Shown here piece by piece: positions 1 through 64,000 of a stretch of 64,000 nt of DNA. The stretch is from positions 1 through 64,000 of the forward strand of contig JACOUL010000028.1 of NCBI GenBank assembly GCA_016177875.1, in the 5' to 3' direction. The notes beneath the pieces were generated by a model. It had not been told where the DNA came from. It was given only the letters and a program-made list of their open reading frames with translations, and ran no database searches. The stretch is from Burkholderiales bacterium (lineage in GTDB: Bacteria > Pseudomonadota > Gammaproteobacteria > Burkholderiales > Burkholderiaceae_D). Position 1 is the first letter of the stretch. Every line of letters starts with the position of its first letter. The position numbers were made by a program, and so were the translations under genes.

Positions 1-78
1 TACCCGGGGATGCGGATGCCACATGCCCATTTCAAACAAGGTGCGTCGTTCTTCCTCTGCCAGATAAAATCGTTTCAT
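1..78 (-). CDS. Partial ORF at window edge, possibly the N-terminus of an HTH or IS630-like protein
   Basis: An open frame runs off the left edge from an ATG at 78 on the minus strand. The 26 visible codons include 'RFYLAEEERRTLFEM' followed by 'WHPHPR'. This resembles the start of homeodomain-like helix-turn-helix proteins of the IS630/HTH group, where an acidic helix is followed by a short H-P-x-P-R segment; that match is from memory and weak. The frame stays open upstream of this ATG to a stop near 138, so the true start is uncertain, and no strong Shine-Dalgarno sequence is visible. It lies directly downstream of the PIN gene on the same strand. Confidence 0.35.
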   Translation of the reverse strand, partial: MKRFYLAEEERRTLFEMGMWHPHPRV

Positions 79-124
79 CTCGTCAACCCGTATCCAATAC
101 CCATACGGCTTTGACAGTTCCTTT

Positions 125-595
125 TCAAGGATTACTTAGCATTTCAGCTTCCCAAGCTTCCGGCAAAAGGATGCGGAATAATCCGGCTTTTACGTTTCGC
201 TTGGCAAGCTTGAGGAGAGCTTTATCTTTGGTGATGAGAATATCGGCATTTGCGTCGCGTGCCAATTCCAAAAATTTTTGATCGTCACGGTCGCGGCATA
301 CCGGCAGGCGAACCTCCGGTCTTTGTAAGAGCTCGTCCGGCATCAAGCATTTAATGAGCCGGTCAAATTCTGCCGCGCACTCCGCGCGTAGCGTCTGATC
401 TAAAGGCAAGTGTTCATAGTGCAGCACCAGTTCCCATTCACGGCGGCAACTTGAACTGGTCACCGCTTCGATGCTGCCGGCGCACAGCGCGGCAAGGAGG
501 CGTGCGCAACGCGGATCACGAAAAACAAATAAATCTAAACAGACGTTTGTATCGAGGACGACTCTGCTGAGCTGCCTTACCAAAGTTTCCACCAC
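125..595 (-). CDS. PIN-domain protein (putative ribonuclease)
   Basis: A 156-aa protein that fits a complete single PIN domain. The acidic residues expected in the metal site are present: Asp in 'VVLDTNVCLDLF' near residue 15, Glu in 'CRREWELVL', Asp in 'CRDRDDQKFLELA' and Asp in 'ADILITKDKALL'. PIN proteins are usually Mg/Mn-dependent ribonucleases, often toxins of toxin-antitoxin pairs. No antitoxin gene lies upstream: the preceding gene is bamD, whose end overlaps this GTG start by 19 nt, which suggests translational coupling. The downstream partial ORF could be a partner but is cut by the window edge. It may be a housekeeping-associated PIN protein rather than a toxin. Confidence 0.8.
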   Translation of the reverse strand: MVETLVRQLSRVVLDTNVCLDLFVFRDPRCARLLAALCAGSIEAVTSSSCRREWELVLHYEHLPLDQTLRAECAAEFDRLIKCLMPDELLQRPEVRLPVCRDRDDQKFLELARDANADILITKDKALLKLAKRNVKAGLFRILLPEAWEAEMLSNP

Positions 596-1374
596 GGTCC
601 GGACTTGGCGCGTCCTCCGCGGAAAAAGTCGCTATTGGGATAGTTGGCCCGCAAGACCTTTTCTGCATCGTCACGCAATTGATTAAGCCCCAAGGCATCA
701 TAAGAGCGGACCATGATAAAAAGGGCTTCTTCAACGGCAGGGGTGCCGTTGTAGTCGCGCACGGTGATTTGTGCCCGATTCACTGCCGCGAGATAGGCAC
801 CGCGCCGGTAGTAATAGCTGGCGACATGCACTTCGTATTGCGACATGGCATGAACCAAGTAACGCATGCGATCAGTCGCATCGGGAACATATTTACTGTT
901 CGGGAAGCGGTCGACCAATTGCTTAAAGGCGTCAAAAGCGTCGCGCGCTGCCTTAGGATCGCGTTCGGTCGGGTCTTGCGGGTATAAAAAATCCAGCATG
1001 CCGACCTTGTCGTTGAAGTTGATCAGGCCGCGCAAGTAATACATGTAATCGACATTGGGGTGATTCGGGTGCAGCTTGATAAAACGTTCGACTGCTGCCA
1101 ATGCCTGCGCTTGCTCGCCTTGGCGATAATAGGCATAAGCGATTTCCATTTGGGCTTGTTGAGCATAGATGCCGAACGGATAGCGCGACTCCAGTTTCTC
1201 GAAATACTGAATAGCTTTATCGTAATTCGCGTTCTGTAGCTCATCGCGGGCCTCCGAGTATAATTTGGTGGGAGACCAATTCTTGGTTTCATCGATTTGT
1301 TCCGACAAGATGCTGCACCCGGAAAGTGCAAATGCCACAGCCAATACGGCAGCCTTCAGGAAATCTTTTTGCAT
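577..1374 (-). CDS. bamD: Outer membrane assembly lipoprotein BamD (ComL)
   Basis: A 265-aa periplasmic lipoprotein of the BAM complex, which works with BamA to insert beta-barrel proteins into the outer membrane. The start at ATG 1374 gives a classic lipoprotein signal peptide (MQKDFLKAAVLAVAFALSGC, lipobox LSGC). The longer frame to 1464 would bury this signal and is rejected. TPR-like repeats follow ('NYDKAIQYFEKLESRYPFG', then 'YAQQAQMEIAYAYYRQGE'), as in E. coli BamD (about 245 aa). It is divergent from rluD with only a short gap, so the two genes probably have back-to-back promoters. It ends WKLW and overlaps the PIN gene. Confidence 0.95.
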   Translation of the reverse strand: MQKDFLKAAVLAVAFALSGCSILSEQIDETKNWSPTKLYSEARDELQNANYDKAIQYFEKLESRYPFGIYAQQAQMEIAYAYYRQGEQAQALAAVERFIKLHPNHPNVDYMYYLRGLINFNDKVGMLDFLYPQDPTERDPKAARDAFDAFKQLVDRFPNSKYVPDATDRMRYLVHAMSQYEVHVASYYYRRGAYLAAVNRAQITVRDYNGTPAVEEALFIMVRSYDALGLNQLRDDAEKVLRANYPNSDFFRGGRAKSGPWWKLW

Positions 1375-1415
1375 AAACTTTGCAACCTTAACGAATTGAC
1401 GGCAGATTATAGCTG

Positions 1416-2447
1416 ATGGGACGTGCCGTGAGAGTATCCGGAATAGCCGGGGCCGAGCATACATTGCCGGAAGATGAAGCCGGGGTGATGGATGATGAGG
1501 AGCTTACGAGCGGCGAGGCGCCGATCGAATTGGTCCTTACACCAGAGATCTGCGGTGAGCGCTTGGATAAAGTCGTTTCCAAGTTATTGCCGCAGTTTTC
1601 GCGCAGCCGTATCCAGCAATGGATAGAAGCCGGCAGCGTGATCGTCGACGGCAAGCCGGCGCGCGCCAAGACAACCGTGTATGGTGACGAGATAGTTACC
1701 GTCTCGCCGCAAGCCGCGCCCGAAGACCGGGCCTACCAGGCGGAGCGCATGGCGCTATCTATCCTTCATGAGGACGACGCTATCCTCGTCATCAATAAAC
1801 CTGCCGGACTGGTAGTACATCCTGCTGCGGGCAACTGGTCCGGCACTTTGCTCAATGGTTTGCTCCATCATTGCCAGGCATTGGCGGGCGTGCCGCGGGC
1901 AGGGATTGTGCATCGCCTGGATAAGGACACCAGCGGCTTGATGGTGGTTGCGAAGACATTGGAAGCGCAGACCGATCTTGTGCGCCAGCTGCAAGCGCGT
2001 AGCGTGCAGCGCGAATATCTGGCCTTGGTGTGGGGTACGCCGGTTGCGGCCGGTAAGATCGATGTGCCCATCGGCCGTCATCCGCGCGATCGGCTCAAGA
2101 TGGCGGTGCTGAAAGATTCCTCTACCGCCAAGCCGGCTGTGACGCATTATGAGCGCTTGGCGCAGGGGATGCTTGATGGGCGTCCGGTCAGTTTAATGCG
2201 TTGCCGGCTTGAAACCGGGCGCACCCACCAAATTCGTGTACACATGTTGTCGATTGGATTTCCTTTGGTCGGCGATGCCTTGTATGGCAAGGCTCATTTG
2301 TCCTCCGTATTTCCGCGGCAAGCCTTGCAGGCATGGCGGCTTGGACTTACCCATCCGGTCACTCAAAAATCCTGTGAATGGAGTGTGCCGTTAGCGGCTG
2401 ATTTTGCAGAGTTGATTGCACGTGCGGGCGTTTCGGAACCGGGCTGA
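1416..2447 (+). CDS. rluD: Ribosomal large subunit pseudouridine synthase D
   Basis: Isomerises uridines 1911, 1915 and 1917 in helix 69 of 23S rRNA to pseudouridine (known for RluD). An S4 RNA-binding domain covers about residues 44-100 ('ERLDKVVSKLLPQFSRSRI'). The catalytic RluA-family motif HRLDKDTSG carries Asp169 in this numbering. 'GRTHQIRVHM' and 'VGDALYG' near the end are also typical. At 343 aa it is longer than E. coli RluD (326 aa); the extra length is an acidic N-terminal tail, so the ATG at 1488 is an alternative start. The stop TGA is followed one base later by the pgeF ATG, so the two genes are coupled. Confidence 0.92.
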   Translation: MGRAVRVSGIAGAEHTLPEDEAGVMDDEELTSGEAPIELVLTPEICGERLDKVVSKLLPQFSRSRIQQWIEAGSVIVDGKPARAKTTVYGDEIVTVSPQAAPEDRAYQAERMALSILHEDDAILVINKPAGLVVHPAAGNWSGTLLNGLLHHCQALAGVPRAGIVHRLDKDTSGLMVVAKTLEAQTDLVRQLQARSVQREYLALVWGTPVAAGKIDVPIGRHPRDRLKMAVLKDSSTAKPAVTHYERLAQGMLDGRPVSLMRCRLETGRTHQIRVHMLSIGFPLVGDALYGKAHLSSVFPRQALQAWRLGLTHPVTQKSCEWSVPLAADFAELIARAGVSEPG

Positions 2448-2448
2448 T

Positions 2449-3216
2449 ATGACGGATTTCCTGCAATGCCTCGTGCCGGATTGGACTGGCGTCTGCGCGA
2501 ATGTCGGCGCTTTGTCGACCTTGCGCGTGGGCGGCATCAGCCCTGCGCCATATGATGATGGCGCCGGAGCGGGAGGCTTGAACCTCGGCATGCATGTGGG
2601 CGACGATCCGGCGGCGGTCCAAGAAAATCGCCTGCGCTTGCGCGCATTGTTGCCGTCTGAGCCGGTTTGGCTCAATCAGGTGCACGGCAATGCAGTAGTC
2701 GATGCGGCGCGCGTCGAAGGGATTCCGACCGCAGATGCCAGCTTTACCGCTCGGCCCGGCGTCGTATGCGTGATCCAAACCGCGGATTGTTTACCGGTAT
2801 TGCTTTGCGATGCCGATGCAAAGGTCGTCGGCGCGGCCCATGCAGGCTGGAGAGGTTTGGCAAGCGGCGTACTTGAAAATACGATTGCCGCCATGCGGAA
2901 CGCAGGCGCTAGACAAATCCTCGCATGGTTAGGACCGGCAATCGGCCCACAGCGATTTGAAGTCGGCCCAGAAGTACGGCAGGCCTTTATGGATGCGGAC
3001 CCGAATGTCTCATCGGCCTTTGCTTCAAGCGGAACGGGGGAGGACAAATATCTCGCAGATATTTATTCCTTGGCGCACATGCGGCTGCGTCGTTCAGGCA
3101 TCGAACAGATATTCGGCGCCGGCTTTTGCACAGTTACCGATTCCACACGCTTTTATTCCTTCCGGCGCGACAAAACGACCGGGCGCATGGCTTCCTGCAT
3201 TTGGTTGAAAGACTAA
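2449..3216 (+). CDS. pgeF: PgeF/YfiH family peptidoglycan editing factor (multicopper-oxidase-like purine phosphorylase fold)
   Basis: A 255-aa protein of the YfiH/DUF152 family. Family members remove misincorporated L-Ser from UDP-MurNAc peptides; others act as purine nucleoside phosphorylases or 'laccases'. The zinc-binding residues sit in the expected motifs: His in 'NQVHGNAVV', Cys in 'QTADCLPVLLCD' and His in 'GAAHAGWRGL'. The ATG at 2449 immediately after the rluD stop is preferred over 2416, which would overlap rluD. The rluD-pgeF(yfiH) order is shared with E. coli. The 3' end meets the convergent small membrane gene. Confidence 0.9.
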   Translation: MTDFLQCLVPDWTGVCANVGALSTLRVGGISPAPYDDGAGAGGLNLGMHVGDDPAAVQENRLRLRALLPSEPVWLNQVHGNAVVDAARVEGIPTADASFTARPGVVCVIQTADCLPVLLCDADAKVVGAAHAGWRGLASGVLENTIAAMRNAGARQILAWLGPAIGPQRFEVGPEVRQAFMDADPNVSSAFASSGTGEDKYLADIYSLAHMRLRRSGIEQIFGAGFCTVTDSTRFYSFRRDKTTGRMASCIWLKD

Positions 3217-3473
3217 ATTACTTCTTTTTGGGAAACATCAGCGGCAGAATCACCCTCGGAAATTTCGGAAGAAGGGGGCGTCTGATTCAAAATTTGCAAT
3301 TTTTCACGAATTTGTCGGCGACGTTTACGTTGCGGTGCACCAAATAAATATACAATTATGCTCAAGGGAACGACGCAATACATGAGGAAAGTCATGACGC
3401 CGGCCACGATAGAATGCTCGGTAAGCGCCATCATCAAGACTACGTAAATCCACGCGATGGCAACAATATACAT
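3213..3473 (-). CDS. Small two-helix membrane protein, function unknown
   Basis: An 86-aa protein with two predicted membrane helices ('MYIVAIAWIYVVLMMAL' and 'MTFLMYCVVPLSIIVYLFG'), a strongly basic stretch (QRKRRRQIREK) and an acidic tail. The start at 3473 places the first helix at the N-terminus; the frame to 3545 overlaps the phaC start region and is less likely. Short proteins of this shape are common in Burkholderiales next to phaC, but no function is known to me. It is convergent with pgeF (4-bp overlap) and divergent from phaC. Confidence 0.7.
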   Translation of the reverse strand: MYIVAIAWIYVVLMMALTEHSIVAGVMTFLMYCVVPLSIIVYLFGAPQRKRRRQIREKLQILNQTPPSSEISEGDSAADVSQKEVI

Positions 3474-3532
3474 TTGCGATACCCTACCAATTTTCGAACT
3501 AAACAATACTTTAAACCCTAAAGCCCGCCACC

Positions 3533-5245
3533 ATGAATACTTCACTCCCTCAGTTCAATCCTGCGGCCTGGATGCCGCAAATGACCGACCCGAGCGCTTT
3601 TCAGAATTTATTTAAAGCTGCGCCGATGAATCTTGAGGCGTTCACCTCGCAATTTGCTGGAATGGACGTAAAGATCGATCCCTCGGCCGTCACTGGACTG
3701 CAGACGGAATATCTCAAGAAGTTCACCTCGCTTTGGCAAGACTTGATCACGCAAAAAACGCCGGAAATCAAGGACCGCCGTTTTTCGTCGGAAGAATGGC
3801 AGTCCGACAAGCTGCATGCTTTCACTGCCGCTGCTTATTTGTTGAATGCCGAATTTCTGCAGTCTTTGACCGACGCAATTGAAGCGGAGCCGAAAACCAA
3901 GCAGCGTATCCAATTCGCCGTTCAGCAAATCATTGATGCCATGTCGCCGGCCAACTTCTTTGTTACCAATCCGGAAGCCAAGAAGAAAATTCTCGCGACC
4001 AAAGGCGAGAGCCTGACCAAGGGCATTAGCCACATTCTGAACGATTTGCGCAAAGGCCGCATTTCGCAAAGCGACGAAACCGCGTTTGAAGTCGGTAAAA
4101 ATCTGGCGATCACCGAAGGAGCCGTAGTCTTTGAAAACGATCTGTTCCAATTGATTCAGTATCGTCCTCTGACGGAAACGGTCTACGAGCGCCCCCTGCT
4201 GTTGGTGCCGCCTTGCATCAACAAGTACTACATTCTGGATTTGCAGCCGCAGAACTCGGTGGTGCGTCATTTGGTCGAGCAAGGCCATACGGTGTTTTTG
4301 ATGTCCTGGCGCAACCCCGACGCATCCGGCTCCCACCTGACTTGGGATCATTATGTGGAAGACGGCGTCATTCGTGCCGTGCATGTCGTGCAAGACATCA
4401 GCGGCCAGGACAAGATCAATTCCTTCGGCTTCTGCGTCGGCGGTACATTGATTTCCAGCGCCTTGGCGGTAATGTTTGCGCGCGGCGAAAAACCGATTGC
4501 CAGCTTGACGTTGCTGACCTCGCTGCTCGACTTTTCCGACACCGGCATTCTCAATATTTTCATCGACGAGAACCAAGTGCGCATGCGCGAAAGCACCATC
4601 GGCAAAGGCGGCTTGATGCCGGGTCGCGACATGGCGTCAACCTTTTCCTTCCTGCGTCCGAACGACCTGGTTTGGAACTATGTGCAATCCAACTATCTGA
4701 AAGGCGAAGCGCCGCCGCCGTTCGATCTTTTGTATTGGAATGCCGACAGCACCAATATGGCCGGTCCGATGTACGCTTGGTACTTGCGCAACATGTACTT
4801 GGAAAACAACCTCAAGGAGCCGAACAAACTGAGCATCGCCGGCCACTCGGTCGACTTGGGTGCCATTGATGCGCCGACCTTCATTTACGCTTCATATGAA
4901 GACCACATCGTTCCTTGGACTTCGGCTTACACTTCGACCAAGATTTTGAATCCGAAGAAACCCAAGCAAAACAAGTTCGTGTTGGGTGCATCCGGACATA
5001 TCGCCGGTGTCATTAATCCACCGGCCAAGAAAAAGCGTAACTACTGGACTAACGATAAGGTATGCGACACGGCCGAAGCTTGGCTGGAAGGCGCGGCTGA
5101 TCATCCGGGCAGCTGGTGGGGTGAATGGACCAAGTTTCTCGCCAAGTATGCCGGCGAGGAAATTAAGGCACCGAAAAAATACGGCGGCGCTTCTTACACG
5201 CCGATCGAGCCGGCGCCGGGCCGCTACGTGTTGGCGAAAACCTAA
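3533..5245 (+). CDS. phaC: Class I poly(3-hydroxyalkanoate) synthase
   Basis: A 570-aa enzyme that polymerises (R)-3-hydroxyacyl-CoA into PHA/PHB on the granule surface. The PhaC N-terminal domain (about 80-250) precedes an alpha/beta-hydrolase domain. The modified lipase box G-x-C-x-G-G contains the nucleophile Cys301 ('GFCVGGT'). Catalytic Asp457 ('EDHIVPW') and His489 ('GASGHIAGVINPP') are both present, and the length matches class I synthases (about 590 aa). The Asp-His spacing is 32 residues; the C. necator enzyme has 28 as I recall it. Unlike many relatives it is followed directly by phaR, without phaA/phaB. No strong ribosome binding site precedes the ATG. Confidence 0.97.
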   Translation: MNTSLPQFNPAAWMPQMTDPSAFQNLFKAAPMNLEAFTSQFAGMDVKIDPSAVTGLQTEYLKKFTSLWQDLITQKTPEIKDRRFSSEEWQSDKLHAFTAAAYLLNAEFLQSLTDAIEAEPKTKQRIQFAVQQIIDAMSPANFFVTNPEAKKKILATKGESLTKGISHILNDLRKGRISQSDETAFEVGKNLAITEGAVVFENDLFQLIQYRPLTETVYERPLLLVPPCINKYYILDLQPQNSVVRHLVEQGHTVFLMSWRNPDASGSHLTWDHYVEDGVIRAVHVVQDISGQDKINSFGFCVGGTLISSALAVMFARGEKPIASLTLLTSLLDFSDTGILNIFIDENQVRMRESTIGKGGLMPGRDMASTFSFLRPNDLVWNYVQSNYLKGEAPPPFDLLYWNADSTNMAGPMYAWYLRNMYLENNLKEPNKLSIAGHSVDLGAIDAPTFIYASYEDHIVPWTSAYTSTKILNPKKPKQNKFVLGASGHIAGVINPPAKKKRNYWTNDKVCDTAEAWLEGAADHPGSWWGEWTKFLAKYAGEEIKAPKKYGGASYTPIEPAPGRYVLAKT

Positions 5246-5273
5246 TTTCCAGGCGCTTCAAACGCGTTCGGGC

Positions 5274-5286
5274 TTTGCGTCGCAAA
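5274..5286. repeat. 13-bp perfect dyad TTTGCG-T-CGCAAA downstream of phaC
   Basis: A perfect palindrome around a central T. A sister dyad TTGCG-A-CGCAA lies at 5397-5407, so two near-identical half-site pairs flank the phaR promoter region. This could be an operator for autoregulation by PhaR, which is known to repress its own gene in other species; the assignment is an inference from position. Confidence 0.45.
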
Positions 5287-5336
5287 ATTTTGTGGAAAAT
5301 TTACGCCACATTGCGTAGATCTTTGTTTTTCCGCAA

Positions 5337-5342
5337 TATAAT
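5337..5342 (+). promoter_or_regulatory. Perfect -10 hexamer TATAAT, putative phaR promoter
   Basis: TATAAT lies 82 bp before the phaR start. TTGCGT at 5311-5316 is a possible -35 element, but the 20-bp spacing is long. The -10 is followed by an 8-bp stem, 6-nt loop inverted repeat (GGAGCAGG/CCTGCTCC, 5353-5374) in the leader and by the TTGCGACGCAA dyad at 5397-5407. Both are candidate operators or leader structures. Confidence 0.45.
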
Positions 5343-5423
5343 GCATCACTTTGGAGCAGGTTCCGGCCTGCTCCGTGATCATCTGATTCAAATGCGTTGC
5401 GACGCAATAAACTGGAAATTTCA

Positions 5424-5990
5424 ATGAACAGCGGAAAAAAAGCTCCCGAGCGTTTGATCAAGAAGTACCCGAACCGCCGCTTGTACGATACGCAAACCAG
5501 TTCCTACATCACCCTTACCGACGTCAAGCAATTGGTGCTTGATAACGAAGATTTCACGGTGGTAGATGCCAAGTCCAACGAGGACCTGACGCGCAGCATC
5601 CTGTTGCAAATCATTCTGGAAGAAGAGTCGAACGGCACGCCGATGTTTTCCAGCGGCGCGCTGGCGCAAATCATCCGCTACTATGGCCATGCCATGCAGG
5701 GCATGATGGGCTCTTACCTGGAAAAGAATATCCAAGCCTTTATCGATATCCAAAACAAGCTGGCGGAAGGCTCCAAGGATTTTTACCAAGGCAAACCGTT
5801 CAGTCCCGAGATGTGGTCGCAGTTCATGAATGTGCAAGGCCCGATGATGCAAGGCATGATGAGCAACTACATCGAGCAAAGCAAGAGCCTATTCATCCAG
5901 ATGCAGGAACAGATGCAAAGCCAAACCAAAAATATGTTCGGTGGCGTATTCCCCTTTGTCCCCAAGACGGACAAGGACGAAGAAGAATAA
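5424..5990 (+). CDS. phaR: Polyhydroxyalkanoate synthesis repressor PhaR
   Basis: A 188-aa DNA- and PHB-binding regulator. The hallmark N-terminal PHB/PHA accumulation DNA-binding domain is present ('RLIKKYPNRRLYDTQTSSYI', then 'VKQLVLDNEDFTVVDAKSNEDLTR'), followed by the PHB-binding domain (about 70-150) and a Gln/Met-rich tail. The start at 5424 is chosen over 5397 because MNSGKKAPERLIKKYPNRR is the usual N-terminus and 'CTGGAAA' sits upstream. In other species PhaR represses phasin genes and its own gene until released by nascent granules. The dyads in the 5246-5423 gap may be its sites here. Confidence 0.95.
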   Translation: MNSGKKAPERLIKKYPNRRLYDTQTSSYITLTDVKQLVLDNEDFTVVDAKSNEDLTRSILLQIILEEESNGTPMFSSGALAQIIRYYGHAMQGMMGSYLEKNIQAFIDIQNKLAEGSKDFYQGKPFSPEMWSQFMNVQGPMMQGMMSNYIEQSKSLFIQMQEQMQSQTKNMFGGVFPFVPKTDKDEEE

Positions 5991-6024
5991 CAAGCTTACG
6001 GTGCCAGAGCGGCACGAATGAAGA

Positions 6025-6060
6025 GGGTACAATAGCGGCTTCGCTTTTGTGCCCTTTTTT
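6025..6060 (+). terminator. Rho-independent terminator after phaR
   Basis: GGGTACAATAGCG (6025-6037) pairs with CGCTTTTGTGCCC (6042-6054) over 13 bp with two mismatches and a GCTT loop. TTTTTT follows at 6055-6060. It ends the phaR transcript 65 bp past the stop and lies just before repeat copy A. Confidence 0.8.
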
Positions 6061-6065
6061 AATTA

Positions 6066-6105
6066 TTGCGGGACAGCGCTGCGCGAAGCGTACGCTGTCC
6101 TCAAC
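6066..6105 (+). repeat. Dispersed dyad repeat, copy A
   Basis: A 40-bp unit that begins TTGCGGGACAGCG and ends CGCTGTCCTCAAC. GGACAGCG (6071-6078) and CGCTGTCC (6093-6100) form a perfect 8-bp stem with a 14-nt loop. Related units lie at 12758-12849, 37255-37294 (inverted) and 57213-57254. It resembles REP-type elements that RAYT transposases mobilise in trans; no such transposase is in this window. Confidence 0.75.
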
Positions 6106-6116
6106 ACTCTTTAAGC

Positions 6117-7469
6117 ATGTCCAGCTCACCTCCTAAAGTAGGTTTCGTCTCGCTCGGTTGCCCCAAAGCCTTGGTCGACTCGGAACAAATTCTTACCCAA
6201 TTGCGCGCCGAAGGTTATGAGACTGCTAAGTCTTATGACGGCGCGGATTTGGTCATCGTCAATACGTGCGGATTCATCGATGCCGCTGTCCAGGAGTCGC
6301 TCGATGCTATCGGCGAAGCCTTGAACGAAAACGGCAAGGTGATCGTGACCGGTTGCCTCGGTGCGAAAAAAGATGCCAACGGCGACGATATTATCCAGAA
6401 GGTTCATCCCAAGGTGCTGGCTGTGACCGGTCCGCATGCGCTCGGTGAGGTCATGAGCGCAGTGCACGCCAATCTGCCCAAGCCGCATGATCCGTTTACC
6501 GACCTGGTGCCGGCGCAAGGCATCAAGCTGACACCCAAGCACTTTGCTTATTTGAAAATATCGGAAGGCTGCAACCATCGCTGCAGTTTTTGCATCATTC
6601 CGTCGATGCGAGGCGATTTGGTTTCGCGGCCTGTTGCCGACGTCATGCTGGAAGCGGAAAACCTATTCAAGGCCGGGGTTAAAGAACTGCTGGTGATTTC
6701 GCAAGACACCAGCGCCTACGGCGTCGACGTCAAGTTCCGCACCGGCTTTTGGAACGGCAAGCCGCTTAAGACCCACATGACTCAGCTGGTGACCGCGCTC
6801 GGTGAACTTGCTGCGCAATACGATGCCTGGGTACGGCTGCATTACGTTTATCCGTATCCGCACGTGGATGACATTATTCCCTTGATGGCGCAAGGGCGGG
6901 TGCTGCCTTATTTGGATGTGCCGCTGCAGCATGCGCATCCGGATGTCTTGAAGCGCATGAAGCGTCCGGCCAGCGGCGAAAAGAATATCGAGCGCATTCG
7001 CGCGTGGCGCGACATGTGTCCGGATATGACGATCCGCTCAACCTTCATCGCCGGATTTCCGGGCGAGACCGAAAGCGAATTCCAATATTTGCTCGATTTT
7101 CTGGCGGAAGCCCAAATCGATCGGCTGGGATGCTTTGCCTATTCGCCGGTGGAGGGCGCGACCGCCAATGCCTTGCCCGATCCGGTGCCGGAAGAAATTC
7201 GCGAAGAGCGGCGCGGCCGCGTGATGCAATTGCAGGAAGAAATTTCCAAGAAGCGCTTGCAAGCCAAAGTCGGCAAGACCCTGCGCGTCTTAATCGATGA
7301 GGTGGATCGCACCGGCGGTATCGGACGCTCTGCCGCCGATGCGCCGGAGATCGATGGCGTGGTGTATATCAAGCCGCCGTATGAGCCGCATCGCAAGCTG
7401 AAAGTCGGCGAGTTCATCGATGTGACGGTGACTGCGGCAGACTCACACGATCTTTGGGCGGAAGCATAA
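6117..7469 (+). CDS. rimO: Ribosomal protein S12 methylthiotransferase RimO
   Basis: A 450-aa radical-SAM enzyme that methylthiolates the conserved Asp of ribosomal protein S12. Domains in order: N-terminal UPF0004 with '[15 protein letters not shown]' and Cys in 'NTCGFID' and 'TGCLGAKK'; radical SAM core with '[15 protein letters not shown]' (CxxxCxxC); C-terminal TRAM ('KTLRVLIDE'). The start at 6117 gives the family N-terminus [18 protein letters not shown]; the frame to 6066 would translate the repeat element and is rejected. The stop abuts the metC start with no gap. Confidence 0.96.
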
Positions 7470-8636
7470 GTGAGCGACAAGAAATCCCTTCAGACCACCC
7501 TGGTCCATAGCGACTATAAAGCGCCCGAGGGATTTTCCGCTTTTCCGACCGGGATACATCACGCTTCAACCGTCCTGTTTAAAAATGTCGCCGCGTTGCG
7601 CGCGCGCAATTGGCAGGATAAAACCGCCTATACCTACGGCTTGCATGGCACGCCGACATCCTTCACCCTCGAAGCGCGGCTGGCCGAGATAGAAGACGGC
7701 AAGCATTGTTTGCTCGCACCTAGCGGTCTGGCGGCGATCGCCTTGACCGACCTCGCTTTACTCAAGAGCGGCGACGATGTTCTTATTCCCGACAATGTCT
7801 ACAACCCGAACCGCGAAATGGGTAACTGGCTGGCGCGCGAGTTCGGTATTGCGGCGCGTTATTACGATCCGCTGATCGGTGCCGGAATTGCCGCGCTGAT
7901 TCAGCCGAATACCAAGCTGATTTGGGCAGAAGCGCCCGGCTCGGTATCCATGGAAGTGCCGGACGTCCCCGCGATTTGCAAGGCGGCGCATGACAAAGGC
8001 GTCGTTGTGGCCTTGGACAATACCTGGTCGGCCGGCATTGCATTGCGTGCATTCGATATGGGTGTCGATATCGTGATGCAGGCCTTGACCAAATACCAGT
8101 CGGGCGGTGCCGACGTGCTGATGGGGGCGTTGATCACGCGCGACCGCGAGCTGCATCGTAAGCTGGAGCTTGCGCATATGCGCTTGGGGATGGGTGTTGG
8201 AATGGACGACGTCTATCTCGTGCTACGCGGCTTGCCGACTCTGAAAATGCGTTTCGATGCGCATGATGCCGGTGCGCGTAAAGTCGCCGGTTGGCTAAAG
8301 ACGCGTCCCGAGGTTGCCAAGGTTTTTCATCCCGCTATTGCCGACTGTCCGGGGCACGAAACCTGGAAGCGCGATTTCACCGGCGCAGGCGGATTATTTT
8401 CGGTCTTGTTCGATGCCCGTTATAGTGAAGAGCAAACCGATCGTTTCATCGACAACTTAACGTTTTTCAAGATCGGCTATAGCTGGGGCGGCGCCGGCAG
8501 TCTTTGCGTGCCGTACCGGATGCAAACCATGCGGCGCAACTGGACCGAATCCGGACAACTGGTTCGCTTCAATATCGGATTGGAAGATCCGCAGGATTTG
8601 ATCGCGGATATCGAACAAGCGCTGAAAGCGCTTTAA
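7470..8636 (+). CDS. metC: Cystathionine beta-lyase
   Basis: A 388-aa PLP-dependent Cys/Met metabolism enzyme that cleaves cystathionine to homocysteine, pyruvate and ammonia in methionine synthesis. Motifs: 'LLAPSGLAAIALTDLALLKSGDDVLIPDNVYNPN', PLP-binding Lys208 in 'QALTKYQSGGADVLMGA', and 'YSWGGAGSLCVP', which favours MetC over MetB/MetZ. Translation starts at GTG 7470 directly after the rimO TAA. Cystathionine gamma-lyase activity cannot be excluded from sequence alone. It is convergent with the GGDEF/EAL gene, 5 bp apart. Confidence 0.93.
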   Translation: MSDKKSLQTTLVHSDYKAPEGFSAFPTGIHHASTVLFKNVAALRARNWQDKTAYTYGLHGTPTSFTLEARLAEIEDGKHCLLAPSGLAAIALTDLALLKSGDDVLIPDNVYNPNREMGNWLAREFGIAARYYDPLIGAGIAALIQPNTKLIWAEAPGSVSMEVPDVPAICKAAHDKGVVVALDNTWSAGIALRAFDMGVDIVMQALTKYQSGGADVLMGALITRDRELHRKLELAHMRLGMGVGMDDVYLVLRGLPTLKMRFDAHDAGARKVAGWLKTRPEVAKVFHPAIADCPGHETWKRDFTGAGGLFSVLFDARYSEEQTDRFIDNLTFFKIGYSWGGAGSLCVPYRMQTMRRNWTESGQLVRFNIGLEDPQDLIADIEQALKAL

Positions 8637-8641
8637 GCGCA

Positions 8642-11419
8642 TTATGCGGCAGGAAGCTTATGCACGTTCGCGTAGCGTGCCTGGTTTTCCCATAGCAGCT
8701 TAGTGAACTCTTCGGCTGCGGTCGGTTTGCTGAAGAAATAGCCTTGAATTTCGTCGCAACCGTGACGCGAGAGGAATTGAAGTTGCTCCATCGTTTCCAC
8801 GCCTTCCGCCACCACCTTGATTTTTAAGCTCTTACCCATCGCGATAATCGCTTCCGTGATGGCTTCATCGGCACGATCACCCGGAACGTCCTGGATGAAG
8901 GAGCGATCGATCTTCACCGTATCGATCGGAAATTTCTTCAGATGCGATAGCGATGAATAACCGATGCCGAAGTCATCGATGGCAATGCGGATACCCATCG
9001 ACTTCAAGCCGCCCAAAATCTGCACGGTTTTTTCCGGACTGTGCATCATCATGCTTTCCGTAATTTCCAGCTCGATTAGGGTCGGATCGATTTCGAATTC
9101 GTTTAAGGTTGCGGCGATGTCGGTATAAAGCTGATCGTCGAGAAATTGGCGTGGCGACAAATTGACGGCGAGCGTTAGGTCCGGCAATTGCTGCTGTCCC
9201 CATAAACGATGTTGCATGCAGGCTTCGCGTATCACCCATTTGGACAGCGGCACGATTAGGCCTGTTTCTTCCGCCATCGGGATGAAATGGCTGGGGTGTA
9301 ACAGACCCAGTTCCGGATGCTGCCAACGCACGAGGGCTTCGGCCCCGGTAATCGCCCCGGATTTGGAATCCACCTTGGCCTGATAGTGCAGCACAAGTTC
9401 ATTACGTTCCAAACCGCGCCGTAAGCTGGATTCGAGCGCCAGCTGCCTTGCCGAATGCAGCGCCATCTGCGCGGAATAAAATTGGAAATTGTTTTTACCT
9501 TTTTCCTTGGCGCGATACATCGCGATATCGGCGTGTTTCATCAGCGTGAATTCGTCTGCTCCATCTTCCGGGAATACGCTGATGCCGATACTTGCGGTGA
9601 TATGAATCAATTGGCCGTCGAGCAGATATTCTTCGAGAATGGATGAAAGGATTTTTTGCGCGACATGGCCGGCTTGACTCGAGTCGTCGACATCTTCCAG
9701 CAATACCACGAATTCATCGCCGCCTAGGCGTGCCACCATGTCGCGGCTGTCCAGACGCGCCACTAAATCGCTGTCGCGCAAGGAGTCCGCTAGGCGTTGC
9801 GCCATTTCCTGCAGCAGACGGTCGCCGGCATCATGCCCCAAGGTGTCGTTGATGTTCTTGAAGCGATCTAGGTCGATAAACAATACGGCTAGACCCTTAT
9901 TCTGCCTTTTCGCATGGGAAATCGCGTGGCTCAAGTGACGATTGAACATCGCGCGGTTAGGCAGGTCGGTCAACGGATCGTGGTAAGCCAAATGCTGGAT
10001 GTGGTCTTGCAAACGCTTGCGTTCAGTGACATCGCGTGCCAACGAAAGCAGCTGCTTGCGGCCGTTGATTTCAATCGGTCCGATGCGCACTTCCACCGGA
10101 AAAAGGGCGCCGTCTTTGCGGCGATAACGGCTTTCACGCGCGATACGTTCGCCGGCGGTGATTTGGGCCGTCATCGCTTCTAATTCATCTTCAGTGATAT
10201 CGATGTCGATATCGCGAATATTCATGCGTAGCAATTCATCGCGGGTATAACCGAGTCCTTCGCAGCCTTGCTGGTTGACGTCGATGAAATCGCCGTTGAC
10301 GTCATTTACATAAAGGCTGTCGGATGCTTGTTCGACGAGGGCACGGAAGTGAGCTTCGCTTTCACGCAAGGCTTCTTCGGCTTGTTTCCGTTGAAAGAAT
10401 TGTCCGATGTGCCTGCCGACGAAATGCGCGCTTTGCAGCGTATCTTTGTCGATTTGTTCCGGCTTATTGCTAAAAAACTCCATGATGCCGAGCGTTTCGC
10501 CGGCTGCTTGAACCGGAAAGGAGAGTGCAGCATAAATGCCGGCTTCGCTGGCGTGTTTGGCGCGTTGAAAGTGTTCGCCGCGCGAGGGATCGGGTAGCCA
10601 TAAAGGATTGGCGACGCGTAGCGTGCGGCTTGTTAGCGCTGTGCCGGGGACTTCGATGATATTTTCGGTGCAATGGAAAAAATCCTCGATTTCTTTCTTA
10701 TGAATCGACCAAGTCGTGATGCGTTTTAATGCGCTGGATTTTTTGTCGAGCGTCCATAACGCGCCGCAGACCCAGCTGAAAGTTTCGCAAATCGTTTGAA
10801 TGATTTCCGGCACGATTTCCAGAGGTGCATCGCATTCGGCCAAGAGACGAGCAATGGTGTGTTCCATCGATTGCCGCAATTCGATCAGCTTGCGGCTATT
10901 CACGTCCATCACGGTGCCGACTAGGCGGCATACCGAGCCTTTAGGATCTTTAATCGGCTGGCCGATGGCGCGCAGCCAGCGTGTGTGACCATTTGGAAGC
11001 AGGTAGCGGAATTCGATTTCGAATTTGCGCGCATCGTGCATCGCGGCTTCAACGCGATCCTTGACGTAAAGACGGTCATCCTGATGCACTCGGCGCATGA
11101 GCTCACGGTACGTCGGCATGGGATCGGAAGATGTTAAGCCGAAGATACGGCAGCATTCGCGCGACCAAGAGCTCTTGCGCGTTAAGCGATCGAAGGCCCA
11201 GTCGCCCAAACCGGCGATGCGCTGCGCTTCTTCAATGCGGCTATTTAATTCGCGAACTTCGGCGGAAGATAATTCGGGCTGCGCGCTTTCCAATTCCGCG
11301 TACGCGCTGCTGATGCGTTCTAGGAGTTGTTGCCATTGTTCAGCCGTGGGCGAACCGGCGAGGTCTTCGATACCTAGCCTCATCAGTTGCCGCAGCAGCA
11401 GGGAATGGTAACGCGGCAT
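8642..11419 (-). CDS. PAS-GAF-PAS-GGDEF-EAL signalling protein (c-di-GMP turnover)
   Basis: A 925-aa protein with no membrane segment, so probably a cytoplasmic sensor. Order: N-terminal helical region, PAS/PAC (about 60-180), GAF (190-345), PAS/PAC (355-465), GGDEF (477-650, motif 'RLGGDEF' near 566) and EAL (655-915). The EAL domain keeps its phosphodiesterase residues: EAL in 'AEALVRW', 'NLSPRQF', 'ELEITES', 'IDDFGIGYSSL', 'VKIDRSF' and 'AEGVET'. A 9-residue near-duplication sits directly before GGDEF ('DSDLVARL' then 'DSRDMVARL') and displaces the RxxD I-site. The start at ATG 11419 is chosen because AGGAG lies about 10 nt upstream; a GTG at 11443 is the alternative. Confidence 0.92.
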   Translation of the reverse strand: MPRYHSLLLRQLMRLGIEDLAGSPTAEQWQQLLERISSAYAELESAQPELSSAEVRELNSRIEEAQRIAGLGDWAFDRLTRKSSWSRECCRIFGLTSSDPMPTYRELMRRVHQDDRLYVKDRVEAAMHDARKFEIEFRYLLPNGHTRWLRAIGQPIKDPKGSVCRLVGTVMDVNSRKLIELRQSMEHTIARLLAECDAPLEIVPEIIQTICETFSWVCGALWTLDKKSSALKRITTWSIHKKEIEDFFHCTENIIEVPGTALTSRTLRVANPLWLPDPSRGEHFQRAKHASEAGIYAALSFPVQAAGETLGIMEFFSNKPEQIDKDTLQSAHFVGRHIGQFFQRKQAEEALRESEAHFRALVEQASDSLYVNDVNGDFIDVNQQGCEGLGYTRDELLRMNIRDIDIDITEDELEAMTAQITAGERIARESRYRRKDGALFPVEVRIGPIEINGRKQLLSLARDVTERKRLQDHIQHLAYHDPLTDLPNRAMFNRHLSHAISHAKRQNKGLAVLFIDLDRFKNINDTLGHDAGDRLLQEMAQRLADSLRDSDLVARLDSRDMVARLGGDEFVVLLEDVDDSSQAGHVAQKILSSILEEYLLDGQLIHITASIGISVFPEDGADEFTLMKHADIAMYRAKEKGKNNFQFYSAQMALHSARQLALESSLRRGLERNELVLHYQAKVDSKSGAITGAEALVRWQHPELGLLHPSHFIPMAEETGLIVPLSKWVIREACMQHRLWGQQQLPDLTLAVNLSPRQFLDDQLYTDIAATLNEFEIDPTLIELEITESMMMHSPEKTVQILGGLKSMGIRIAIDDFGIGYSSLSHLKKFPIDTVKIDRSFIQDVPGDRADEAITEAIIAMGKSLKIKVVAEGVETMEQLQFLSRHGCDEIQGYFFSKPTAAEEFTKLLWENQARYANVHKLPAA

Positions 11420-11517
11420 CGCGCCAGTCTCCTGCACGCCCACAAAATGCAGACGCGCCTTTATTTGCTCAATTGCTTATTGGAAAAGAAATTATATGTT
11501 TTTTTGAGGGGGATGCG

Positions 11518-11880
11518 TCAAATGGGCATGGGTTTATTGGCATCCAGGTCCAGCAAGCCACGAATGAGGCGATAAGCCTTCCAAATCCAAGCGACGGTCC
11601 AAGTAAGATAGGCGAGCGGAATGCCGATTAAAGTAATGAAAAGTACGCCGCCCAGCATCATCCAAAAGAAATACCACCAAAAGGAGCGGATTTGCCATTG
11701 ATGGTGGCTATAGACGAAGGTCCCGGCCGTATCGTTGCGTTTTATGTAATTTAGGATGAGGGGAATCCAAGAAAACAAGCCAAGAGTAAAGATCAAGCTT
11801 GCTCCATGGAAAACATATAACCACCATGCCAAGGTTTTTTGTGACTGCAATTGCGGTTCGAATACGAGTTCTTGTGCCAT
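11518..11880 (-). CDS. DUF4870-like small membrane protein
   Basis: A 120-aa protein with three predicted membrane helices: 'TLAWWLYVFHGASLIFTLGLF' region, 'SFWWYFFWMMLGGVLFITLIG' region and a C-terminal 'YLTWTVAWIWKAYRLIRGLL'. The layout resembles DUF4870/Tic20-like inner-membrane proteins; function unknown. The start at 11880 removes a nine-residue extension that overlaps serB. It is followed on the minus strand by the GGDEF/EAL gene. Confidence 0.75.
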   Translation of the reverse strand: MAQELVFEPQLQSQKTLAWWLYVFHGASLIFTLGLFSWIPLILNYIKRNDTAGTFVYSHHQWQIRSFWWYFFWMMLGGVLFITLIGIPLAYLTWTVAWIWKAYRLIRGLLDLDANKPMPI

Positions 11881-11903
11881 GGGACACCCATCACGCAAAA
11901 CGA

Positions 11904-12758
11904 TCAACTGAACAGATTTAAGATGCCGTCCAGCCCGACGAAGTTCAAGGCAATGTCGGCTTGCGCACGCACAATCGGCTTGGCGCGGAAAGCGACTGAC
12001 ATGCCGGCAATCTTCATCATCTTCAAATCATTGGCGCCGTCGCCCATGACGATCGCTTGCTTGGGTGTTGCGCCCAGTTCCGCGGAAATACGTTCGACCG
12101 TCGCTTGTTTTTCATCGGCGTCGACAATGCTGCCGACGACTTTGCCCGTCAGCTTGCCGTCGATAATTTCCAGGACATTGGAATGTGTATAGTCCAAGCC
12201 GAGGCGCGACTTGATACGGTCGGTAAAGAAGGTAAACCCGCCGGATACGAGCAAAGTTTTTATGCCGGCTGTTTTAACGCCGGCAAGCATTTTTTTCGCG
12301 CCGGGCGAGAGCTTCAAACGCTCGTCATAGACGCGGGCAAGCGCGGAGGCATCTAGGCCCTTGAGCAATGCGACACGCCGCGTGAGGCTTTCGCGGAATT
12401 CAATTTCTCCCCGCATCGCCGCTTCCGTAATTTCCGCCACTTGCGGTTTCAAACCCTGCATGTCGGCGATCTCATCGATGCACTCAATCGTGATGAGTGT
12501 CGAGTCCATATCCATCGTGAGCAGCTTGAAGTTCGAAAGCTTTAGATCCGGCGCGACGAAAGCGTAATCCAGCTTGGCTGATAAACAGGCGGCATCGATT
12601 TCCGCTTTGATTTCGGGAGTGCAGACAGCGTCTTCGCAGCGATAGGCGTTGGCATTCAGCTCGACGATATGGGATGTTTGCGCAATGCGGGCGAGGCGGT
12701 CGATATCGGCTCGATTCGCGGTCAGGCCTTGAAGAATCAGATTCATAGTTTTAGTCAT
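11904..12758 (-). CDS. serB: Phosphoserine phosphatase SerB
   Basis: A 284-aa HAD-superfamily enzyme for the last step of serine biosynthesis (phosphoserine to serine). The catalytic DxDST motif is 'TMDMDSTLI' (nucleophile Asp83, acid/base Asp85). 'LLVSGGFTFFTDRI' is HAD motif II, and 'VMGDGANDLKMM' carries the Mg-binding Asp residues. An ACT-like N-terminal region of about 75 aa precedes the HAD core, as in other betaproteobacterial SerB. ATG 12746 is an alternative start. Dispersed repeat copy B fills the whole gap upstream to mfd. Confidence 0.95.
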   Translation of the reverse strand: MTKTMNLILQGLTANRADIDRLARIAQTSHIVELNANAYRCEDAVCTPEIKAEIDAACLSAKLDYAFVAPDLKLSNFKLLTMDMDSTLITIECIDEIADMQGLKPQVAEITEAAMRGEIEFRESLTRRVALLKGLDASALARVYDERLKLSPGAKKMLAGVKTAGIKTLLVSGGFTFFTDRIKSRLGLDYTHSNVLEIIDGKLTGKVVGSIVDADEKQATVERISAELGATPKQAIVMGDGANDLKMMKIAGMSVAFRAKPIVRAQADIALNFVGLDGILNLFS

Positions 12759-12849
12759 TGCGGGACAGAGTTTTTTGCATCGGGGACAGAGTTAAGTGAA
12801 GCGGTACTCTGTCCTTGACGAATTAAGAGAGCGGTACGCCGTCCTCAAC
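12758..12849 (+). repeat. Dispersed dyad repeat, copy B (compound)
   Basis: A 92-bp unit between serB and mfd. It starts TTGCGGGACAGAG and ends GCCGTCCTCAAC, like copy A, but holds an inner dyad: GGACAGAG (12784-12791) pairs with CTCTGTCC (12807-12814). It looks like one element nested in, or fused to, another. Both ends touch genes: the serB start codon at 12756-12758 and the mfd stop near 12845. Confidence 0.75.
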
Positions 12850-15800
12850 ATAATAGTAAACGAATGGCGGTTTTTACTTGGGTAACGCGTGCTGCCAAAT
12901 CCGGCATGTTCGCGGAAATGCGTAGTTTATCTTGTCCGCTCAGCTTGATATGGCGGTTCTTTTGAATCAGCTCGATAATGCGCATGGCGTCGATAGGCGG
13001 ATTCGGCTCGAACTGCAGTACCGCGGATTCGGTATGCGCATCGATTTTGATGATGCCTACCGGCTTGGCGGCAAGGCGCAGGCGATGCGTTTCGATCAGG
13101 GCTTTCACTGCGTCCGGCATGTTGCCGAAACGATCGATCAACTCTTCTTGGATGTCGTCGATATATGCGGCGGTAGTGCAATTGGCCAGGCGCTTATACA
13201 GCGATAGACGCTCTTGCACGTCGCCGCAATAATCGGCCGGTAACAGCGCAGGGACGTGCAAGTTGATTTCAGTGGTGGTCGCCAGTGGCGCGGCCAGATC
13301 GGGCTCCTTGCCGTTCTTGAGCGCCTTCACCGCTTCATTGAGCATGTCGGAATACAGCTGGAAGCCGATTTCCAACATCTCGCCGGATTGGTGTTCGCCG
13401 AGTACTTCACCGGCGCCGCGAATTTCCAGGTCGTGCATCGCCAGGTAAAAACCGCTGCCGAGTTCTTCCATTTGCTGAATGGCGTCAAGACGGCGTTGCG
13501 CCTGCTTGGACAAGCCTTGCGTATCGTTGACCAGCAGGTAGGCATAGGCTTGATGATGCGAACGGCCGACGCGGCCGCGCAGCTGATGCAATTGTGCCAG
13601 GCCGAATTTATCGGCGCGATGCATGACGATGGTGTTCGCGGTCGGCACGTCGATGCCGGTTTCAATGATGGTGGTGCAAAGAAGAATGTTAAAGCGTTGC
13701 GCGACGAAATCGCGCATGACCTTTTCCAGGTCGCGCTCGTGCATCTGGCCGTGAGCGACGGCAATGCGCGCTTCCGGCAACAGTTCTTCCAGCTTGGCGC
13801 GGCGGTTTTCGATGGTTTCGACTTCATTGTGCAGGAAGTAGACTTGGCCGCCGCGTTTCAATTCGCGCAGGCAGGCTTCGCGTATCACCGACTCGCCTTC
13901 GACCCGTACGAAGGTCTTGATCGCCAGACGCTTTTGCGGGGCGGTAGCGATCACGGAAAAATCGCGCAGGCCTTCCAACGCCATGCCCAGCGTACGCGGA
14001 ATCGGCGTGGCGGTCAGCGTCAGCACGTCGACTTCCGCGCGCAAGGCTTTCAAGGCTTCCTTCTGGCGCACGCCGAAGCGATGCTCTTCATCGATGATGA
14101 CCAGCCCCAGACGCTGGAACTTCACTTCGGATGAAAGCAGCTTGTGCGTGCCGATCACGATATCGAGCGTGCCTTCCGCCATGCCCTTGATTGCTTGCGC
14201 GATTTCCTTGCCGGATCGGAAACGTGAAAGCTCGGCGATTTTTACCGGCCAATCGGCAAAGCGATCGGCAAAAGTTTGCGCATGTTGCTCCGCCAGCAGG
14301 GTAGTCGGCGCCAGAATCGCGACTTGCTTGCCGCCCATCACCGCGACAAATGCAGCGCGCAAAGCGACTTCGGTTTTGCCGAAACCGACATCGCCGCAAA
14401 TCAGGCGGTCCATCGGTTTGCCGGATGTCATATCGGTAATGACGGCATTGATGGCCGCTGCCTGGTCGGGTGTTTCTTCGAAACCGAAGCTTTCCGCAAA
14501 GGCTTCATAATCGCGTGCCGAATATTGGAAGGCGTGGCCTTGACGCGCGGCGCGGCGAGCATAGAGATTCAGCAATTCGGCGGCGGTATCGCGGATCTGC
14601 TGGGCGGCTTTTTTCTTGGCCTTTTCCCACTGACCGGAACCGAGCGTATGCAAGGGCGCGTCCTCCGGCGAAGCGCCGGCGTAGCGCGAGATGACATGCA
14701 ATTGCGACACCGGCACGTACAGCGTCGTTTCTTTTGCATATTCCAGATACAGGAACTCCGTCTCGCCTTCGCCCATGTCCATCGACACCAAGCCCATGTA
14801 GCGGCCGATGCCATGATTGACATGAACGACCGGATCGCCGATCTTCAATTCCGACAGGTCGCGCACCATGGATTCGACTTGCGTGACGCCTTCTTGTTTG
14901 CGGCGGCCTACGCGGCGTCCCGAACCTGCGTATAGCTCGGTTTCGGTAATGAAGGCGAGGTTGGCGTCGTCTGCACGTAATTCGAAGCCGGCGTACAAGG
15001 GCGCGACGCCGAGCATCAGCTTATCGGTCGAGGCGAGGAAGTCTGCAAAATTGTCGCAGGCGACCGGCGATAAATTGTATTCATTGAATACTTGCTGCAG
15101 CGTTTCGCGCCGGCCGCCGGATTCGGCGCAAATCAATACGCGCTTGTCGGTTTGCATCAAATAGGAACGCAGATTGGCCAGCGGATCTTCGATACGCCGA
15201 TTGACGGCGATATTCGGCAAGGGCGCGGAAAGCTCGCTTGCAACGTCACTCGCCTGCATCACCCAGCGCGCATGCGGCTTGGCGAGTGTGAAAAAGTCTT
15301 CGTCGGTCAGGAAAACTTTTTCCGGTTCTAACAGTGGACGTTCACGATCCGATTTAAGGAAGTTGTAGCGTGAGCGCGTATCGGCCCAGAAGCGCTTGAT
15401 CGCCACATCGACGTCGCCGATCAAGGCCAGCGTCGTGTCTTCCGGCAGATATTGAAATAAGGTGGCGGTTTCGTCGAAAAACAAAGGCAGGTAATACTCG
15501 ATACCCGCGGAGGCAATGCCGTTGCCGATATCCTTGTAAATCATCGAGCGGGATGGATCGCCCTCGAATACTTCACGCCAGCGACTGCGGAATGCAGAGC
15601 GCGCGGCGTCATCCATCGGAAATTCCCGGCCCGGCAACAGACGCACTTCTTTCACCGGATAAAGCGATCTTTGCGAATCCGCATCGAAGGTGCGAACAGT
15701 TTCAATCGTATCGCCAAATAAATCCAGGCGATAAGGGAGCGCCGAGCCCATCGGGAATAAATCGATCAAGCCGCCGCGTACCGAATACTCGCCGGGCGAC

Positions 15801-16291
15801 ATTACTTGCGCAACATGGGTGTAACCGGCCAAGCTCAATTGCGCTTTCAGCTGCGCTTCGTCGAGTTTTTCTCCTTGCTTGAAGAAGAACGTATAGGCGG
15901 CGAGAAACGAGGGCGGGGCCATGCGCAAAAGCGCGGTGGTCGCCGGCACGATCATCACATCGCACTGGCCGCTGCGGATTTCATGCAAGGTAGCTAGTCG
16001 CTCCGACACCAAGTCCTGGTGCGGCGAAAAGGCGTCATAGGGCAGCGTTTCCCAGTCAGGGAGCAAATGGCAGCGAAGAGGCACGCCGCTGCTTTCGCCG
16101 AACCAGCGAATTTCGGCAAGAAGGCGCTGCGCATCGGTTGCATTTGCCACGACCACGGCCAGCATGCGCTTTTGCGCAACGAGCTCGCGAGCGGCTTGCG
16201 CCAAGACATAGGCATCCGCCGAGCCATGCACGGCTGGCAAGGCAAAGCGATGGCCTGGTTTGGGAAGAGATTTGATGAGTTCGAACGGCAT
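12845..16291 (-). CDS. mfd: Transcription-repair coupling factor Mfd
   Basis: A 1148-aa SF2 translocase that removes stalled RNA polymerase and recruits UvrA. Order: UvrB-like N-terminal region, RNAP-interaction (CarD/RID) domain near 470-560 ('KIGDPVVHVNHGIGRY'), helicase domain with Walker A 'GDVGFGKTEVALRAAF', DEEH box 'IIDEEHRFGVRQKE', 'LTATPIPRTL' and 'QLRGRVGRS', then the TRCF C-terminal domain. The start at ATG 16291 (MPFELIKSLPKPG) is preferred; the longer frame to 16312 begins with TTG. The length matches E. coli Mfd (1148 aa). Confidence 0.97.
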   Translation of the reverse strand: MPFELIKSLPKPGHRFALPAVHGSADAYVLAQAARELVAQKRMLAVVVANATDAQRLLAEIRWFGESSGVPLRCHLLPDWETLPYDAFSPHQDLVSERLATLHEIRSGQCDVMIVPATTALLRMAPPSFLAAYTFFFKQGEKLDEAQLKAQLSLAGYTHVAQVMSPGEYSVRGGLIDLFPMGSALPYRLDLFGDTIETVRTFDADSQRSLYPVKEVRLLPGREFPMDDAARSAFRSRWREVFEGDPSRSMIYKDIGNGIASAGIEYYLPLFFDETATLFQYLPEDTTLALIGDVDVAIKRFWADTRSRYNFLKSDRERPLLEPEKVFLTDEDFFTLAKPHARWVMQASDVASELSAPLPNIAVNRRIEDPLANLRSYLMQTDKRVLICAESGGRRETLQQVFNEYNLSPVACDNFADFLASTDKLMLGVAPLYAGFELRADDANLAFITETELYAGSGRRVGRRKQEGVTQVESMVRDLSELKIGDPVVHVNHGIGRYMGLVSMDMGEGETEFLYLEYAKETTLYVPVSQLHVISRYAGASPEDAPLHTLGSGQWEKAKKKAAQQIRDTAAELLNLYARRAARQGHAFQYSARDYEAFAESFGFEETPDQAAAINAVITDMTSGKPMDRLICGDVGFGKTEVALRAAFVAVMGGKQVAILAPTTLLAEQHAQTFADRFADWPVKIAELSRFRSGKEIAQAIKGMAEGTLDIVIGTHKLLSSEVKFQRLGLVIIDEEHRFGVRQKEALKALRAEVDVLTLTATPIPRTLGMALEGLRDFSVIATAPQKRLAIKTFVRVEGESVIREACLRELKRGGQVYFLHNEVETIENRRAKLEELLPEARIAVAHGQMHERDLEKVMRDFVAQRFNILLCTTIIETGIDVPTANTIVMHRADKFGLAQLHQLRGRVGRSHHQAYAYLLVNDTQGLSKQAQRRLDAIQQMEELGSGFYLAMHDLEIRGAGEVLGEHQSGEMLEIGFQLYSDMLNEAVKALKNGKEPDLAAPLATTTEINLHVPALLPADYCGDVQERLSLYKRLANCTTAAYIDDIQEELIDRFGNMPDAVKALIETHRLRLAAKPVGIIKIDAHTESAVLQFEPNPPIDAMRIIELIQKNRHIKLSGQDKLRISANMPDLAARVTQVKTAIRLLLC

Positions 16292-16473
16292 CAACAAAAG
16301 CAGTACAGCCAAAGCGCGATCAACACGGTTTGGCGAAGGAAGTGAAGGTGAAATTATAAACGAAGGGGCCTATGACGGCCGATACATAGGCGGATACAGG
16401 CTGCGATGGATTGCCATCCTGTCACGCTCGTGCGGTATCATCTTGCTACTCATTGTTTTGCCTATAAACTCGC

Positions 16474-17172
16474 ATGCTTGCTCCTCGTTATTTCGCTCTT
16501 GTCCCTGCCGCCGGTGTCGGCGCGCGCGTCGGCGCGGATTGTCCCAAGCAATATTTGCAGATCGCCGGCAAGCCGATGCTGATGCACGTGCTTCAGACTT
16601 TCGCGGAATCGCCCGCCATCGAACATTGCTTCGTGGTGGTAAGCAAGGAAGATGGCTATATCGCGGCGGCATTGAAGTCGGTGCCGCTGCCCAGCGAACG
16701 TCTCACAGTGATTTTTAACGGCGGCCCGACACGCCATGTTTCCGTGATGAACGGTTTGCAAGCGATACGCGATCGCGTCAATGACGACGATTGGGTAATG
16801 GTGCACGATGCGGCGCGCCCCGGTTTGACGAGTGAATTAATCGATAAGCTGATTGGCGCACTGCGTGACGACGAAGTCGGTGGTTTGCTGGCGATGCCGG
16901 TAGTCGATACCTTGAAGCGCAGCGACAGCAATGACCGCGTGCAGCAGACCGTGCCGCGCGCCGGCTTGTGGGCGGCGCAAACACCGCAAATGTTTCGCTA
17001 CGCTTTACTTAAGCAGGCGCTGGAACAGGCGACCGATGTAACCGACGAAGCCAGCGCGATTGAAGCCCTGGGCTTGGCGCCTAAACTGGTCGAAGGCAGC
17101 GCGCGCAATTTCAAGATCACGCTGCCGCAGGATGTGGCACTGGCAGAACTGTTATTGAAAGGCATGTCATGA
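16474..17172 (+). CDS. ispD: 2-C-methyl-D-erythritol 4-phosphate cytidylyltransferase
   Basis: A 232-aa MEP-pathway enzyme that joins CTP and MEP to give CDP-ME. The nucleotide-binding loop '[20 protein letters not shown]' (Gly-rich, with Arg and Lys), '[12 protein letters not shown]' and '[11 protein letters not shown]' are family signatures. It overlaps ispF by 4 bp (ATGA), a usual ispDF arrangement. The 160-bp gap to mfd, which is divergent, must hold the promoters of both. Confidence 0.96.
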
Positions 17173-17657
17173 ATCTTCCTCCTTTTCGCGTCGGCCAAGG
17201 TTACGATTGCCACGCGTTGGTATCGGGGCGCAAGCTGATCATCGGCGGGGTAACGATTCCGCATGCGACTGGTTTGATGGGGCATTCCGATGCGGATGTT
17301 TTGCTGCATGCGATTACCGATGCACTGATCGGCGCGGCCGGCTTGGGCGATATCGGCAAACATTTTCCGGATACCGATCCGCAATTTGCCGGCGCGGATT
17401 CGCGCAAGCTCTTGCAGGAAGCCGGCAAGCGCGTGTGCGAGACTGGTTACGTGATCGCCAATATCGACGCCACCATCATTGCGCAAGGGCCGAAAATGGC
17501 ACCGCATATTCCGCAGATGGTGGCGCATGTCGCCGAGGATCTGGGCCTGTTGCCTGCGCAGGTGAATATCAAGGCGAAGACCAATGAAAAGCTAGGTTAT
17601 CTCGGGCGGGAAGAGGGGATTGCTGCAGATGCGGTGGCGTTAATCTTCAAGGGCTGA
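17169..17657 (+). CDS. ispF: 2-C-methyl-D-erythritol 2,4-cyclodiphosphate synthase
   Basis: A 162-aa homotrimeric MEP-pathway enzyme that cyclises CDP-ME-2-phosphate. Zn ligands lie in 'GYDCHAL' (Asp/His), and the signature '[19 protein letters not shown]' is complete. '[21 protein letters not shown]' and '[18 protein letters not shown]' are also typical. The ATG lies inside the ispD stop region (ATGA), so translation is coupled. Confidence 0.96.
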
Positions 17658-17658
17658 G

Positions 17659-17683
17659 CTAGTGTAGTGACTCACTACACTAG
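17659..17683. repeat. Perfect inverted repeat, 11-bp stem, 3-nt loop, just after ispF
   Basis: CTAGTGTAGTG (17659-17669) and CACTACACTAG (17673-17683) are perfect complements. It begins one base after the ispF stop. A T-rich run occurs only about 12 nt further on, so it is not a textbook terminator. It may serve as terminator, 3'-end stabiliser or operator. Confidence 0.6.
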
Positions 17684-17791
17684 GCATATGCAAAGATTTT
17701 TTTCGAGATTCGTATGGTTATGGCATCAGAATGCTTCTAATCGGTAAAATTAATTAGCTAAGGGTCATTTAACCTATTGATTTTTAAAGAT

Positions 17792-17829
17792 TGGCCGTAT
17801 AAATTTAAAATTTGTAAAATATACGGCCA
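17792..17829. promoter_or_regulatory. 9-bp dyad with AT-rich centre overlapping the start of the nucleotidyltransferase gene
   Basis: TGGCCGTAT (17792-17800) and ATACGGCCA (17821-17829) are perfect complements around a 20-nt AT-rich core that contains AAATTT twice. The right arm ends on the A of the start codon, and no Shine-Dalgarno sequence is visible. The gene could be transcribed leaderless or be controlled by an operator or hairpin over its start. The mechanism is inference. Confidence 0.55.
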
Positions 17830-18803
17830 TGGACTACATTCCTCTTTCCGATGCCGCAATACGGCAAATCATAGACGCCTCCACCATCTATGAAGAATTT
17901 GTTCGCGTCGAAAAGCGGACTCGTGATTTTTCCGGCGGCATGTATTGGAAGCGCCAGGGGGCATACGAATATTTGGTGAAAACTACTCCGGATAATCGCC
18001 AGATCCGCGTTGGACCGCGTAACGCTGAGACAGAAAACACGTACCAAAAATTTGTCGAACGAAAGCGAAATACCGAGGACCGCCTGCGCTCCCTCAGGCA
18101 GGCGCTGACGGAAGCTGAGCGGCTCAACAAGGCAGTCAAGGCTGGTCGCGCACCGACCATACTGATCTCCGTTCTGACGGCACTGGATAAAGCCGGAATA
18201 AGTCGACACTTTACCGTCGTCGGTACACACGCCTTATATGCCTATGAGACTGCCGCTGGCGTACGAATTGCACAAGGAGCATTGGCAACCCAGGATATTG
18301 ATCTGCTATGGGATGCGAGAAAGCGCGTTCAGTTTTTCATGGATATGGACCGCTTGGATATGTCGATGCTGCGCTTATTGCAGAAAGCCGATCCGACGTT
18401 CGAACGCAAAGAGGGACAACTTGAAACGGCAATCAATGCCAAAGGATTCGAGGTCGATTTTATCCGTCGACAGCCGGAAGGCGACGACCCGCATCCTGTT
18501 CGATTTTCAAAAGATGAAAACGACCTTTGGCCGATTCAAGCGTTGCGCGCATCTGTGTTGACCAGTTCACCGAAGTTCAAGCATCTCGTCATATCCGCAA
18601 CCGGTCGAATGGCAATGATGCAGACCATCGCACCCGCAACATTTGTAAATTTTAAGCGGTGGATGGCAGGCCAAGCGCTGGATCGCCCGGACCCGAAACG
18701 GCGCCGCGATGCTCGTCAAGCGGCAATCGTGCAAACCCTATTGGATGAGAGATTGCTGGCCGATGATGACGCATCAGGCGAGCATGATCAGGAAATGAAA
18801 TGA
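17829..18803 (+). CDS. GSU2403-family nucleotidyltransferase-fold protein
   Basis: A 324-aa protein. The nucleotidyltransferase core lies near 135-165: 'VVGTHALYAYE' followed by 'TQDIDLLWD' (a D-x-D pair). A helical N-terminal region has 'RKRNTEDRLRSLRQALTEAERL', and the C-terminus is basic ('RPDPKRRRDARQA'). This fits the GSU2403/NTP_transf_8 group; substrates are unknown, and some related families act in toxin-antitoxin or RNA-modifying roles. It sits alone between ispDF and the host-attachment gene behind an AT-rich 170-bp leader with an unusual dyad, which suggests an accessory insertion. Confidence 0.7.
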   Translation: MDYIPLSDAAIRQIIDASTIYEEFVRVEKRTRDFSGGMYWKRQGAYEYLVKTTPDNRQIRVGPRNAETENTYQKFVERKRNTEDRLRSLRQALTEAERLNKAVKAGRAPTILISVLTALDKAGISRHFTVVGTHALYAYETAAGVRIAQGALATQDIDLLWDARKRVQFFMDMDRLDMSMLRLLQKADPTFERKEGQLETAINAKGFEVDFIRRQPEGDDPHPVRFSKDENDLWPIQALRASVLTSSPKFKHLVISATGRMAMMQTIAPATFVNFKRWMAGQALDRPDPKRRRDARQAAIVQTLLDERLLADDDASGEHDQEMK

Positions 18804-18835
18804 CGTCGCAAGAAAAGAAATGAGTGGCCAACGCC

Positions 18836-19309
18836 CTAGTGTTTCCATCCCCGCACAAATTCTTCGATGCCATGCCTGTCGTACCAAGAAATATCCTTGT
18901 CGATTTCGTCGGCCACTAATTTTTGCGCTTCCTTGCTTAGGTTCTTGCGCAGCAAGCCAAGAAATTTCGGCGGCGCGATTACATATAATTTTTCGAAGCG
19001 ATGCTCATGATGGGCATTGTCGAGAAAGTCGCTGATTGCTTTTGAAAATTCTTCGTTTTCATGTTCGAGAGGATCGGTCTCGGGTTGTCCGTCATGGATA
19101 CTGCCGCGATTGCCGGCACCGCCTTTCCCAGGGCGCCCGCCTTTTCCTGAATTGCGCCTGAGCGGCGCGCCGGTCAAGACTTCGCGCCCTTGTGCCTTTC
19201 CTGCAGGATTGGCGAGATCTTCAATTTCCATTAGATGATGTTCTTCGTCGACTTCCTCGAAAATGCGGGCACGATAACCGTCGGCTGCGAGTATCCAGGT
19301 GGTTTGCAT
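18836..19309 (-). CDS. Host attachment family protein (PF10116-like)
   Basis: A 157-aa protein that starts 'MQTTWILAADGYRARIF', the usual beginning of the family first described as required for attachment to host cells. The middle is Gly/Lys/Arg-rich and low in complexity (about 45-75), and the C-terminal half has 'KLYVIAPPKFLGLLRKNL', related to eRF1 domain folds. The start at 19309 is preferred to 19336 because of the N-terminal match. The true role in free-living species is unclear. It is divergent from rubrerythrin, with a 243-bp gap. Confidence 0.8.
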   Translation of the reverse strand: MQTTWILAADGYRARIFEEVDEEHHLMEIEDLANPAGKAQGREVLTGAPLRRNSGKGGRPGKGGAGNRGSIHDGQPETDPLEHENEEFSKAISDFLDNAHHEHRFEKLYVIAPPKFLGLLRKNLSKEAQKLVADEIDKDISWYDRHGIEEFVRGWKH

Positions 19310-19552
19310 GGCTTGCCTCTTTGAAAACCTTGTCACGGTTGGACTTACGCGGCGGCGCTTTGTTCTATGCCATAGAGACTGTCTTTAAAGCTGCTCGATG
19401 CGATTACAATTGCCAATTAAGCGCATTGAAATTGACAATTTGAGCATTTGCTCAGACCGGATCACAATACGCCTGATTTCATCGGAGAAGGCTTTGCTTG
19501 CTTCGAGTAATCCCATCACTGTCTGATTGATTTTGACCAACTAGGAGAAACC
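19310..19552. promoter_or_regulatory. Divergent intergenic region upstream of rubrerythrin
   Basis: A 243-bp AT-rich gap with TTGACA near 19432, a small perfect dyad GAGCA-TT-TGCTC just after it, and imperfect AATTG/CAATT repeats around 19400-19440. A clear Shine-Dalgarno sequence (AGGAGA) precedes the rubrerythrin ATG. I could not assign a known regulator (OxyR, PerR or Fur) by eye. Confidence 0.35.
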
Positions 19553-19975
19553 ATGGCAAATCTCAAGGGCTCGAAAACCGAAGCCAATTTGAAAGCCGCT
19601 TTTGCCGGCGAGTCGCAAGCTAATCGCCGCTATCTGTATTTCGCAAACAAGGCTGACATCGAAGGTCAAAACGACGTTGCCGCCTTGTTCCGCTCCACCG
19701 CTGAAGGCGAGACCGGTCACGCCCACGGCCACTTGGAATATCTGGAAATTGTCGGCGATCCGGCTACCGGCTTGCCGATCGGCTCGACCCGCCAAAACCT
19801 GGCAGCTGCCGTCGCCGGTGAAACCCATGAGTACACCGACATGTACCCAGGCATGGCCAAGACCGCGCGCGATGAAGGTTTCGAGGAAATCGCCGATTGG
19901 TTCGAGACGCTGGCCAAAGCCGAGCGTTCCCACGCCAACCGTTATCAGAAGGCCCTCGACGCACTGGTCGACTAA
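19553..19975 (+). CDS. Rubrerythrin (ferritin-like diiron protein, no rubredoxin domain)
   Basis: A 140-aa protein. The four-helix diiron site is visible as Glu in '[16 protein letters not shown]', Glu/His in '[15 protein letters not shown]', Glu-x-x-Glu in '[12 protein letters not shown]' and Glu/His in 'AERSHANRY'. The C-terminal rubredoxin domain of classical rubrerythrin is absent, so electrons must come from a separate partner. Family members reduce hydrogen peroxide in the cytoplasm. It leads a set of five co-directional genes; the Fe-S protein three genes on is a candidate partner. Confidence 0.92.
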
Positions 19976-20031
19976 GCTTCTCACCATGGACTCCGCCTTT
20001 CTCGGTGTCGGGAAAGGCGGGCCGCACAATC

Positions 20032-20760
20032 ATGTTTGCACATAAAAAGGTAGTGATTACCGGCGCGTCCAGAGATTTTGGCGTCGCACTCGCATGGAAT
20101 TTTGCGAAGCAGGGCGCCACGGTATTTGCAAGCGCGCGGCGCTTGCAGGATGCGCAAAAGACCTGCGATCAGATTCGTTCGCATGATGCAAATGCGGATG
20201 TCCGCCCCTTGCAATGCGACTTGACCGACCCGGCGGATATTCGTGCCGCGGCGGCTTTAATTCAAGAGCAAACCGATTCGATCGACCTTCTTGTTCATAA
20301 CGGTTCGCAGTGGCTGCAGCAGGATGATTTCATCGAAACATCGGATGACAAGATCGTCAGTGTGATCAATTCCGGCACGACGGGGCCGATTTTATTGACC
20401 AAGCATTTGCTGCCGTTATTGCAGCGCTCGCCCGGCGCCGATATCGTCAATATGATTTCCAAGGCGGCTGAAAGCGGCTTCGTCGGCGACGGGCCGCACG
20501 AAGCGTTTTATGCGATGAAGCATGGCCATGCGGGTTTCGCCGATGTGTTGGCGCATCGCTTGAAAAAAGATGGCATACGCGTGCTATCGCTATTCCCGCC
20601 GGATTTTCACAATACCAGCCCCTTTGATTCTGATTGGGGCAAAGCGGATGACAAACTGCTGCTTAATGCGAAGAACTTGATCGATACGATCAACTTCGCC
20701 TTATCGCAGCCGCGCAACTGCACGATAAGTAAAATTTATTTCGACGGTAATCGACGCTAA
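20032..20760 (+). CDS. Short-chain dehydrogenase/reductase family protein with atypical active site
   Basis: A 242-aa Rossmann protein. 'VVITGASRDFG' is the nucleotide-binding loop, but the usual TGxxxGxG has Asp at the middle Gly. 'LVHNGSQWL' corresponds to NNAG, and Ser is present in 'NMISKAAES'. The catalytic YxxxK reads F-Y-A-M-K: with Lys aligned, the Tyr position holds Phe and a Tyr sits one residue later. Activity may therefore be altered. The start at 20032 is chosen over 19897, which runs through rubrerythrin. It lies 56 bp after rubrerythrin and 42 bp before the Fe-S protein. Confidence 0.82.
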   Translation: MFAHKKVVITGASRDFGVALAWNFAKQGATVFASARRLQDAQKTCDQIRSHDANADVRPLQCDLTDPADIRAAAALIQEQTDSIDLLVHNGSQWLQQDDFIETSDDKIVSVINSGTTGPILLTKHLLPLLQRSPGADIVNMISKAAESGFVGDGPHEAFYAMKHGHAGFADVLAHRLKKDGIRVLSLFPPDFHNTSPFDSDWGKADDKLLLNAKNLIDTINFALSQPRNCTISKIYFDGNRR

Positions 20761-20802
20761 GCGGCGGCCATTCAACCTAATAGCAATACGACGACATTTT
20801 CT

Positions 20803-22146
20803 ATGACTCATTCCCATCGCGAAGGCAACCTCGAAGCGCCCACTCGTCATCCGCTCGATTGGAAGAGCGAGGATTTTTACAACGAGGAATCGCTTAACAA
20901 GGAGCTGGAACGCGTCTTCGATATTTGCCACGGTTGCCGCCGTTGCGTGTCGCTGTGCGGGACATTTCCGACGCTGTTCGACTTGGTCGATAACTCGCCG
21001 ACCTTGGAACTCGATGGCGTAGACAAGAAAGATTATTGGAAGGCAATCGATCAGTGCTACTTGTGCGATGTGTGCTACATGACCAAGTGTCCGTATACGC
21101 CGCCGCATTCGTGGAATGTCGACTTTCCGCATTTGATGTTGCGTGCCAAGGCGGTCAAATTCCAGAAGCACGGCATTTCGGCGCGCGACAAATTTTTATC
21201 GAATACCGATGGCCTCGGCATGTTTGCCGGCATTCCCATCGTCACGCAAACGGTTAACGCGGTCAACAAGACCAAGGCCATGCGCGGCTTGGTAGAGAAG
21301 ACGCTGGGTGTGGACAAGAATGCATGGCTGCCTGAGTTTGCACCGAAAAAATTCCGTTCGGGTGCTGCGGCATCCAAGTCATATCCGGTGAAAGACGGTG
21401 AGCTCACGCCCGGTAAAGTCGCCATCTACTCGACTTGCTACGTCAATTACAACGAGCCGGGCATCGGCCATGATTTGCTGGCGATTCTCGACCATAACGA
21501 GATTCCCTATGTGATGGTCGAGAAAGAAGCCTGCTGCGGCATGCCCAAGCTGGAGCAGGGCGATCTTGCAGGCGTTGAGGAAAAGAAAAATATCAATATC
21601 CCGCACTTGGCGAAACTGGCTAAGGAAGGTTACGCGATCCTGACGTCGATTCCCTCCTGCACGCTGATGTACAAGCAGGAATTGCCCTTGATGTTTCCGG
21701 ATGATTCCGATACGCAATTGGTGAAGGAAGCGATGTGGGATCCCTTTGAATACTTTATTTCGCGCAATCGCGATGGCTTGCTGAAGACGGATTTCAAGCA
21801 GTCGCTCGGCAAGGTGTCTTACCATATTCCTTGCCATTCACGCGTGCAGAATGTCGGCAGGAAAACCGCAGAGACCTTGCAACTTGTGCCGGAAACCAAA
21901 CTCAATATTGTTGAACGTTGCTCAGGGCATGCGGGGACGTTTGGCGTTAAAAAAGAATTCCATGCCACGGCGATGAAGATAGGCAAGCCGGTTTTCAAGG
22001 CGATGACGAATGACGAGCCGAATTACATTTCATCGGATTGCCAGTTGGCCGGGCATCATATTGAACAAGGCATGAGTGAGGCCGGTTTGAAGCACGCAGA
22101 GCTGGCGCACCCGCTGTCGCTGCTGCGCAAAGCATACGGAATCTAA
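20803..22146 (+). CDS. Double [4Fe-4S] / CCG-domain iron-sulfur oxidoreductase (GlpC/heterodisulfide-reductase-like)
   Basis: A 447-aa protein. Cys42, 45, 48 and 52 form a first [4Fe-4S] motif ('CHGCRRCVSLC'); a second lies at Cys85, 88, 91 and 96 ('CYLCDVCYMTKCP', with four residues before the last Cys). Two CCG-type domains follow: 'STCYVNYNEP...EKEACCGMPKLEQG' and 'IPCHSRVQNVG...ERCSGHAGTFG', where CSGH replaces CCG. Such proteins pass electrons between a flavoprotein or quinone pool and a partner enzyme. Close spacing to the ferritin-like gene (9 bp) and conserved company with rubrerythrin and DUF3501 suggest it supplies electrons for peroxide reduction. This is inference. Confidence 0.85.
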   Translation: MTHSHREGNLEAPTRHPLDWKSEDFYNEESLNKELERVFDICHGCRRCVSLCGTFPTLFDLVDNSPTLELDGVDKKDYWKAIDQCYLCDVCYMTKCPYTPPHSWNVDFPHLMLRAKAVKFQKHGISARDKFLSNTDGLGMFAGIPIVTQTVNAVNKTKAMRGLVEKTLGVDKNAWLPEFAPKKFRSGAAASKSYPVKDGELTPGKVAIYSTCYVNYNEPGIGHDLLAILDHNEIPYVMVEKEACCGMPKLEQGDLAGVEEKKNINIPHLAKLAKEGYAILTSIPSCTLMYKQELPLMFPDDSDTQLVKEAMWDPFEYFISRNRDGLLKTDFKQSLGKVSYHIPCHSRVQNVGRKTAETLQLVPETKLNIVERCSGHAGTFGVKKEFHATAMKIGKPVFKAMTNDEPNYISSDCQLAGHHIEQGMSEAGLKHAELAHPLSLLRKAYGI

Positions 22147-22155
22147 GGAGAAAAC

Positions 22156-22452
22156 ATGGCCAACGAAGGCTACCACGAACCGTTAGAAAAATTATCCGAT
22201 GCGACGATGGACATGCATCGCGCGATCACCTCGCTGATGGAAGAGCTGGAAGCGGTGGATTGGTATAACCAGCGCGCCGAGGCCTGCACCGATCCCGATT
22301 TGAAAGCCATCCTTGAGCACAATCGCGACGAGGAAAAGGAACACGCGACCATGGTGCTGGAGTGGATACGCCGTCGCGATCCGAAAATGGACCAGGAATT
22401 GCGCGAGAATCTGTTCGGCACAGGTCCGATTACCGGCCAACATCATAGCTGA
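22156..22452 (+). CDS. Encapsulated-ferritin-like (EncFtn) protein without encapsulin-targeting tail
   Basis: A 98-aa two-helix protein very like R. rubrum EncFtn as I remember it. 'SLMEELEAVDWYNQR' supplies Glu29, Glu30, Glu32, Trp36 and Tyr37, and 'DEEKEHATMVLEWIRRRD' supplies Glu60 and His63, matching ferroxidase residues Glu32, Glu62 and His65 there with a shift of two. EncFtn forms decamers that oxidise Fe(II) at dimer interfaces. The usual C-terminal targeting motif (LTVGSLR-like) is missing: the protein ends GPITGQHHS, and no encapsulin gene is nearby. The ATG follows TAAGGAGAAAAC. Confidence 0.9.
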   Translation: MANEGYHEPLEKLSDATMDMHRAITSLMEELEAVDWYNQRAEACTDPDLKAILEHNRDEEKEHATMVLEWIRRRDPKMDQELRENLFGTGPITGQHHS

Positions 22453-22460
22453 GGAAAAGC

Positions 22461-23042
22461 ATGGCACTGACACGCGATAGTCTTTTAAGCTTGGAAGCAT
22501 ATGCCAAGGCGCGCCCGGCGATTCGGGCTGAAATCATCGCACACAAGAAGATCCGCAACGTTCATCTCGGTAATCACATGACGCTGCAATTCGAAGATGA
22601 AAAGCTGTTGCGCTATCAAGTGCAGGAAATGCTGCGCATTGAAAAAATCTTCGAGGAAGAAGGCATTCAATCCGAGCTGGAAGCCTATGCGCCTCTCGCG
22701 CCGGATGGGAGCAACCTGAAGGCAACGATGATGATCGAATACGGCAATGAAGCGGAGCGCAAGGCTGCATTAGCCAAGCTGATCGGCGTGGAAGACCGAA
22801 CCTTCATTCAAGTCGAAGGGCAGGAGCGCGTATATGCGATTGCCGATGAAGACCTGGAGCGCGAAAACGCCGAAAAAACGTCTGCCGTGCACTTCTTGCG
22901 ATTTGAACTTGCGCCGGCGATGAAACAGGCGCTCAAAAACGGCGCGCAGCTGATGATCGGCTGTGATCATCCCAATTATTTGGCGCACTTGGAAGAATTG
23001 CCGCCGGAGACCTTGGCGTCGCTGCTGAGCGATTTGAATTAA
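22461..23042 (+). CDS. DUF3501 family protein
   Basis: A 193-aa soluble protein of unknown function, assigned to DUF3501 by overall pattern: 'SLEAYAKARPAIRAEIIAHKKIRNVHLG', 'LRYQVQEMLRIEKIFEEEGI', 'LKATMMIEYGNEAERKAAL' and the ending 'GCDHPNYLAHLEELPPETLASLL'. It starts 8 bp after the ferritin-like gene and ends the module. DUF3501 genes commonly travel with rubrerythrin and CCG Fe-S proteins in proteobacteria (from memory), which points to a shared redox role. Confidence 0.85.
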   Translation: MALTRDSLLSLEAYAKARPAIRAEIIAHKKIRNVHLGNHMTLQFEDEKLLRYQVQEMLRIEKIFEEEGIQSELEAYAPLAPDGSNLKATMMIEYGNEAERKAALAKLIGVEDRTFIQVEGQERVYAIADEDLERENAEKTSAVHFLRFELAPAMKQALKNGAQLMIGCDHPNYLAHLEELPPETLASLLSDLN

Positions 23043-23047
23043 CAGCG

Positions 23048-23443
23048 TCAGAGCTTTAGACGTTTCATATTGGCCATCGCACTGCGATGGATCGGCGCCA
23101 ATCCGTGGCGAAGGATGTTGTCCGCGGAACGGCGAAAGTGCTCGCTGCCGAAAACGGGAGTGAATCCGCCGCCCAGATAGACGGCCCAGGATGAACGCAT
23201 CATGGACAGGCAAAGCTCTTGATTGATGCGAAACGCTTCCATGTACATCGCATTCCATGATTCATAAAATGCGGTGACTTTTTCCGAACTCATTAAGCGA
23301 AACTCGCGTTGGTCGTGCGTCGACGGAATGCTGCCTGCGAACGCCAAACGCATGAGGCGGTGCGCCATGATTTGCGGCGTGGCAAAAGCGAGTTCGGAGG
23401 CTTGAGTGCCGAAATGTTTGGGACGAAGGCGAGAAGAAGGCAT
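23048..23443 (-). CDS. Hypothetical protein, possibly phasin-like
   Basis: A 131-aa helical protein without signal peptide. The part from Met51 on ('SSEKVTAFYESWNAMYMEA', then 'INQELCLSMMRSSW') is amphipathic and recalls phasins or PHA-granule-associated proteins, but I do not recognise a definite family. An internal ATG at Met51 could be an alternative start. It is convergent with DUF3501 (5 bp between stops). If phasin-like, it would connect to phaC/phaR at 3.5-6 kb; this is weak inference. Confidence 0.55.
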   Translation of the reverse strand: MPSSRLRPKHFGTQASELAFATPQIMAHRLMRLAFAGSIPSTHDQREFRLMSSEKVTAFYESWNAMYMEAFRINQELCLSMMRSSWAVYLGGGFTPVFGSEHFRRSADNILRHGLAPIHRSAMANMKRLKL

Positions 23444-23541
23444 GCAGATACTTTAACAGAAAAAGGCGGCATGCATAGTTCCCCTGCCCGGCAACACAGG
23501 CTAACCGATTAAGACCGAAACGAAATTAAATCATTTTGCGG

Positions 23542-23721
23542 TTAATGATGCGTTCGGCCCGAGCCGGATTTCTTGCCGCCGCCGGAAATTTTGTTTTCCG
23601 TTGCCCAGGCGCGGCGCTTGGCTTCGGTTTTCGGAACGCCGCGCGTCTCATATCCTTCTTCAATATGGCGCGCTTGACGCTTTTGCTTGTCCGTATAGGC
23701 GGATTTGTCACCTCGCGGCAT
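23542..23721 (-). CDS. Small basic protein of the 'plasmid stabilization protein' type
   Basis: A 59-aa highly charged protein: 'MPRGDKSAYTDKQKRQARHI', 'GYETRGVPKTEAKRRAWAT' and a tail rich in Gly, Lys and Ser ('GGGKKSGSGR'). Many proteobacterial genomes carry such short proteins annotated as plasmid stabilization proteins, without proven function. The ATG at 23721 has TTGCAAGGAGAAAATC upstream, a strong Shine-Dalgarno sequence, which fixes the start; the 70-aa frame to 23754 is rejected. It is divergent from the LanC-like gene. Confidence 0.78.
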   Translation of the reverse strand: MPRGDKSAYTDKQKRQARHIEEGYETRGVPKTEAKRRAWATENKISGGGKKSGSGRTHH

Positions 23722-23824
23722 GATTTTCTCCTTGCAAGTTGGTCGGCTTAACAAATGCTAAGAGGTATTCGCCTTGAGTTGGTTCCCGTGCTAGTCTTGG
23801 TTGGAACGAAGCTGCGTGAAAAAA

Positions 23825-25057
23825 ATGGAGAGCGGAAAAAATATCAAAACGCATCGTGTCTACGATCCGACTCGGCATGAAAAGATGACGGATCGGGCGT
23901 GGCAAGCGGATGTTGCGCAAGATGCCGTTCAACTTATAGTGCGCGACTTCGAGAGTGCAATAAGCGCAAGCGGCAGTTGGCCGACGCACCCATTGGATGA
24001 CGAAGGCAGCTCGCCAAAATGGGCGCTATACTCCGGCGCGGCAGGGGCTGTTGTATCACTGCGAATTCTGAAGCGTGCCGGCTATATGGCCAAGGATTGG
24101 TCATCCATTCTGAGACAAATTCACTCGGCTTATCTTCTCAGTCCTGATTACGGCTATGAAACGGGACTTCACTTAGGGGAAATCGGCATCCTCGCGCCAG
24201 CCTACCTGGCTGATCCGAGCGATCATTCCATATTTGAGCGCTTGGTCAAATGTATGAAAGAGACCGCGCATCATCAAGCGAGAGAAATTACTTCGGGTGG
24301 AGCGGGCATGATGCATGCCGCTCTTGTTCTCCACGAAAAGACCGGCGAACAGATTTGGATAGACCTTTATCGGGAAGCTGCATACGCGCTTTGGGAAAGC
24401 TGGGTAGAGAACCGCGAAACGGGAGAATGGCTATGGACAAGCAAAATTTTTAAAGGCGTTCGCTCGTACTATGGCGCGTGTCACGGCATTGCTGGAAATG
24501 TACAGGCACTATTAAAAGGAATTGAATTTCTCCCGAGCGAATGGGCAGGAACCATTGTCCGACGAGCCATTCAGACCTTAAGGCATTCGTCGGTAAGACA
24601 AGGTGCAGACATAAATTGGCCGCTAAGCGCAGAGACGGATGCAGCAGGGGTAAAGCGGTTGGTGCAATGGTGTCATGGGGCGCCGGGAATCGTGAATGCA
24701 CTCGCCAACTTGGAAGCATTCGAGCATGAGGAATCGAGCGAATTTGAATCCTTGCTCATGGATGCCGGCGAATTTGTCTGGAAAGCCGGCCCGCTTGCAA
24801 AAGGCCCTGGAATATGCCACGGGACTGCGGGGAATGGCTACGCGTTCTTAGCGCTCTATCGCCGTACCGGTCATGCGCTTTGGCTGGAGCGCGCGCGCAA
24901 ATTTGCCGTGCACGCAATTCAGCAGTCGAACGACGCACGTAAAAAATACGGCCGCGGCCGGTATACGCTTTGGACAGGCGACGGAGGTCTTGCCGTGTAT
25001 CTTCTGCATTGTCTTCGCCCTGAAATATTTGCATTGCCCGGGCTGGATGAATTTTAA
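23825..25057 (+). CDS. Stand-alone lanthionine synthetase C-like (LanC) protein
   Basis: A 410-aa (alpha/alpha)6-barrel protein. Gly-rich LanC motifs recur: 'ALYSGAAGAV', 'ETGLHLGEIGI', 'SGGAGMMHA', 'YYGACHGIAGN', 'WCHGAPGIV' and 'GICHGTAGNG'. The Zn ligands of LanC (Cys, then Cys-His) correspond to Cys in WCHG and Cys-His in ICHG. No LanB, LanM, transporter or lanthipeptide precursor is nearby, so it may be a LanC-like enzyme acting on another substrate (eukaryotic LANCL adds glutathione to dehydroamino acids). Starts at TTG 23801 or ATG 23825 are possible. It is followed by a GNAT gene. Confidence 0.85.
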   Translation: MESGKNIKTHRVYDPTRHEKMTDRAWQADVAQDAVQLIVRDFESAISASGSWPTHPLDDEGSSPKWALYSGAAGAVVSLRILKRAGYMAKDWSSILRQIHSAYLLSPDYGYETGLHLGEIGILAPAYLADPSDHSIFERLVKCMKETAHHQAREITSGGAGMMHAALVLHEKTGEQIWIDLYREAAYALWESWVENRETGEWLWTSKIFKGVRSYYGACHGIAGNVQALLKGIEFLPSEWAGTIVRRAIQTLRHSSVRQGADINWPLSAETDAAGVKRLVQWCHGAPGIVNALANLEAFEHEESSEFESLLMDAGEFVWKAGPLAKGPGICHGTAGNGYAFLALYRRTGHALWLERARKFAVHAIQQSNDARKKYGRGRYTLWTGDGGLAVYLLHCLRPEIFALPGLDEF

Positions 25058-25058
25058 A

Positions 25059-25148
25059 ATGTCTGCGCATTTCATGCGACAGAGAAATCTGTTCGCTATC
25101 GCCTCATTGGGCCGACGCAACCGTCGAAACGGAGAAGCAAATAGATGA
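25059..25148 (+). CDS. 29-codon ORF bridging LanC and GNAT genes
   Basis: ATG one base after the LanC stop and TGA overlapping the GNAT ATG (ATGA). The peptide is Arg-rich ('LGRRNRRNGEANR') and has no Cys or Thr, so it is not an obvious lanthipeptide precursor. It may be a coupling leader or chance; the GNAT ribosome binding site (GGAG at 25131) lies within it. Confidence 0.25.
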   Translation: MSAHFMRQRNLFAIASLGRRNRRNGEANR

Positions 25149-25690
25149 TTCAAAAAGACAAAATTACGTTCACGATTCGTAAGCTGCAATCTACTGACGC
25201 TGCATCGTTTCTGTCAGTGCGATTAGCCGGCTTAAAAGACTGTCCTGCAGCGTTTGGCTCGAGCTACGCGGAGGAGGAATCCCAGTCGGTAGAGGAGGTC
25301 GCGCATCGCTTGCCACCGGCACCCGATGATAGTTATTTCTTCTTAGGCGCCTTCATTAACAGCGCCCAGTTGGCGGGTATCATCGCTTTTCAGCGCAACG
25401 CCAAGCTGAAACAGCGCCATGGCGGTTCGCTATATGGTGCTTATGTCGTCCCCGAGTACCGCTGTTTTGGAATTGGCCATGCACTTGTGGCTACCGCGAT
25501 AACGGAGGTCAAATCGCTACCCGGCATGCGACTCCTGCAGCTTTGGGTGGGGCTTGAAAATCAACAGGCCCGGTCGATGTACGAAAAAGCGGCTTTCAAA
25601 GCGTCGGGCATACTTCCCAGCGCTCTATGCGTTGACGGTAGATTCTATGACGAGGCGCTGATGGTACTTGATCTGCTTGCATCGCCTTGA
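25145..25690 (+). CDS. GNAT family N-acetyltransferase
   Basis: A 181-aa single GNAT domain. The acetyl-CoA pyrophosphate loop R-x-x-G-x-G is 'RCFGIGHALV', preceded by beta-4 'GSLYGAYVVPEY'; motif B is 'LENQQARSMYEKAAFKASG'. The substrate is unknown. GGAG at 25131 is a good ribosome binding site. Together with the LanC-like gene 87 bp upstream it forms a likely two-gene operon, which would be consistent with small-molecule or peptide detoxification (inference). It is convergent with envZ. Confidence 0.88.
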   Translation: MIQKDKITFTIRKLQSTDAASFLSVRLAGLKDCPAAFGSSYAEEESQSVEEVAHRLPPAPDDSYFFLGAFINSAQLAGIIAFQRNAKLKQRHGGSLYGAYVVPEYRCFGIGHALVATAITEVKSLPGMRLLQLWVGLENQQARSMYEKAAFKASGILPSALCVDGRFYDEALMVLDLLASP

Positions 25691-25735
25691 AGCGCCAGCA
25701 AAATGAACTGCTCAACTGCACCCCGAAAAATGGCG

Positions 25736-27082
25736 TTAAGCGTTTGCCAGAGGCAGTACAATCCGCACCGACAATCCGCCTTCGGTGCGATTGCGCAATT
25801 GAATCCGGCCGCCGTGGCGTTTTACGAGCCGTTCGACAATCGCTAGACCCAGGCCGGCGCCGTTGGCTTGGCTGCGTGCGGTATCCAGGCGCGTAAAGGG
25901 GCGCAGGAGTCGCTCCATATCTTGCTCGGGTATGCCTGGCCCATCGTCTTGAATTTCAATGACGGCATTGCCGTCTTCTCTTGTACAGCTGAGATTGACT
26001 TTTACCTTATCCGCTTCCGTCTTCTTGCCGTAGCGTCGCGCGTTTTCGATGAGGTTGCTGAAGACGCGGCGTAAATCCACTGGATTTCCCATTACAGTGA
26101 AATTTGCGTCGATGTGCATCTTCATGTCGATATCCGGCTGACGCTCCGCTTCACGTGTCGTGTCTGCTAGCAACGCGGATAAATCGATTTCCTTGAAGTT
26201 GGCAGGATCGCTCGGCCGTGCGTAGTCAAGAAACTGTCCGATGATGGCATCCATCTGCGCCAAGTCCGATTGCATGCCGCTGCGCGCTTCCGCCGACAAA
26301 TTCGCCAATTCGACTTCGAGCAGCATGCGCGAGATCGGCGTGCGCAAATCATGGGAAATGCCCGCCAAGATGACTGCGCGATCGGATTCGACGCGGTTCA
26401 AGTCTTCCACCATGTGATTGAAGCTGCGATTGGCTTGCCGAATTTCCTTCGGACCTTTTTCGGGTAACGGTTCGGGCCGCCGGCCTTTCGCGATGGCGCG
26501 TGTTGCCGCGCTTAAGCGGGCAAGCGGCTGGTTGATCAAGCGTGAAATAAAGACGGCGCCGATCAAGGACAGCAGCAGGGTGACTGCTGCCCACCCGGCC
26601 CATTGCACGCCGGATGCGCGGTCGATGCGCTGGCGATCGAGCATGAGCCAGTAGGCATCGTCTTCGATATTAAAGCTGACCCAGAATCCCGGTACCTCGT
26701 TGACTTTGCTGGCAAAGCGCGTATCCGGTCCCAGCTTGGCTTGCACACCCGACTTAACCAGCGGTGTCATGCCGCTCTCGGCCAACGGCTCGACGCGGTC
26801 ATTGTCTTCCAGGGGATAGATGCGAATGCCTTCGTTGCTCGCGAGATCAAACAATAGTTCGCGTCGCAGTTCCGGAGCGGAATGCGTAAGCGCCGCGCGC
26901 GTGATGGTCACCATCGATACCACTTGCGCTGCAATCTGCCGCGCACGCGGTTCGCGTTCCACCATCCGTACGCCGCTTACCCAGGCTGCCATGCTGACCG
27001 TGATGAGCAAGGTAAGCAGAATGAAGGTGCGCCAAAACAAGCCGCTCTTGAGCCAAGCGAGCCGGTTCAGGAAGGGCGCCAT
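25736..27082 (-). CDS. envZ: EnvZ-like sensor histidine kinase
   Basis: A 448-aa inner-membrane kinase. TM1 is 'TFILLTLLITVSMAAWV' and TM2 is 'WAAVTLLLSLIGAVFI', with about 115 periplasmic residues between. A HAMP domain follows ('INQPLARLSAATRAIAKGRRPEPLP'), then HisKA with 'AGISHDLRTPISRM' (phospho-His about 244), N-box 'LIENARRYGKK', 'DDGPGIPEQDM' and 'GAGLGLAIVERLV'. It lies directly downstream of ompR. GTG 27115 would give an 11-residue longer protein. The target regulon here is unknown; osmolarity response is known only for the enterobacterial homologue. Confidence 0.9.
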   Translation of the reverse strand: MAPFLNRLAWLKSGLFWRTFILLTLLITVSMAAWVSGVRMVEREPRARQIAAQVVSMVTITRAALTHSAPELRRELLFDLASNEGIRIYPLEDNDRVEPLAESGMTPLVKSGVQAKLGPDTRFASKVNEVPGFWVSFNIEDDAYWLMLDRQRIDRASGVQWAGWAAVTLLLSLIGAVFISRLINQPLARLSAATRAIAKGRRPEPLPEKGPKEIRQANRSFNHMVEDLNRVESDRAVILAGISHDLRTPISRMLLEVELANLSAEARSGMQSDLAQMDAIIGQFLDYARPSDPANFKEIDLSALLADTTREAERQPDIDMKMHIDANFTVMGNPVDLRRVFSNLIENARRYGKKTEADKVKVNLSCTREDGNAVIEIQDDGPGIPEQDMERLLRPFTRLDTARSQANGAGLGLAIVERLVKRHGGRIQLRNRTEGGLSVRIVLPLANA

Positions 27083-27118
27083 GGGAGAGGAAAATGAAGC
27101 AGCAGCGAGGGGCACCGC

Positions 27119-27880
27119 TTAGCGCGGCTGCCCTTCGGGAATAAACACGTAACCCAGGCCCCAAACCGTCTGGATGTAGAGGGGATTGGACGGATCGGGC
27201 TCGATCAGCTTGCGCAAGCGCGAGATCTGCACATCGAGGCTCCGGTCGAATACTTCATACTCGCGGCCGCGCGCAAGCTCCATCAGCTTTTCGCGCGACA
27301 GGGGCTGGCGCGCATGGCGCGCAAAAACTTTGAGCACGGAAAACTCGCCGGTGGTGAGCGGAATGGTTTGTCCATTTTTCTTTAGCGTGCGTGTACCGAG
27401 GTCGAGCACGAACTCGCCGAACTCGACGACTTGCGGCTTGTCCGACGGCGCTCCCGGCAGTTCATCTGCACCCTTGCGGCGCAATACCGCATTGATGCGG
27501 GCAACTAGTTCACGCGGGTTGAAAGGCTTGGGCAGATAATCGTCCGCGCCCATTTCCAGGCCGACGATACGGTCGACATCTTCGCCTTTGGCGGTGAGCA
27601 TGATGATCGGCGTTTGGTCACCTGCACCGCGCAGGCGGCGGCAAATGGAGAGGCCGTCTTCGCCGGGCAACATCAGGTCGAGCACGACCAGATCGTAGCG
27701 CTCGCGCAGCCATAGCTTGTTCATCGCCGGCGCATTCTCGGCGGTAATGACTTGAAAGCCTTGTTCCGACAGGTAACGCCGCAACAAGTCGCGCAGGCGC
27801 GCATCGTCGTCGACAACTAAAATCTTGCCCTGTTTGGCTGGCGTTCCAGCCGGTTGACTGTTGGAATTTGTAGTATTCAT
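27119..27880 (-). CDS. ompR: OmpR-like response regulator
   Basis: A 253-aa regulator. The receiver domain (about 20-130) has acidic residues in 'VVDDDARLRD', phospho-acceptor Asp68 in 'VVLDLMLPGEDG' and Lys in 'LPKPFNPRELVARI'. The winged-helix domain (about 155-250) ends 'SNPLYIQTVWGLGYVFIPEG'. It is paired with the EnvZ-like kinase just downstream and divergent from the secreted-protein gene at 28002. Confidence 0.93.
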   Translation of the reverse strand: MNTTNSNSQPAGTPAKQGKILVVDDDARLRDLLRRYLSEQGFQVITAENAPAMNKLWLRERYDLVVLDLMLPGEDGLSICRRLRGAGDQTPIIMLTAKGEDVDRIVGLEMGADDYLPKPFNPRELVARINAVLRRKGADELPGAPSDKPQVVEFGEFVLDLGTRTLKKNGQTIPLTTGEFSVLKVFARHARQPLSREKLMELARGREYEVFDRSLDVQISRLRKLIEPDPSNPLYIQTVWGLGYVFIPEGQPR

Positions 27881-28001
27881 GCCGCTATGGTAACGTCAGA
27901 ACGCGCCGAACAAACGCTTTAGAATCAACCCATTACAAACTGTTACATCCTTTACGAATCTGTCCTTCTGAGCAAGCCGCAAGAGGCATACACTGTCATT
28001 C

Positions 28002-28349
28002 ATGATGATATTCCTCAAAAAACTCGTGTTGGTGCCCCTCCTGCTGGCAGGCATGATGAATGCATTTGCCTATCCTGGCAATAGCCAAGAGGCGGACGCA
28101 AGGCGCCAGGAATGGGCTCAATCCTCCGAGGCTAGGCGGGATAATGACGAGCGTTGGCAGCGTGATAGTGAGCGCCGTGGCGGCCGGGATGCGCGGCAGT
28201 ACGCTGACGGCCAGTATCCACCTAATCGTTTCCCTCCCAGCCAGGGTGCGGACGACGGCCGGCGCGGCAAGATGTCGCCGGAAGAGCGGAAAGCTCTACG
28301 CCGTCAGATCGATGAAGCCGGTCGCGATATTTACGCACCCCGCAGGTAA
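28002..28349 (+). CDS. Secreted small basic protein, function unknown
   Basis: A 115-aa protein with a clear Sec signal ('MMIFLKKLVLVPLLLAGMMNAFA', cleavage after AFA). The mature part is about 90 residues of Arg, Asp, Gln and Gly in low-complexity order, with 'MSPEERKALRRQIDEAGRDIY' at the end. This C-terminal 'SPEER..LRRQI' helix resembles periplasmic Spy/CpxP-like or PHB-depolymerase-adjacent proteins, but no family is certain. It lies 6 bp upstream of the DUF1800 gene and is likely in one operon. Confidence 0.7.
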   Translation: MMIFLKKLVLVPLLLAGMMNAFAYPGNSQEADARRQEWAQSSEARRDNDERWQRDSERRGGRDARQYADGQYPPNRFPPSQGADDGRRGKMSPEERKALRRQIDEAGRDIYAPRR

Positions 28350-28355
28350 GCAGTT

Positions 28356-29882
28356 ATGCGATTGCTCCGCATCGGACTTGGCTTCCTGGTATGGAGTATC
28401 GCTGTTCTGGCGGCCGCCCAACCCTTGGGTGACGAAGACGCGCGGTTTTTCCTGACGCGCGTCGGTTTCTCTCCCTCATTTTCTGAGGTTCGCCAATTCG
28501 CTGGCTTAAGTCGCCAACAGGCAGTCGATCGGGTACTGATGCCGCAGGTAGTAGCGGTCGTTCCGGCGCCGGCCTGGATCGATCAGCCGCTGGTCACGCG
28601 CAAGTACCTCAATTCATTATCTCCGGAGGAGAAAAAAGCACAGGTCGAACTCGACATTCGGCAGGGCATCGAGTTGCGCGGCTGGTGGTTGCGGCAAATG
28701 CTGACGACGTCTTCGCCGCTGAGCGAGCGCATGACGCTGTTTTGGCACAATCACTTCGTCTCCAGTCAGAAAAAGGTGCGTTCGTCGCTATTGATGTACC
28801 GGCAGAACATGCTGTTGCGTCAGCATGCGCTGGGCAATTTCGGCGATTTGCTGCATGCGGTCTCCAAAGACCCGGCGATGCTGATTTATCTCGACAACGC
28901 CAATAGCCGCAAAGGCGCACCGAATGAGAATTTTGCGCGCGAAGTAATGGAGCTGTTTACGCTGAGCGAAGGGCATTACGGCGAGCAGGATATCAAGGAA
29001 GCGGCGCGCGCTTTCACCGGCTGGAGCATTGATCTCGAAAACGGCGGGTTTAAATGGCGGCCGATGTTCCATGACGGCGGCATCAAGACCGTATTGGGTA
29101 AAAGCGGTAATTTCAAGGGCGACGATGTGCTCGATATTTTGCTCGCGCAGCCCGCGTGCGCCGAATTCATCGTGACTAAGCTGTGGCGTGAATTCGTTTC
29201 ACCGGCAGCGGAGCCTGCAGAAGTTGCGCGCATCGCAAGACGCTTTCGCGACAGCGGTTATGACACTAAGATTGCGTTGCGCGAGCTGTTCCTTTCGCCC
29301 GCATTTTGGAGCGAAAAAAATCGCGCCACATTGGTCAAGTCGCCGGTTGAATTGGCTGTCGGCGCACTCAAGCAATTCGAATTCACTTATGGCGATCCTT
29401 TACCATTTACCTTTGCGGTCGCGCAGCTTGGTCAAAATTTGCTTAATCCGCCTAACGTGAAAGGCTGGCCGGGCGGCGAAGCTTGGATCAATAGCACGAC
29501 GCTCTTGGCGCGCAAGGCTTCATTGGAGCGGCTGTTCCGTGCGGTGGAACCGGGCGGCGGAAAAATCGCGCGTACGACCGACATGATGTTGCGCACCGCA
29601 CGCGCGGAAATGAATGCACTCGGCAAAGTAAAAGGGCGGGCTGCTCTGGGCATGGAAGGAAAAATTCAATATGCCAATGCCGTCGCCGAAGTCGGATTTA
29701 ATCCGGATGCCTGGCTTGCGCAATTCGGTACGAGCGCCGACAAAATTCCCGATGCCACGCAACGCTTGGCGATGCAAAGGGCGATATTGGCGATGCCTCC
29801 GGTTGCCCCAATTTCCAGTGACTTGAACGGGCTCGCTTATTTGCGCGCGCTGGTCATGGACCCGGTCTATCAGCTCAAGTGA
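28356..29882 (+). CDS. DUF1800 domain exported protein
   Basis: A 508-aa protein with an N-terminal signal peptide ('IGLGFLVWSIAVLAAAQP'). DUF1800 hallmarks: 'ARFFLTRVGFSPS', 'LSERMTLFWHNHFVSSQKKV', 'HALGNFGDLLHAVSKDPAMLIYLDN', 'NENFAREVMELFTLSEGHYGEQDIKEAARAFTGW' and 'GWPGGEAWINSTTLLAR'. The function is unknown. DUF1800 genes nearly always precede a DUF1501 gene, as here (4-bp gap), which implies a joint extracytoplasmic complex or pathway. Confidence 0.9.
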   Translation: MRLLRIGLGFLVWSIAVLAAAQPLGDEDARFFLTRVGFSPSFSEVRQFAGLSRQQAVDRVLMPQVVAVVPAPAWIDQPLVTRKYLNSLSPEEKKAQVELDIRQGIELRGWWLRQMLTTSSPLSERMTLFWHNHFVSSQKKVRSSLLMYRQNMLLRQHALGNFGDLLHAVSKDPAMLIYLDNANSRKGAPNENFAREVMELFTLSEGHYGEQDIKEAARAFTGWSIDLENGGFKWRPMFHDGGIKTVLGKSGNFKGDDVLDILLAQPACAEFIVTKLWREFVSPAAEPAEVARIARRFRDSGYDTKIALRELFLSPAFWSEKNRATLVKSPVELAVGALKQFEFTYGDPLPFTFAVAQLGQNLLNPPNVKGWPGGEAWINSTTLLARKASLERLFRAVEPGGGKIARTTDMMLRTARAEMNALGKVKGRAALGMEGKIQYANAVAEVGFNPDAWLAQFGTSADKIPDATQRLAMQRAILAMPPVAPISSDLNGLAYLRALVMDPVYQLK

Positions 29883-29886
29883 TGAT

Positions 29887-31059
29887 ATGAATCGACGAGA
29901 GTTCATACAGTTTGCAGGCGGGCTGGGCACGGCGATGCTGGCGCCGCAATTCGCCTTTGCGCAAGAGCGCGGCGGCTATCAGAATCTCTTGATCCTGGTG
30001 GAGCTTAAAGGCGGCAATGACGGCTTGAACACCGTTGTGCCTTATACCGACTCCTTGTATCACAGCCTACGGCCGCGTATTGCGATCAAGCGCGACGATG
30101 TGCTGCAGCTGGATCAGACTCTGGGCTTGCATCCGGCCTTGGAGCCCTTGATGGCACTATGGCGCGAGCGCGAATTGGCGGTCGTGTTGGGCACAGGGTA
30201 TCCGCAGCCGAATCTTTCGCATTTCCGTTCGATCGAGATTTGGGATACGGCGTCCAAGGCCGATCAATATCTGCATGAAGGGTGGATGTCGCGCGCTTTT
30301 CGCTTGCGTGCGGTACCGGCGGCTTTCAGTGCGGACGGTGTCATTATCGGCAGCCAGGAGTTGGGGCCGCTGGAAGGCGGTGCGCGAGCGGTGGCGTTGG
30401 CCAATACCGAACAGTTCTTGAATACGGCGCGCTTAGCGCGGCCCGCGGGTAGCGCCAATAACCCGACGCTGGAACATATCTTGAAGGTCGAAGCCGATAT
30501 CGTAAAAGCAGCCGACGGTTTGAAACCGGTGCAGGGCAAGATCGATTTTAAGACGCAGTTTCCGGGCAACGGGTTCGGCAACGTCGTCAAAGCCGCGGCG
30601 CAAGTGATTGGGAACGGCGAGCAAACCGGCAAGCGCGTTGCAGCGTTGCGGCTTACCTTGAATGGATTCGACACGCACCAAAATCAGCCGGGCACGCATG
30701 CCAATTTGTTGAAGCAGCTGGCCGAAGGCTTAGTCGCATTGCGTTTGGCCTTGGTGGAGTTGAAACGCTGGAATACTTCTTTGGTGATGACTTATGCGGA
30801 GTTCGGTAGACGCCCGAAGGAAAATCTTTCCAACGGCACCGACCATGGCACTGTGGCGCCGCATGTCGTGATGGGTGGCCGCGTCAAAGGCGGTTTGCTC
30901 GGCGCGATGCCGGATTTAGCGCGCTTGGATGGCAGCGGCAATTTACAGCATACGGTCGATTTTCGCAGTCTTTATGCAACCGCCTTGGATAAGTGGTGGG
31001 GTGTGAATTCGACGGATGTGTTGAACGGAAAATTTCCCTTGCTCGATTTGATTAGATAA
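29887..31059 (+). CDS. DUF1501 family protein, Tat-exported (sulfatase-like fold)
   Basis: A 390-aa protein starting 'MNRREFIQFAGGLGTAMLAP' with a twin-arginine motif and cleavage near AFAQ, so it is probably exported folded. 'LVELKGGNDGLNTVVPY', 'LSHFRSIEIWDTA', 'FDTHQNQPGTHANLLKQLAEGL', 'MTYAEFGRRPKENLSNGTDHGTVAPHVV' are DUF1501 signatures; the Asp/His clusters could bind metal as in alkaline phosphatase or sulfatase relatives. Partner of DUF1800 upstream. The stop lies in the stem of a bidirectional terminator. Confidence 0.9.
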   Translation: MNRREFIQFAGGLGTAMLAPQFAFAQERGGYQNLLILVELKGGNDGLNTVVPYTDSLYHSLRPRIAIKRDDVLQLDQTLGLHPALEPLMALWRERELAVVLGTGYPQPNLSHFRSIEIWDTASKADQYLHEGWMSRAFRLRAVPAAFSADGVIIGSQELGPLEGGARAVALANTEQFLNTARLARPAGSANNPTLEHILKVEADIVKAADGLKPVQGKIDFKTQFPGNGFGNVVKAAAQVIGNGEQTGKRVAALRLTLNGFDTHQNQPGTHANLLKQLAEGLVALRLALVELKRWNTSLVMTYAEFGRRPKENLSNGTDHGTVAPHVVMGGRVKGGLLGAMPDLARLDGSGNLQHTVDFRSLYATALDKWWGVNSTDVLNGKFPLLDLIR

Positions 31060-31093
31060 ATTCTTGTGCAAGCCGGGCCTGCACAAGAATTTA
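31057..31093. terminator. Bidirectional terminator, 14-bp stem
   Basis: TAAATTCTTGTGCA (31057-31070) and TGCACAAGAATTTA (31080-31093) pair perfectly around a 9-nt GC-rich loop. AT-rich ends give U-rich tails on both strands. It lies between the convergent DUF1501 gene and the Ser-rich lipoprotein gene. Confidence 0.8.
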
Positions 31094-31104
31094 TTTGATG
31101 CAAA

Positions 31105-31467
31105 TTACTTGTTGCTCGAATCGGTGGTGCTGCCGGAAGACGTTGCACCGGTGGAGCCTGACGTGCCAGAGCTGCTGCTTGCGTCAGTCGAACCGCTGGA
31201 GGGCGGAGCGCTGGAAGAGCTGCTGGACGAAGGTTGCTGCGAGCCATACGAGCCGCTGGACGAGCCCATGCCCGAGCTGCTGGAACTGCCGGAGCTGTCG
31301 CCGCTGGAGGACGAGCTGGTGGACGGCGAAACCGATCCACTGGCCGTGCCGCCGGCAGAGCCCATGCCGGAGCTGGAGCCTGACATCGTGCCGGAACTGC
31401 TCGGGGGAGTGCTGCTACATGCTGCAAACAAGAGTGCACAAGCGATAGGCGATAACCATTTCAACAT
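31105..31467 (-). CDS. Ser/Gly-rich low-complexity lipoprotein
   Basis: A 120-aa protein. The signal 'MLKWLSPIACALLFAACSST' has a lipobox (FAAC) for lipidation. After the Cys almost the whole protein is Ser, Gly, Thr and Pro in short repeats (SSSSG, GSSSG), with no defined fold. The start at 31467 is fixed by an excellent ribosome binding site (AAGGAGGT). It is probably a flexible surface or periplasmic spacer-like lipoprotein; function unknown. The low-complexity tract is likely to vary in length between strains. Confidence 0.7.
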   Translation of the reverse strand: MLKWLSPIACALLFAACSSTPPSSSGTMSGSSSGMGSAGGTASGSVSPSTSSSSSGDSSGSSSSSGMGSSSGSYGSQQPSSSSSSSAPPSSGSTDASSSSGTSGSTGATSSGSTTDSSNK

Positions 31468-31640
31468 ACGACCTCCTTGAGTTTTGGCATTACGAACGTG
31501 CAGAAACACAATAATGCGCAACGGCAGCAAACCTTCCGCTACGCATGCCTCATGTAGAAGTTAATAATTACGCAAAGTTCCGCGTAGCGTATTGATTCGC
31601 TTCTACGAAAACTGAAGGAGATGAAGAGATAAGGAAAGTT

Positions 31641-32477
31641 TTAGAACATCAGTGCCGCAGTTAATTCGCGGACTTCTTCGGCTGATTCTTCCAGGATATT
31701 GCTTAAGGTACCGTCGCCCACCACAAAATCGATGGTGGATGCAGATTGCGGTGTCGTCGCGCCGGCGCTGCCATGCAGAGGAGAGGGAACCGGTGAAAGG
31801 TCGTTTGCCAACATCAGTGTATCGCCCAAGGTCACGGGCGGAACTGCGCGGAAGCCGTACCACAAAGCTTCAACAGCTTCCGTGACCTGGTCAGGCACAG
31901 AGAGCTTTTTCAAGACGCCGCGTCCGATAATTTTTTCACCGTATTCGGCCCAGTCTTCGCGGTCGCCATCAAGAATGCCGGGAAATTCGGCGGCACGCGA
32001 CAATAGATAGAATCCGCCGACTTCATGAACGATGCCGGCGAACATCGCCGTTTCCGGATCGACGTGTGTTACACGACGCGCGATGACGTGCGCTAGGGCG
32101 GCGACGTTGGCGGTGTGTTCCCACAGTTGGGACGACATCTTTTGTAAAACGGGGTCCGAGACCTTGCTGCTGAGCTGGCGCACGACCACGGCGGCAACCA
32201 AAGAGCGCAAGGTGCGGAAGCCCAAGCGCATGACGGCGACGCTCACGCTGGTGACTTCCATGCCGGAGCGGTTGTAAGCAACCGAATTGGCAATCGCAAC
32301 GGTGCGGGCCGACAGCAAAGGTTCCGCCATCACCAAACGTGCCGCCGCTTCCAAATGGCAGTCCGGGTCGTTTAATGTTTGTTGAATCTTGAGCGAAGCA
32401 TTGACATTGGTCGGGAAAATCAAATCTCCCCGGCTGGCTTCAGCGGCGATTGTCTTAAATGCTTCGAGTTTGTCCAT
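31641..32477 (-). CDS. HDOD domain protein
   Basis: A 278-aa protein made mainly of one HDOD domain: 'LIFPTNVNASLKIQQTLNDP', 'RLVMAEPLLSARTVAIANSVAY', 'SVSVAVMRLGFRTLRSLV', 'LWEHTANVAALAHVIARR' and 'TAMFAGIVHEVGGFYLL'. The catalytic HD pair of HD-GYP proteins is replaced (His-Glu in 'GIVHEVGG'), as is usual for HDOD. Such proteins bind signalling partners and affect motility or c-di-GMP signalling in other bacteria. It is alone on its strand between the lipoprotein and caspase genes. Confidence 0.85.
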   Translation of the reverse strand: MDKLEAFKTIAAEASRGDLIFPTNVNASLKIQQTLNDPDCHLEAAARLVMAEPLLSARTVAIANSVAYNRSGMEVTSVSVAVMRLGFRTLRSLVAAVVVRQLSSKVSDPVLQKMSSQLWEHTANVAALAHVIARRVTHVDPETAMFAGIVHEVGGFYLLSRAAEFPGILDGDREDWAEYGEKIIGRGVLKKLSVPDQVTEAVEALWYGFRAVPPVTLGDTLMLANDLSPVPSPLHGSAGATTPQSASTIDFVVGDGTLSNILEESAEEVRELTAALMF

Positions 32478-32573
32478 TCGGAAAATTATACTCTTGGCTT
32501 GCGGGTAGGCAAGCGTAAATGTTGTGGAATATTTCGCACTGCTTTGATACTAAAGTATTAATTTCTACTGCAT

Positions 32574-35207
32574 TCACGGTAGTCGGGCTAAGTTGAAATC
32601 GGTTAGGACCAACTGCTCCGCGTCAAAGAATTTGAGCACGCCCGTGACGACGGCTTGCCGCTGGCCGACCAATTTTTTCGCGGCATCGCGCGGCAGCGGT
32701 ATGGCAATGCTGGCATCGCTGATTTTCACAGTATAGGTTTCCGTATCGGCGTTATAGGCTGCTAAATCCGCTACCGTGGAATAAGGCGAACTCCAGTTCG
32801 CTAAACGCTTTTGGTATTCGACGGTCGATTCGAATTGGTCTTTGACCAATTGCTTGCCGTCTTTAATGTCCGGTATGCCCCACAACTTTGCAAAGTTGTC
32901 CGAACCTACGCTGAATAGACGACGGCCGTCGGCTGAAAATGTCGCCGATGCAATCGCGTCAAGATGGCCTTTCAACTGGTTATTGACTGCTTCGCCGTTA
33001 TCGAAATTCCATAATGTGAGGGTGCCGTCCGAACCGGACGTGGCGAATGGATTGCCCGGACTGCGCGGCAAGAAAGCATGTACCTGGCCGGGCATTCTGC
33101 CAAGCGGCGCCATGGTTTGCATATCCATCAGGCGCAGGCCTTCGGATGACTTGACCAAGAAGCGCCGTCCATCGGGTGAAAAGTCCAGCAGTTCCATGCC
33201 GTTCAGGGTATTGATGCGCTTTTTCGCAGCGAGGTTGAATACGTGGGTCGTCTTGTCGGGACTAATGACGAACATGCGTTCCAGGTCGCGCGACAGCCGT
33301 ATGGACCTTGCCGGCGAGCCGTCCGCCATAAAGGTAACAATCGGCGTGCCGCTTGCGACTTCCCATATGCCCAGCTGCATGGGGCTATTGGCTGTTTTGG
33401 CCGACTTGGCGGCGTAGGCAAGAACATGTTTTCCATCGTTGAGGAATTCGACTTGCGCCGGCACCGGGCTGTTGTCGCCGAAACTGAATTTATGGAGATC
33501 TTCTCCATCGGAGGTACGCCACATGATGGCGGCGTCGTCATGGGCGACCGTCAACAGTAAACTGCCGTCCTTGTTGAATTTGGCAAAGCCGACGGCATGC
33601 CAATGGGCACGCATTTTTTTGATTTGCGTGCCTTTATCGGGGGCCCACAGCTTCAGGTTGCTCTCATTGCCGCCCCAGGTAACCAAGCGGTCGCCGGAAG
33701 GGGAGAAGGCAAACATCGGCGTCCCATCCGCCGACTCCGCTTCGCCCATCCATTTGCCCGAGTCGAGATTGAATAGCGCGAATCCATTGCCGCGCGTATG
33801 TATAAGCAGGCGCTTTCCATTCGGCGACATCGCCATCGCCGTGATATCGACAGGCAAACCCGTGAACGCCTTGCGCGCGGCATCGCTGTGCATGTCCAAA
33901 ATCGTCAAGCTGCCGGTGTCGGTCAGACCGATTACATAACGCTTGTCCGCAGTGACGGTCACTTCGCCGAAATGGGTTTCGGTCGCAATCACGTTGCCGG
34001 TATGCGTATCCAAGACCTTTAGCGATTTATCGCGATAAGCAACTGCCAATGAGTGTCCGCTGGAAGAGAATTGCGCGGCGACGATAGGCGACTGCACCGG
34101 CATACTCGTCACGAGCTGATAATTATCGATCAGCTTGCGCGGAATTAAGACAGGCAACAGTTCGCGCTGTAATTGCGGTTGCGAAGACGCCGCTGTCGAC
34201 GCGGGCAACGACGCCATTTGCGTCAATTGCACGGAAGTCGGATTGAAATAAAAGTCGCCGACGACGGAAGACATTTCCCAAGGCACTTGTTTGCCGCTTG
34301 ATCTTTCCATGACGGACACGCGCACGCGCTTAAAAACGTCTTCCATTTTTAAACCCGGTTCGGACATGGCGCGCAACAACTGTTCCGTGTAGAGGCCATT
34401 CGAGCCGGAACCGTCGGCGGCCGTCGCCCCGGGCGAGGTCGCATAGGCAACCAGGGTGCCGGTCGGCGCCTGTTCGATGCCGGCCAAACCGCGTGCGCTT
34501 GAGCGGAAACTGCGCGCGAATGGATTGTCGCGGCATGCATCGAGGATCACCATGTTGATGCGATTTTTTGCCGTATCCATTTTTTCCAGCAATTCATTGG
34601 CGTTGTAGGCACGCGTTGCCAACTCGTCCTCGTGACGGATATTTGCGTTGATCGGAATGAGATAGTTGATGCCTTTGGATTGCACGCCATGGCCGGCAAA
34701 ATAAAATAAGCCGACGCCGCCGTTTTTTAATTGATTGCCGAATTCGCGCACGGCCGCAATCATTTCTTCGAGATCGGCATTTTCTTTTTTGAGGACCGTG
34801 AAGCCGAGCTGCTGCAGTTTGATCGTCATTGCGCGCGCATCGTTAGCCGGATTGATCAGAGGCGACTGCTTGTAGCTGGAATTGCCGATGACGAGGGCTA
34901 AACGCTGTTCCTTGGCGGCAGGCGGTGCTGCGGGCGTTTCATTTTTAGTTTGCGCCGCCTCGCCAATCGGCTTAAGGGGCGGCGCCGCCAAGGCCGCGGC
35001 GATGCGTGCGCGGCGCGCTTCTGCCTCGACCCGGACTTCGGCAGGCTCCTCCGGCACGGCGGGGACTGCTCTCATGAACTTTGCTGAAGACGTACGCGAT
35101 TTGCTTGACGTCTGAGTGAAGCCGGCTTGCGGACTCAATACAAGAAAGATAAGGGCGACTGCCACGATAACAAACGGCAGGGTAGAAAGGGCACGCAAAG
35201 TCTTCAT
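32574..35207 (-). CDS. Exported caspase-like (peptidase C14) protein with C-terminal WD40 beta-propeller
   Basis: An 877-aa protein with an N-terminal signal or anchor ('FVIVAVALIFLVLSPQAGFTQ'), a Pro/Ala/Glu-rich linker to about 100, and a caspase domain at about 102-320. The catalytic His173 is in 'FYFAGHGVQ' and Cys225 in 'ILDACRDNPF'; 'RLALVIGNSSYKQSPL' is the usual start of the fold. From about 355 to 770, WD40-like repeats follow ('FSSSGHSLAVAYRDKSLKVLD', 'FSADGRRLFSVGSDNFAKLWG'). The substrate is unknown; bacterial caspases usually cleave after Arg/Lys. Export argues against a cytoplasmic cell-death role. Confidence 0.88.
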   Translation of the reverse strand: MKTLRALSTLPFVIVAVALIFLVLSPQAGFTQTSSKSRTSSAKFMRAVPAVPEEPAEVRVEAEARRARIAAALAAPPLKPIGEAAQTKNETPAAPPAAKEQRLALVIGNSSYKQSPLINPANDARAMTIKLQQLGFTVLKKENADLEEMIAAVREFGNQLKNGGVGLFYFAGHGVQSKGINYLIPINANIRHEDELATRAYNANELLEKMDTAKNRINMVILDACRDNPFARSFRSSARGLAGIEQAPTGTLVAYATSPGATAADGSGSNGLYTEQLLRAMSEPGLKMEDVFKRVRVSVMERSSGKQVPWEMSSVVGDFYFNPTSVQLTQMASLPASTAASSQPQLQRELLPVLIPRKLIDNYQLVTSMPVQSPIVAAQFSSSGHSLAVAYRDKSLKVLDTHTGNVIATETHFGEVTVTADKRYVIGLTDTGSLTILDMHSDAARKAFTGLPVDITAMAMSPNGKRLLIHTRGNGFALFNLDSGKWMGEAESADGTPMFAFSPSGDRLVTWGGNESNLKLWAPDKGTQIKKMRAHWHAVGFAKFNKDGSLLLTVAHDDAAIMWRTSDGEDLHKFSFGDNSPVPAQVEFLNDGKHVLAYAAKSAKTANSPMQLGIWEVASGTPIVTFMADGSPARSIRLSRDLERMFVISPDKTTHVFNLAAKKRINTLNGMELLDFSPDGRRFLVKSSEGLRLMDMQTMAPLGRMPGQVHAFLPRSPGNPFATSGSDGTLTLWNFDNGEAVNNQLKGHLDAIASATFSADGRRLFSVGSDNFAKLWGIPDIKDGKQLVKDQFESTVEYQKRLANWSSPYSTVADLAAYNADTETYTVKISDASIAIPLPRDAAKKLVGQRQAVVTGVLKFFDAEQLVLTDFNLARLP

Positions 35208-35264
35208 CGGAGATCCATCAATCAGCGTTTTGTTTCTTGAATTCTATTGCTGATTTGTAAATCG

Positions 35265-35939
35265 TTACAAGGGCTGCGTCGATGAATTACACAGTTCGTC
35301 ACAAAACCTTTGTACTTCTGTCATGCCCCAGGGGCTATCCAGCGTAAACGAACGTAGCGAACGTCCAAATCGCAGCCGGCTGACGAGCCGGAATACATAT
35401 TCCATTTCATGACGGAAGAAGAATTCATGGAAATGGCTGGAAATAGCCAGCGTTGTTTTCAGCTCAGCGCCGCGATTGCCGATGCGTTGCCGTAAGGGCT
35501 CGAACAGCATCTGCAGTTCGAAGACTTCCAGCGGCGGTCCGCAAAAGGTGGCAAAGGCGCCGATACGTTTCCCCTCCAAACCCTCCACTTGCCGCAGGTA
35601 ACGCGCGATCGGATAGGCGATGTAGAGCCACTTCGGACCGCCCAGGCAAATGGCATCGAATGCGGCGACGTGCGGATGCGATAGCGGCTTGATCGGCATT
35701 TCCGGCTGTGGATAGTGTTGCAGCCACCAGCGGCGAAACGGCGCGATCCAAAGATAGAGCGGTAACACGGGCAGAGTGGACAACAAGGGCAATGCGAGCC
35801 GCCATTTGTTGCGTCGCCGTTCGACTTCGATTTTCTCCAGCGTGATTTCATGGCCCCGCTTGCGTAGTTCTTCCGCGAGAACATGCGCTAAACGCTCAGT
35901 GTGTCCGGAGCGGGAATAGTAGGGAATCAGGATATTCAT
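35265..35939 (-). CDS. Flavodoxin-like fold protein
   Basis: A 224-aa protein. 'ILIPYYSRSGHTERLAHVLAEEL' fits the FMN phosphate-binding loop of flavodoxins (S-x-S-G-x-T), and 'FDAICLGGPKWLYIAYPIARYL' plus 'GKRIGAFATFCGPPLEVFELQ' fit the following strands. A hydrophobic segment 'LALPLLSTLPVLPLYLWIAPF' near 48-68 may contact the membrane. The role is probably an NAD(P)H-quinone or flavodoxin-type redox function; the substrate is not known. Confidence 0.7.
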   Translation of the reverse strand: MNILIPYYSRSGHTERLAHVLAEELRKRGHEITLEKIEVERRRNKWRLALPLLSTLPVLPLYLWIAPFRRWWLQHYPQPEMPIKPLSHPHVAAFDAICLGGPKWLYIAYPIARYLRQVEGLEGKRIGAFATFCGPPLEVFELQMLFEPLRQRIGNRGAELKTTLAISSHFHEFFFRHEMEYVFRLVSRLRFGRSLRSFTLDSPWGMTEVQRFCDELCNSSTQPL

Positions 35940-36046
35940 CGGGTACGCCGCATTCTCGCCGCTATTTTTGTTGAATTGAGCTAGATCAAGCGAATTTTAA
36001 CGGGCAAGGCTTAAGGTCGAGATGTCTTTTACTGTGGAGATGCCAA

Positions 36047-36448
36047 ATGAAAACTTTGTTCGCTGCATTACTGATTGCTTTTTCGTCGAGCGCCGCGCTG
36101 GCGCAGGACCCCGCTTCTCAAGCTGCACCTTCTCAAAGCGCAACGGCGCGTTCGCAGCAGCCCGGCCCCGGCCCGGGAATGATGGGACAGAACGGCCGAC
36201 GCGGGTCGGGGCAGGGCATGATGCGCTTCGGCAAGAGCAATACGCCGGGTTGGTCGATGATGACATCGGAGGAGCGGCGCTCACATCAAGAGAAAATGAT
36301 GGGTTTTAAAACGGTAGATGAATGCCGTGCTTATCACGAGGAGCATCGAAAGCTGATGCAGGACCGGGCCAAAGAACGCAATAAAACGCTTCCTCAATTC
36401 CGCGGCGATCCTTGCGCGCAAATGCAAAAGCGCGGCTTGCTGAAGTAA
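36047..36448 (+). CDS. Exported Met/Gly-rich small protein
   Basis: A 133-aa protein with a Sec signal ('MKTLFAALLIAFSSSAALAQ', cleavage after ALA). The mature protein is disordered (Pro, Gly, Gln, Met: 'PGPGPGMMGQNGRRGSGQG') up to about 65, then has a conserved-looking C-terminal half: 'MTSEERRSHQEKMMGFKTVDE' begins it and two Cys flank 'RAYHEEHRKLMQDRAKERNK'. The Met/His content and two Cys suggest metal or redox contact; unproven. It is convergent with the TauE/SafE gene (3 bp). Confidence 0.72.
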   Translation: MKTLFAALLIAFSSSAALAQDPASQAAPSQSATARSQQPGPGPGMMGQNGRRGSGQGMMRFGKSNTPGWSMMTSEERRSHQEKMMGFKTVDECRAYHEEHRKLMQDRAKERNKTLPQFRGDPCAQMQKRGLLK

Positions 36449-36451
36449 CCG

Positions 36452-37246
36452 CTATAGCACGGCGGCGTGCAGAATCATGCCCACCGCGATTATCGTCAAT
36501 ATCGATGCAAATCCGTATTGCACATATTGAGCGGATAAGCGGCGGGCGAATTTTCGGCCTAACAACATGCCTGATGCGGCGGCGCCGGTGAAAACGAAGG
36601 TCGCTTCTAAAGGCGGAATGTGATGATGCATCAACGTGTTTATCACGCTGCTGGTGCTGACCAAGGCGATAACGAGCAGAGAGGTCGCTACGATGCCATG
36701 CATCGATACGTTGGTGAATCGGCGCAGCAGAGGCACCATGATGAAGCCGCCGCCGACGCCGAGCAGACCGGTGATAAAGCCGGTGGCCGCGCCAATGGCG
36801 CCGAGTAATGCGGCTGTCGGCCAATTCCAGTCGAAACGGCCGGTGTGCGGATGCAAAGTGCCGGGCAGCGGCCATTCGATGCGGGCGATTTCGGGATCGG
36901 CACTTTTGAAAAGGCGCCACGCGGCAATCAACATCGCGATGGAAAATAGTAGAGTAAGCCAGCGTTGCGACAGCATTTGCGCTGCGCGCATGCCGAGCGG
37001 TGTGACGGCCATGCCGGCTGCCGCCATCAACAATGCTGCACGGTATCGCACTAGTCGTGTCCGCAAGCCTTCTATTGCGCCGATTGCCGCGCTGACGGCT
37101 ACCGCGATCAAGGCAACCGGGGCGGCTTCTTGCATGGCCCATCCCATGCCGAACACCAAGGCCGGCACGCCCAGAATGCCGCCGCCCGCGCCGGTAAGTC
37201 CCATTACCGCGCCGACTAGAACGCCAAGTATGAATGCAGCAATCAT
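36452..37246 (-). CDS. TauE/SafE family sulfite/sulfonate exporter-like permease
   Basis: A 264-aa integral membrane protein with about eight predicted helices and the TauE/SafE repeats: 'LVGAVMGLTGAGGGILGVPAL' near the N-terminus and 'GAIGAATGFITGLLGVGGGFIMVPLLRR' in the middle. Family members export sulfite, sulfoacetate or thiosulfate. It lies on the same strand downstream of the split YeeE/YedE genes and the BigR-like regulator, so it probably removes sulfite or thiosulfate made by the persulfide dioxygenase. Repeat copy C separates it from the YedE gene. Confidence 0.88.
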   Translation of the reverse strand: MIAAFILGVLVGAVMGLTGAGGGILGVPALVFGMGWAMQEAAPVALIAVAVSAAIGAIEGLRTRLVRYRAALLMAAAGMAVTPLGMRAAQMLSQRWLTLLFSIAMLIAAWRLFKSADPEIARIEWPLPGTLHPHTGRFDWNWPTAALLGAIGAATGFITGLLGVGGGFIMVPLLRRFTNVSMHGIVATSLLVIALVSTSSVINTLMHHHIPPLEATFVFTGAAASGMLLGRKFARRLSAQYVQYGFASILTIIAVGMILHAAVL

Positions 37247-37254
37247 TTAAATTT

Positions 37255-37294
37255 GTTGAGGACAGAGCACGCTGCGCGTAGCACTGTCCCGCAA
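37255..37294 (-). repeat. Dispersed dyad repeat, copy C (inverted)
   Basis: Exactly 40 bp, as copy A, in the opposite orientation: it reads GTTGAGGACAG at the left and CTGTCCCGCAA at the right on the plus strand. GGACAG (37260-37265) and CTGTCC (37284-37289) form the stem. It lies in the 65-bp gap between the TauE/SafE and YedE genes, splitting the likely operon. Confidence 0.75.
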
Positions 37295-37311
37295 TTATTA
37301 AGAAAGAGGGA

Positions 37312-37752
37312 TTAGTGTGCAGTTGCGTTTGCGCGTACGGCTCGCGCTTTTTCCAAGAATTCGAACAATGCCATTCCGGCCAGCATGGCTAACACGAAGA
37401 CGATTCCTTGCGTTGCGCCGGAACCGAGCAACACCAGCGCCGGTCCCGGGCAGATGCCGGCCAAGCCCCACCCGGTGCCGAACAGCGCGTTGCCGATGAT
37501 GAGCCGCTTATCGATATGGCGTGCGGTCGGCAATTGCATCGGCAAACCAATCAAGGACATCGACCGGCGTTTGGCGAAAGCAAATGCGCCTGCGCCGACG
37601 GCGATCGCGCCTGCCATCACCAGCGCGAGGGAGGGATCCCACATGCCAGCCAAGTCGAGAAAACCCAATACTTTTGCAGGATTGGCCATGCCAGCGACGA
37701 TTAAGCCAAGTCCGAACACCAGGCCCGAGATGAAGGCGAAGAAAGCGTTCAT
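37312..37752 (-). CDS. YeeE/YedE (DUF6691) half-transporter, PmpB-like
   Basis: A 146-aa membrane protein with about four helices. 'MNAFFAFISGLVFGLGLIVA' then 'GMANPAKVLGFLDLAGMWDPSLALVMAGA', and 'FGTGWGLAGICPGPALVLLG' with a conserved Cys. It pairs with the gene 5 bp upstream to make one split YeeE/TsuA-type channel for thiosulfate, sulfide or persulfide sulfur. The ATG at 37752 is used; the longer open frame to 38163 only reads the partner gene in the wrong frame. Confidence 0.88.
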   Translation of the reverse strand: MNAFFAFISGLVFGLGLIVAGMANPAKVLGFLDLAGMWDPSLALVMAGAIAVGAGAFAFAKRRSMSLIGLPMQLPTARHIDKRLIIGNALFGTGWGLAGICPGPALVLLGSGATQGIVFVLAMLAGMALFEFLEKARAVRANATAH

Positions 37753-37757
37753 ACGTA

Positions 37758-38192
37758 TTACCCTCCGATCAGATGGCGCATCACATACACGGTGGCGAAG
37801 CCGACGCCCATGAAGACGAGTGTCGCTACTAAAGAACGTACCGACAGGCGCGATAAGCCGCATACCCCGTGGCCGCTGGTGCAGCCTGAGCCATACCGTG
37901 TGCCTATCCCGGTCAATACGCCGGCGACGATCAGCAAAGGTGTGCCGGCTTCGATACGGATGTCCGGCAACGTCGTGAATATGCGATACAGAATCGGCGC
38001 GGCAATCAATCCTGCAATGAAGGCAGCCCGCCAAGCGGTGTCGCCTGGCTTGGGGCGCAGCAGCCCGCCGAGTATGCCGCTGATGCCGGCGATACGGCCG
38101 TTGACCAGGGCGAATGCCGCAGCGGCGATGCCGATTACTATGCCGCCGAGTAGAGCGGTCCACGGTGTGAAATGGAGAAGATCGATCGTCAT
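37758..38192 (-). CDS. YeeE/YedE half-transporter, PmpA-like
   Basis: A 144-aa membrane protein with about four helices. 'TALLGGIVIGIAAAAFALVNGRIAGISGILGG' and the Cys-containing signature 'GSGCTSGHGVCGLSRLSVRS' are typical of YeeE family sulfur transporters, whose Cys residues relay sulfur. It is 4 bp downstream of the ArsR-type regulator and 5 bp upstream of its partner, so all are co-transcribed. Confidence 0.9.
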   Translation of the reverse strand: MTIDLLHFTPWTALLGGIVIGIAAAAFALVNGRIAGISGILGGLLRPKPGDTAWRAAFIAGLIAAPILYRIFTTLPDIRIEAGTPLLIVAGVLTGIGTRYGSGCTSGHGVCGLSRLSVRSLVATLVFMGVGFATVYVMRHLIGG

Positions 38193-38196
38193 GGTT

Positions 38197-38514
38197 TTAT
38201 TTGGGGCAGTAAAGAATGTAGAGCGCTTGCAGGAGGGCCAAGACTTTGTCGTCGGCGATGGAATAAAAAATTCGCTTGCCGTCGCGCCGCGTATTCACTA
38301 AGCCTTGATTGCGTAATACGCCTAGCTGTTGCGAAAGAGTCGGTTGGTGAATATCCAACGCCTCTTCCAATTCACTGACGGATTTTTCGCCTTGGCTTAA
38401 CTCGCAAAGAAGCAGAAGGCGGTCTTCGTTGGCGAGGACGAATAGCGTGGCGGTTGCTTCCGATGCAGCTTTGCGCATTTGTTCAATATTGAATGGCGCT
38501 TGTTTGGTTTTCAT
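38197..38514 (-). CDS. bigR: ArsR-family persulfide-responsive repressor (BigR/SqrR type)
   Basis: A 105-aa winged-helix protein. The DNA-recognition helix is 'HQPTLSQQLGVLRNQGLV'. Cys37 ('LLLLCELSQGE') and Cys103 ('ILYCPK') are spaced 66 apart, as I recall for SqrR (41/107) and BigR (42/108), where persulfides link them and release DNA. Metal-site residues of arsenic sensors are absent. It is divergent from the persulfide dioxygenase operon across a 14-bp perfect palindrome that overlaps both promoters. The gene symbol is by analogy. Confidence 0.88.
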   Translation of the reverse strand: MKTKQAPFNIEQMRKAASEATATLFVLANEDRLLLLCELSQGEKSVSELEEALDIHQPTLSQQLGVLRNQGLVNTRRDGKRIFYSIADDKVLALLQALYILYCPK

Positions 38515-38538
38515 GAAAGCTCACTTTGGAAAATCTGC

Positions 38539-38575
38539 TTGACTTCAATATATCATATGATATTATGTAAGTCAA
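38539..38575. promoter_or_regulatory. Overlapping divergent promoters with BigR-type operator
   Basis: Plus strand: TTGACT (38539-38544), 16 bp, TATTAT (38561-38566). Minus strand: TTGACT (38575-38570), 17 bp, TATATT (38552-38547). The centre is the perfect palindrome ATATCATATGATAT at 38550-38563, touching both -10 boxes. One bound repressor dimer would block both operons at once. AT-rich palindromes of this kind are the known BigR targets. Confidence 0.85.
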
Positions 38576-38602
38576 TATAATGTTTAATCCTTGGAGGTCA
38601 AG

Positions 38603-39463
38603 GTGAAGCCGCAAATAGAAGCGTTTTACGATTCGGTAACAGGAACGGTGACATATGTACTTTTCGATGAGCCGAATGGCCATGCTGCGGTCATCGATCC
38701 GGTGCTCGACTACGATGCAAAATCCGGCCGCACGAGGACCGGCAACGCCGACAAGGCGCTTGAATTTATTCGGACACGGAATCTCACGCTGGACTGGATA
38801 CTTGAAACACACGCGCATGCCGATCACTTGTCGGCAGCCAATTATTTCAAGCAGCAATTAGGCGGAAAGATCGCCATCGGCGATCGTATCGGGCAGGTTC
38901 AGCGCACGTTCAAAAAACTGTTCAATCTGGGTGAAGACTTGCAGGCAGACGGTTCGCAATTCGACCATCTCTTCGCAGACGGCGAGACATTCAGTTTCGG
39001 CAAGCTGAGCGGGAAGGCGCTGCTCGTTCCCGGTCATACGCCGGCGGACATCGCTTATCAAGTCGATGATGCCGTATTCGTCGGCGATACCTTATTTATG
39101 CCTGACGTCGGAACGGCGCGCTGCGATTTTCCCGGAGGCGATGCGCGCACGTTGTACGGTTCAATTCAAAGACTGTTCACGCTACCGAGCGATACCCGTT
39201 TGTTCATGTGCCACGACTATCCGCCGGACGGCCGCGCACCACTTTGGGAAACAACTGTCGCAGAGCAGCGCAAATTCAACATCCATATTCATGACGGGAT
39301 CGGCGAGGACGATTTCGTCGCCATGCGTAAAGCGCGTGACGCGACGCTGGAAGTGCCGATTCTGATCTTGCCTTCGGTCCAGGTGAATATCCGCGCCGGT
39401 GCGATGCCGCCGCCGGAAAGTAACGGTGTCAGTTATTTGAGGATTCCCTTGAACCGCTTATAG
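38603..39463 (+). CDS. blh: Persulfide dioxygenase / Blh-type metallo-beta-lactamase-fold hydrolase
   Basis: A 286-aa MBL-fold enzyme. The iron-binding motif H-x-H-x-D-H is 'ETHAHADHLSAANYF'; further ligands lie in 'VPGHTPADIAY' and 'VFVGDTLFMPDVGTARCDFPGGDA'; 'FMCHDYPP' gives the last His. This is the ETHE1/Blh group, which oxidises glutathione persulfide to sulfite. The start at GTG 38603 is chosen because GGAGG at 38592-38596 is ideally spaced; the TTG at 38591 would precede it. First gene of an operon opposite bigR. Confidence 0.93.
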   Translation: MKPQIEAFYDSVTGTVTYVLFDEPNGHAAVIDPVLDYDAKSGRTRTGNADKALEFIRTRNLTLDWILETHAHADHLSAANYFKQQLGGKIAIGDRIGQVQRTFKKLFNLGEDLQADGSQFDHLFADGETFSFGKLSGKALLVPGHTPADIAYQVDDAVFVGDTLFMPDVGTARCDFPGGDARTLYGSIQRLFTLPSDTRLFMCHDYPPDGRAPLWETTVAEQRKFNIHIHDGIGEDDFVAMRKARDATLEVPILILPSVQVNIRAGAMPPPESNGVSYLRIPLNRL

Positions 39464-39497
39464 GCCGATTATCGAATTGTTTAACCAGGAGGAAATC

Positions 39498-39689
39498 ATG
39501 AAAGCAAACGTAGGAAGTATTGACCGTACTGTTCGCATCGCCGTTGGATTGACATTGATCGCTGGCGCTTTATCCGGCGTCATTGGGGCATGGGGTTGGA
39601 TAGGCATCTTGCCCTTGGCAACGGGGACCGTAGGCATTTGTCCGGCATATTTGCCGTTTGGTCTAAACACCTGCCGTAGCAAACACTGA
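39498..39689 (+). CDS. DUF2892 small membrane protein
   Basis: A 63-aa protein: 'MKANVGSIDRTVRIAVGLTL' starts it, and two membrane helices follow, ending 'GICPAYLPFGLNTCRSKH' with two Cys. This matches the membrane tail of YgaP-type rhodanese proteins, here without the rhodanese domain. AGGAGG precedes the ATG. Its place between blh and the AhpD-like gene suggests a part in sulfide handling. Confidence 0.88.
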   Translation: MKANVGSIDRTVRIAVGLTLIAGALSGVIGAWGWIGILPLATGTVGICPAYLPFGLNTCRSKH

Positions 39690-39703
39690 AAAAGGATCTC
39701 ATC

Positions 39704-40063
39704 ATGAATGCAGCGAATGCGATGTACCGCGACTTGACTCAATCAGTATCGAAAAATCTCGGCGTACTGCGCAGTGACCAGCCGGACTTGATGAAAGGGT
39801 TCAACGAGTTGGCGAAAGCCGCCACTCGCGACGGCGCACTGGATCAAAAAACCAAAGAGTTGATCGCCATGGCGCTCGGCGTGGCGGCGCATTGCGATGC
39901 TTGTATCGGCTTTCATACGAAAGCGCTGGTGCAGCTGGGAACGACGAAGGCGGAACTGGAGGAAGCGCTTGGTATGGCTGTATATATGGGCGGCGGACCG
40001 TCGTTAATGTACGCGAGCAATGCCTTGAACGCATTCGACGAATTTTCTGCTGCGGCGGCGTAA
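39704..40063 (+). CDS. Carboxymuconolactone decarboxylase family / AhpD-like protein
   Basis: A 119-aa all-helical protein. 'LIAMALGVAAHCDACIGFHTKALVQLG' carries the Cys-x-x-Cys and His typical of AhpD-like peroxidase partners. 'EALGMAVYMGGGPSLMYASNAL' follows. In the sulfide operon it may reduce or relay persulfides or peroxides; this is inference from context. It is followed by a strong terminator. Confidence 0.88.
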   Translation: MNAANAMYRDLTQSVSKNLGVLRSDQPDLMKGFNELAKAATRDGALDQKTKELIAMALGVAAHCDACIGFHTKALVQLGTTKAELEEALGMAVYMGGGPSLMYASNALNAFDEFSAAAA

Positions 40064-40064
40064 T

Positions 40065-40098
40065 AAGAAGAGCCGGCATGCCGGCTCTTCTTTCTTCT
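40065..40098. terminator. Bidirectional Rho-independent terminator, 28-bp perfect palindrome
   Basis: Bases 40065-40092 form a perfect palindrome (arms AAGAAGAGCCGGCA/TGCCGGCTCTTCTT) followed by TCTTCTT. It lies between the convergent AhpD-like and aminotransferase genes, with A/T-rich arm ends that give U-rich tails either way. Confidence 0.85.
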
Positions 40099-40107
40099 TA
40101 AACTTAC

Positions 40108-41319
40108 TTAGGCGGCGTCGGCTGCGGGAGATTCTTTTAACATCGCCTTGATGCCGCGAAGCGCCTGACGAATGCGCGCTTCGTTTTCTATCAGCGCAAA
40201 GCGCACGTATTCGTCGCCGTATTCACCGAAGCCGATGCCCGGCGATACGCAGACCTTGGCTTTTTCCAGCAGCAGCTTGGAAAATTCTAATGAACCGAGA
40301 TGACGGTATTGCTCGGGAATGCGTGCCCAAATGTACATCGATGCTTTGGGCTTTTCCACCGGCCAGCCGGCTTCAATCAATCCCTTGACCAGCACGTCGC
40401 GCCGTTTTTGGTATTGGTCGCAAATCTCTTTCACGCAAGTTTGATCGCCTTCCAGCGCGGCGATCGCCGCAACTTGCACGGGTGTGAAAGTGCCGTAGTC
40501 GTGATAACTCTTGATGCGCGCCAGCGCCGCCACCAGGTCTTGATTGCCGACCATGAAGCCGATGCGCCAGCCCGCCATGTTGTAGCTCTTGGACATCGTG
40601 AAAAATTCCACCGCTACGTCGCGCGCGCCCGGCACTTGCATGATCGAAGGCGCTTTCCAGCCGTCGAAAGTAATATCCGCGTAGGCCAGATCGTGCACCA
40701 CCAGGATGTCGTGCTGCTTGGCGAGTGCGATCACGCGTTCGAAAAAATCGAGTTCCACGCATTGCGCCGTCGGATTCGAGGGAAAGCCCAGCACCATCAT
40801 CTTGGGCTTCGGGTAGCTCTCGCGAATCGCGCGTTCCAGCTCTTCGAAAAAATCGACACCGGGCGTCATGCGCACCGAGCGGATATCGGCGCCGGCGATC
40901 ACCGCGCCCCAGATGTGAATCGGATAACTCGGATTAGGCACCAGCACCGTATCGCCGCGATCGAGCGTCGCCAGCATCAAATGCGCCAAACCTTCTTTCG
41001 ATCCGATGGTGACGATCGCTTCGCTATCGGGATCGATATCGACGTCGTAACGCTTTTTGTACCAATGCGAAATCGCACGGCGTAGACGTGGGATGCCCTT
41101 GGATGCCGAATAACCGTGCGTATCGGGACGCTTGGCGGTTTCGATCAGCTTATCGACGATATGCTGCGGCGTCGCGCCATCCGGGTTGCCCATCGACAGG
41201 TCGATGATATCCTCGCCGCGCCGTCGCGCAGCCATTTTCAGATCGGCGGTGATTGCAAAAACGTAGGGGGGAAGGCGATTGATGCGCGAAAAGCTGCGCT
41301 TAGCTTGTGAGCCAGACAT
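40108..41319 (-). CDS. alaC: Class I/II aminotransferase, AlaC-like (glutamate-pyruvate or aspartate type)
   Basis: A 403-aa fold-type I PLP enzyme. The Schiff-base Lys is in '[16 protein letters not shown]'; '[14 protein letters not shown]' is the Asn loop, '[14 protein letters not shown]' the Asp/Tyr motif and '[16 protein letters not shown]' carries the substrate-carboxylate Arg. Sequence style is that of AlaC (E. coli YfdZ) rather than AspC. In related genomes this gene stands before hom-thrC; here the upstream neighbour is the CZB protein, and a 149-bp leader separates them. Confidence 0.85.
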
Positions 41320-41468
41320 GATTATCCTTGTACGTAAGCGCCCGGAACCGTCCGAGCGACGTTGGAACGAAAACGTTCCGGGGAAAATTCTAGCGAAGGG
41401 TTTTTAAAATAACAAGCGAATTGATCAAGCGAGTGTTGGAGGGCGTGCACGGCACGCCTTCTTGCCGA

Positions 41469-41816
41469 TCACATTTCTTTTTTAAGAAGACTGATTGCGG
41501 CGGCGACAGCGGCCGATGCTTGCGAATATTCGGTTCCTGCGCCAAGCATATTTTCGGCGGCGTCATATTGTTTGGCGTTGATCGTGTCCGCCACTTTCCC
41601 CGCTGCGCGGTGGAATTCGGCATGCTTGCCGAGCAACGTGATGAACGAAGCGCGGCTTCCTACTTGCGATTTACCTTCTCCATGCAACCATTTTCCGAGA
41701 TCGCAACAATGATCTTTTTTGATCGTTGCGGCATCCAAGGTTTCTTTTTTGTTGATGGCGGCACGGAACTTCACTTTCCATGCTGCGTGTTTTTCGATGG
41801 CGTCATCGAGATTCAT
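41469..41816 (-). CDS. Stand-alone CZB (chemoreceptor zinc-binding) domain protein
   Basis: A 115-aa soluble protein with the full CZB pattern: His in 'AIEKHAAWKVKF', the core 'DHCCDLGKWLHGEGK' (C-x-L-G-x-W-L-x-G) and His in 'LLGKHAEFHRAAGKV'. CZB domains bind Zn through three His and one Cys and normally sit at the end of chemoreceptors or diguanylate cyclases (e.g. DgcZ), sensing zinc or hypochlorite. Here it has no output domain, so it may act on a partner in trans. Confidence 0.85.
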   Translation of the reverse strand: MNLDDAIEKHAAWKVKFRAAINKKETLDAATIKKDHCCDLGKWLHGEGKSQVGSRASFITLLGKHAEFHRAAGKVADTINAKQYDAAENMLGAGTEYSQASAAVAAAISLLKKEM

Positions 41817-41953
41817 TGTTTTCCCCAGTATTAGAGTCGTTTTAAGATGTCATAGATAATTCCATGTACATCATAGGGATATTAATTCATGAAGCGGCTG
41901 GGGCGGGTATTGCCAAGTAATTTTCTAAGGTATTTTTTGCAATGATGTGCAAG

Positions 41954-42784
41954 TCAATTATTTTGACGCCGCGCCGCCAACGTCACTGTTAAGTCCATCA
42001 ACTGCTTGTACAGATCGCCATGCGCAGCATCGGCGTCATTGACCGCGCTCCATTGCTTGTTTGCCGTCGCCAAATCGCCGCGCGCGATCGGGCCTGTCAA
42101 TGCTGTTTCCGGGCCTAAGCGAAAAACGTTTTCGACGGTCTCGCGTACCAGCGGCGCCATAAGCTTAAGCGCAATATCGGGTGCGATGCCGGCGCGCGCG
42201 TAGGACTGCCTCGCGACATCGAGTAAAGTGACAAGGTAATTGCAGGCAAATACCGCGGCAGCGTGATAATGGATTTTCGCTTCGGGTTTAATCGACACTA
42301 ATTGCGTGCCGATAGAGGTGAAGGCGGGAATCAAAGCGTCGAGCGCGACCTGATCGCCTTCCATGCCGCACCATGTACCGGCGAAATCTTCCGCGATTTT
42401 TTCAGGGGCAGCAAAGCTGCGGATCGGATGAATACTGGCGACCGCCGCTCCTTGATCGATCGCAGTCCGCAATGCCGAAGAGGACAGCGCGCCGCTGCAG
42501 TGAAATACGATACTTCCCGGCTGCAGACGATTTGCGCGCACCAATGCGTCGCAGACCTGCGAAATCCGATCGTCAGGAGCGCCGATGAAAAATATGTCGG
42601 CTCGCTCCAGGCTCGCATAATCGGATACCGGCCGCCCTGCGCCGACGAACGCGGCAGCTTGCTGTGCGCTTTTCAAGGAGCGATTGAAGACATCCTGCAG
42701 TGCAAAGCTGCCATGCGATACGAATAAACGCCCCAGCGTCCTTCCAACGTGCCCGCAGCCGATAATGGAAAGCGTCTTTTGCAA
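41954..42784 (-). CDS. DUF2520/Rossmann-like oxidoreductase
   Basis: A 276-aa protein. The NAD(P)-binding loop is 'LSIIGCGHVGRTLGRLF' (GxGxxG). 'FFIGAPDDRI' and 'IVFHCSGALSSSAL' precede a helical C-terminal DUF2520 domain with 'VASIHPIRSFA', 'KIHYHAAAVFACNYLVTLLDVA' and 'ALTGPIARGDLAT'. It resembles pyrroline-5-carboxylate reductase-like or ketopantoate-reductase-like folds; the substrate is unknown. It is divergent from FapA. Confidence 0.82.
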   Translation of the reverse strand: MQKTLSIIGCGHVGRTLGRLFVSHGSFALQDVFNRSLKSAQQAAAFVGAGRPVSDYASLERADIFFIGAPDDRISQVCDALVRANRLQPGSIVFHCSGALSSSALRTAIDQGAAVASIHPIRSFAAPEKIAEDFAGTWCGMEGDQVALDALIPAFTSIGTQLVSIKPEAKIHYHAAAVFACNYLVTLLDVARQSYARAGIAPDIALKLMAPLVRETVENVFRLGPETALTGPIARGDLATANKQWSAVNDADAAHGDLYKQLMDLTVTLAARRQNN

Positions 42785-42978
42785 TTTGGCCGCCTATGTC
42801 AGCAATGATGAGGCGCTAGTATAGCCATCTCCATTGCGGGAAAATATGTCAAAAACAACAATTCTTCGCAATGGCGCCACAAAAGAAGCGCGATTGACAT
42901 TGTGCATATAGGAGGCATTTGCTAGAGTCAAAGAAAAAGGGGGGAGAAATGCCATGACTGGTATCTCCGCTACACAAT

Positions 42979-44961
42979 ATGGATGAGACGGCCGCCTCTC
43001 CGGCGGAAGGCGCACCCCAGACCGGCGCGCAGTCCACCAATTCGCCGGCTCAGCCCGCGCTAGTGCTGCTGCCCAGATTCATGATGCGGCTGAATGACGG
43101 CCTATACGTCGCTTTAAGCCTATTCGAGTCGCGTACTGCCTTTCACGATTTCGTTGACGGCGTTTTTACCTCCAACCATTACTTTTCCGATCTCGATTAC
43201 GGCTGCCTGCAAAAGCTGCTTTACGATTGTGAACCGGCCGAGATCGTTCATATCACGGAAAATTTGCAGCAAGCAGGCAAGCGAACCATGTGGCGACTTG
43301 CAAAGGAAATCCTGCCGTTTCCTTCTGAACGACAGCAGTGGTACCGCAATGCCAAGGTGAAGGATGGGGGGCAGGTGGCGGAATATTTGTTTGAGCCGAT
43401 CTTCTTTGAAAAGATTTCTGAGCAATCGGGGAAAACCGTTTCCGTACGCGCCGACCCTAACGTCGACGAGTTCATCGCCGCGATGTGGAATCGGTACGTG
43501 CGATTCGGCATCGATTCGGCCGCCGTCAAGAAGGCGCTTGCCGCCGGCAAGCCTGACGCAGTGATTGTCGCGCGCATGCGTGCGGCGACTGCGGGACGCG
43601 ACGCTCACGTGCAGGAATTGGTCAACAGCCTACATCGGGACAATACGCCAAAGCTATTGGCCGATGGCAGGGTGGATCTGCGCCAATTCCAGAATCGCTT
43701 TCCCCAGGTTGAAAAGAACTCCCGGCTCATCAAAAAGATTCCGCGCGAGCCCGGCAAGTCGGGCTGGGAAATCTCAGGCAATGAAATCATTCCGGAATCG
43801 CCGCGCGACATCGACATGGCGCTATTGGCCGGCGCCGGAATCAAGGTAGACCGTGCCGCCGACGGCGAATTTCTGATCGCCACCCTCAGCGGATTTCTGC
43901 AGATCGACAAGGCAACCAATACCATGTCGATCACGGAAAAGATCATCAATCGCGAAGGTGTCAGTCTCCACACAACCGGCAATCTGACGCTCGCCGGCGA
44001 AGAATACGAAGAACACGGTGAAGTGGAAGAGCATACCCAGGTCGAAGGCAAGCACATGACCTTCATGGCGAACGTCTTCGGCAATATCATTTCGCACGGC
44101 GGCAATGTCGTGTTCAAGCAAAATTTGTCGGTGGGCTCAGCCAAAAGTCCAGGCGGGACAATTGCCGTGGAAGGCTCGGCGTCGCAGGTAACGATAGAAG
44201 CGATCGGCGGCGAGATCACCATGCACCATGCCGAAGGCTGCCTCATCATGGGAAAGAAAGTTGTTATTACCGAAGCAATTCATTGCGACATCGTTGCCGA
44301 AGAATTGATCATTGAATTGGCGAAGGGGTGTGCCCTAGCCGGCCAAAGAGTACAGGTCGGCAGCAGCATGGCATGGCACGATGATGAGACCACGATTTCC
44401 ATGCTGATCCCCGATCTTTCCGCATTCGACAAGGAGCTGGAGCAGCTCAAAAAGAAACAAGCCGAGTGTGAAGAGCTCGCGAAGTGCAGAAGCGAAAAAG
44501 CCGAAGAGGTGGCCAATCAACAGGAAGTAAAAAATTTTACGCTCATCAGCACCAAGCTGCGTGCGAAAGAAATTGTCATGACGCCGGAACAGGAAATGAA
44601 CTGGGCGAAGATGCAGGCGCGCATCCTGCCCTCATTGAGGCAATTGAAGGAGCTCGGCGCCGAGATACGTTCCATACGCGGCGAAGCAGAGCAAGCGGAA
44701 AAAAAGATGCAAGAGATTGCGCACAGCTGCCAGCAGCTATCCGCAAATATCGAATGCAAAGTAGATGCAATCGCCGGCGATACCGTGGTTCGAACGCTGA
44801 AGGTGCGTCCGGACGCACCTGGCCTCCACACGCTGCCGCATCGCGATTTGCGGGCACGCTTGCGCGGATCAGGCGTCAACACCGCTAATTTATTTGCCGG
44901 TGGAGAAGGGGAGTTTGCATGGCAATTTCAATCAATGGAAGCGGATGACAATAATGGCTAA
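42979..44961 (+). CDS. FapA/DUF342 family protein
   Basis: A 660-aa soluble protein. An N-terminal region of about 260 residues ends 'REPGKSGWEISGNEI'. The DUF342 beta-helix core spans about 270-475 ('DGEFLIATLSGFLQIDKATNT', 'NVFGNIISHGGNVVFKQNL', 'GEITMHHAEGCLIMGKKVVI'). A charged coiled coil follows at about 475-600 ('LEQLKKKQAECEELAKCRSEK'). In Vibrio, FapA sequesters enzyme IIA-Glc and links sugar supply to flagellar genes; the role here is unknown. No good ribosome binding site precedes the chosen ATG. Its stop overlaps the next start. Confidence 0.82.
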   Translation: MDETAASPAEGAPQTGAQSTNSPAQPALVLLPRFMMRLNDGLYVALSLFESRTAFHDFVDGVFTSNHYFSDLDYGCLQKLLYDCEPAEIVHITENLQQAGKRTMWRLAKEILPFPSERQQWYRNAKVKDGGQVAEYLFEPIFFEKISEQSGKTVSVRADPNVDEFIAAMWNRYVRFGIDSAAVKKALAAGKPDAVIVARMRAATAGRDAHVQELVNSLHRDNTPKLLADGRVDLRQFQNRFPQVEKNSRLIKKIPREPGKSGWEISGNEIIPESPRDIDMALLAGAGIKVDRAADGEFLIATLSGFLQIDKATNTMSITEKIINREGVSLHTTGNLTLAGEEYEEHGEVEEHTQVEGKHMTFMANVFGNIISHGGNVVFKQNLSVGSAKSPGGTIAVEGSASQVTIEAIGGEITMHHAEGCLIMGKKVVITEAIHCDIVAEELIIELAKGCALAGQRVQVGSSMAWHDDETTISMLIPDLSAFDKELEQLKKKQAECEELAKCRSEKAEEVANQQEVKNFTLISTKLRAKEIVMTPEQEMNWAKMQARILPSLRQLKELGAEIRSIRGEAEQAEKKMQEIAHSCQQLSANIECKVDAIAGDTVVRTLKVRPDAPGLHTLPHRDLRARLRGSGVNTANLFAGGEGEFAWQFQSMEADDNNG

Positions 44962-45472
44962 GCCTTACATTTTTAAACTGATTTTTTGTATTGCGGTGAC
45001 GTCGGCATTGTTCAATATAGGTTCGGCCTGTGCATCAGCTTCCCCTCTTGTCGATATACCTCAGCTAATGTCCCAACCTAATATGGCGCTCGCAGAACAA
45101 AAGCGATTGGGAAAATTATTGTCCAACGAGAAAAAGTTGGCGAAGGCGGGCGCGAAGTTCTACGGCAAAGCCCCCGAATACTTGCTCGCATTGGATGCGA
45201 AATCCCGGATTTGCCTGGCGGCGCAATACATGGCATATGAGGAAATCCGGCGCGCCCATCCTAAACCTGCGTACATCGCATTTGCTCGTGACAAGCTGAG
45301 CAAGGAAGACTGGTGCGAGAAAACGGTTTTGGAGGCCACCGGCGGCATGCCGGTGGATCAAGTAATTGTCTTTAAGGGGATTTATTCGCTTTACTATGTT
45401 TTGAGAAAAGACATGGAATTGCGGTTGTCGGCGCTGCAGGAGACGGTTGCGGCAAAAGCCGGCAAGCATTGA
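44954..45472 (+). CDS. Exported protein of unknown function
   Basis: A 172-aa protein with a signal peptide ('FKLIFCIAVTSALFNIGSACA'). The mature part contains 'LGKLLSNEKKLAKAGAKFYG', Cys in 'KSRICLAAQYMAYEE' and 'KEDWCEKTVLEATGGMPVDQV', and a C-terminal helix. I do not recognise a family. The ATG at 44954 overlaps the FapA stop (ATGGCTAA), so translation is coupled; ATG 44945 is an alternative. Two Cys could form a disulfide in the periplasm. Confidence 0.68.
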   Translation: MAKPYIFKLIFCIAVTSALFNIGSACASASPLVDIPQLMSQPNMALAEQKRLGKLLSNEKKLAKAGAKFYGKAPEYLLALDAKSRICLAAQYMAYEEIRRAHPKPAYIAFARDKLSKEDWCEKTVLEATGGMPVDQVIVFKGIYSLYYVLRKDMELRLSALQETVAAKAGKH

Positions 45473-45504
45473 CAGCTTCGGTAATGACGGTGTCTTCGAA
45501 TGCC

Positions 45505-49522
<4,018 letters not shown>

Positions 49523-49876
49523 TTACTTTTGAAAAATCTGTTGATAGAGGTCGTCGGAAAAGCCGACGTGCGTCGCGGTGTCCGTGCACAGCACAGGGCG
49601 TTTGATGACGGAGGGCTGCTCCAGCATCAAGGCTTTGGCGGCGTCGAGGTCGGTGATCGATGCTTTCATTCCTTCGCTTAAACCGCGCCAGGTTGTGCCT
49701 TTGCGATTGATGAGCGTTTCCCAGCTGACGTGTTTCAGCCAGCCATCGATCAGCAGCAAATTGATGCCGGATTTTTTGAAATCATGAAAAGTGTGCGGCA
49801 CTTTGCGGGCGGCCAGCCATGCGCGCGCCTTCTTGACTTGGTCGCAGTTGGGGATGCCGTACAGGGTATTGGGCAT
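49523..49876 (-). CDS. yffB: ArsC/Spx-like thioredoxin-fold protein YffB
   Basis: A 117-aa protein. 'LYGIPNCDQVKKARAWLAA' has one Cys (CxxVK type) as in YffB and Spx-like proteins, and 'LIDGWLKHVSWETLINRKGTTWR' with 'QPSVIKRPVLC' follows the ArsC fold. It is probably a glutathione-linked thiol protein rather than arsenate reductase. E. coli also has yffB next to dapE. The start at 49876 is preferred; an earlier ATG at 49888 lies inside the terminal repeat of the palindromic element, which now forms the upstream region. Confidence 0.88.
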   Translation of the reverse strand: MPNTLYGIPNCDQVKKARAWLAARKVPHTFHDFKKSGINLLLIDGWLKHVSWETLINRKGTTWRGLSEGMKASITDLDAAKALMLEQPSVIKRPVLCTDTATHVGFSDDLYQQIFQK

Positions 49877-49878
49877 GA

Positions 49879-50227
49879 TAGAACTCATTTCATCGATAAA
49901 CGTGTGTGCGAACGGACTATTTGGGATGGCGCGCTAGGCGTCGTCGCGACGCATGGAGTGGTGCTCCATGCTAGCGGCGCAACAACGCGCGGCGCCCAAA
50001 TAGTCCGTTCCCTCCGGGTTCTGCTCAGAAAGGGCGCTGGCTGCGTTGCGCTCCTTGTCAATAGTCCCGCTATTGGTCGCGTCGCGGCCTTTGCAAGGCG
50101 CGTACTGTCTTGCAAGACAGTACTGCTACGCAGGCAAGCAGCATGCTGCTTGAATTCCCTGCTTCGCCCTTGCCAGTGCCCTTTCTGAGTAGAACGCATC
50201 ATACGTTTATCGATGAAATGAGTTCTA
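49879..50227. mobile_element. MITE-like palindromic mosaic element with 25-bp TA-ended terminal inverted repeats
   Basis: This 349-bp non-coding stretch has perfect 25-bp terminal inverted repeats at 49879-49903 and 50203-50227; the right arm includes GATGAAATGAGTTCTA. Nested dyads: 16 bp perfect (49910-49925 with 49995-50010); 8-bp hairpin GCATGGAG/CTCCATGC (49951-49971); 24 bp with two mismatches (50018-50041 with 50172-50195); CAATAG/CTATTG (50059-50075); 22-nt perfect palindrome (50102-50123); 18-nt perfect palindrome CAAGCAGCATGCTGCTTG (50135-50152). No sizeable gene is evident inside. TA at both outer ends fits Tc1/mariner-IS630-type MITEs such as the Correia/NEMIS element. The right end supplies the pilU stop codon. 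Confidence 0.75.
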
Positions 50228-51364
50228 AACGTTCAAATTGAATTCGGTGAAGGATGCGCCGCCTTCGTTCTCTTCTTCTTTCGGCTCCGGCTTCATGCTC
50301 TTGTCCGACTGCTCGTTGTTGAGCAGCCAGTAAAGGTTGGTGGCGGAGTCGGCGTAAGCAAGACCGTCTTCCTGGGTGATCAAACCTTCCTTGATGAGCT
50401 TCAGCAAAGCTTGCTCGAAAGTCTGCGAACCCGGCGACATACTCTTTTCGATCGCTTCCTTGATCTGGCTCATTTCGCCTTCTTCAATCAATTCGGCAAT
50501 GTGCTGGGTATTGAGCAGCACTTCCACCGCCGGCACGCGCTTGCCGTTGGTGGCCGGTACCAGGCGCTGCGAAACCACAGCGAGAATGGAAGAAGCCAGA
50601 TCCTGCAGCATGGCGCCGCGCGTTTCCAGCGGATAAAAGCCGATGATGCGGTTCAACGCGCGATAGCTGTTGTTGGCGTGCAGGGTGGCTACCACCAAGT
50701 GACCTGACTGTGCGTAACCAAGCGCCGCGGTCATCGTATCCTTGTCGCGGATCTCGCCGATCAGAATGCAGTCTGGCGCTTGGCGCAACGCATTTTTCAG
50801 TGCGATCTGGAGGTTCGCGGCATCGACGCCGATTTCCCGCTGGTTGATGATCGATTTCTTATTCTTGAACAGAAATTCGATCGGGTCTTCCAGCGTAAGG
50901 ATATGCCCGGCCATATTTTCGTTACGGTAGTCGAGCATCGAGGCGATGGTGGTCGACTTACCCGAGCCGGTCGCACCGACTACAAGGATCAGACCGCGTT
51001 TTTGCTTGATCAAATCCAGCAGCACGGCCGGCAGATGTAAGTCTTCCAGCCGCGGAATGGTGCTGGGGATGTAGCGAAACACCGCGGAAATCGTGCCGCG
51101 CTGACGGAAAGCGGAAAGACGGAAGCTGCCGACGCCCGGCACCGGGATGCCCATGTTCAGCTCGCCGTTCTTGTCCAGGTCATCCAGCTGGGTATTGGAG
51201 ACCACCTCCGACAGGAGGGACATGATGGCGCCATTGTCGATTTTCTGTTGATTGATCGCAATCAGGTTGCCATTAATCTTCAGCTGGATCGGTGAGTTGA
51301 CCGCCATGAACATATCCGACGCATTTTTTTCTTGCATCAGCTGAAACAATCGATCCATCGCCAT
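50225..51364 (-). CDS. pilU: Type IV pilus retraction-associated ATPase PilU
   Basis: A 379-aa secretion ATPase. Walker A 'GATGSGKST' is at residues 130-138; the Asp box 'LEDPIEFLFKNKKSIINQREIG', 'ALRQAPDCILIGEIRD' (Walker B) and the His box 'SGHLVVATLHANNSYRALNRII' are present. The C-terminal tail (acidic, 'PKEEENEGG') and N-terminal 'MAMDRLFQLMQEKNASDMFM' are more PilU- than PilT-like. PilU assists PilT in pilus retraction. The start has AAGGAGAGCACC upstream. It stands alone among lysine-biosynthesis genes. Confidence 0.92.
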   Translation of the reverse strand: MAMDRLFQLMQEKNASDMFMAVNSPIQLKINGNLIAINQQKIDNGAIMSLLSEVVSNTQLDDLDKNGELNMGIPVPGVGSFRLSAFRQRGTISAVFRYIPSTIPRLEDLHLPAVLLDLIKQKRGLILVVGATGSGKSTTIASMLDYRNENMAGHILTLEDPIEFLFKNKKSIINQREIGVDAANLQIALKNALRQAPDCILIGEIRDKDTMTAALGYAQSGHLVVATLHANNSYRALNRIIGFYPLETRGAMLQDLASSILAVVSQRLVPATNGKRVPAVEVLLNTQHIAELIEEGEMSQIKEAIEKSMSPGSQTFEQALLKLIKEGLITQEDGLAYADSATNLYWLLNNEQSDKSMKPEPKEEENEGGASFTEFNLNV

Positions 51365-51391
51365 GGTGCTCTCCTTATTCGCGTTATTTTC

Positions 51392-52216
51392 TTAGTCGCG
51401 CAACAATTCGTTGATGCCGGTTTTGGCACGGGTCTTGGCATCGACGCGTTTGACGATGACGGCGCAATACAGGCTGTACTTGCCGTCCGCGGAAGGCAGG
51501 TTGCCGGACACTACGACCGATCCCGCCGGAATGCGGCCGTAAGTTACTTCGCCGGTGGCGCGGTCATAAATTTTGGTCGATTGGCCGATGTAGACGCCCA
51601 TCGAAATCACGGAATTTTCTTCGACGATCACGCCTTCGACGATTTCGGAGCGTGCGCCGATGAAGCAATTGTCTTCGATGATGGTCGGATTGGCTTGCAT
51701 GGGTTCGAGCACGCCGCCGATGCCGACGCCTCCGGACAGGTGCACGTTCTTGCCGATCTGTGCGCAGGAGCCGACCGTGGCCCAGGTGTCTACCATGCTG
51801 CCTTCATCGACATAAGCGCCGATGTTGACGTAAGACGGCATCAACACGACGTTCTTGCCGATGAAGCTGCCGCGGCGGGCGACAGCCGGCGGTACCACGC
51901 GAAAACCACCCTTGGCAAAGTCGTCTGCCGTGTAGTTGGCGAACTTGGTCGGCACTTTGTCATAGAACTGCATGTTCGCGCCGGCTGGCAGCGGCTGATT
52001 GTCTTCCAGACGGAAGGACAGCAGCACGGCTTTTTTCACCCATTGGTTGACGATCCAATTGCCATCGACTTTCTGCGCAACGCGCAAGCTGCCTTGGTCG
52101 AGTTGCGCCAGCACATGAGAAACGGCGTCGCGCACTTCTGCGGGCGCGGACTTCGGCGAGAATTCGGTACGGTTTTCCCAAGCCTGATCGATGATTTGTT
52201 GCAGTTGTTGAGTCAT
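51392..52216 (-). CDS. dapD: 2,3,4,5-tetrahydropyridine-2,6-dicarboxylate N-succinyltransferase
   Basis: A 274-aa left-handed beta-helix acyltransferase of lysine synthesis. An N-terminal domain ('[20 protein letters not shown]') precedes hexapeptide repeats ('[32 protein letters not shown]', '[16 protein letters not shown]'). The start at 52216 gives the family N-terminus; the open frame to 52360 overlaps dapC out of frame and is rejected. It lies 25 bp after dapC. Confidence 0.96.
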
Positions 52217-52241
52217 GTTGATGTTGTGTTGATTGAAAAGA

Positions 52242-53447
52242 TTACGCAGCCAGTTTGCGGGTGAATTCGACGATGCGCTGCGCGGCTTCCAGGCATTCTT
52301 CGACTTCAGCCACCAGCGCCATGCGGATGCGGTTTTGGCCGGGATTGATGCCGTGCGCATCGCGTGCCAGATAACTGCCCGGCAATACCGTCACATTATA
52401 TTCGGCGTACAGGCGTTTGGCGTATTCGGTGTCCGAAATGGGCAGACGCTTGTCCACCTTTGCCCACAAGTAGAAACCGGCGTCCGGCAAATCCACTTCC
52501 AATACTTCCTTCAAAAGCGGCGTGATTTGGCTGAACTTGCGGATGTACTTTTCGCGGTTTTCCAGCACATGCGTCTCGTCGTTCCATGCGGCGATGGAAG
52601 CGGCTTGGATCGCCGGGCTCATAGCGCTGCCGTGGTACGTGCGGTAGAGCAGGAATTTTTTGAGGATATCGGCGTCGCCGGCAACGAAACCGGAACGCAT
52701 GCCAGGCACGTTGGAACGCTTGGAGAGACTGGAAAAAACGATCAAGCGCGCAAAATTGGCACGGCCGAGTTTATGCGCAGCTTCCAGCGCGCCCAGGGGC
52801 GCTTCGCTCTTGAAGTAAATCTCGGAATAGCATTCGTCCGCCGCGATGACGAAGCCGTAGCGATCCGAGAGTTCGAACAGGCGTTTCCAATCGTCGAGCG
52901 ACAGCACAGCCCCGGTCGGATTGCCCGGCGAGCAGACATATAAGAGCTGTACGCGCGACCAGATTTCGTCCGGCACTTGGTCATAGTCGGGGGCAAAATT
53001 GCGAGCCGGGTTGGAATTGACGTAATACGGTTCCGCCCCGGCCAAATAGGCCGCGCCTTCATAGATTTGGTAGAACGGATTCGGACAAGCGACCAGCGCG
53101 CCGCGAGAAGGGTCGATGACCGTCTGCGCTAATGCGAATAAGGCTTCGCGCGAACCGCATACGGGCAAAACTTGGGTTGCTGCGTCGACTTTGGGCAAGG
53201 CATACCGGCGTTCCAGCCAGCCGGCAATCGCCGCGCGCAGCGCATCGGTGCCGATCGTGGTCGGATAATTTGCCAAGCCCGCCAGATTATCAGCAACCGC
53301 TTGCTGGATGAAGGCAGGCGTCGGGTGCTTCGGCTCGCCGATGCCGAGGCTGATGGGCTGATAAGCGGCATTCGGCGCTATTCCTTCAAATAGCTTGCGC
53401 AATTTTTCAAAGGGATAGGGATGCAGCTTGTTTAACAGGGGATTCAC
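52242..53447 (-). CDS. dapC: Succinyldiaminopimelate transaminase
   Basis: A 401-aa class I PLP aminotransferase. '[20 protein letters not shown]' and '[18 protein letters not shown]' are typical of DapC. '[13 protein letters not shown]' binds PLP phosphate or substrate, and Lys in '[21 protein letters not shown]' forms the Schiff base. Next to dapD, this fixes the role as N-succinyl-LL-diaminopimelate:2-oxoglutarate transaminase. It is first in the minus-strand run, divergent from smc. Confidence 0.94.
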
Positions 53448-53642
53448 GGAATGGAAATAAATGCAAGAAAATCAATAAAATACAGCAGTTTTCGGTAGCA
53501 GCGCCATTATACCTGCCGCGCTCTTAACCATCAGGCAAATGCCCTGAAGAAACGGCTTTCCGGTGCATCAAAATGATATGATGTGACCCTTTCCGAGCGG
53601 CCGCCCGCTTTTTGTCGAATCCTCATTGCAATAAGTTCAAAC

Positions 53643-56600
53643 GTGCGCCTCACATCCATCAAATTATCGGGATTTAAATCCTTCGTCGATCCGACCAATT
53701 TCCAAGTCCCCGGCCAGCTGGTCGGCGTGGTCGGCCCTAACGGTTGCGGCAAATCCAATATCATCGATGCGGTGCGCTGGGTGTTGGGCGAGTCCAAGGC
53801 TTCGGAACTGCGCGGCGAATCGATGCAGGACGTGATTTTCAACGGCACCACCAGCCGCAAACCGGCGGGCCGTGCGTCGGTTGAGTTGGTATTCGACAAC
53901 GCGGATGGCAAGGCGGCGGGACAGTGGAGCCAGTTTGCCGAGATCGCAGTCAAGCGGGTTTTGACGCGTGACGGCAATTCGACCTATTACATCAACAACC
54001 AGGCGGTGCGCCGCCGCGACATCCAGGATATTTTCCTCGGTACCGGCCTCGGCCCGCGCGCTTACGCGATCATCGGCCAAGGCATGATTTCGCGCATCAT
54101 CGAAGCGCGTCCGGAAGAATTACGCATCTTCTTGGAGGAAGCTGCCGGGGTCTCGAAGTACAAGGAACGCCGCCGCGAAACCGAGAACCGCTTGCAGGAT
54201 ACGCGTGAGAATTTAACGCGCGTCGACGACATCTTGCGCGAATTGAACGCCAACTTGGAAAAGCTGGAAGGCCAGGCGGAAGTCGCCAAGAAATTCCATG
54301 AGCTGCAGGCCGATCAGGAAGAAAAGCAAAAGCTCCTGTGGCTGTTACGCAAGAATGAAGCGAAGGCTGAGCAAGAAAAAGTATTCCGCGATATCGAACG
54401 CGCGCAGATTGATTTAGAAGAGCAAACCGCGAAGCTGCGCCACGTCGAAACCGAACTCGAGCATATGCGGCAGGCACACTACGGCGCCGGCGACCGCATG
54501 CACCAGGCGCAGGGCCATCTGTATCAAACCAATTCCGAAATCGGCAGCCTGGAAGCGCAGATCAAGTTCGTGATCGAATCGCGCAACCGTTTGCAGTCGC
54601 AATTGAATTCCCTGAAGGCGCAACGCGATCAATGGGATCGCCAGGGCACGCAATACCAGGAAGATCTGGCCGAAGCGGAAATTCATCTGGAAGAATTGGC
54701 GGCGCGCGTCGAACAGGCGCAGCAGCTTGCGCACCAGCAGCAGGATTCGCTTCCCGCATTGGAGCAAAACTGGCGCGAGGCGCAGTTGAAATCGACCGAA
54801 TCGCGCGGCAAGATCATGCAGGTTCAGCAGCAGATCGAGCTGGAATCGGCACATCAGCGTAACGCTTCGAACATCATTTCCAATCTTGCCGTGCGTCGTG
54901 AGCGTTTATCGCAAGAAAAGAACGGCATGAATTTGCCTGACACCGCGTTGTTGTCCAATCTGAAGCTGCAGCTGGAAGAAAAGCAGATGGCACTGGAAGA
55001 AGCGCAGCATCAGCTGGAAGAAGCGCAACAACAGCATCCTAAGCTGGAAGAAGAACGTCGCGCCGCGCAGGAGCAAGTCAATACCGAAACTGCCAATAAT
55101 GCGCAGCTGGACGCGCGCTTGGCCGCGTTGAAGCAGCTGCAGGAAAACGTGCAAACGCAAGGCAAGGTTCAACCATGGCTCAAGAAACATGAGCTGGGCG
55201 AACTACCGCGCCTGTGGCAAAAGCTCCATATCGATCAGGGCTGGGAAACCGCGCTGGAATCGGTCTTGCGCGAGCGTACTTCCGCGCTGGAGATGTCGAA
55301 TCTGGATTGGGCCAAGGCGTTTTTCAGCGATGCGCCGCCGGCCAAACTGGCGCTCTTTTCAGCGAATGCGACCGGGCCGACGACGGCCCAGGACGCACCG
55401 CCCGGTTTAAAGCCCTTGCTCAGTTTGTTGCAATTGAACGATCCTGGCTTGCGCGCCTTGATGCAGGATTGGCTGCACAACGTCTACATCGCCGAAGACA
55501 CGGCTGCCGCTTTCGTCGACCGCGCCAAGTTGCCGACCGGGGGGTATTTCGTCACCAAGCAAGGCCACGTTATCAGCCGCTCCAGCGTGCGTTTTTACGC
55601 GTCGGATTCCGAGCAGGACGGCATGTTGGCGCGTCAGCAGGAAATTGAAAATATCACCAAGCAATTGCGTGCCCAGCAGATGCTGGCGGATGAAGCAAAG
55701 TCGCGTGCCGTGCGCGCCGATGCGGCTTTGAGCCAGGCGACCCAGCGCTTGCAGGAATTCCGCGTGCGCGTACAAGCGCTGACGCAAGCGGCGCACAGCC
55801 TGCAAATCGAGGTGATGAAGCTTTCCGAAGTGCAGGAACGCTTCAATCAGCGCAGCACGCAAATCGAAAGCGAATTGGCCGAAATCGAAGCGCAGGAAGC
55901 CGAGCAACAGCAGATCAAGGCGGAATCCGAAGCGAAGTTTGAGCAACTGGATATCGAACTGGCTGAGCTGCAGGAAAAACATGAAGACGGGCAAACCGAC
56001 TATTTGGGTAAAGAACAGCAATTGAACGATGCGCGCGTGCGCCTGCGCGACCTGGAACGTGCGGCGCAAGAAGCGGAGTTCGCCGAGAAATCCCATCGCA
56101 ACAAGATTGAGGAATTAAAGCGCAGCATCGCCACCGCGCAGGAGCAGTCCACCCAGCTGTTTGCCAGCATGCAGCAAGGCCATCTGGAGTTGGAAAGCCT
56201 GGATGACCAGACTGCACAAGCCGGTTTGCAATCTTTGCTGGAAAAACGCAGCCTGCAAGAGCGGGCCTTGGCCGATGCGCGCCACGAGCTGGATCAGTTG
56301 ACGCAAAAACTGCGTCACCAGGAAGAAGCTCGCATGCAAGCCGAGCGCAGCCTGCAGCCGCAGCGCGATCGCATCACCGAATTGCAGCTGAAAGAGCAAG
56401 CCGCGCGTTTGAACCAGGAGCAATACGCCCAGCAGCTGGCCGAGGCGCAGGCCGACGAATCGGCGCTGGCCGAGAAACTCAACGGCGATATTCGTCCGTC
56501 GTACTTGCAGGGCGAGGTTACCCGCCTTACTAACGCAATTGCCGCGCTGGGAGCGGTCAACTTGGCAGCTTTGGATGAGCTGGCGCAGGCATCGGAGCGT

Positions 56601-57173
56601 AAAAACTTCTTGGATGCACAGAACAAGGACCTTACCGAGGCGATCACCACGCTGGAAGACGCGATCCAGAAAATCGATAAGGAAACGCGCGACCTGCTGC
56701 AAGATACCTTCGACAAGGTCAATCACCATTTCGCCGAACTGTTCCCGATCCTGTTCGGCGGCGGCCAGGCCAAGCTCTTAATGACCGGCGATGAGATTCT
56801 CGATTCCGGCGTGCAGGTGATGGCGCAGCCGCCCGGCAAGAAGAATGCGACGATTCATTTGCTCTCGGGCGGCGAGAAAGCACTGACGGCAACCGCACTG
56901 GTGTTCTCCATGTTCCAGCTGAATCCCGCGCCGTTCTGCCTGTTGGACGAGGTGGATGCGCCGCTGGACGACGCCAATACCGAGCGCTTCTGCAACATGG
57001 TCAAGCGCATGTCGAGTCAGACGCAATTCCTCTTCATTTCGCATAACAAGATCGCGATGGAGATGGCGCAGCAGCTGATCGGCGTGACGATGCAAGAGCA
57101 GGGCGTGTCGCGTATCGTTGCGGTGGATATGGAGTCGGCGTCGAACTTCGCGACCGAAGCGCAGGCCGCTTAA
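53643..57173 (+). CDS. smc: Chromosome segregation protein SMC
   Basis: A 1176-aa ABC-like ATPase. Walker A is at residues 31-38 ('GPNGCGKS'), coiled coils run at about 170-500 and 680-1020 around a hinge near 510-660, signature LSGGEK is at 1074-1079, and Walker B ends with Asp1102-Glu1103 ('LLDEVDAPLDD'). It folds DNA with ScpA and ScpB, not seen here. The start is GTG 53643, which gives 'MRLTSIKLSGFKSFVDPT'; the frame to 53583 adds an unrelated leader. A perfect terminator follows the stop. Confidence 0.96.
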   Translation: MRLTSIKLSGFKSFVDPTNFQVPGQLVGVVGPNGCGKSNIIDAVRWVLGESKASELRGESMQDVIFNGTTSRKPAGRASVELVFDNADGKAAGQWSQFAEIAVKRVLTRDGNSTYYINNQAVRRRDIQDIFLGTGLGPRAYAIIGQGMISRIIEARPEELRIFLEEAAGVSKYKERRRETENRLQDTRENLTRVDDILRELNANLEKLEGQAEVAKKFHELQADQEEKQKLLWLLRKNEAKAEQEKVFRDIERAQIDLEEQTAKLRHVETELEHMRQAHYGAGDRMHQAQGHLYQTNSEIGSLEAQIKFVIESRNRLQSQLNSLKAQRDQWDRQGTQYQEDLAEAEIHLEELAARVEQAQQLAHQQQDSLPALEQNWREAQLKSTESRGKIMQVQQQIELESAHQRNASNIISNLAVRRERLSQEKNGMNLPDTALLSNLKLQLEEKQMALEEAQHQLEEAQQQHPKLEEERRAAQEQVNTETANNAQLDARLAALKQLQENVQTQGKVQPWLKKHELGELPRLWQKLHIDQGWETALESVLRERTSALEMSNLDWAKAFFSDAPPAKLALFSANATGPTTAQDAPPGLKPLLSLLQLNDPGLRALMQDWLHNVYIAEDTAAAFVDRAKLPTGGYFVTKQGHVISRSSVRFYASDSEQDGMLARQQEIENITKQLRAQQMLADEAKSRAVRADAALSQATQRLQEFRVRVQALTQAAHSLQIEVMKLSEVQERFNQRSTQIESELAEIEAQEAEQQQIKAESEAKFEQLDIELAELQEKHEDGQTDYLGKEQQLNDARVRLRDLERAAQEAEFAEKSHRNKIEELKRSIATAQEQSTQLFASMQQGHLELESLDDQTAQAGLQSLLEKRSLQERALADARHELDQLTQKLRHQEEARMQAERSLQPQRDRITELQLKEQAARLNQEQYAQQLAEAQADESALAEKLNGDIRPSYLQGEVTRLTNAIAALGAVNLAALDELAQASERKNFLDAQNKDLTEAITTLEDAIQKIDKETRDLLQDTFDKVNHHFAELFPILFGGGQAKLLMTGDEILDSGVQVMAQPPGKKNATIHLLSGGEKALTATALVFSMFQLNPAPFCLLDEVDAPLDDANTERFCNMVKRMSSQTQFLFISHNKIAMEMAQQLIGVTMQEQGVSRIVAVDMESASNFATEAQAA

Positions 57174-57177
57174 AAGA

Positions 57178-57209
57178 AAGGGCAGGCATTACGCCTGCCC
57201 TTTTGTTTT
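57178..57209 (+). terminator. Rho-independent terminator after smc
   Basis: GGGCAGGC (57180-57187) and GCCTGCCC (57193-57200) form an 8-bp GC-rich stem with loop ATTAC, preceded by AAAGAAA and followed by TTTTGTTTT. It ends smc 6 bp past its stop. Confidence 0.92.
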
Positions 57210-57212
57210 GTA

Positions 57213-57254
57213 TTGCGGGACTGAGGTACGTAACAGCGATACTCTGCTCCCAAC
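57213..57254 (+). repeat. Dispersed dyad repeat, copy D (diverged)
   Basis: It begins TTGCGGGACTGAG and ends ACTCTGCTCCCAAC over 42 bp, with the same ends and length as copies A and C but a decayed stem. It sits between the smc terminator and the small gene at 57254. Confidence 0.55.
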
Positions 57255-57478
57255 TATATGGAAGTTAGTTGGGCGGCGCGCGCCAGAGCGGCGCGCTTTT
57301 GATAGTAAGCGACATTCATTTGCGCTTCGCGAACGCGCTCTTGCTCCACATCGGCGCAAATCAGATAATGGCGCTCGGCGCGTTGCATCCACCAGCGGCG
57401 AACGTTTCGAAGCACGGGGCTAACTGAGAGCATAGCCAGCTCTTGAAATTTCAGGTCTTTGCGAGATTTGATCATCAC
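57254..57478 (-). CDS. Hypothetical small basic protein
   Basis: A 74-aa protein, 'MMIKSRKDLKFQELAMLSV' then 'VRRWWMQRAERHYLICADVE' and an Ala/Arg-rich helix ending 'AALARAAQLTSI'. It is helical, has no signal peptide, and I recognise no family. Its 3' end touches repeat copy D. Upstream at 57509-57540 is a 9-bp dyad AATTGCATT/AATGCAATT with a 14-nt centre, a possible operator or leader hairpin. Confidence 0.5.
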   Translation of the reverse strand: MMIKSRKDLKFQELAMLSVSPVLRNVRRWWMQRAERHYLICADVEQERVREAQMNVAYYQKRAALARAAQLTSI

Positions 57479-57508
57479 ACACCTTGTCAGCAGTAGCGTT
57501 CAATAATG

Positions 57509-57540
57509 AATTGCATTCAGTTCTCTGAGTCAATGCAATT
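57509..57540. promoter_or_regulatory. Dyad AATTGCATT-N14-AATGCAATT upstream of the small protein gene
   Basis: A perfect 9-bp inverted repeat; inside it TCAG-TTCT-CTGA pairs again, so the whole can fold as one hairpin with a bulge. It lies in the 226-bp divergent gap before zipA. A TATAAT at 57648-57653 is a likely -10 for zipA. Confidence 0.4.
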
Positions 57541-57704
57541 GTTGCCAGTTTATTACGCTACGAAATTTATATTTTGATAGCTGTCAATTTTCGGTTTGCG
57601 AAGAGCATTGATTCATTTCAGAAAAGCAGCGATACGCGCGGCTTCCGTATAATGCTATTGATTAATCTCATTTGCTTTCAGACCATTTCACAGATATAAG
57701 CCGC

Positions 57705-61717
<4,013 letters not shown>

Positions 61718-61721
<4 letters not shown>

Positions 61722-62248
61722 GCGTTAGGGACATCCTGAAAATGGGCGATCCGCGCCTATTGCGCAAAGCGGAGCCGGTGACTCGCTTCGGCACGCGTGA
61801 GTTGGATACGCTGATCGAAGATATGTTCGACACCATGCACGCAGCGAATGGCGCCGGTCTGGCTGCGCCGCAAATCGGCGTCAATCTGCAATTAGTGATT
61901 TTCGGCTTTAAGCAAAATCCTCGCTATCCCGACGCGCCGACAGTGCCGGAAACTATTTTGATCAACCCGGTTTTAAAACCTTTATCCGAAGAATTGGAGG
62001 AGGGCTGGGAAGGATGTTTGTCGGTACCGGGTTTGCGGGGTATGGTGCCGCGCTGGACGCAATTGCATTACGAAGGCGTCGATCAACACGGTAAGACGAT
62101 CAGCCGCGACGTCGACGGCTTTCACGCACGCGTCGTGCAGCACGAATGCGATCATCTCGCGGGCATTCTTTATCCCATGCGGATCAAAGACTTTTCCAAT
62201 TTCGGTTATACCGATGTCTTGTTTCCGGGTCTAGATAAGGATGACTAG
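61718..62248 (+). CDS. def: Peptide deformylase
   Basis: A 176-aa Fe/Zn hydrolase that removes N-formyl groups from nascent proteins. All three motifs are present: '[10 protein letters not shown]' (45-54), '[11 protein letters not shown]' and '[11 protein letters not shown]'. The start at 61718 ([16 protein letters not shown]) overlaps the galU stop; the frame to 61619 is rejected. It is convergent with the ycgR-like pair, 2 bp between genes. The usual partner fmt does not follow here. Confidence 0.96.
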
Positions 62249-62250
62249 GC

Positions 62251-63000
62251 TTAGAGATCGTCGCTGAAACGACCGGGTAAACCGCGGCGCTCAAGCTCAA
62301 TCTTAATGATATGGCGCTGAATTGTGACACCCATTGCGCCCGGCAAATTGTCGAAAGACAGGCCAACCCGGAATTGAGCGCCCTCGAATTTTTCGGCGAT
62401 TTGAGTGACATGACGCACCACTGCAGCGCACGTAATATGCTTTTGTTTCATCAAGGGTAAATGCAGGCGCGAAACGATTTGGCCCGGCGTGAGAGGCGGC
62501 TCTCCTATCGCGTTAAATCCGAGACCCCCAACGCTTAAGTCGTGAGCCGGCCATTCGCCCAAAACCGCATGGCCTTCGCCATACAGTTTCACCATGAGCG
62601 GCTTGGCGATGGGTAGCAAGATGCGATAGCTTTCGCGTCTTTGCAGCCGGACGATTTTTTCCGGCAGCGGCGCCCAAAACGCCTCACCGCCACCCCACAT
62701 GAATCGATTCACCTGCGAGCATGAAAATTGAACGCGAATACCGTTCATGCGAGCCACAAAGACACAAGTCGGGCTGGAATGAATGCGGTTGTTTGCACTG
62801 ACATCACCGCTTAAATCAAAGATAAGCGCTTCAGGGCGTGCTTCCAGCAGGGTGGTGACGAGCACGTCACGTCCGCCGCTGAAGTACACGGTCACCAATT
62901 CGCGGCGATAGATTAATTCATTGAGGACATTGATGATTTCCATCCGGCCGAGCAGGAAGTAGCGATCTTCAATTTCATCGTCACTTAATGAGGGAATCAT
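62251..63000 (-). CDS. ycgR: YcgR-like flagellar brake protein, second copy
   Basis: A 249-aa protein with an N-terminal YcgR domain ('DEIEDRYFLLGRMEIINVLNELIYRRELV') and a C-terminal PilZ domain starting at about 120: 'LQRRESYRILLPIAKPLMVKL' has the c-di-GMP motif RxxxR, and 'HDLSVGGLGF' gives DxSxxG, both intact. YcgR binds c-di-GMP and slows the flagellar motor. It is 15 bp downstream of a paralogue in the same direction. Confidence 0.85.
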   Translation of the reverse strand: MIPSLSDDEIEDRYFLLGRMEIINVLNELIYRRELVTVYFSGGRDVLVTTLLEARPEALIFDLSGDVSANNRIHSSPTCVFVARMNGIRVQFSCSQVNRFMWGGGEAFWAPLPEKIVRLQRRESYRILLPIAKPLMVKLYGEGHAVLGEWPAHDLSVGGLGFNAIGEPPLTPGQIVSRLHLPLMKQKHITCAAVVRHVTQIAEKFEGAQFRVGLSFDNLPGAMGVTIQRHIIKIELERRGLPGRFSDDL

Positions 63001-63015
63001 TTACAGATTTTTTCG

Positions 63016-63777
63016 TTATTCGTCTTGGTCTAAATTATTTCCTGCTTCAGTCCGGCGCTTTTCGTACTCGGATTGAATGATGTAACGTTGGATCGAGGCA
63101 CGCATATCGATTGGCAGATTCGAAAACTTCATGCCGATCCGATGCGAATAGCCGGAGATTTCTTTGTTCAGCACGGTTGCATGACGCAACGCAATTCCGC
63201 AATCGACGTCGCCATAATCGGCTGGAAGCGTAACGGCGACGCCGCCGATCGTTTGCGCAAATACCAGAGGATCCGCTACATCGGTCGTGATCGCCAGGCC
63301 ATCTGTGCTGATGTCGTGCAGCGGCCATTGGCCGAGTTTTACGCCGTCTGCGGAAAACAAGCGTACCAAGGGCGCATTCTCGGGCTTGAAATGAACGCGA
63401 AAACTTTCCTGACGCTGCAAACGGGCCAAACGATCGGGCAATGCAGCGCAGAAGACGATCTTGTCATCCCAAGGAATCGGAGAGATTTGGGTGGCGGCAA
63501 ATTGAACGCGGATGCCGTCCGGGAAGGCGCTGAAGACGCACCGGGAGGATTCGGATAAGCGCTGGTTAGTCTCAGGGGCGTCGTCGCAATCGAAGACAAA
63601 CATACGCTCGCGCGCGTCAAGGAGTCTCGTTTCGCGCCGTTCTCCACCGCCGTTAAAGCAGACGGTTATCGGCTCGTCGCGAAATACCAAATCGGTAAGG
63701 ATGTCGAGAATTTCCATTCGGCCGTGCACAAAAAAGCGCTCGTCGATCTTGTCAATATCCCAATCCTCGTTCACCAC
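63016..63777 (-). CDS. YcgR-like flagellar brake protein, first copy, degenerate RxxxR
   Basis: A 253-aa paralogue of the next gene: N-terminal YcgR domain ('DKIDERFFVHGRMEILDILTDLVFRDEPI') and PilZ domain with 'LQRQESFRVHFKPENAPLVRL'. The first Arg of RxxxR is Gln (QESFR), although an Arg lies one residue before; 'HDISTDGLAI' keeps DxSxxG. c-di-GMP affinity may be reduced. It is first of the pair; the 223 bp upstream to the window end contain its promoter and no clear gene. Confidence 0.83.
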   Translation of the reverse strand: MVNEDWDIDKIDERFFVHGRMEILDILTDLVFRDEPITVCFNGGGERRETRLLDARERMFVFDCDDAPETNQRLSESSRCVFSAFPDGIRVQFAATQISPIPWDDKIVFCAALPDRLARLQRQESFRVHFKPENAPLVRLFSADGVKLGQWPLHDISTDGLAITTDVADPLVFAQTIGGVAVTLPADYGDVDCGIALRHATVLNKEISGYSHRIGMKFSNLPIDMRASIQRYIIQSEYEKRRTEAGNNLDQDE

Positions 63778-63886
63778 TTTTCTCCATTTGACGCTTATCC
63801 GTAGCCGTCATTTTGCGAGGTTCAACCCGATGCCGATTGTTGTAGCCAAATTGCGTATTGGCAAGGATTAGTCTAACAGGGAGAAG

Positions 63887-64000
63887 TTGAATCTGAAACG
63901 GCAATTCAATAGGATTTTCGCCATTTTCCGATTTGTGGTTCTCATCGAGCGATTTACGGACGAATTCAGTTGTTTTTGTCAGACAACGCGCAATCCGTCT
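63887..64000 (+). CDS. Possible partial ORF at right edge
   Basis: TTG at 63887 with GGGAG just upstream opens 38 codons without stop to the window end ('NLKRQFNRIFAIFRFVVL'). There is no recognisable family, so it may be chance. Confidence 0.15.
   Translation, partial: MNLKRQFNRIFAIFRFVVLIERFTDEFSCFCQTTRNPS

Follow-up and report, generated by a model that had tools for sequence, protein, structure and literature searches.

The window, a stretch of 64,000 nucleotides from a Burkholderiales bacterium, holds a group of neighbouring genes that NCBIfam identifies as a PilT/PilU family ATPase (pilU, 50,225 to 51,364, minus strand), an ArsC-family reductase (yffB, 49,523 to 49,876, minus strand), dapE, dapD, dapC and a ribosomal protein L3 glutamine methyltransferase. 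Between pilU and yffB lies an element of 349 bp (49,879 to 50,227 from TA to TA), which we place on the minus strand, this being both the pilU-yffB direction and the strand on which the arm designated A comes first. The pilU stop codon, TAG, coincides with the element end, and an in-frame ATG within the opposite end (49,886 to 49,888) lies four codons upstream of yffB. The element is bounded by terminal inverted repeats (left, 49,879 to 49,906, plus strand; right, 50,200 to 50,227, minus strand) that are perfect over 25 bp and 96% identical over 28 nt. The first-pass annotation had placed the perfect 25-bp repeats, each with an outer TA, at 49,879 to 49,903 and 50,203 to 50,227, and these coordinates are correct. 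The inner dyads and perfect palindromes that it described are also confirmed: dyads of 16 perfect bp (49,910 to 49,925 with 49,995 to 50,010) and of 24 nt at 92% (50,018 to 50,041 with 50,172 to 50,195), and palindromes of 22 nt (50,102 to 50,123) and 18 nt (50,135 to 50,152). It had also counted at least six further dyads; the four dyads and palindromes just listed were verified singly and the folds display additional ones. At 25 bp, the longest inverted repeat in the element exceeds anything in randomly drawn segments of equal length from the window, where the longest was 15 (up to 60 segments, skipping those near the element). Inside the terminal repeats are arm B (49,910 to 50,010, minus strand), with an outer stem of 16 perfect bp, a linker of the form CCC...GGG (CCCTCCGGG, 50,010 to 50,018) and arm A (50,018 to 50,195, minus strand), with an outer stem of 24 nt at 92%; arm A is lengthened by a double-hairpin module (50,088 to 50,165, plus strand), whose boundaries are approximate and were set by eye against an uninserted copy (L011).

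Two open reading frames, of 152 aa on the plus strand and 105 aa on the minus strand, overlap most of the element; a Pfam scan at E 0.1 matched neither of them. An Rfam identity was sought for the window sequence and rejected, as the sole match (E 1.6) falls outside the element and under the gathering score. Between 49,500 and 50,600 no promoter-like sites were found, and terminator-like sites were absent from the element, with two outside it against a chance expectation of 1.8. Compared with dinucleotide shuffles of both strands, the minus (transcribed) strand folds at -197 kcal/mol (z = -13.1) and the plus strand at z = -16.8, with none of 100 shuffles equal in either case; both strands fold far better than shuffled sequence.

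Thirty yffB loci were read, 19 of them with a pilU match, and the pilU-yffB junction was inspected in the window's own genome and in 12 relatives. The insert is missing from this junction in all 12 relatives; the yffB start overlaps the pilU stop or lies within about 10 bases of it in eight of them, the spacing is longer in two (L207, L213), and in two (L214, L228) the yffB start could not be placed by eye. Together with the copies of the element found elsewhere, this insert-free site supports the mobile, MITE-like insertion proposed by the first-pass annotation. The window copy has TA at both ends, and removing one TA restores no obvious pilU stop, so that at least one base appears to have changed at this site, or a pilU stop to have been gained. 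Empty sites were also queried for eight relatives of the element, with 34 genomes searched and 30 loci read. Three sites, in a genus matching Herbaspirillum, gave join-spanning alignments (10, 1 and 3), and in all 14 the arrangement is flank-TA-flank, with the single TA at the join that had been predicted for a site lacking the element; the five further queries gave no join-spanning alignment within the 30 loci read. The element at the best empty-site locus carries CA in place of TA at its left end. At the pilU-yffB site the insertion is probably a tolerated passenger, which makes the intercistronic region about 350 nt longer.

Searches with the element and its end against the host genome and the family, a comparison that the first-pass annotation had proposed, returned copies in both. 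The window element has 17 matches in its own genome (self-matches included), and its end, TAGAACTCATTTCATCAATA, occurs there 19 times at up to three mismatches and not once when read backwards. At up to two mismatches the end is present in 42 of 195 genomes of the family, which represent 12 of its 44 genera, including at least genomes named Undibacterium, Herbaspirillum, Herminiimonas, Collimonas and Keguizhuia. A search with the full element at E 0.001 matched 23 of 100 relatives (own genome counted). Among the 102 end-bearing stretches listed, 57 ends have a partner within 4 kb, 24 of these 57 being spaced 267 to 273 bp, and 47 have no partner within reach, many being truncated copies and some due to chance. 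Lone end matches outside the phylum, for example in Helicobacter and Runella, lack a partner end and look like chance. Plasmid origin or plasmid copies were considered and rejected, as neither the element nor the module has a plasmid match at E 0.001, and the end sequence found nothing better than E 0.9 to 4 in plasmids and phages. Among the hits listed, a literature search found no paper on these elements in Oxalobacteraceae.

IS5-family elements with nearly the window's ends are present in other genera, at 857 to 859 bp in G031, G103 and G007 and at 856 bp in G029. The window end agrees with the end of one such element (L194) at 18 of the first 20 bases and differs from the end of the G103 element at 2 of 20; the G103 element and a MITE of G169 have 22 bases in common at the left end and 20 at the right end. 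In G031 and G103 two overlapping frames together encode the transposase, which in G007 forms a single 267-aa frame. Two of the loci (L195, L192) have frames with DUF4096 and/or DDE_Tnp_1, and all three frames scanned pass the cut-off of NF033580 (NCBIfam IS5), that of L195 at 211 bits. The partner element may belong to the IS427 subgroup. Each transposase half is present 12 times in genome G031, with ends seen for four of these copies, and 20 MITE copies were read there, of which 18 are 272 bp long and six identical. The IS5 search of the window's own assembly found no IS with the window's ends, only five contig-end fragments ending in AGAACCTGATCAGTATCTTC, that is, in other ends. The five contigs (C1, C41, C5, C38 and C13) all break off within one IS5-family element or close variants of it, probably a multi-copy IS that broke the assembly. 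A candidate autonomous copy of 869 bp (L087) was rejected, since it consists of a MITE and adjoining host DNA that runs as far as another end, with no transposase recognised by eye. With terminal inverted repeats, dispersed copies, no transposase of its own, an autonomous element with like ends elsewhere and, in its relatives, a target-site duplication seen as the single TA at the join, the element at 49,879 to 50,227 is, as judged from sequence, almost certainly a non-autonomous IS5-family MITE, which the transposase of such an IS5-family element would move in trans.

The architecture of the family was reconstructed from 94 distinct end pairs, 19 of which lack a clear orientation; the 47 oriented ones of 260 to 285 bp supplied 43 elements to a first alignment (A1), 28 of which were picked by eye as less redundant for a second (A2), with one element of wrong orientation call (L006) and one rearranged (L278) among those left out. 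The consensus fold of the 28 elements is a three-way junction made up of the outer stem, arm A, the CCC-GGG linker and arm B, with two arms of about 100 bp in a body plan of about 268 bp, and the linker's two paired columns are invariant in the 28 aligned relatives. Paired cells reach 98.1% in this structure and two-sided changes are found at 54 of 103 pairs, whereas none of 500 shuffles reach 54 pairs, slid structures give 8 to 14 pairs and one-base slides cut paired cells to 36 to 41%, a comparison that favours the structure in that the consensus was derived from the same alignment as was tested. Folded from the arm-A-first strand, the structure has 96 G-T and 28 A-C mismatch cells; folded from the other strand it has 27 and 84, and the consensus energies of the two folds are -155.5 and -149.1 kcal/mol. 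The 89 pairs found on folding either strand have 26 G-T and 26 A-C cells, in 15 and 19 distinct states. Single changes among close pairs number 70 for G-T against 20 for A-C in the one-strand structure, and counts of G-T against A-C for close pairs (32/20 at 93 to 97% identity, 27/18 at 88 to 93%, 63/64 at 80 to 88%) have only a mild G-T lean. We read the one-strand G-T excess as a product of the folding program because it is mirrored on the other strand, and since the mismatches are strand-symmetric, stem pairing looks to be maintained at the DNA rather than the RNA level. Covariation that is very strong but strand-symmetric is a warning against taking covariation in bacterial repeats as proof of structured RNA.

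A covariance model of arm A matched the own genome 35 times, some arms being counted on both strands, and outward extension of the matches delimited full-size elements of 266 to 275 bp with four end types. Type T1 (TAGAACTCATTTCATC) is that of the window and matches an IS5-family element; T2 (AGAACCTGATCGGTATC), with four copies, agrees at 18 of 20 bases with the IS5-family fragments of the own genome; T3 (GGGCCTGTCATCCATTC) and T4 (TAGAGCCTGTTATGA) have no matched IS among the elements read. A fifth type, AGGGCCTGTTCAC, is carried by three 268-bp elements in G031 and matches the right end of an 838-bp IS5-family element of that genome (L396), so that three of the five end types, the window's included, have IS5-family matches. 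The same body plan of about 268 bp carries at least five distinct end types, four of them in the window genome. An 883-bp element in G029 (L397) has ends AGAGCGTCTAACAAAATG matching those of a module-bearing element in L012, a locus that is not among the 35 own-genome arm matches. Arm matches were obtained in five of seven other genomes searched, and none in G002 and G003, two relatives from the same genus. The own genome and G021 also contain elements of about 160 bp that have a single arm and further end types (L331, L336, L338, L342, L343, L345, L380-L385), tied to the two-arm core by the covariance model only.

Bodies and ends were compared separately among these elements. A T2 and a T4 copy (L323 and L328) are 83% identical in the body and 52% in the ends, further T2/T4 pairs have bodies at 80 to 83%, T3/T1 has 71% in the body and 53 to 55% in the ends, and the same-end T1 pair L011/L015 has ends at 85 and 72% and a body at 68%. 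The excess of the T1/T3 bodies is modest because the remaining cross-type bodies, which are less related, reach 60 to 66% global identity. The T2/T4 arms are 87% identical over 100 bp (E 3e-31), and local alignment links the window element to a T3 copy (E 8e-16) and to two T4 copies (E 2e-10 and 5e-9). In BLAST searches restricted to the arms, T2/T4 alone is strong, T1/T5, T4/T5 and T1/T6 match at 4e-5 to 4e-4, against a background of 4 shuffled matches at 1e-3 in 20 rounds, and T1 has no match to T2, T3 or T4 at 1e-3. As the arms-only search does not link T1 and T2, their kinship rests on the covariance model, which also rewards hairpin shape. Several end types begin with an AGRRCCTG-like motif, and for that reason the types are distinct rather than proven unrelated.

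Given that the same core stands under distinct end types, it appears to switch carriers, and from these comparisons repeated changes of carrier by one core are likely. In the mechanism that we favour, the core would pass from one IS5-type carrier to another in two steps: recombination with a different element alters one end, and hairpin-templated copying (template switching in the palindrome at replication) then transfers this alteration to the end opposite. Such templated copying would also preserve pairing within the arms as their sequence drifts. Among 33 sequence pairs of 93 to 97% identity, 69 two-sided Watson-Crick changes are found against 66 single changes in 2935 strand-neutral cells, where by our arithmetic independent change would give about 1.5 two-sided changes; as the sequence pairs are mutually dependent, the counts indicate a direction and are not a test. 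Of 18 equal-length copies compared in G031, two with different backgrounds combine A16C with T257G, and neither change is found by itself in any of them (two copies of other length were left out). Concerted change of this kind would fit end-to-end copying, recombination with another copy, or fast selection for pairing alike, and template copying is put forward only tentatively as the cause of carrier switching. The explanation as a whole, that of an IS5-family MITE with a strand-symmetric covarying core that has changed carrier and sits at pilU-yffB as a tolerated passenger, seems quite likely. Somewhat more speculative is the proposal that the three-way-junction core may be a persisting lineage that parasitises successive IS5-family transposases, swapping its terminal repeats via hairpin-templated copying, for which our confidence falls a little short of even.

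Another origin of the shared core would have it be a separate small mobile element, inserted into the end-only hairpins of several MITE families. End-only hairpins do exist, at 52 bp in two own-genome loci (L149, L150) and at 55 bp in L182, and the 52-bp ones would then be empty carriers; the double-hairpin module likewise shows that second-level nesting occurs. However, the own-genome 52-mers retain a GAGCCCTC stretch that a full copy (L320) also has at its right end, which is expected of deletion remnants, and an unsystematic look saw no duplication around the core. A separate mobile core is accordingly unlikely in our estimation, and the end-only hairpins are probably remnants of elements after arm deletion. 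Very improbable is an origin of the arms or module as REP-type palindromes mobilised by a tyrosine transposase of the REP-associated kind. Of 30 genomes searched, 22 have Y1_Tnp genes, the own genome having one, but in a search for the module none of 30 Y1_Tnp loci holds two of its three motifs and single motifs at one mismatch appear in seven of the 30, so that a REP/RAYT origin of the module is not supported; the ends and TA duplication indicate a DDE transposase.

A further reading is that the pilU-yffB-dapE transcript retains the element as an RNA device, serving as an RNase site, stabiliser or translational uncoupler. The stability of the transcribed strand would suit such a role, as would the loss in the window of the tight pilU-yffB spacing of eight relatives, but the opposite strand folds at least equally well, the pairs common to both strands have equal mismatch cells, and the element is missing at pilU-yffB in relatives. 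Orientation relative to co-directional genes is the same in 18 cases and opposite in 14 (32 of 35 tandem cases with known orientation, on crude ORF calling); by such crude calls the 67 neighbourhoods classed comprise 35 tandem, 25 divergent and 7 convergent. This evidence concerns the family and not the window copy itself, and at that level an RNA role is not supported; we consider retention as an RNA device improbable, and commit to the element being a passenger that IS5-family transposases mobilise. It would be plausible for expression of pilU-yffB-dapE to be affected, because a short spacing has been replaced by about 350 nt of hairpin.

The first-pass annotation had likened the layout to the Correia/NEMIS elements of Neisseria, and as an analogy of layout this stands, although size, core architecture and partner differ. 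Correia/NEMIS are described as having TA-ended 24-bp terminal inverted repeats, target duplication, a stable hairpin transcript and many copies (PMC2229807, PMC10969869), a combination resembling that of the window family. They measure about 107 and 155 bp and pair end to end as a single stem, an architecture that the window element's family, with its 268-bp two-arm junction, does not have, and they have promoter and IHF functions whereas the window element has no promoter-like site. RUP of pneumococcus is likewise a TA-targeting MITE with ends that correspond to those of an IS (PMC2229807), but it is 107 bp long with an IS630 partner, in contrast to the IS5-family partner here. The CIR repeats of Caulobacter and Brucella have two arms joined by a linker (PMC2229807). 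They lack terminal inverted repeats, whereas in the window family an outer stem closes the three-way junction. TIMEs are reportedly mosaic, non-autonomous elements derived from Tn3; they resemble the window family in being non-autonomous and mosaic, but have Tn3-family ends. MITEs are usually viewed as leftovers of one IS; a core persisting under several distinct ends would, if true, represent a different mode of life, in which one structured element uses many transposases. A carrier-switching core also offers a way to test whether bacteria can acquire matching terminal repeats through palindrome-templated copying. The first description of the locus did not include the IS5-family partner, the occurrence of the core with other ends, or the second-level insert.

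The second-level insert is the double hairpin of arm A, on account of which the window copy is longer than most relatives. The module spans about 78 bp, contains the 22-nt and 18-nt palindromes and has the layout CCCTTGCAGGGCGC-hairpin-CGTTACGCAGGC-hairpin-GAATTCCCTGC, with linkers that are fairly constant and palindromes that are copy-specific. Across the loci retrieved there are 24 module matches, two of which duplicate others at identical positions in L037; as similarity guided the choice of loci, the counts are not a census. Copies lie both inside elements (L037, L041, L069, L070, L093) and outside recognised ones (L010/L019, L136), and the module is dispersed over several family genomes (window, L010, L127, L131-L136). 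At one own-genome locus (L019, C11:157200-158200) a stand-alone module sits between two direct repeats of about 37 bp, the repeat including the end of the upstream gene, and in L136 two module copies stand in tandem with a repeated hairpin-rich spacer between them.
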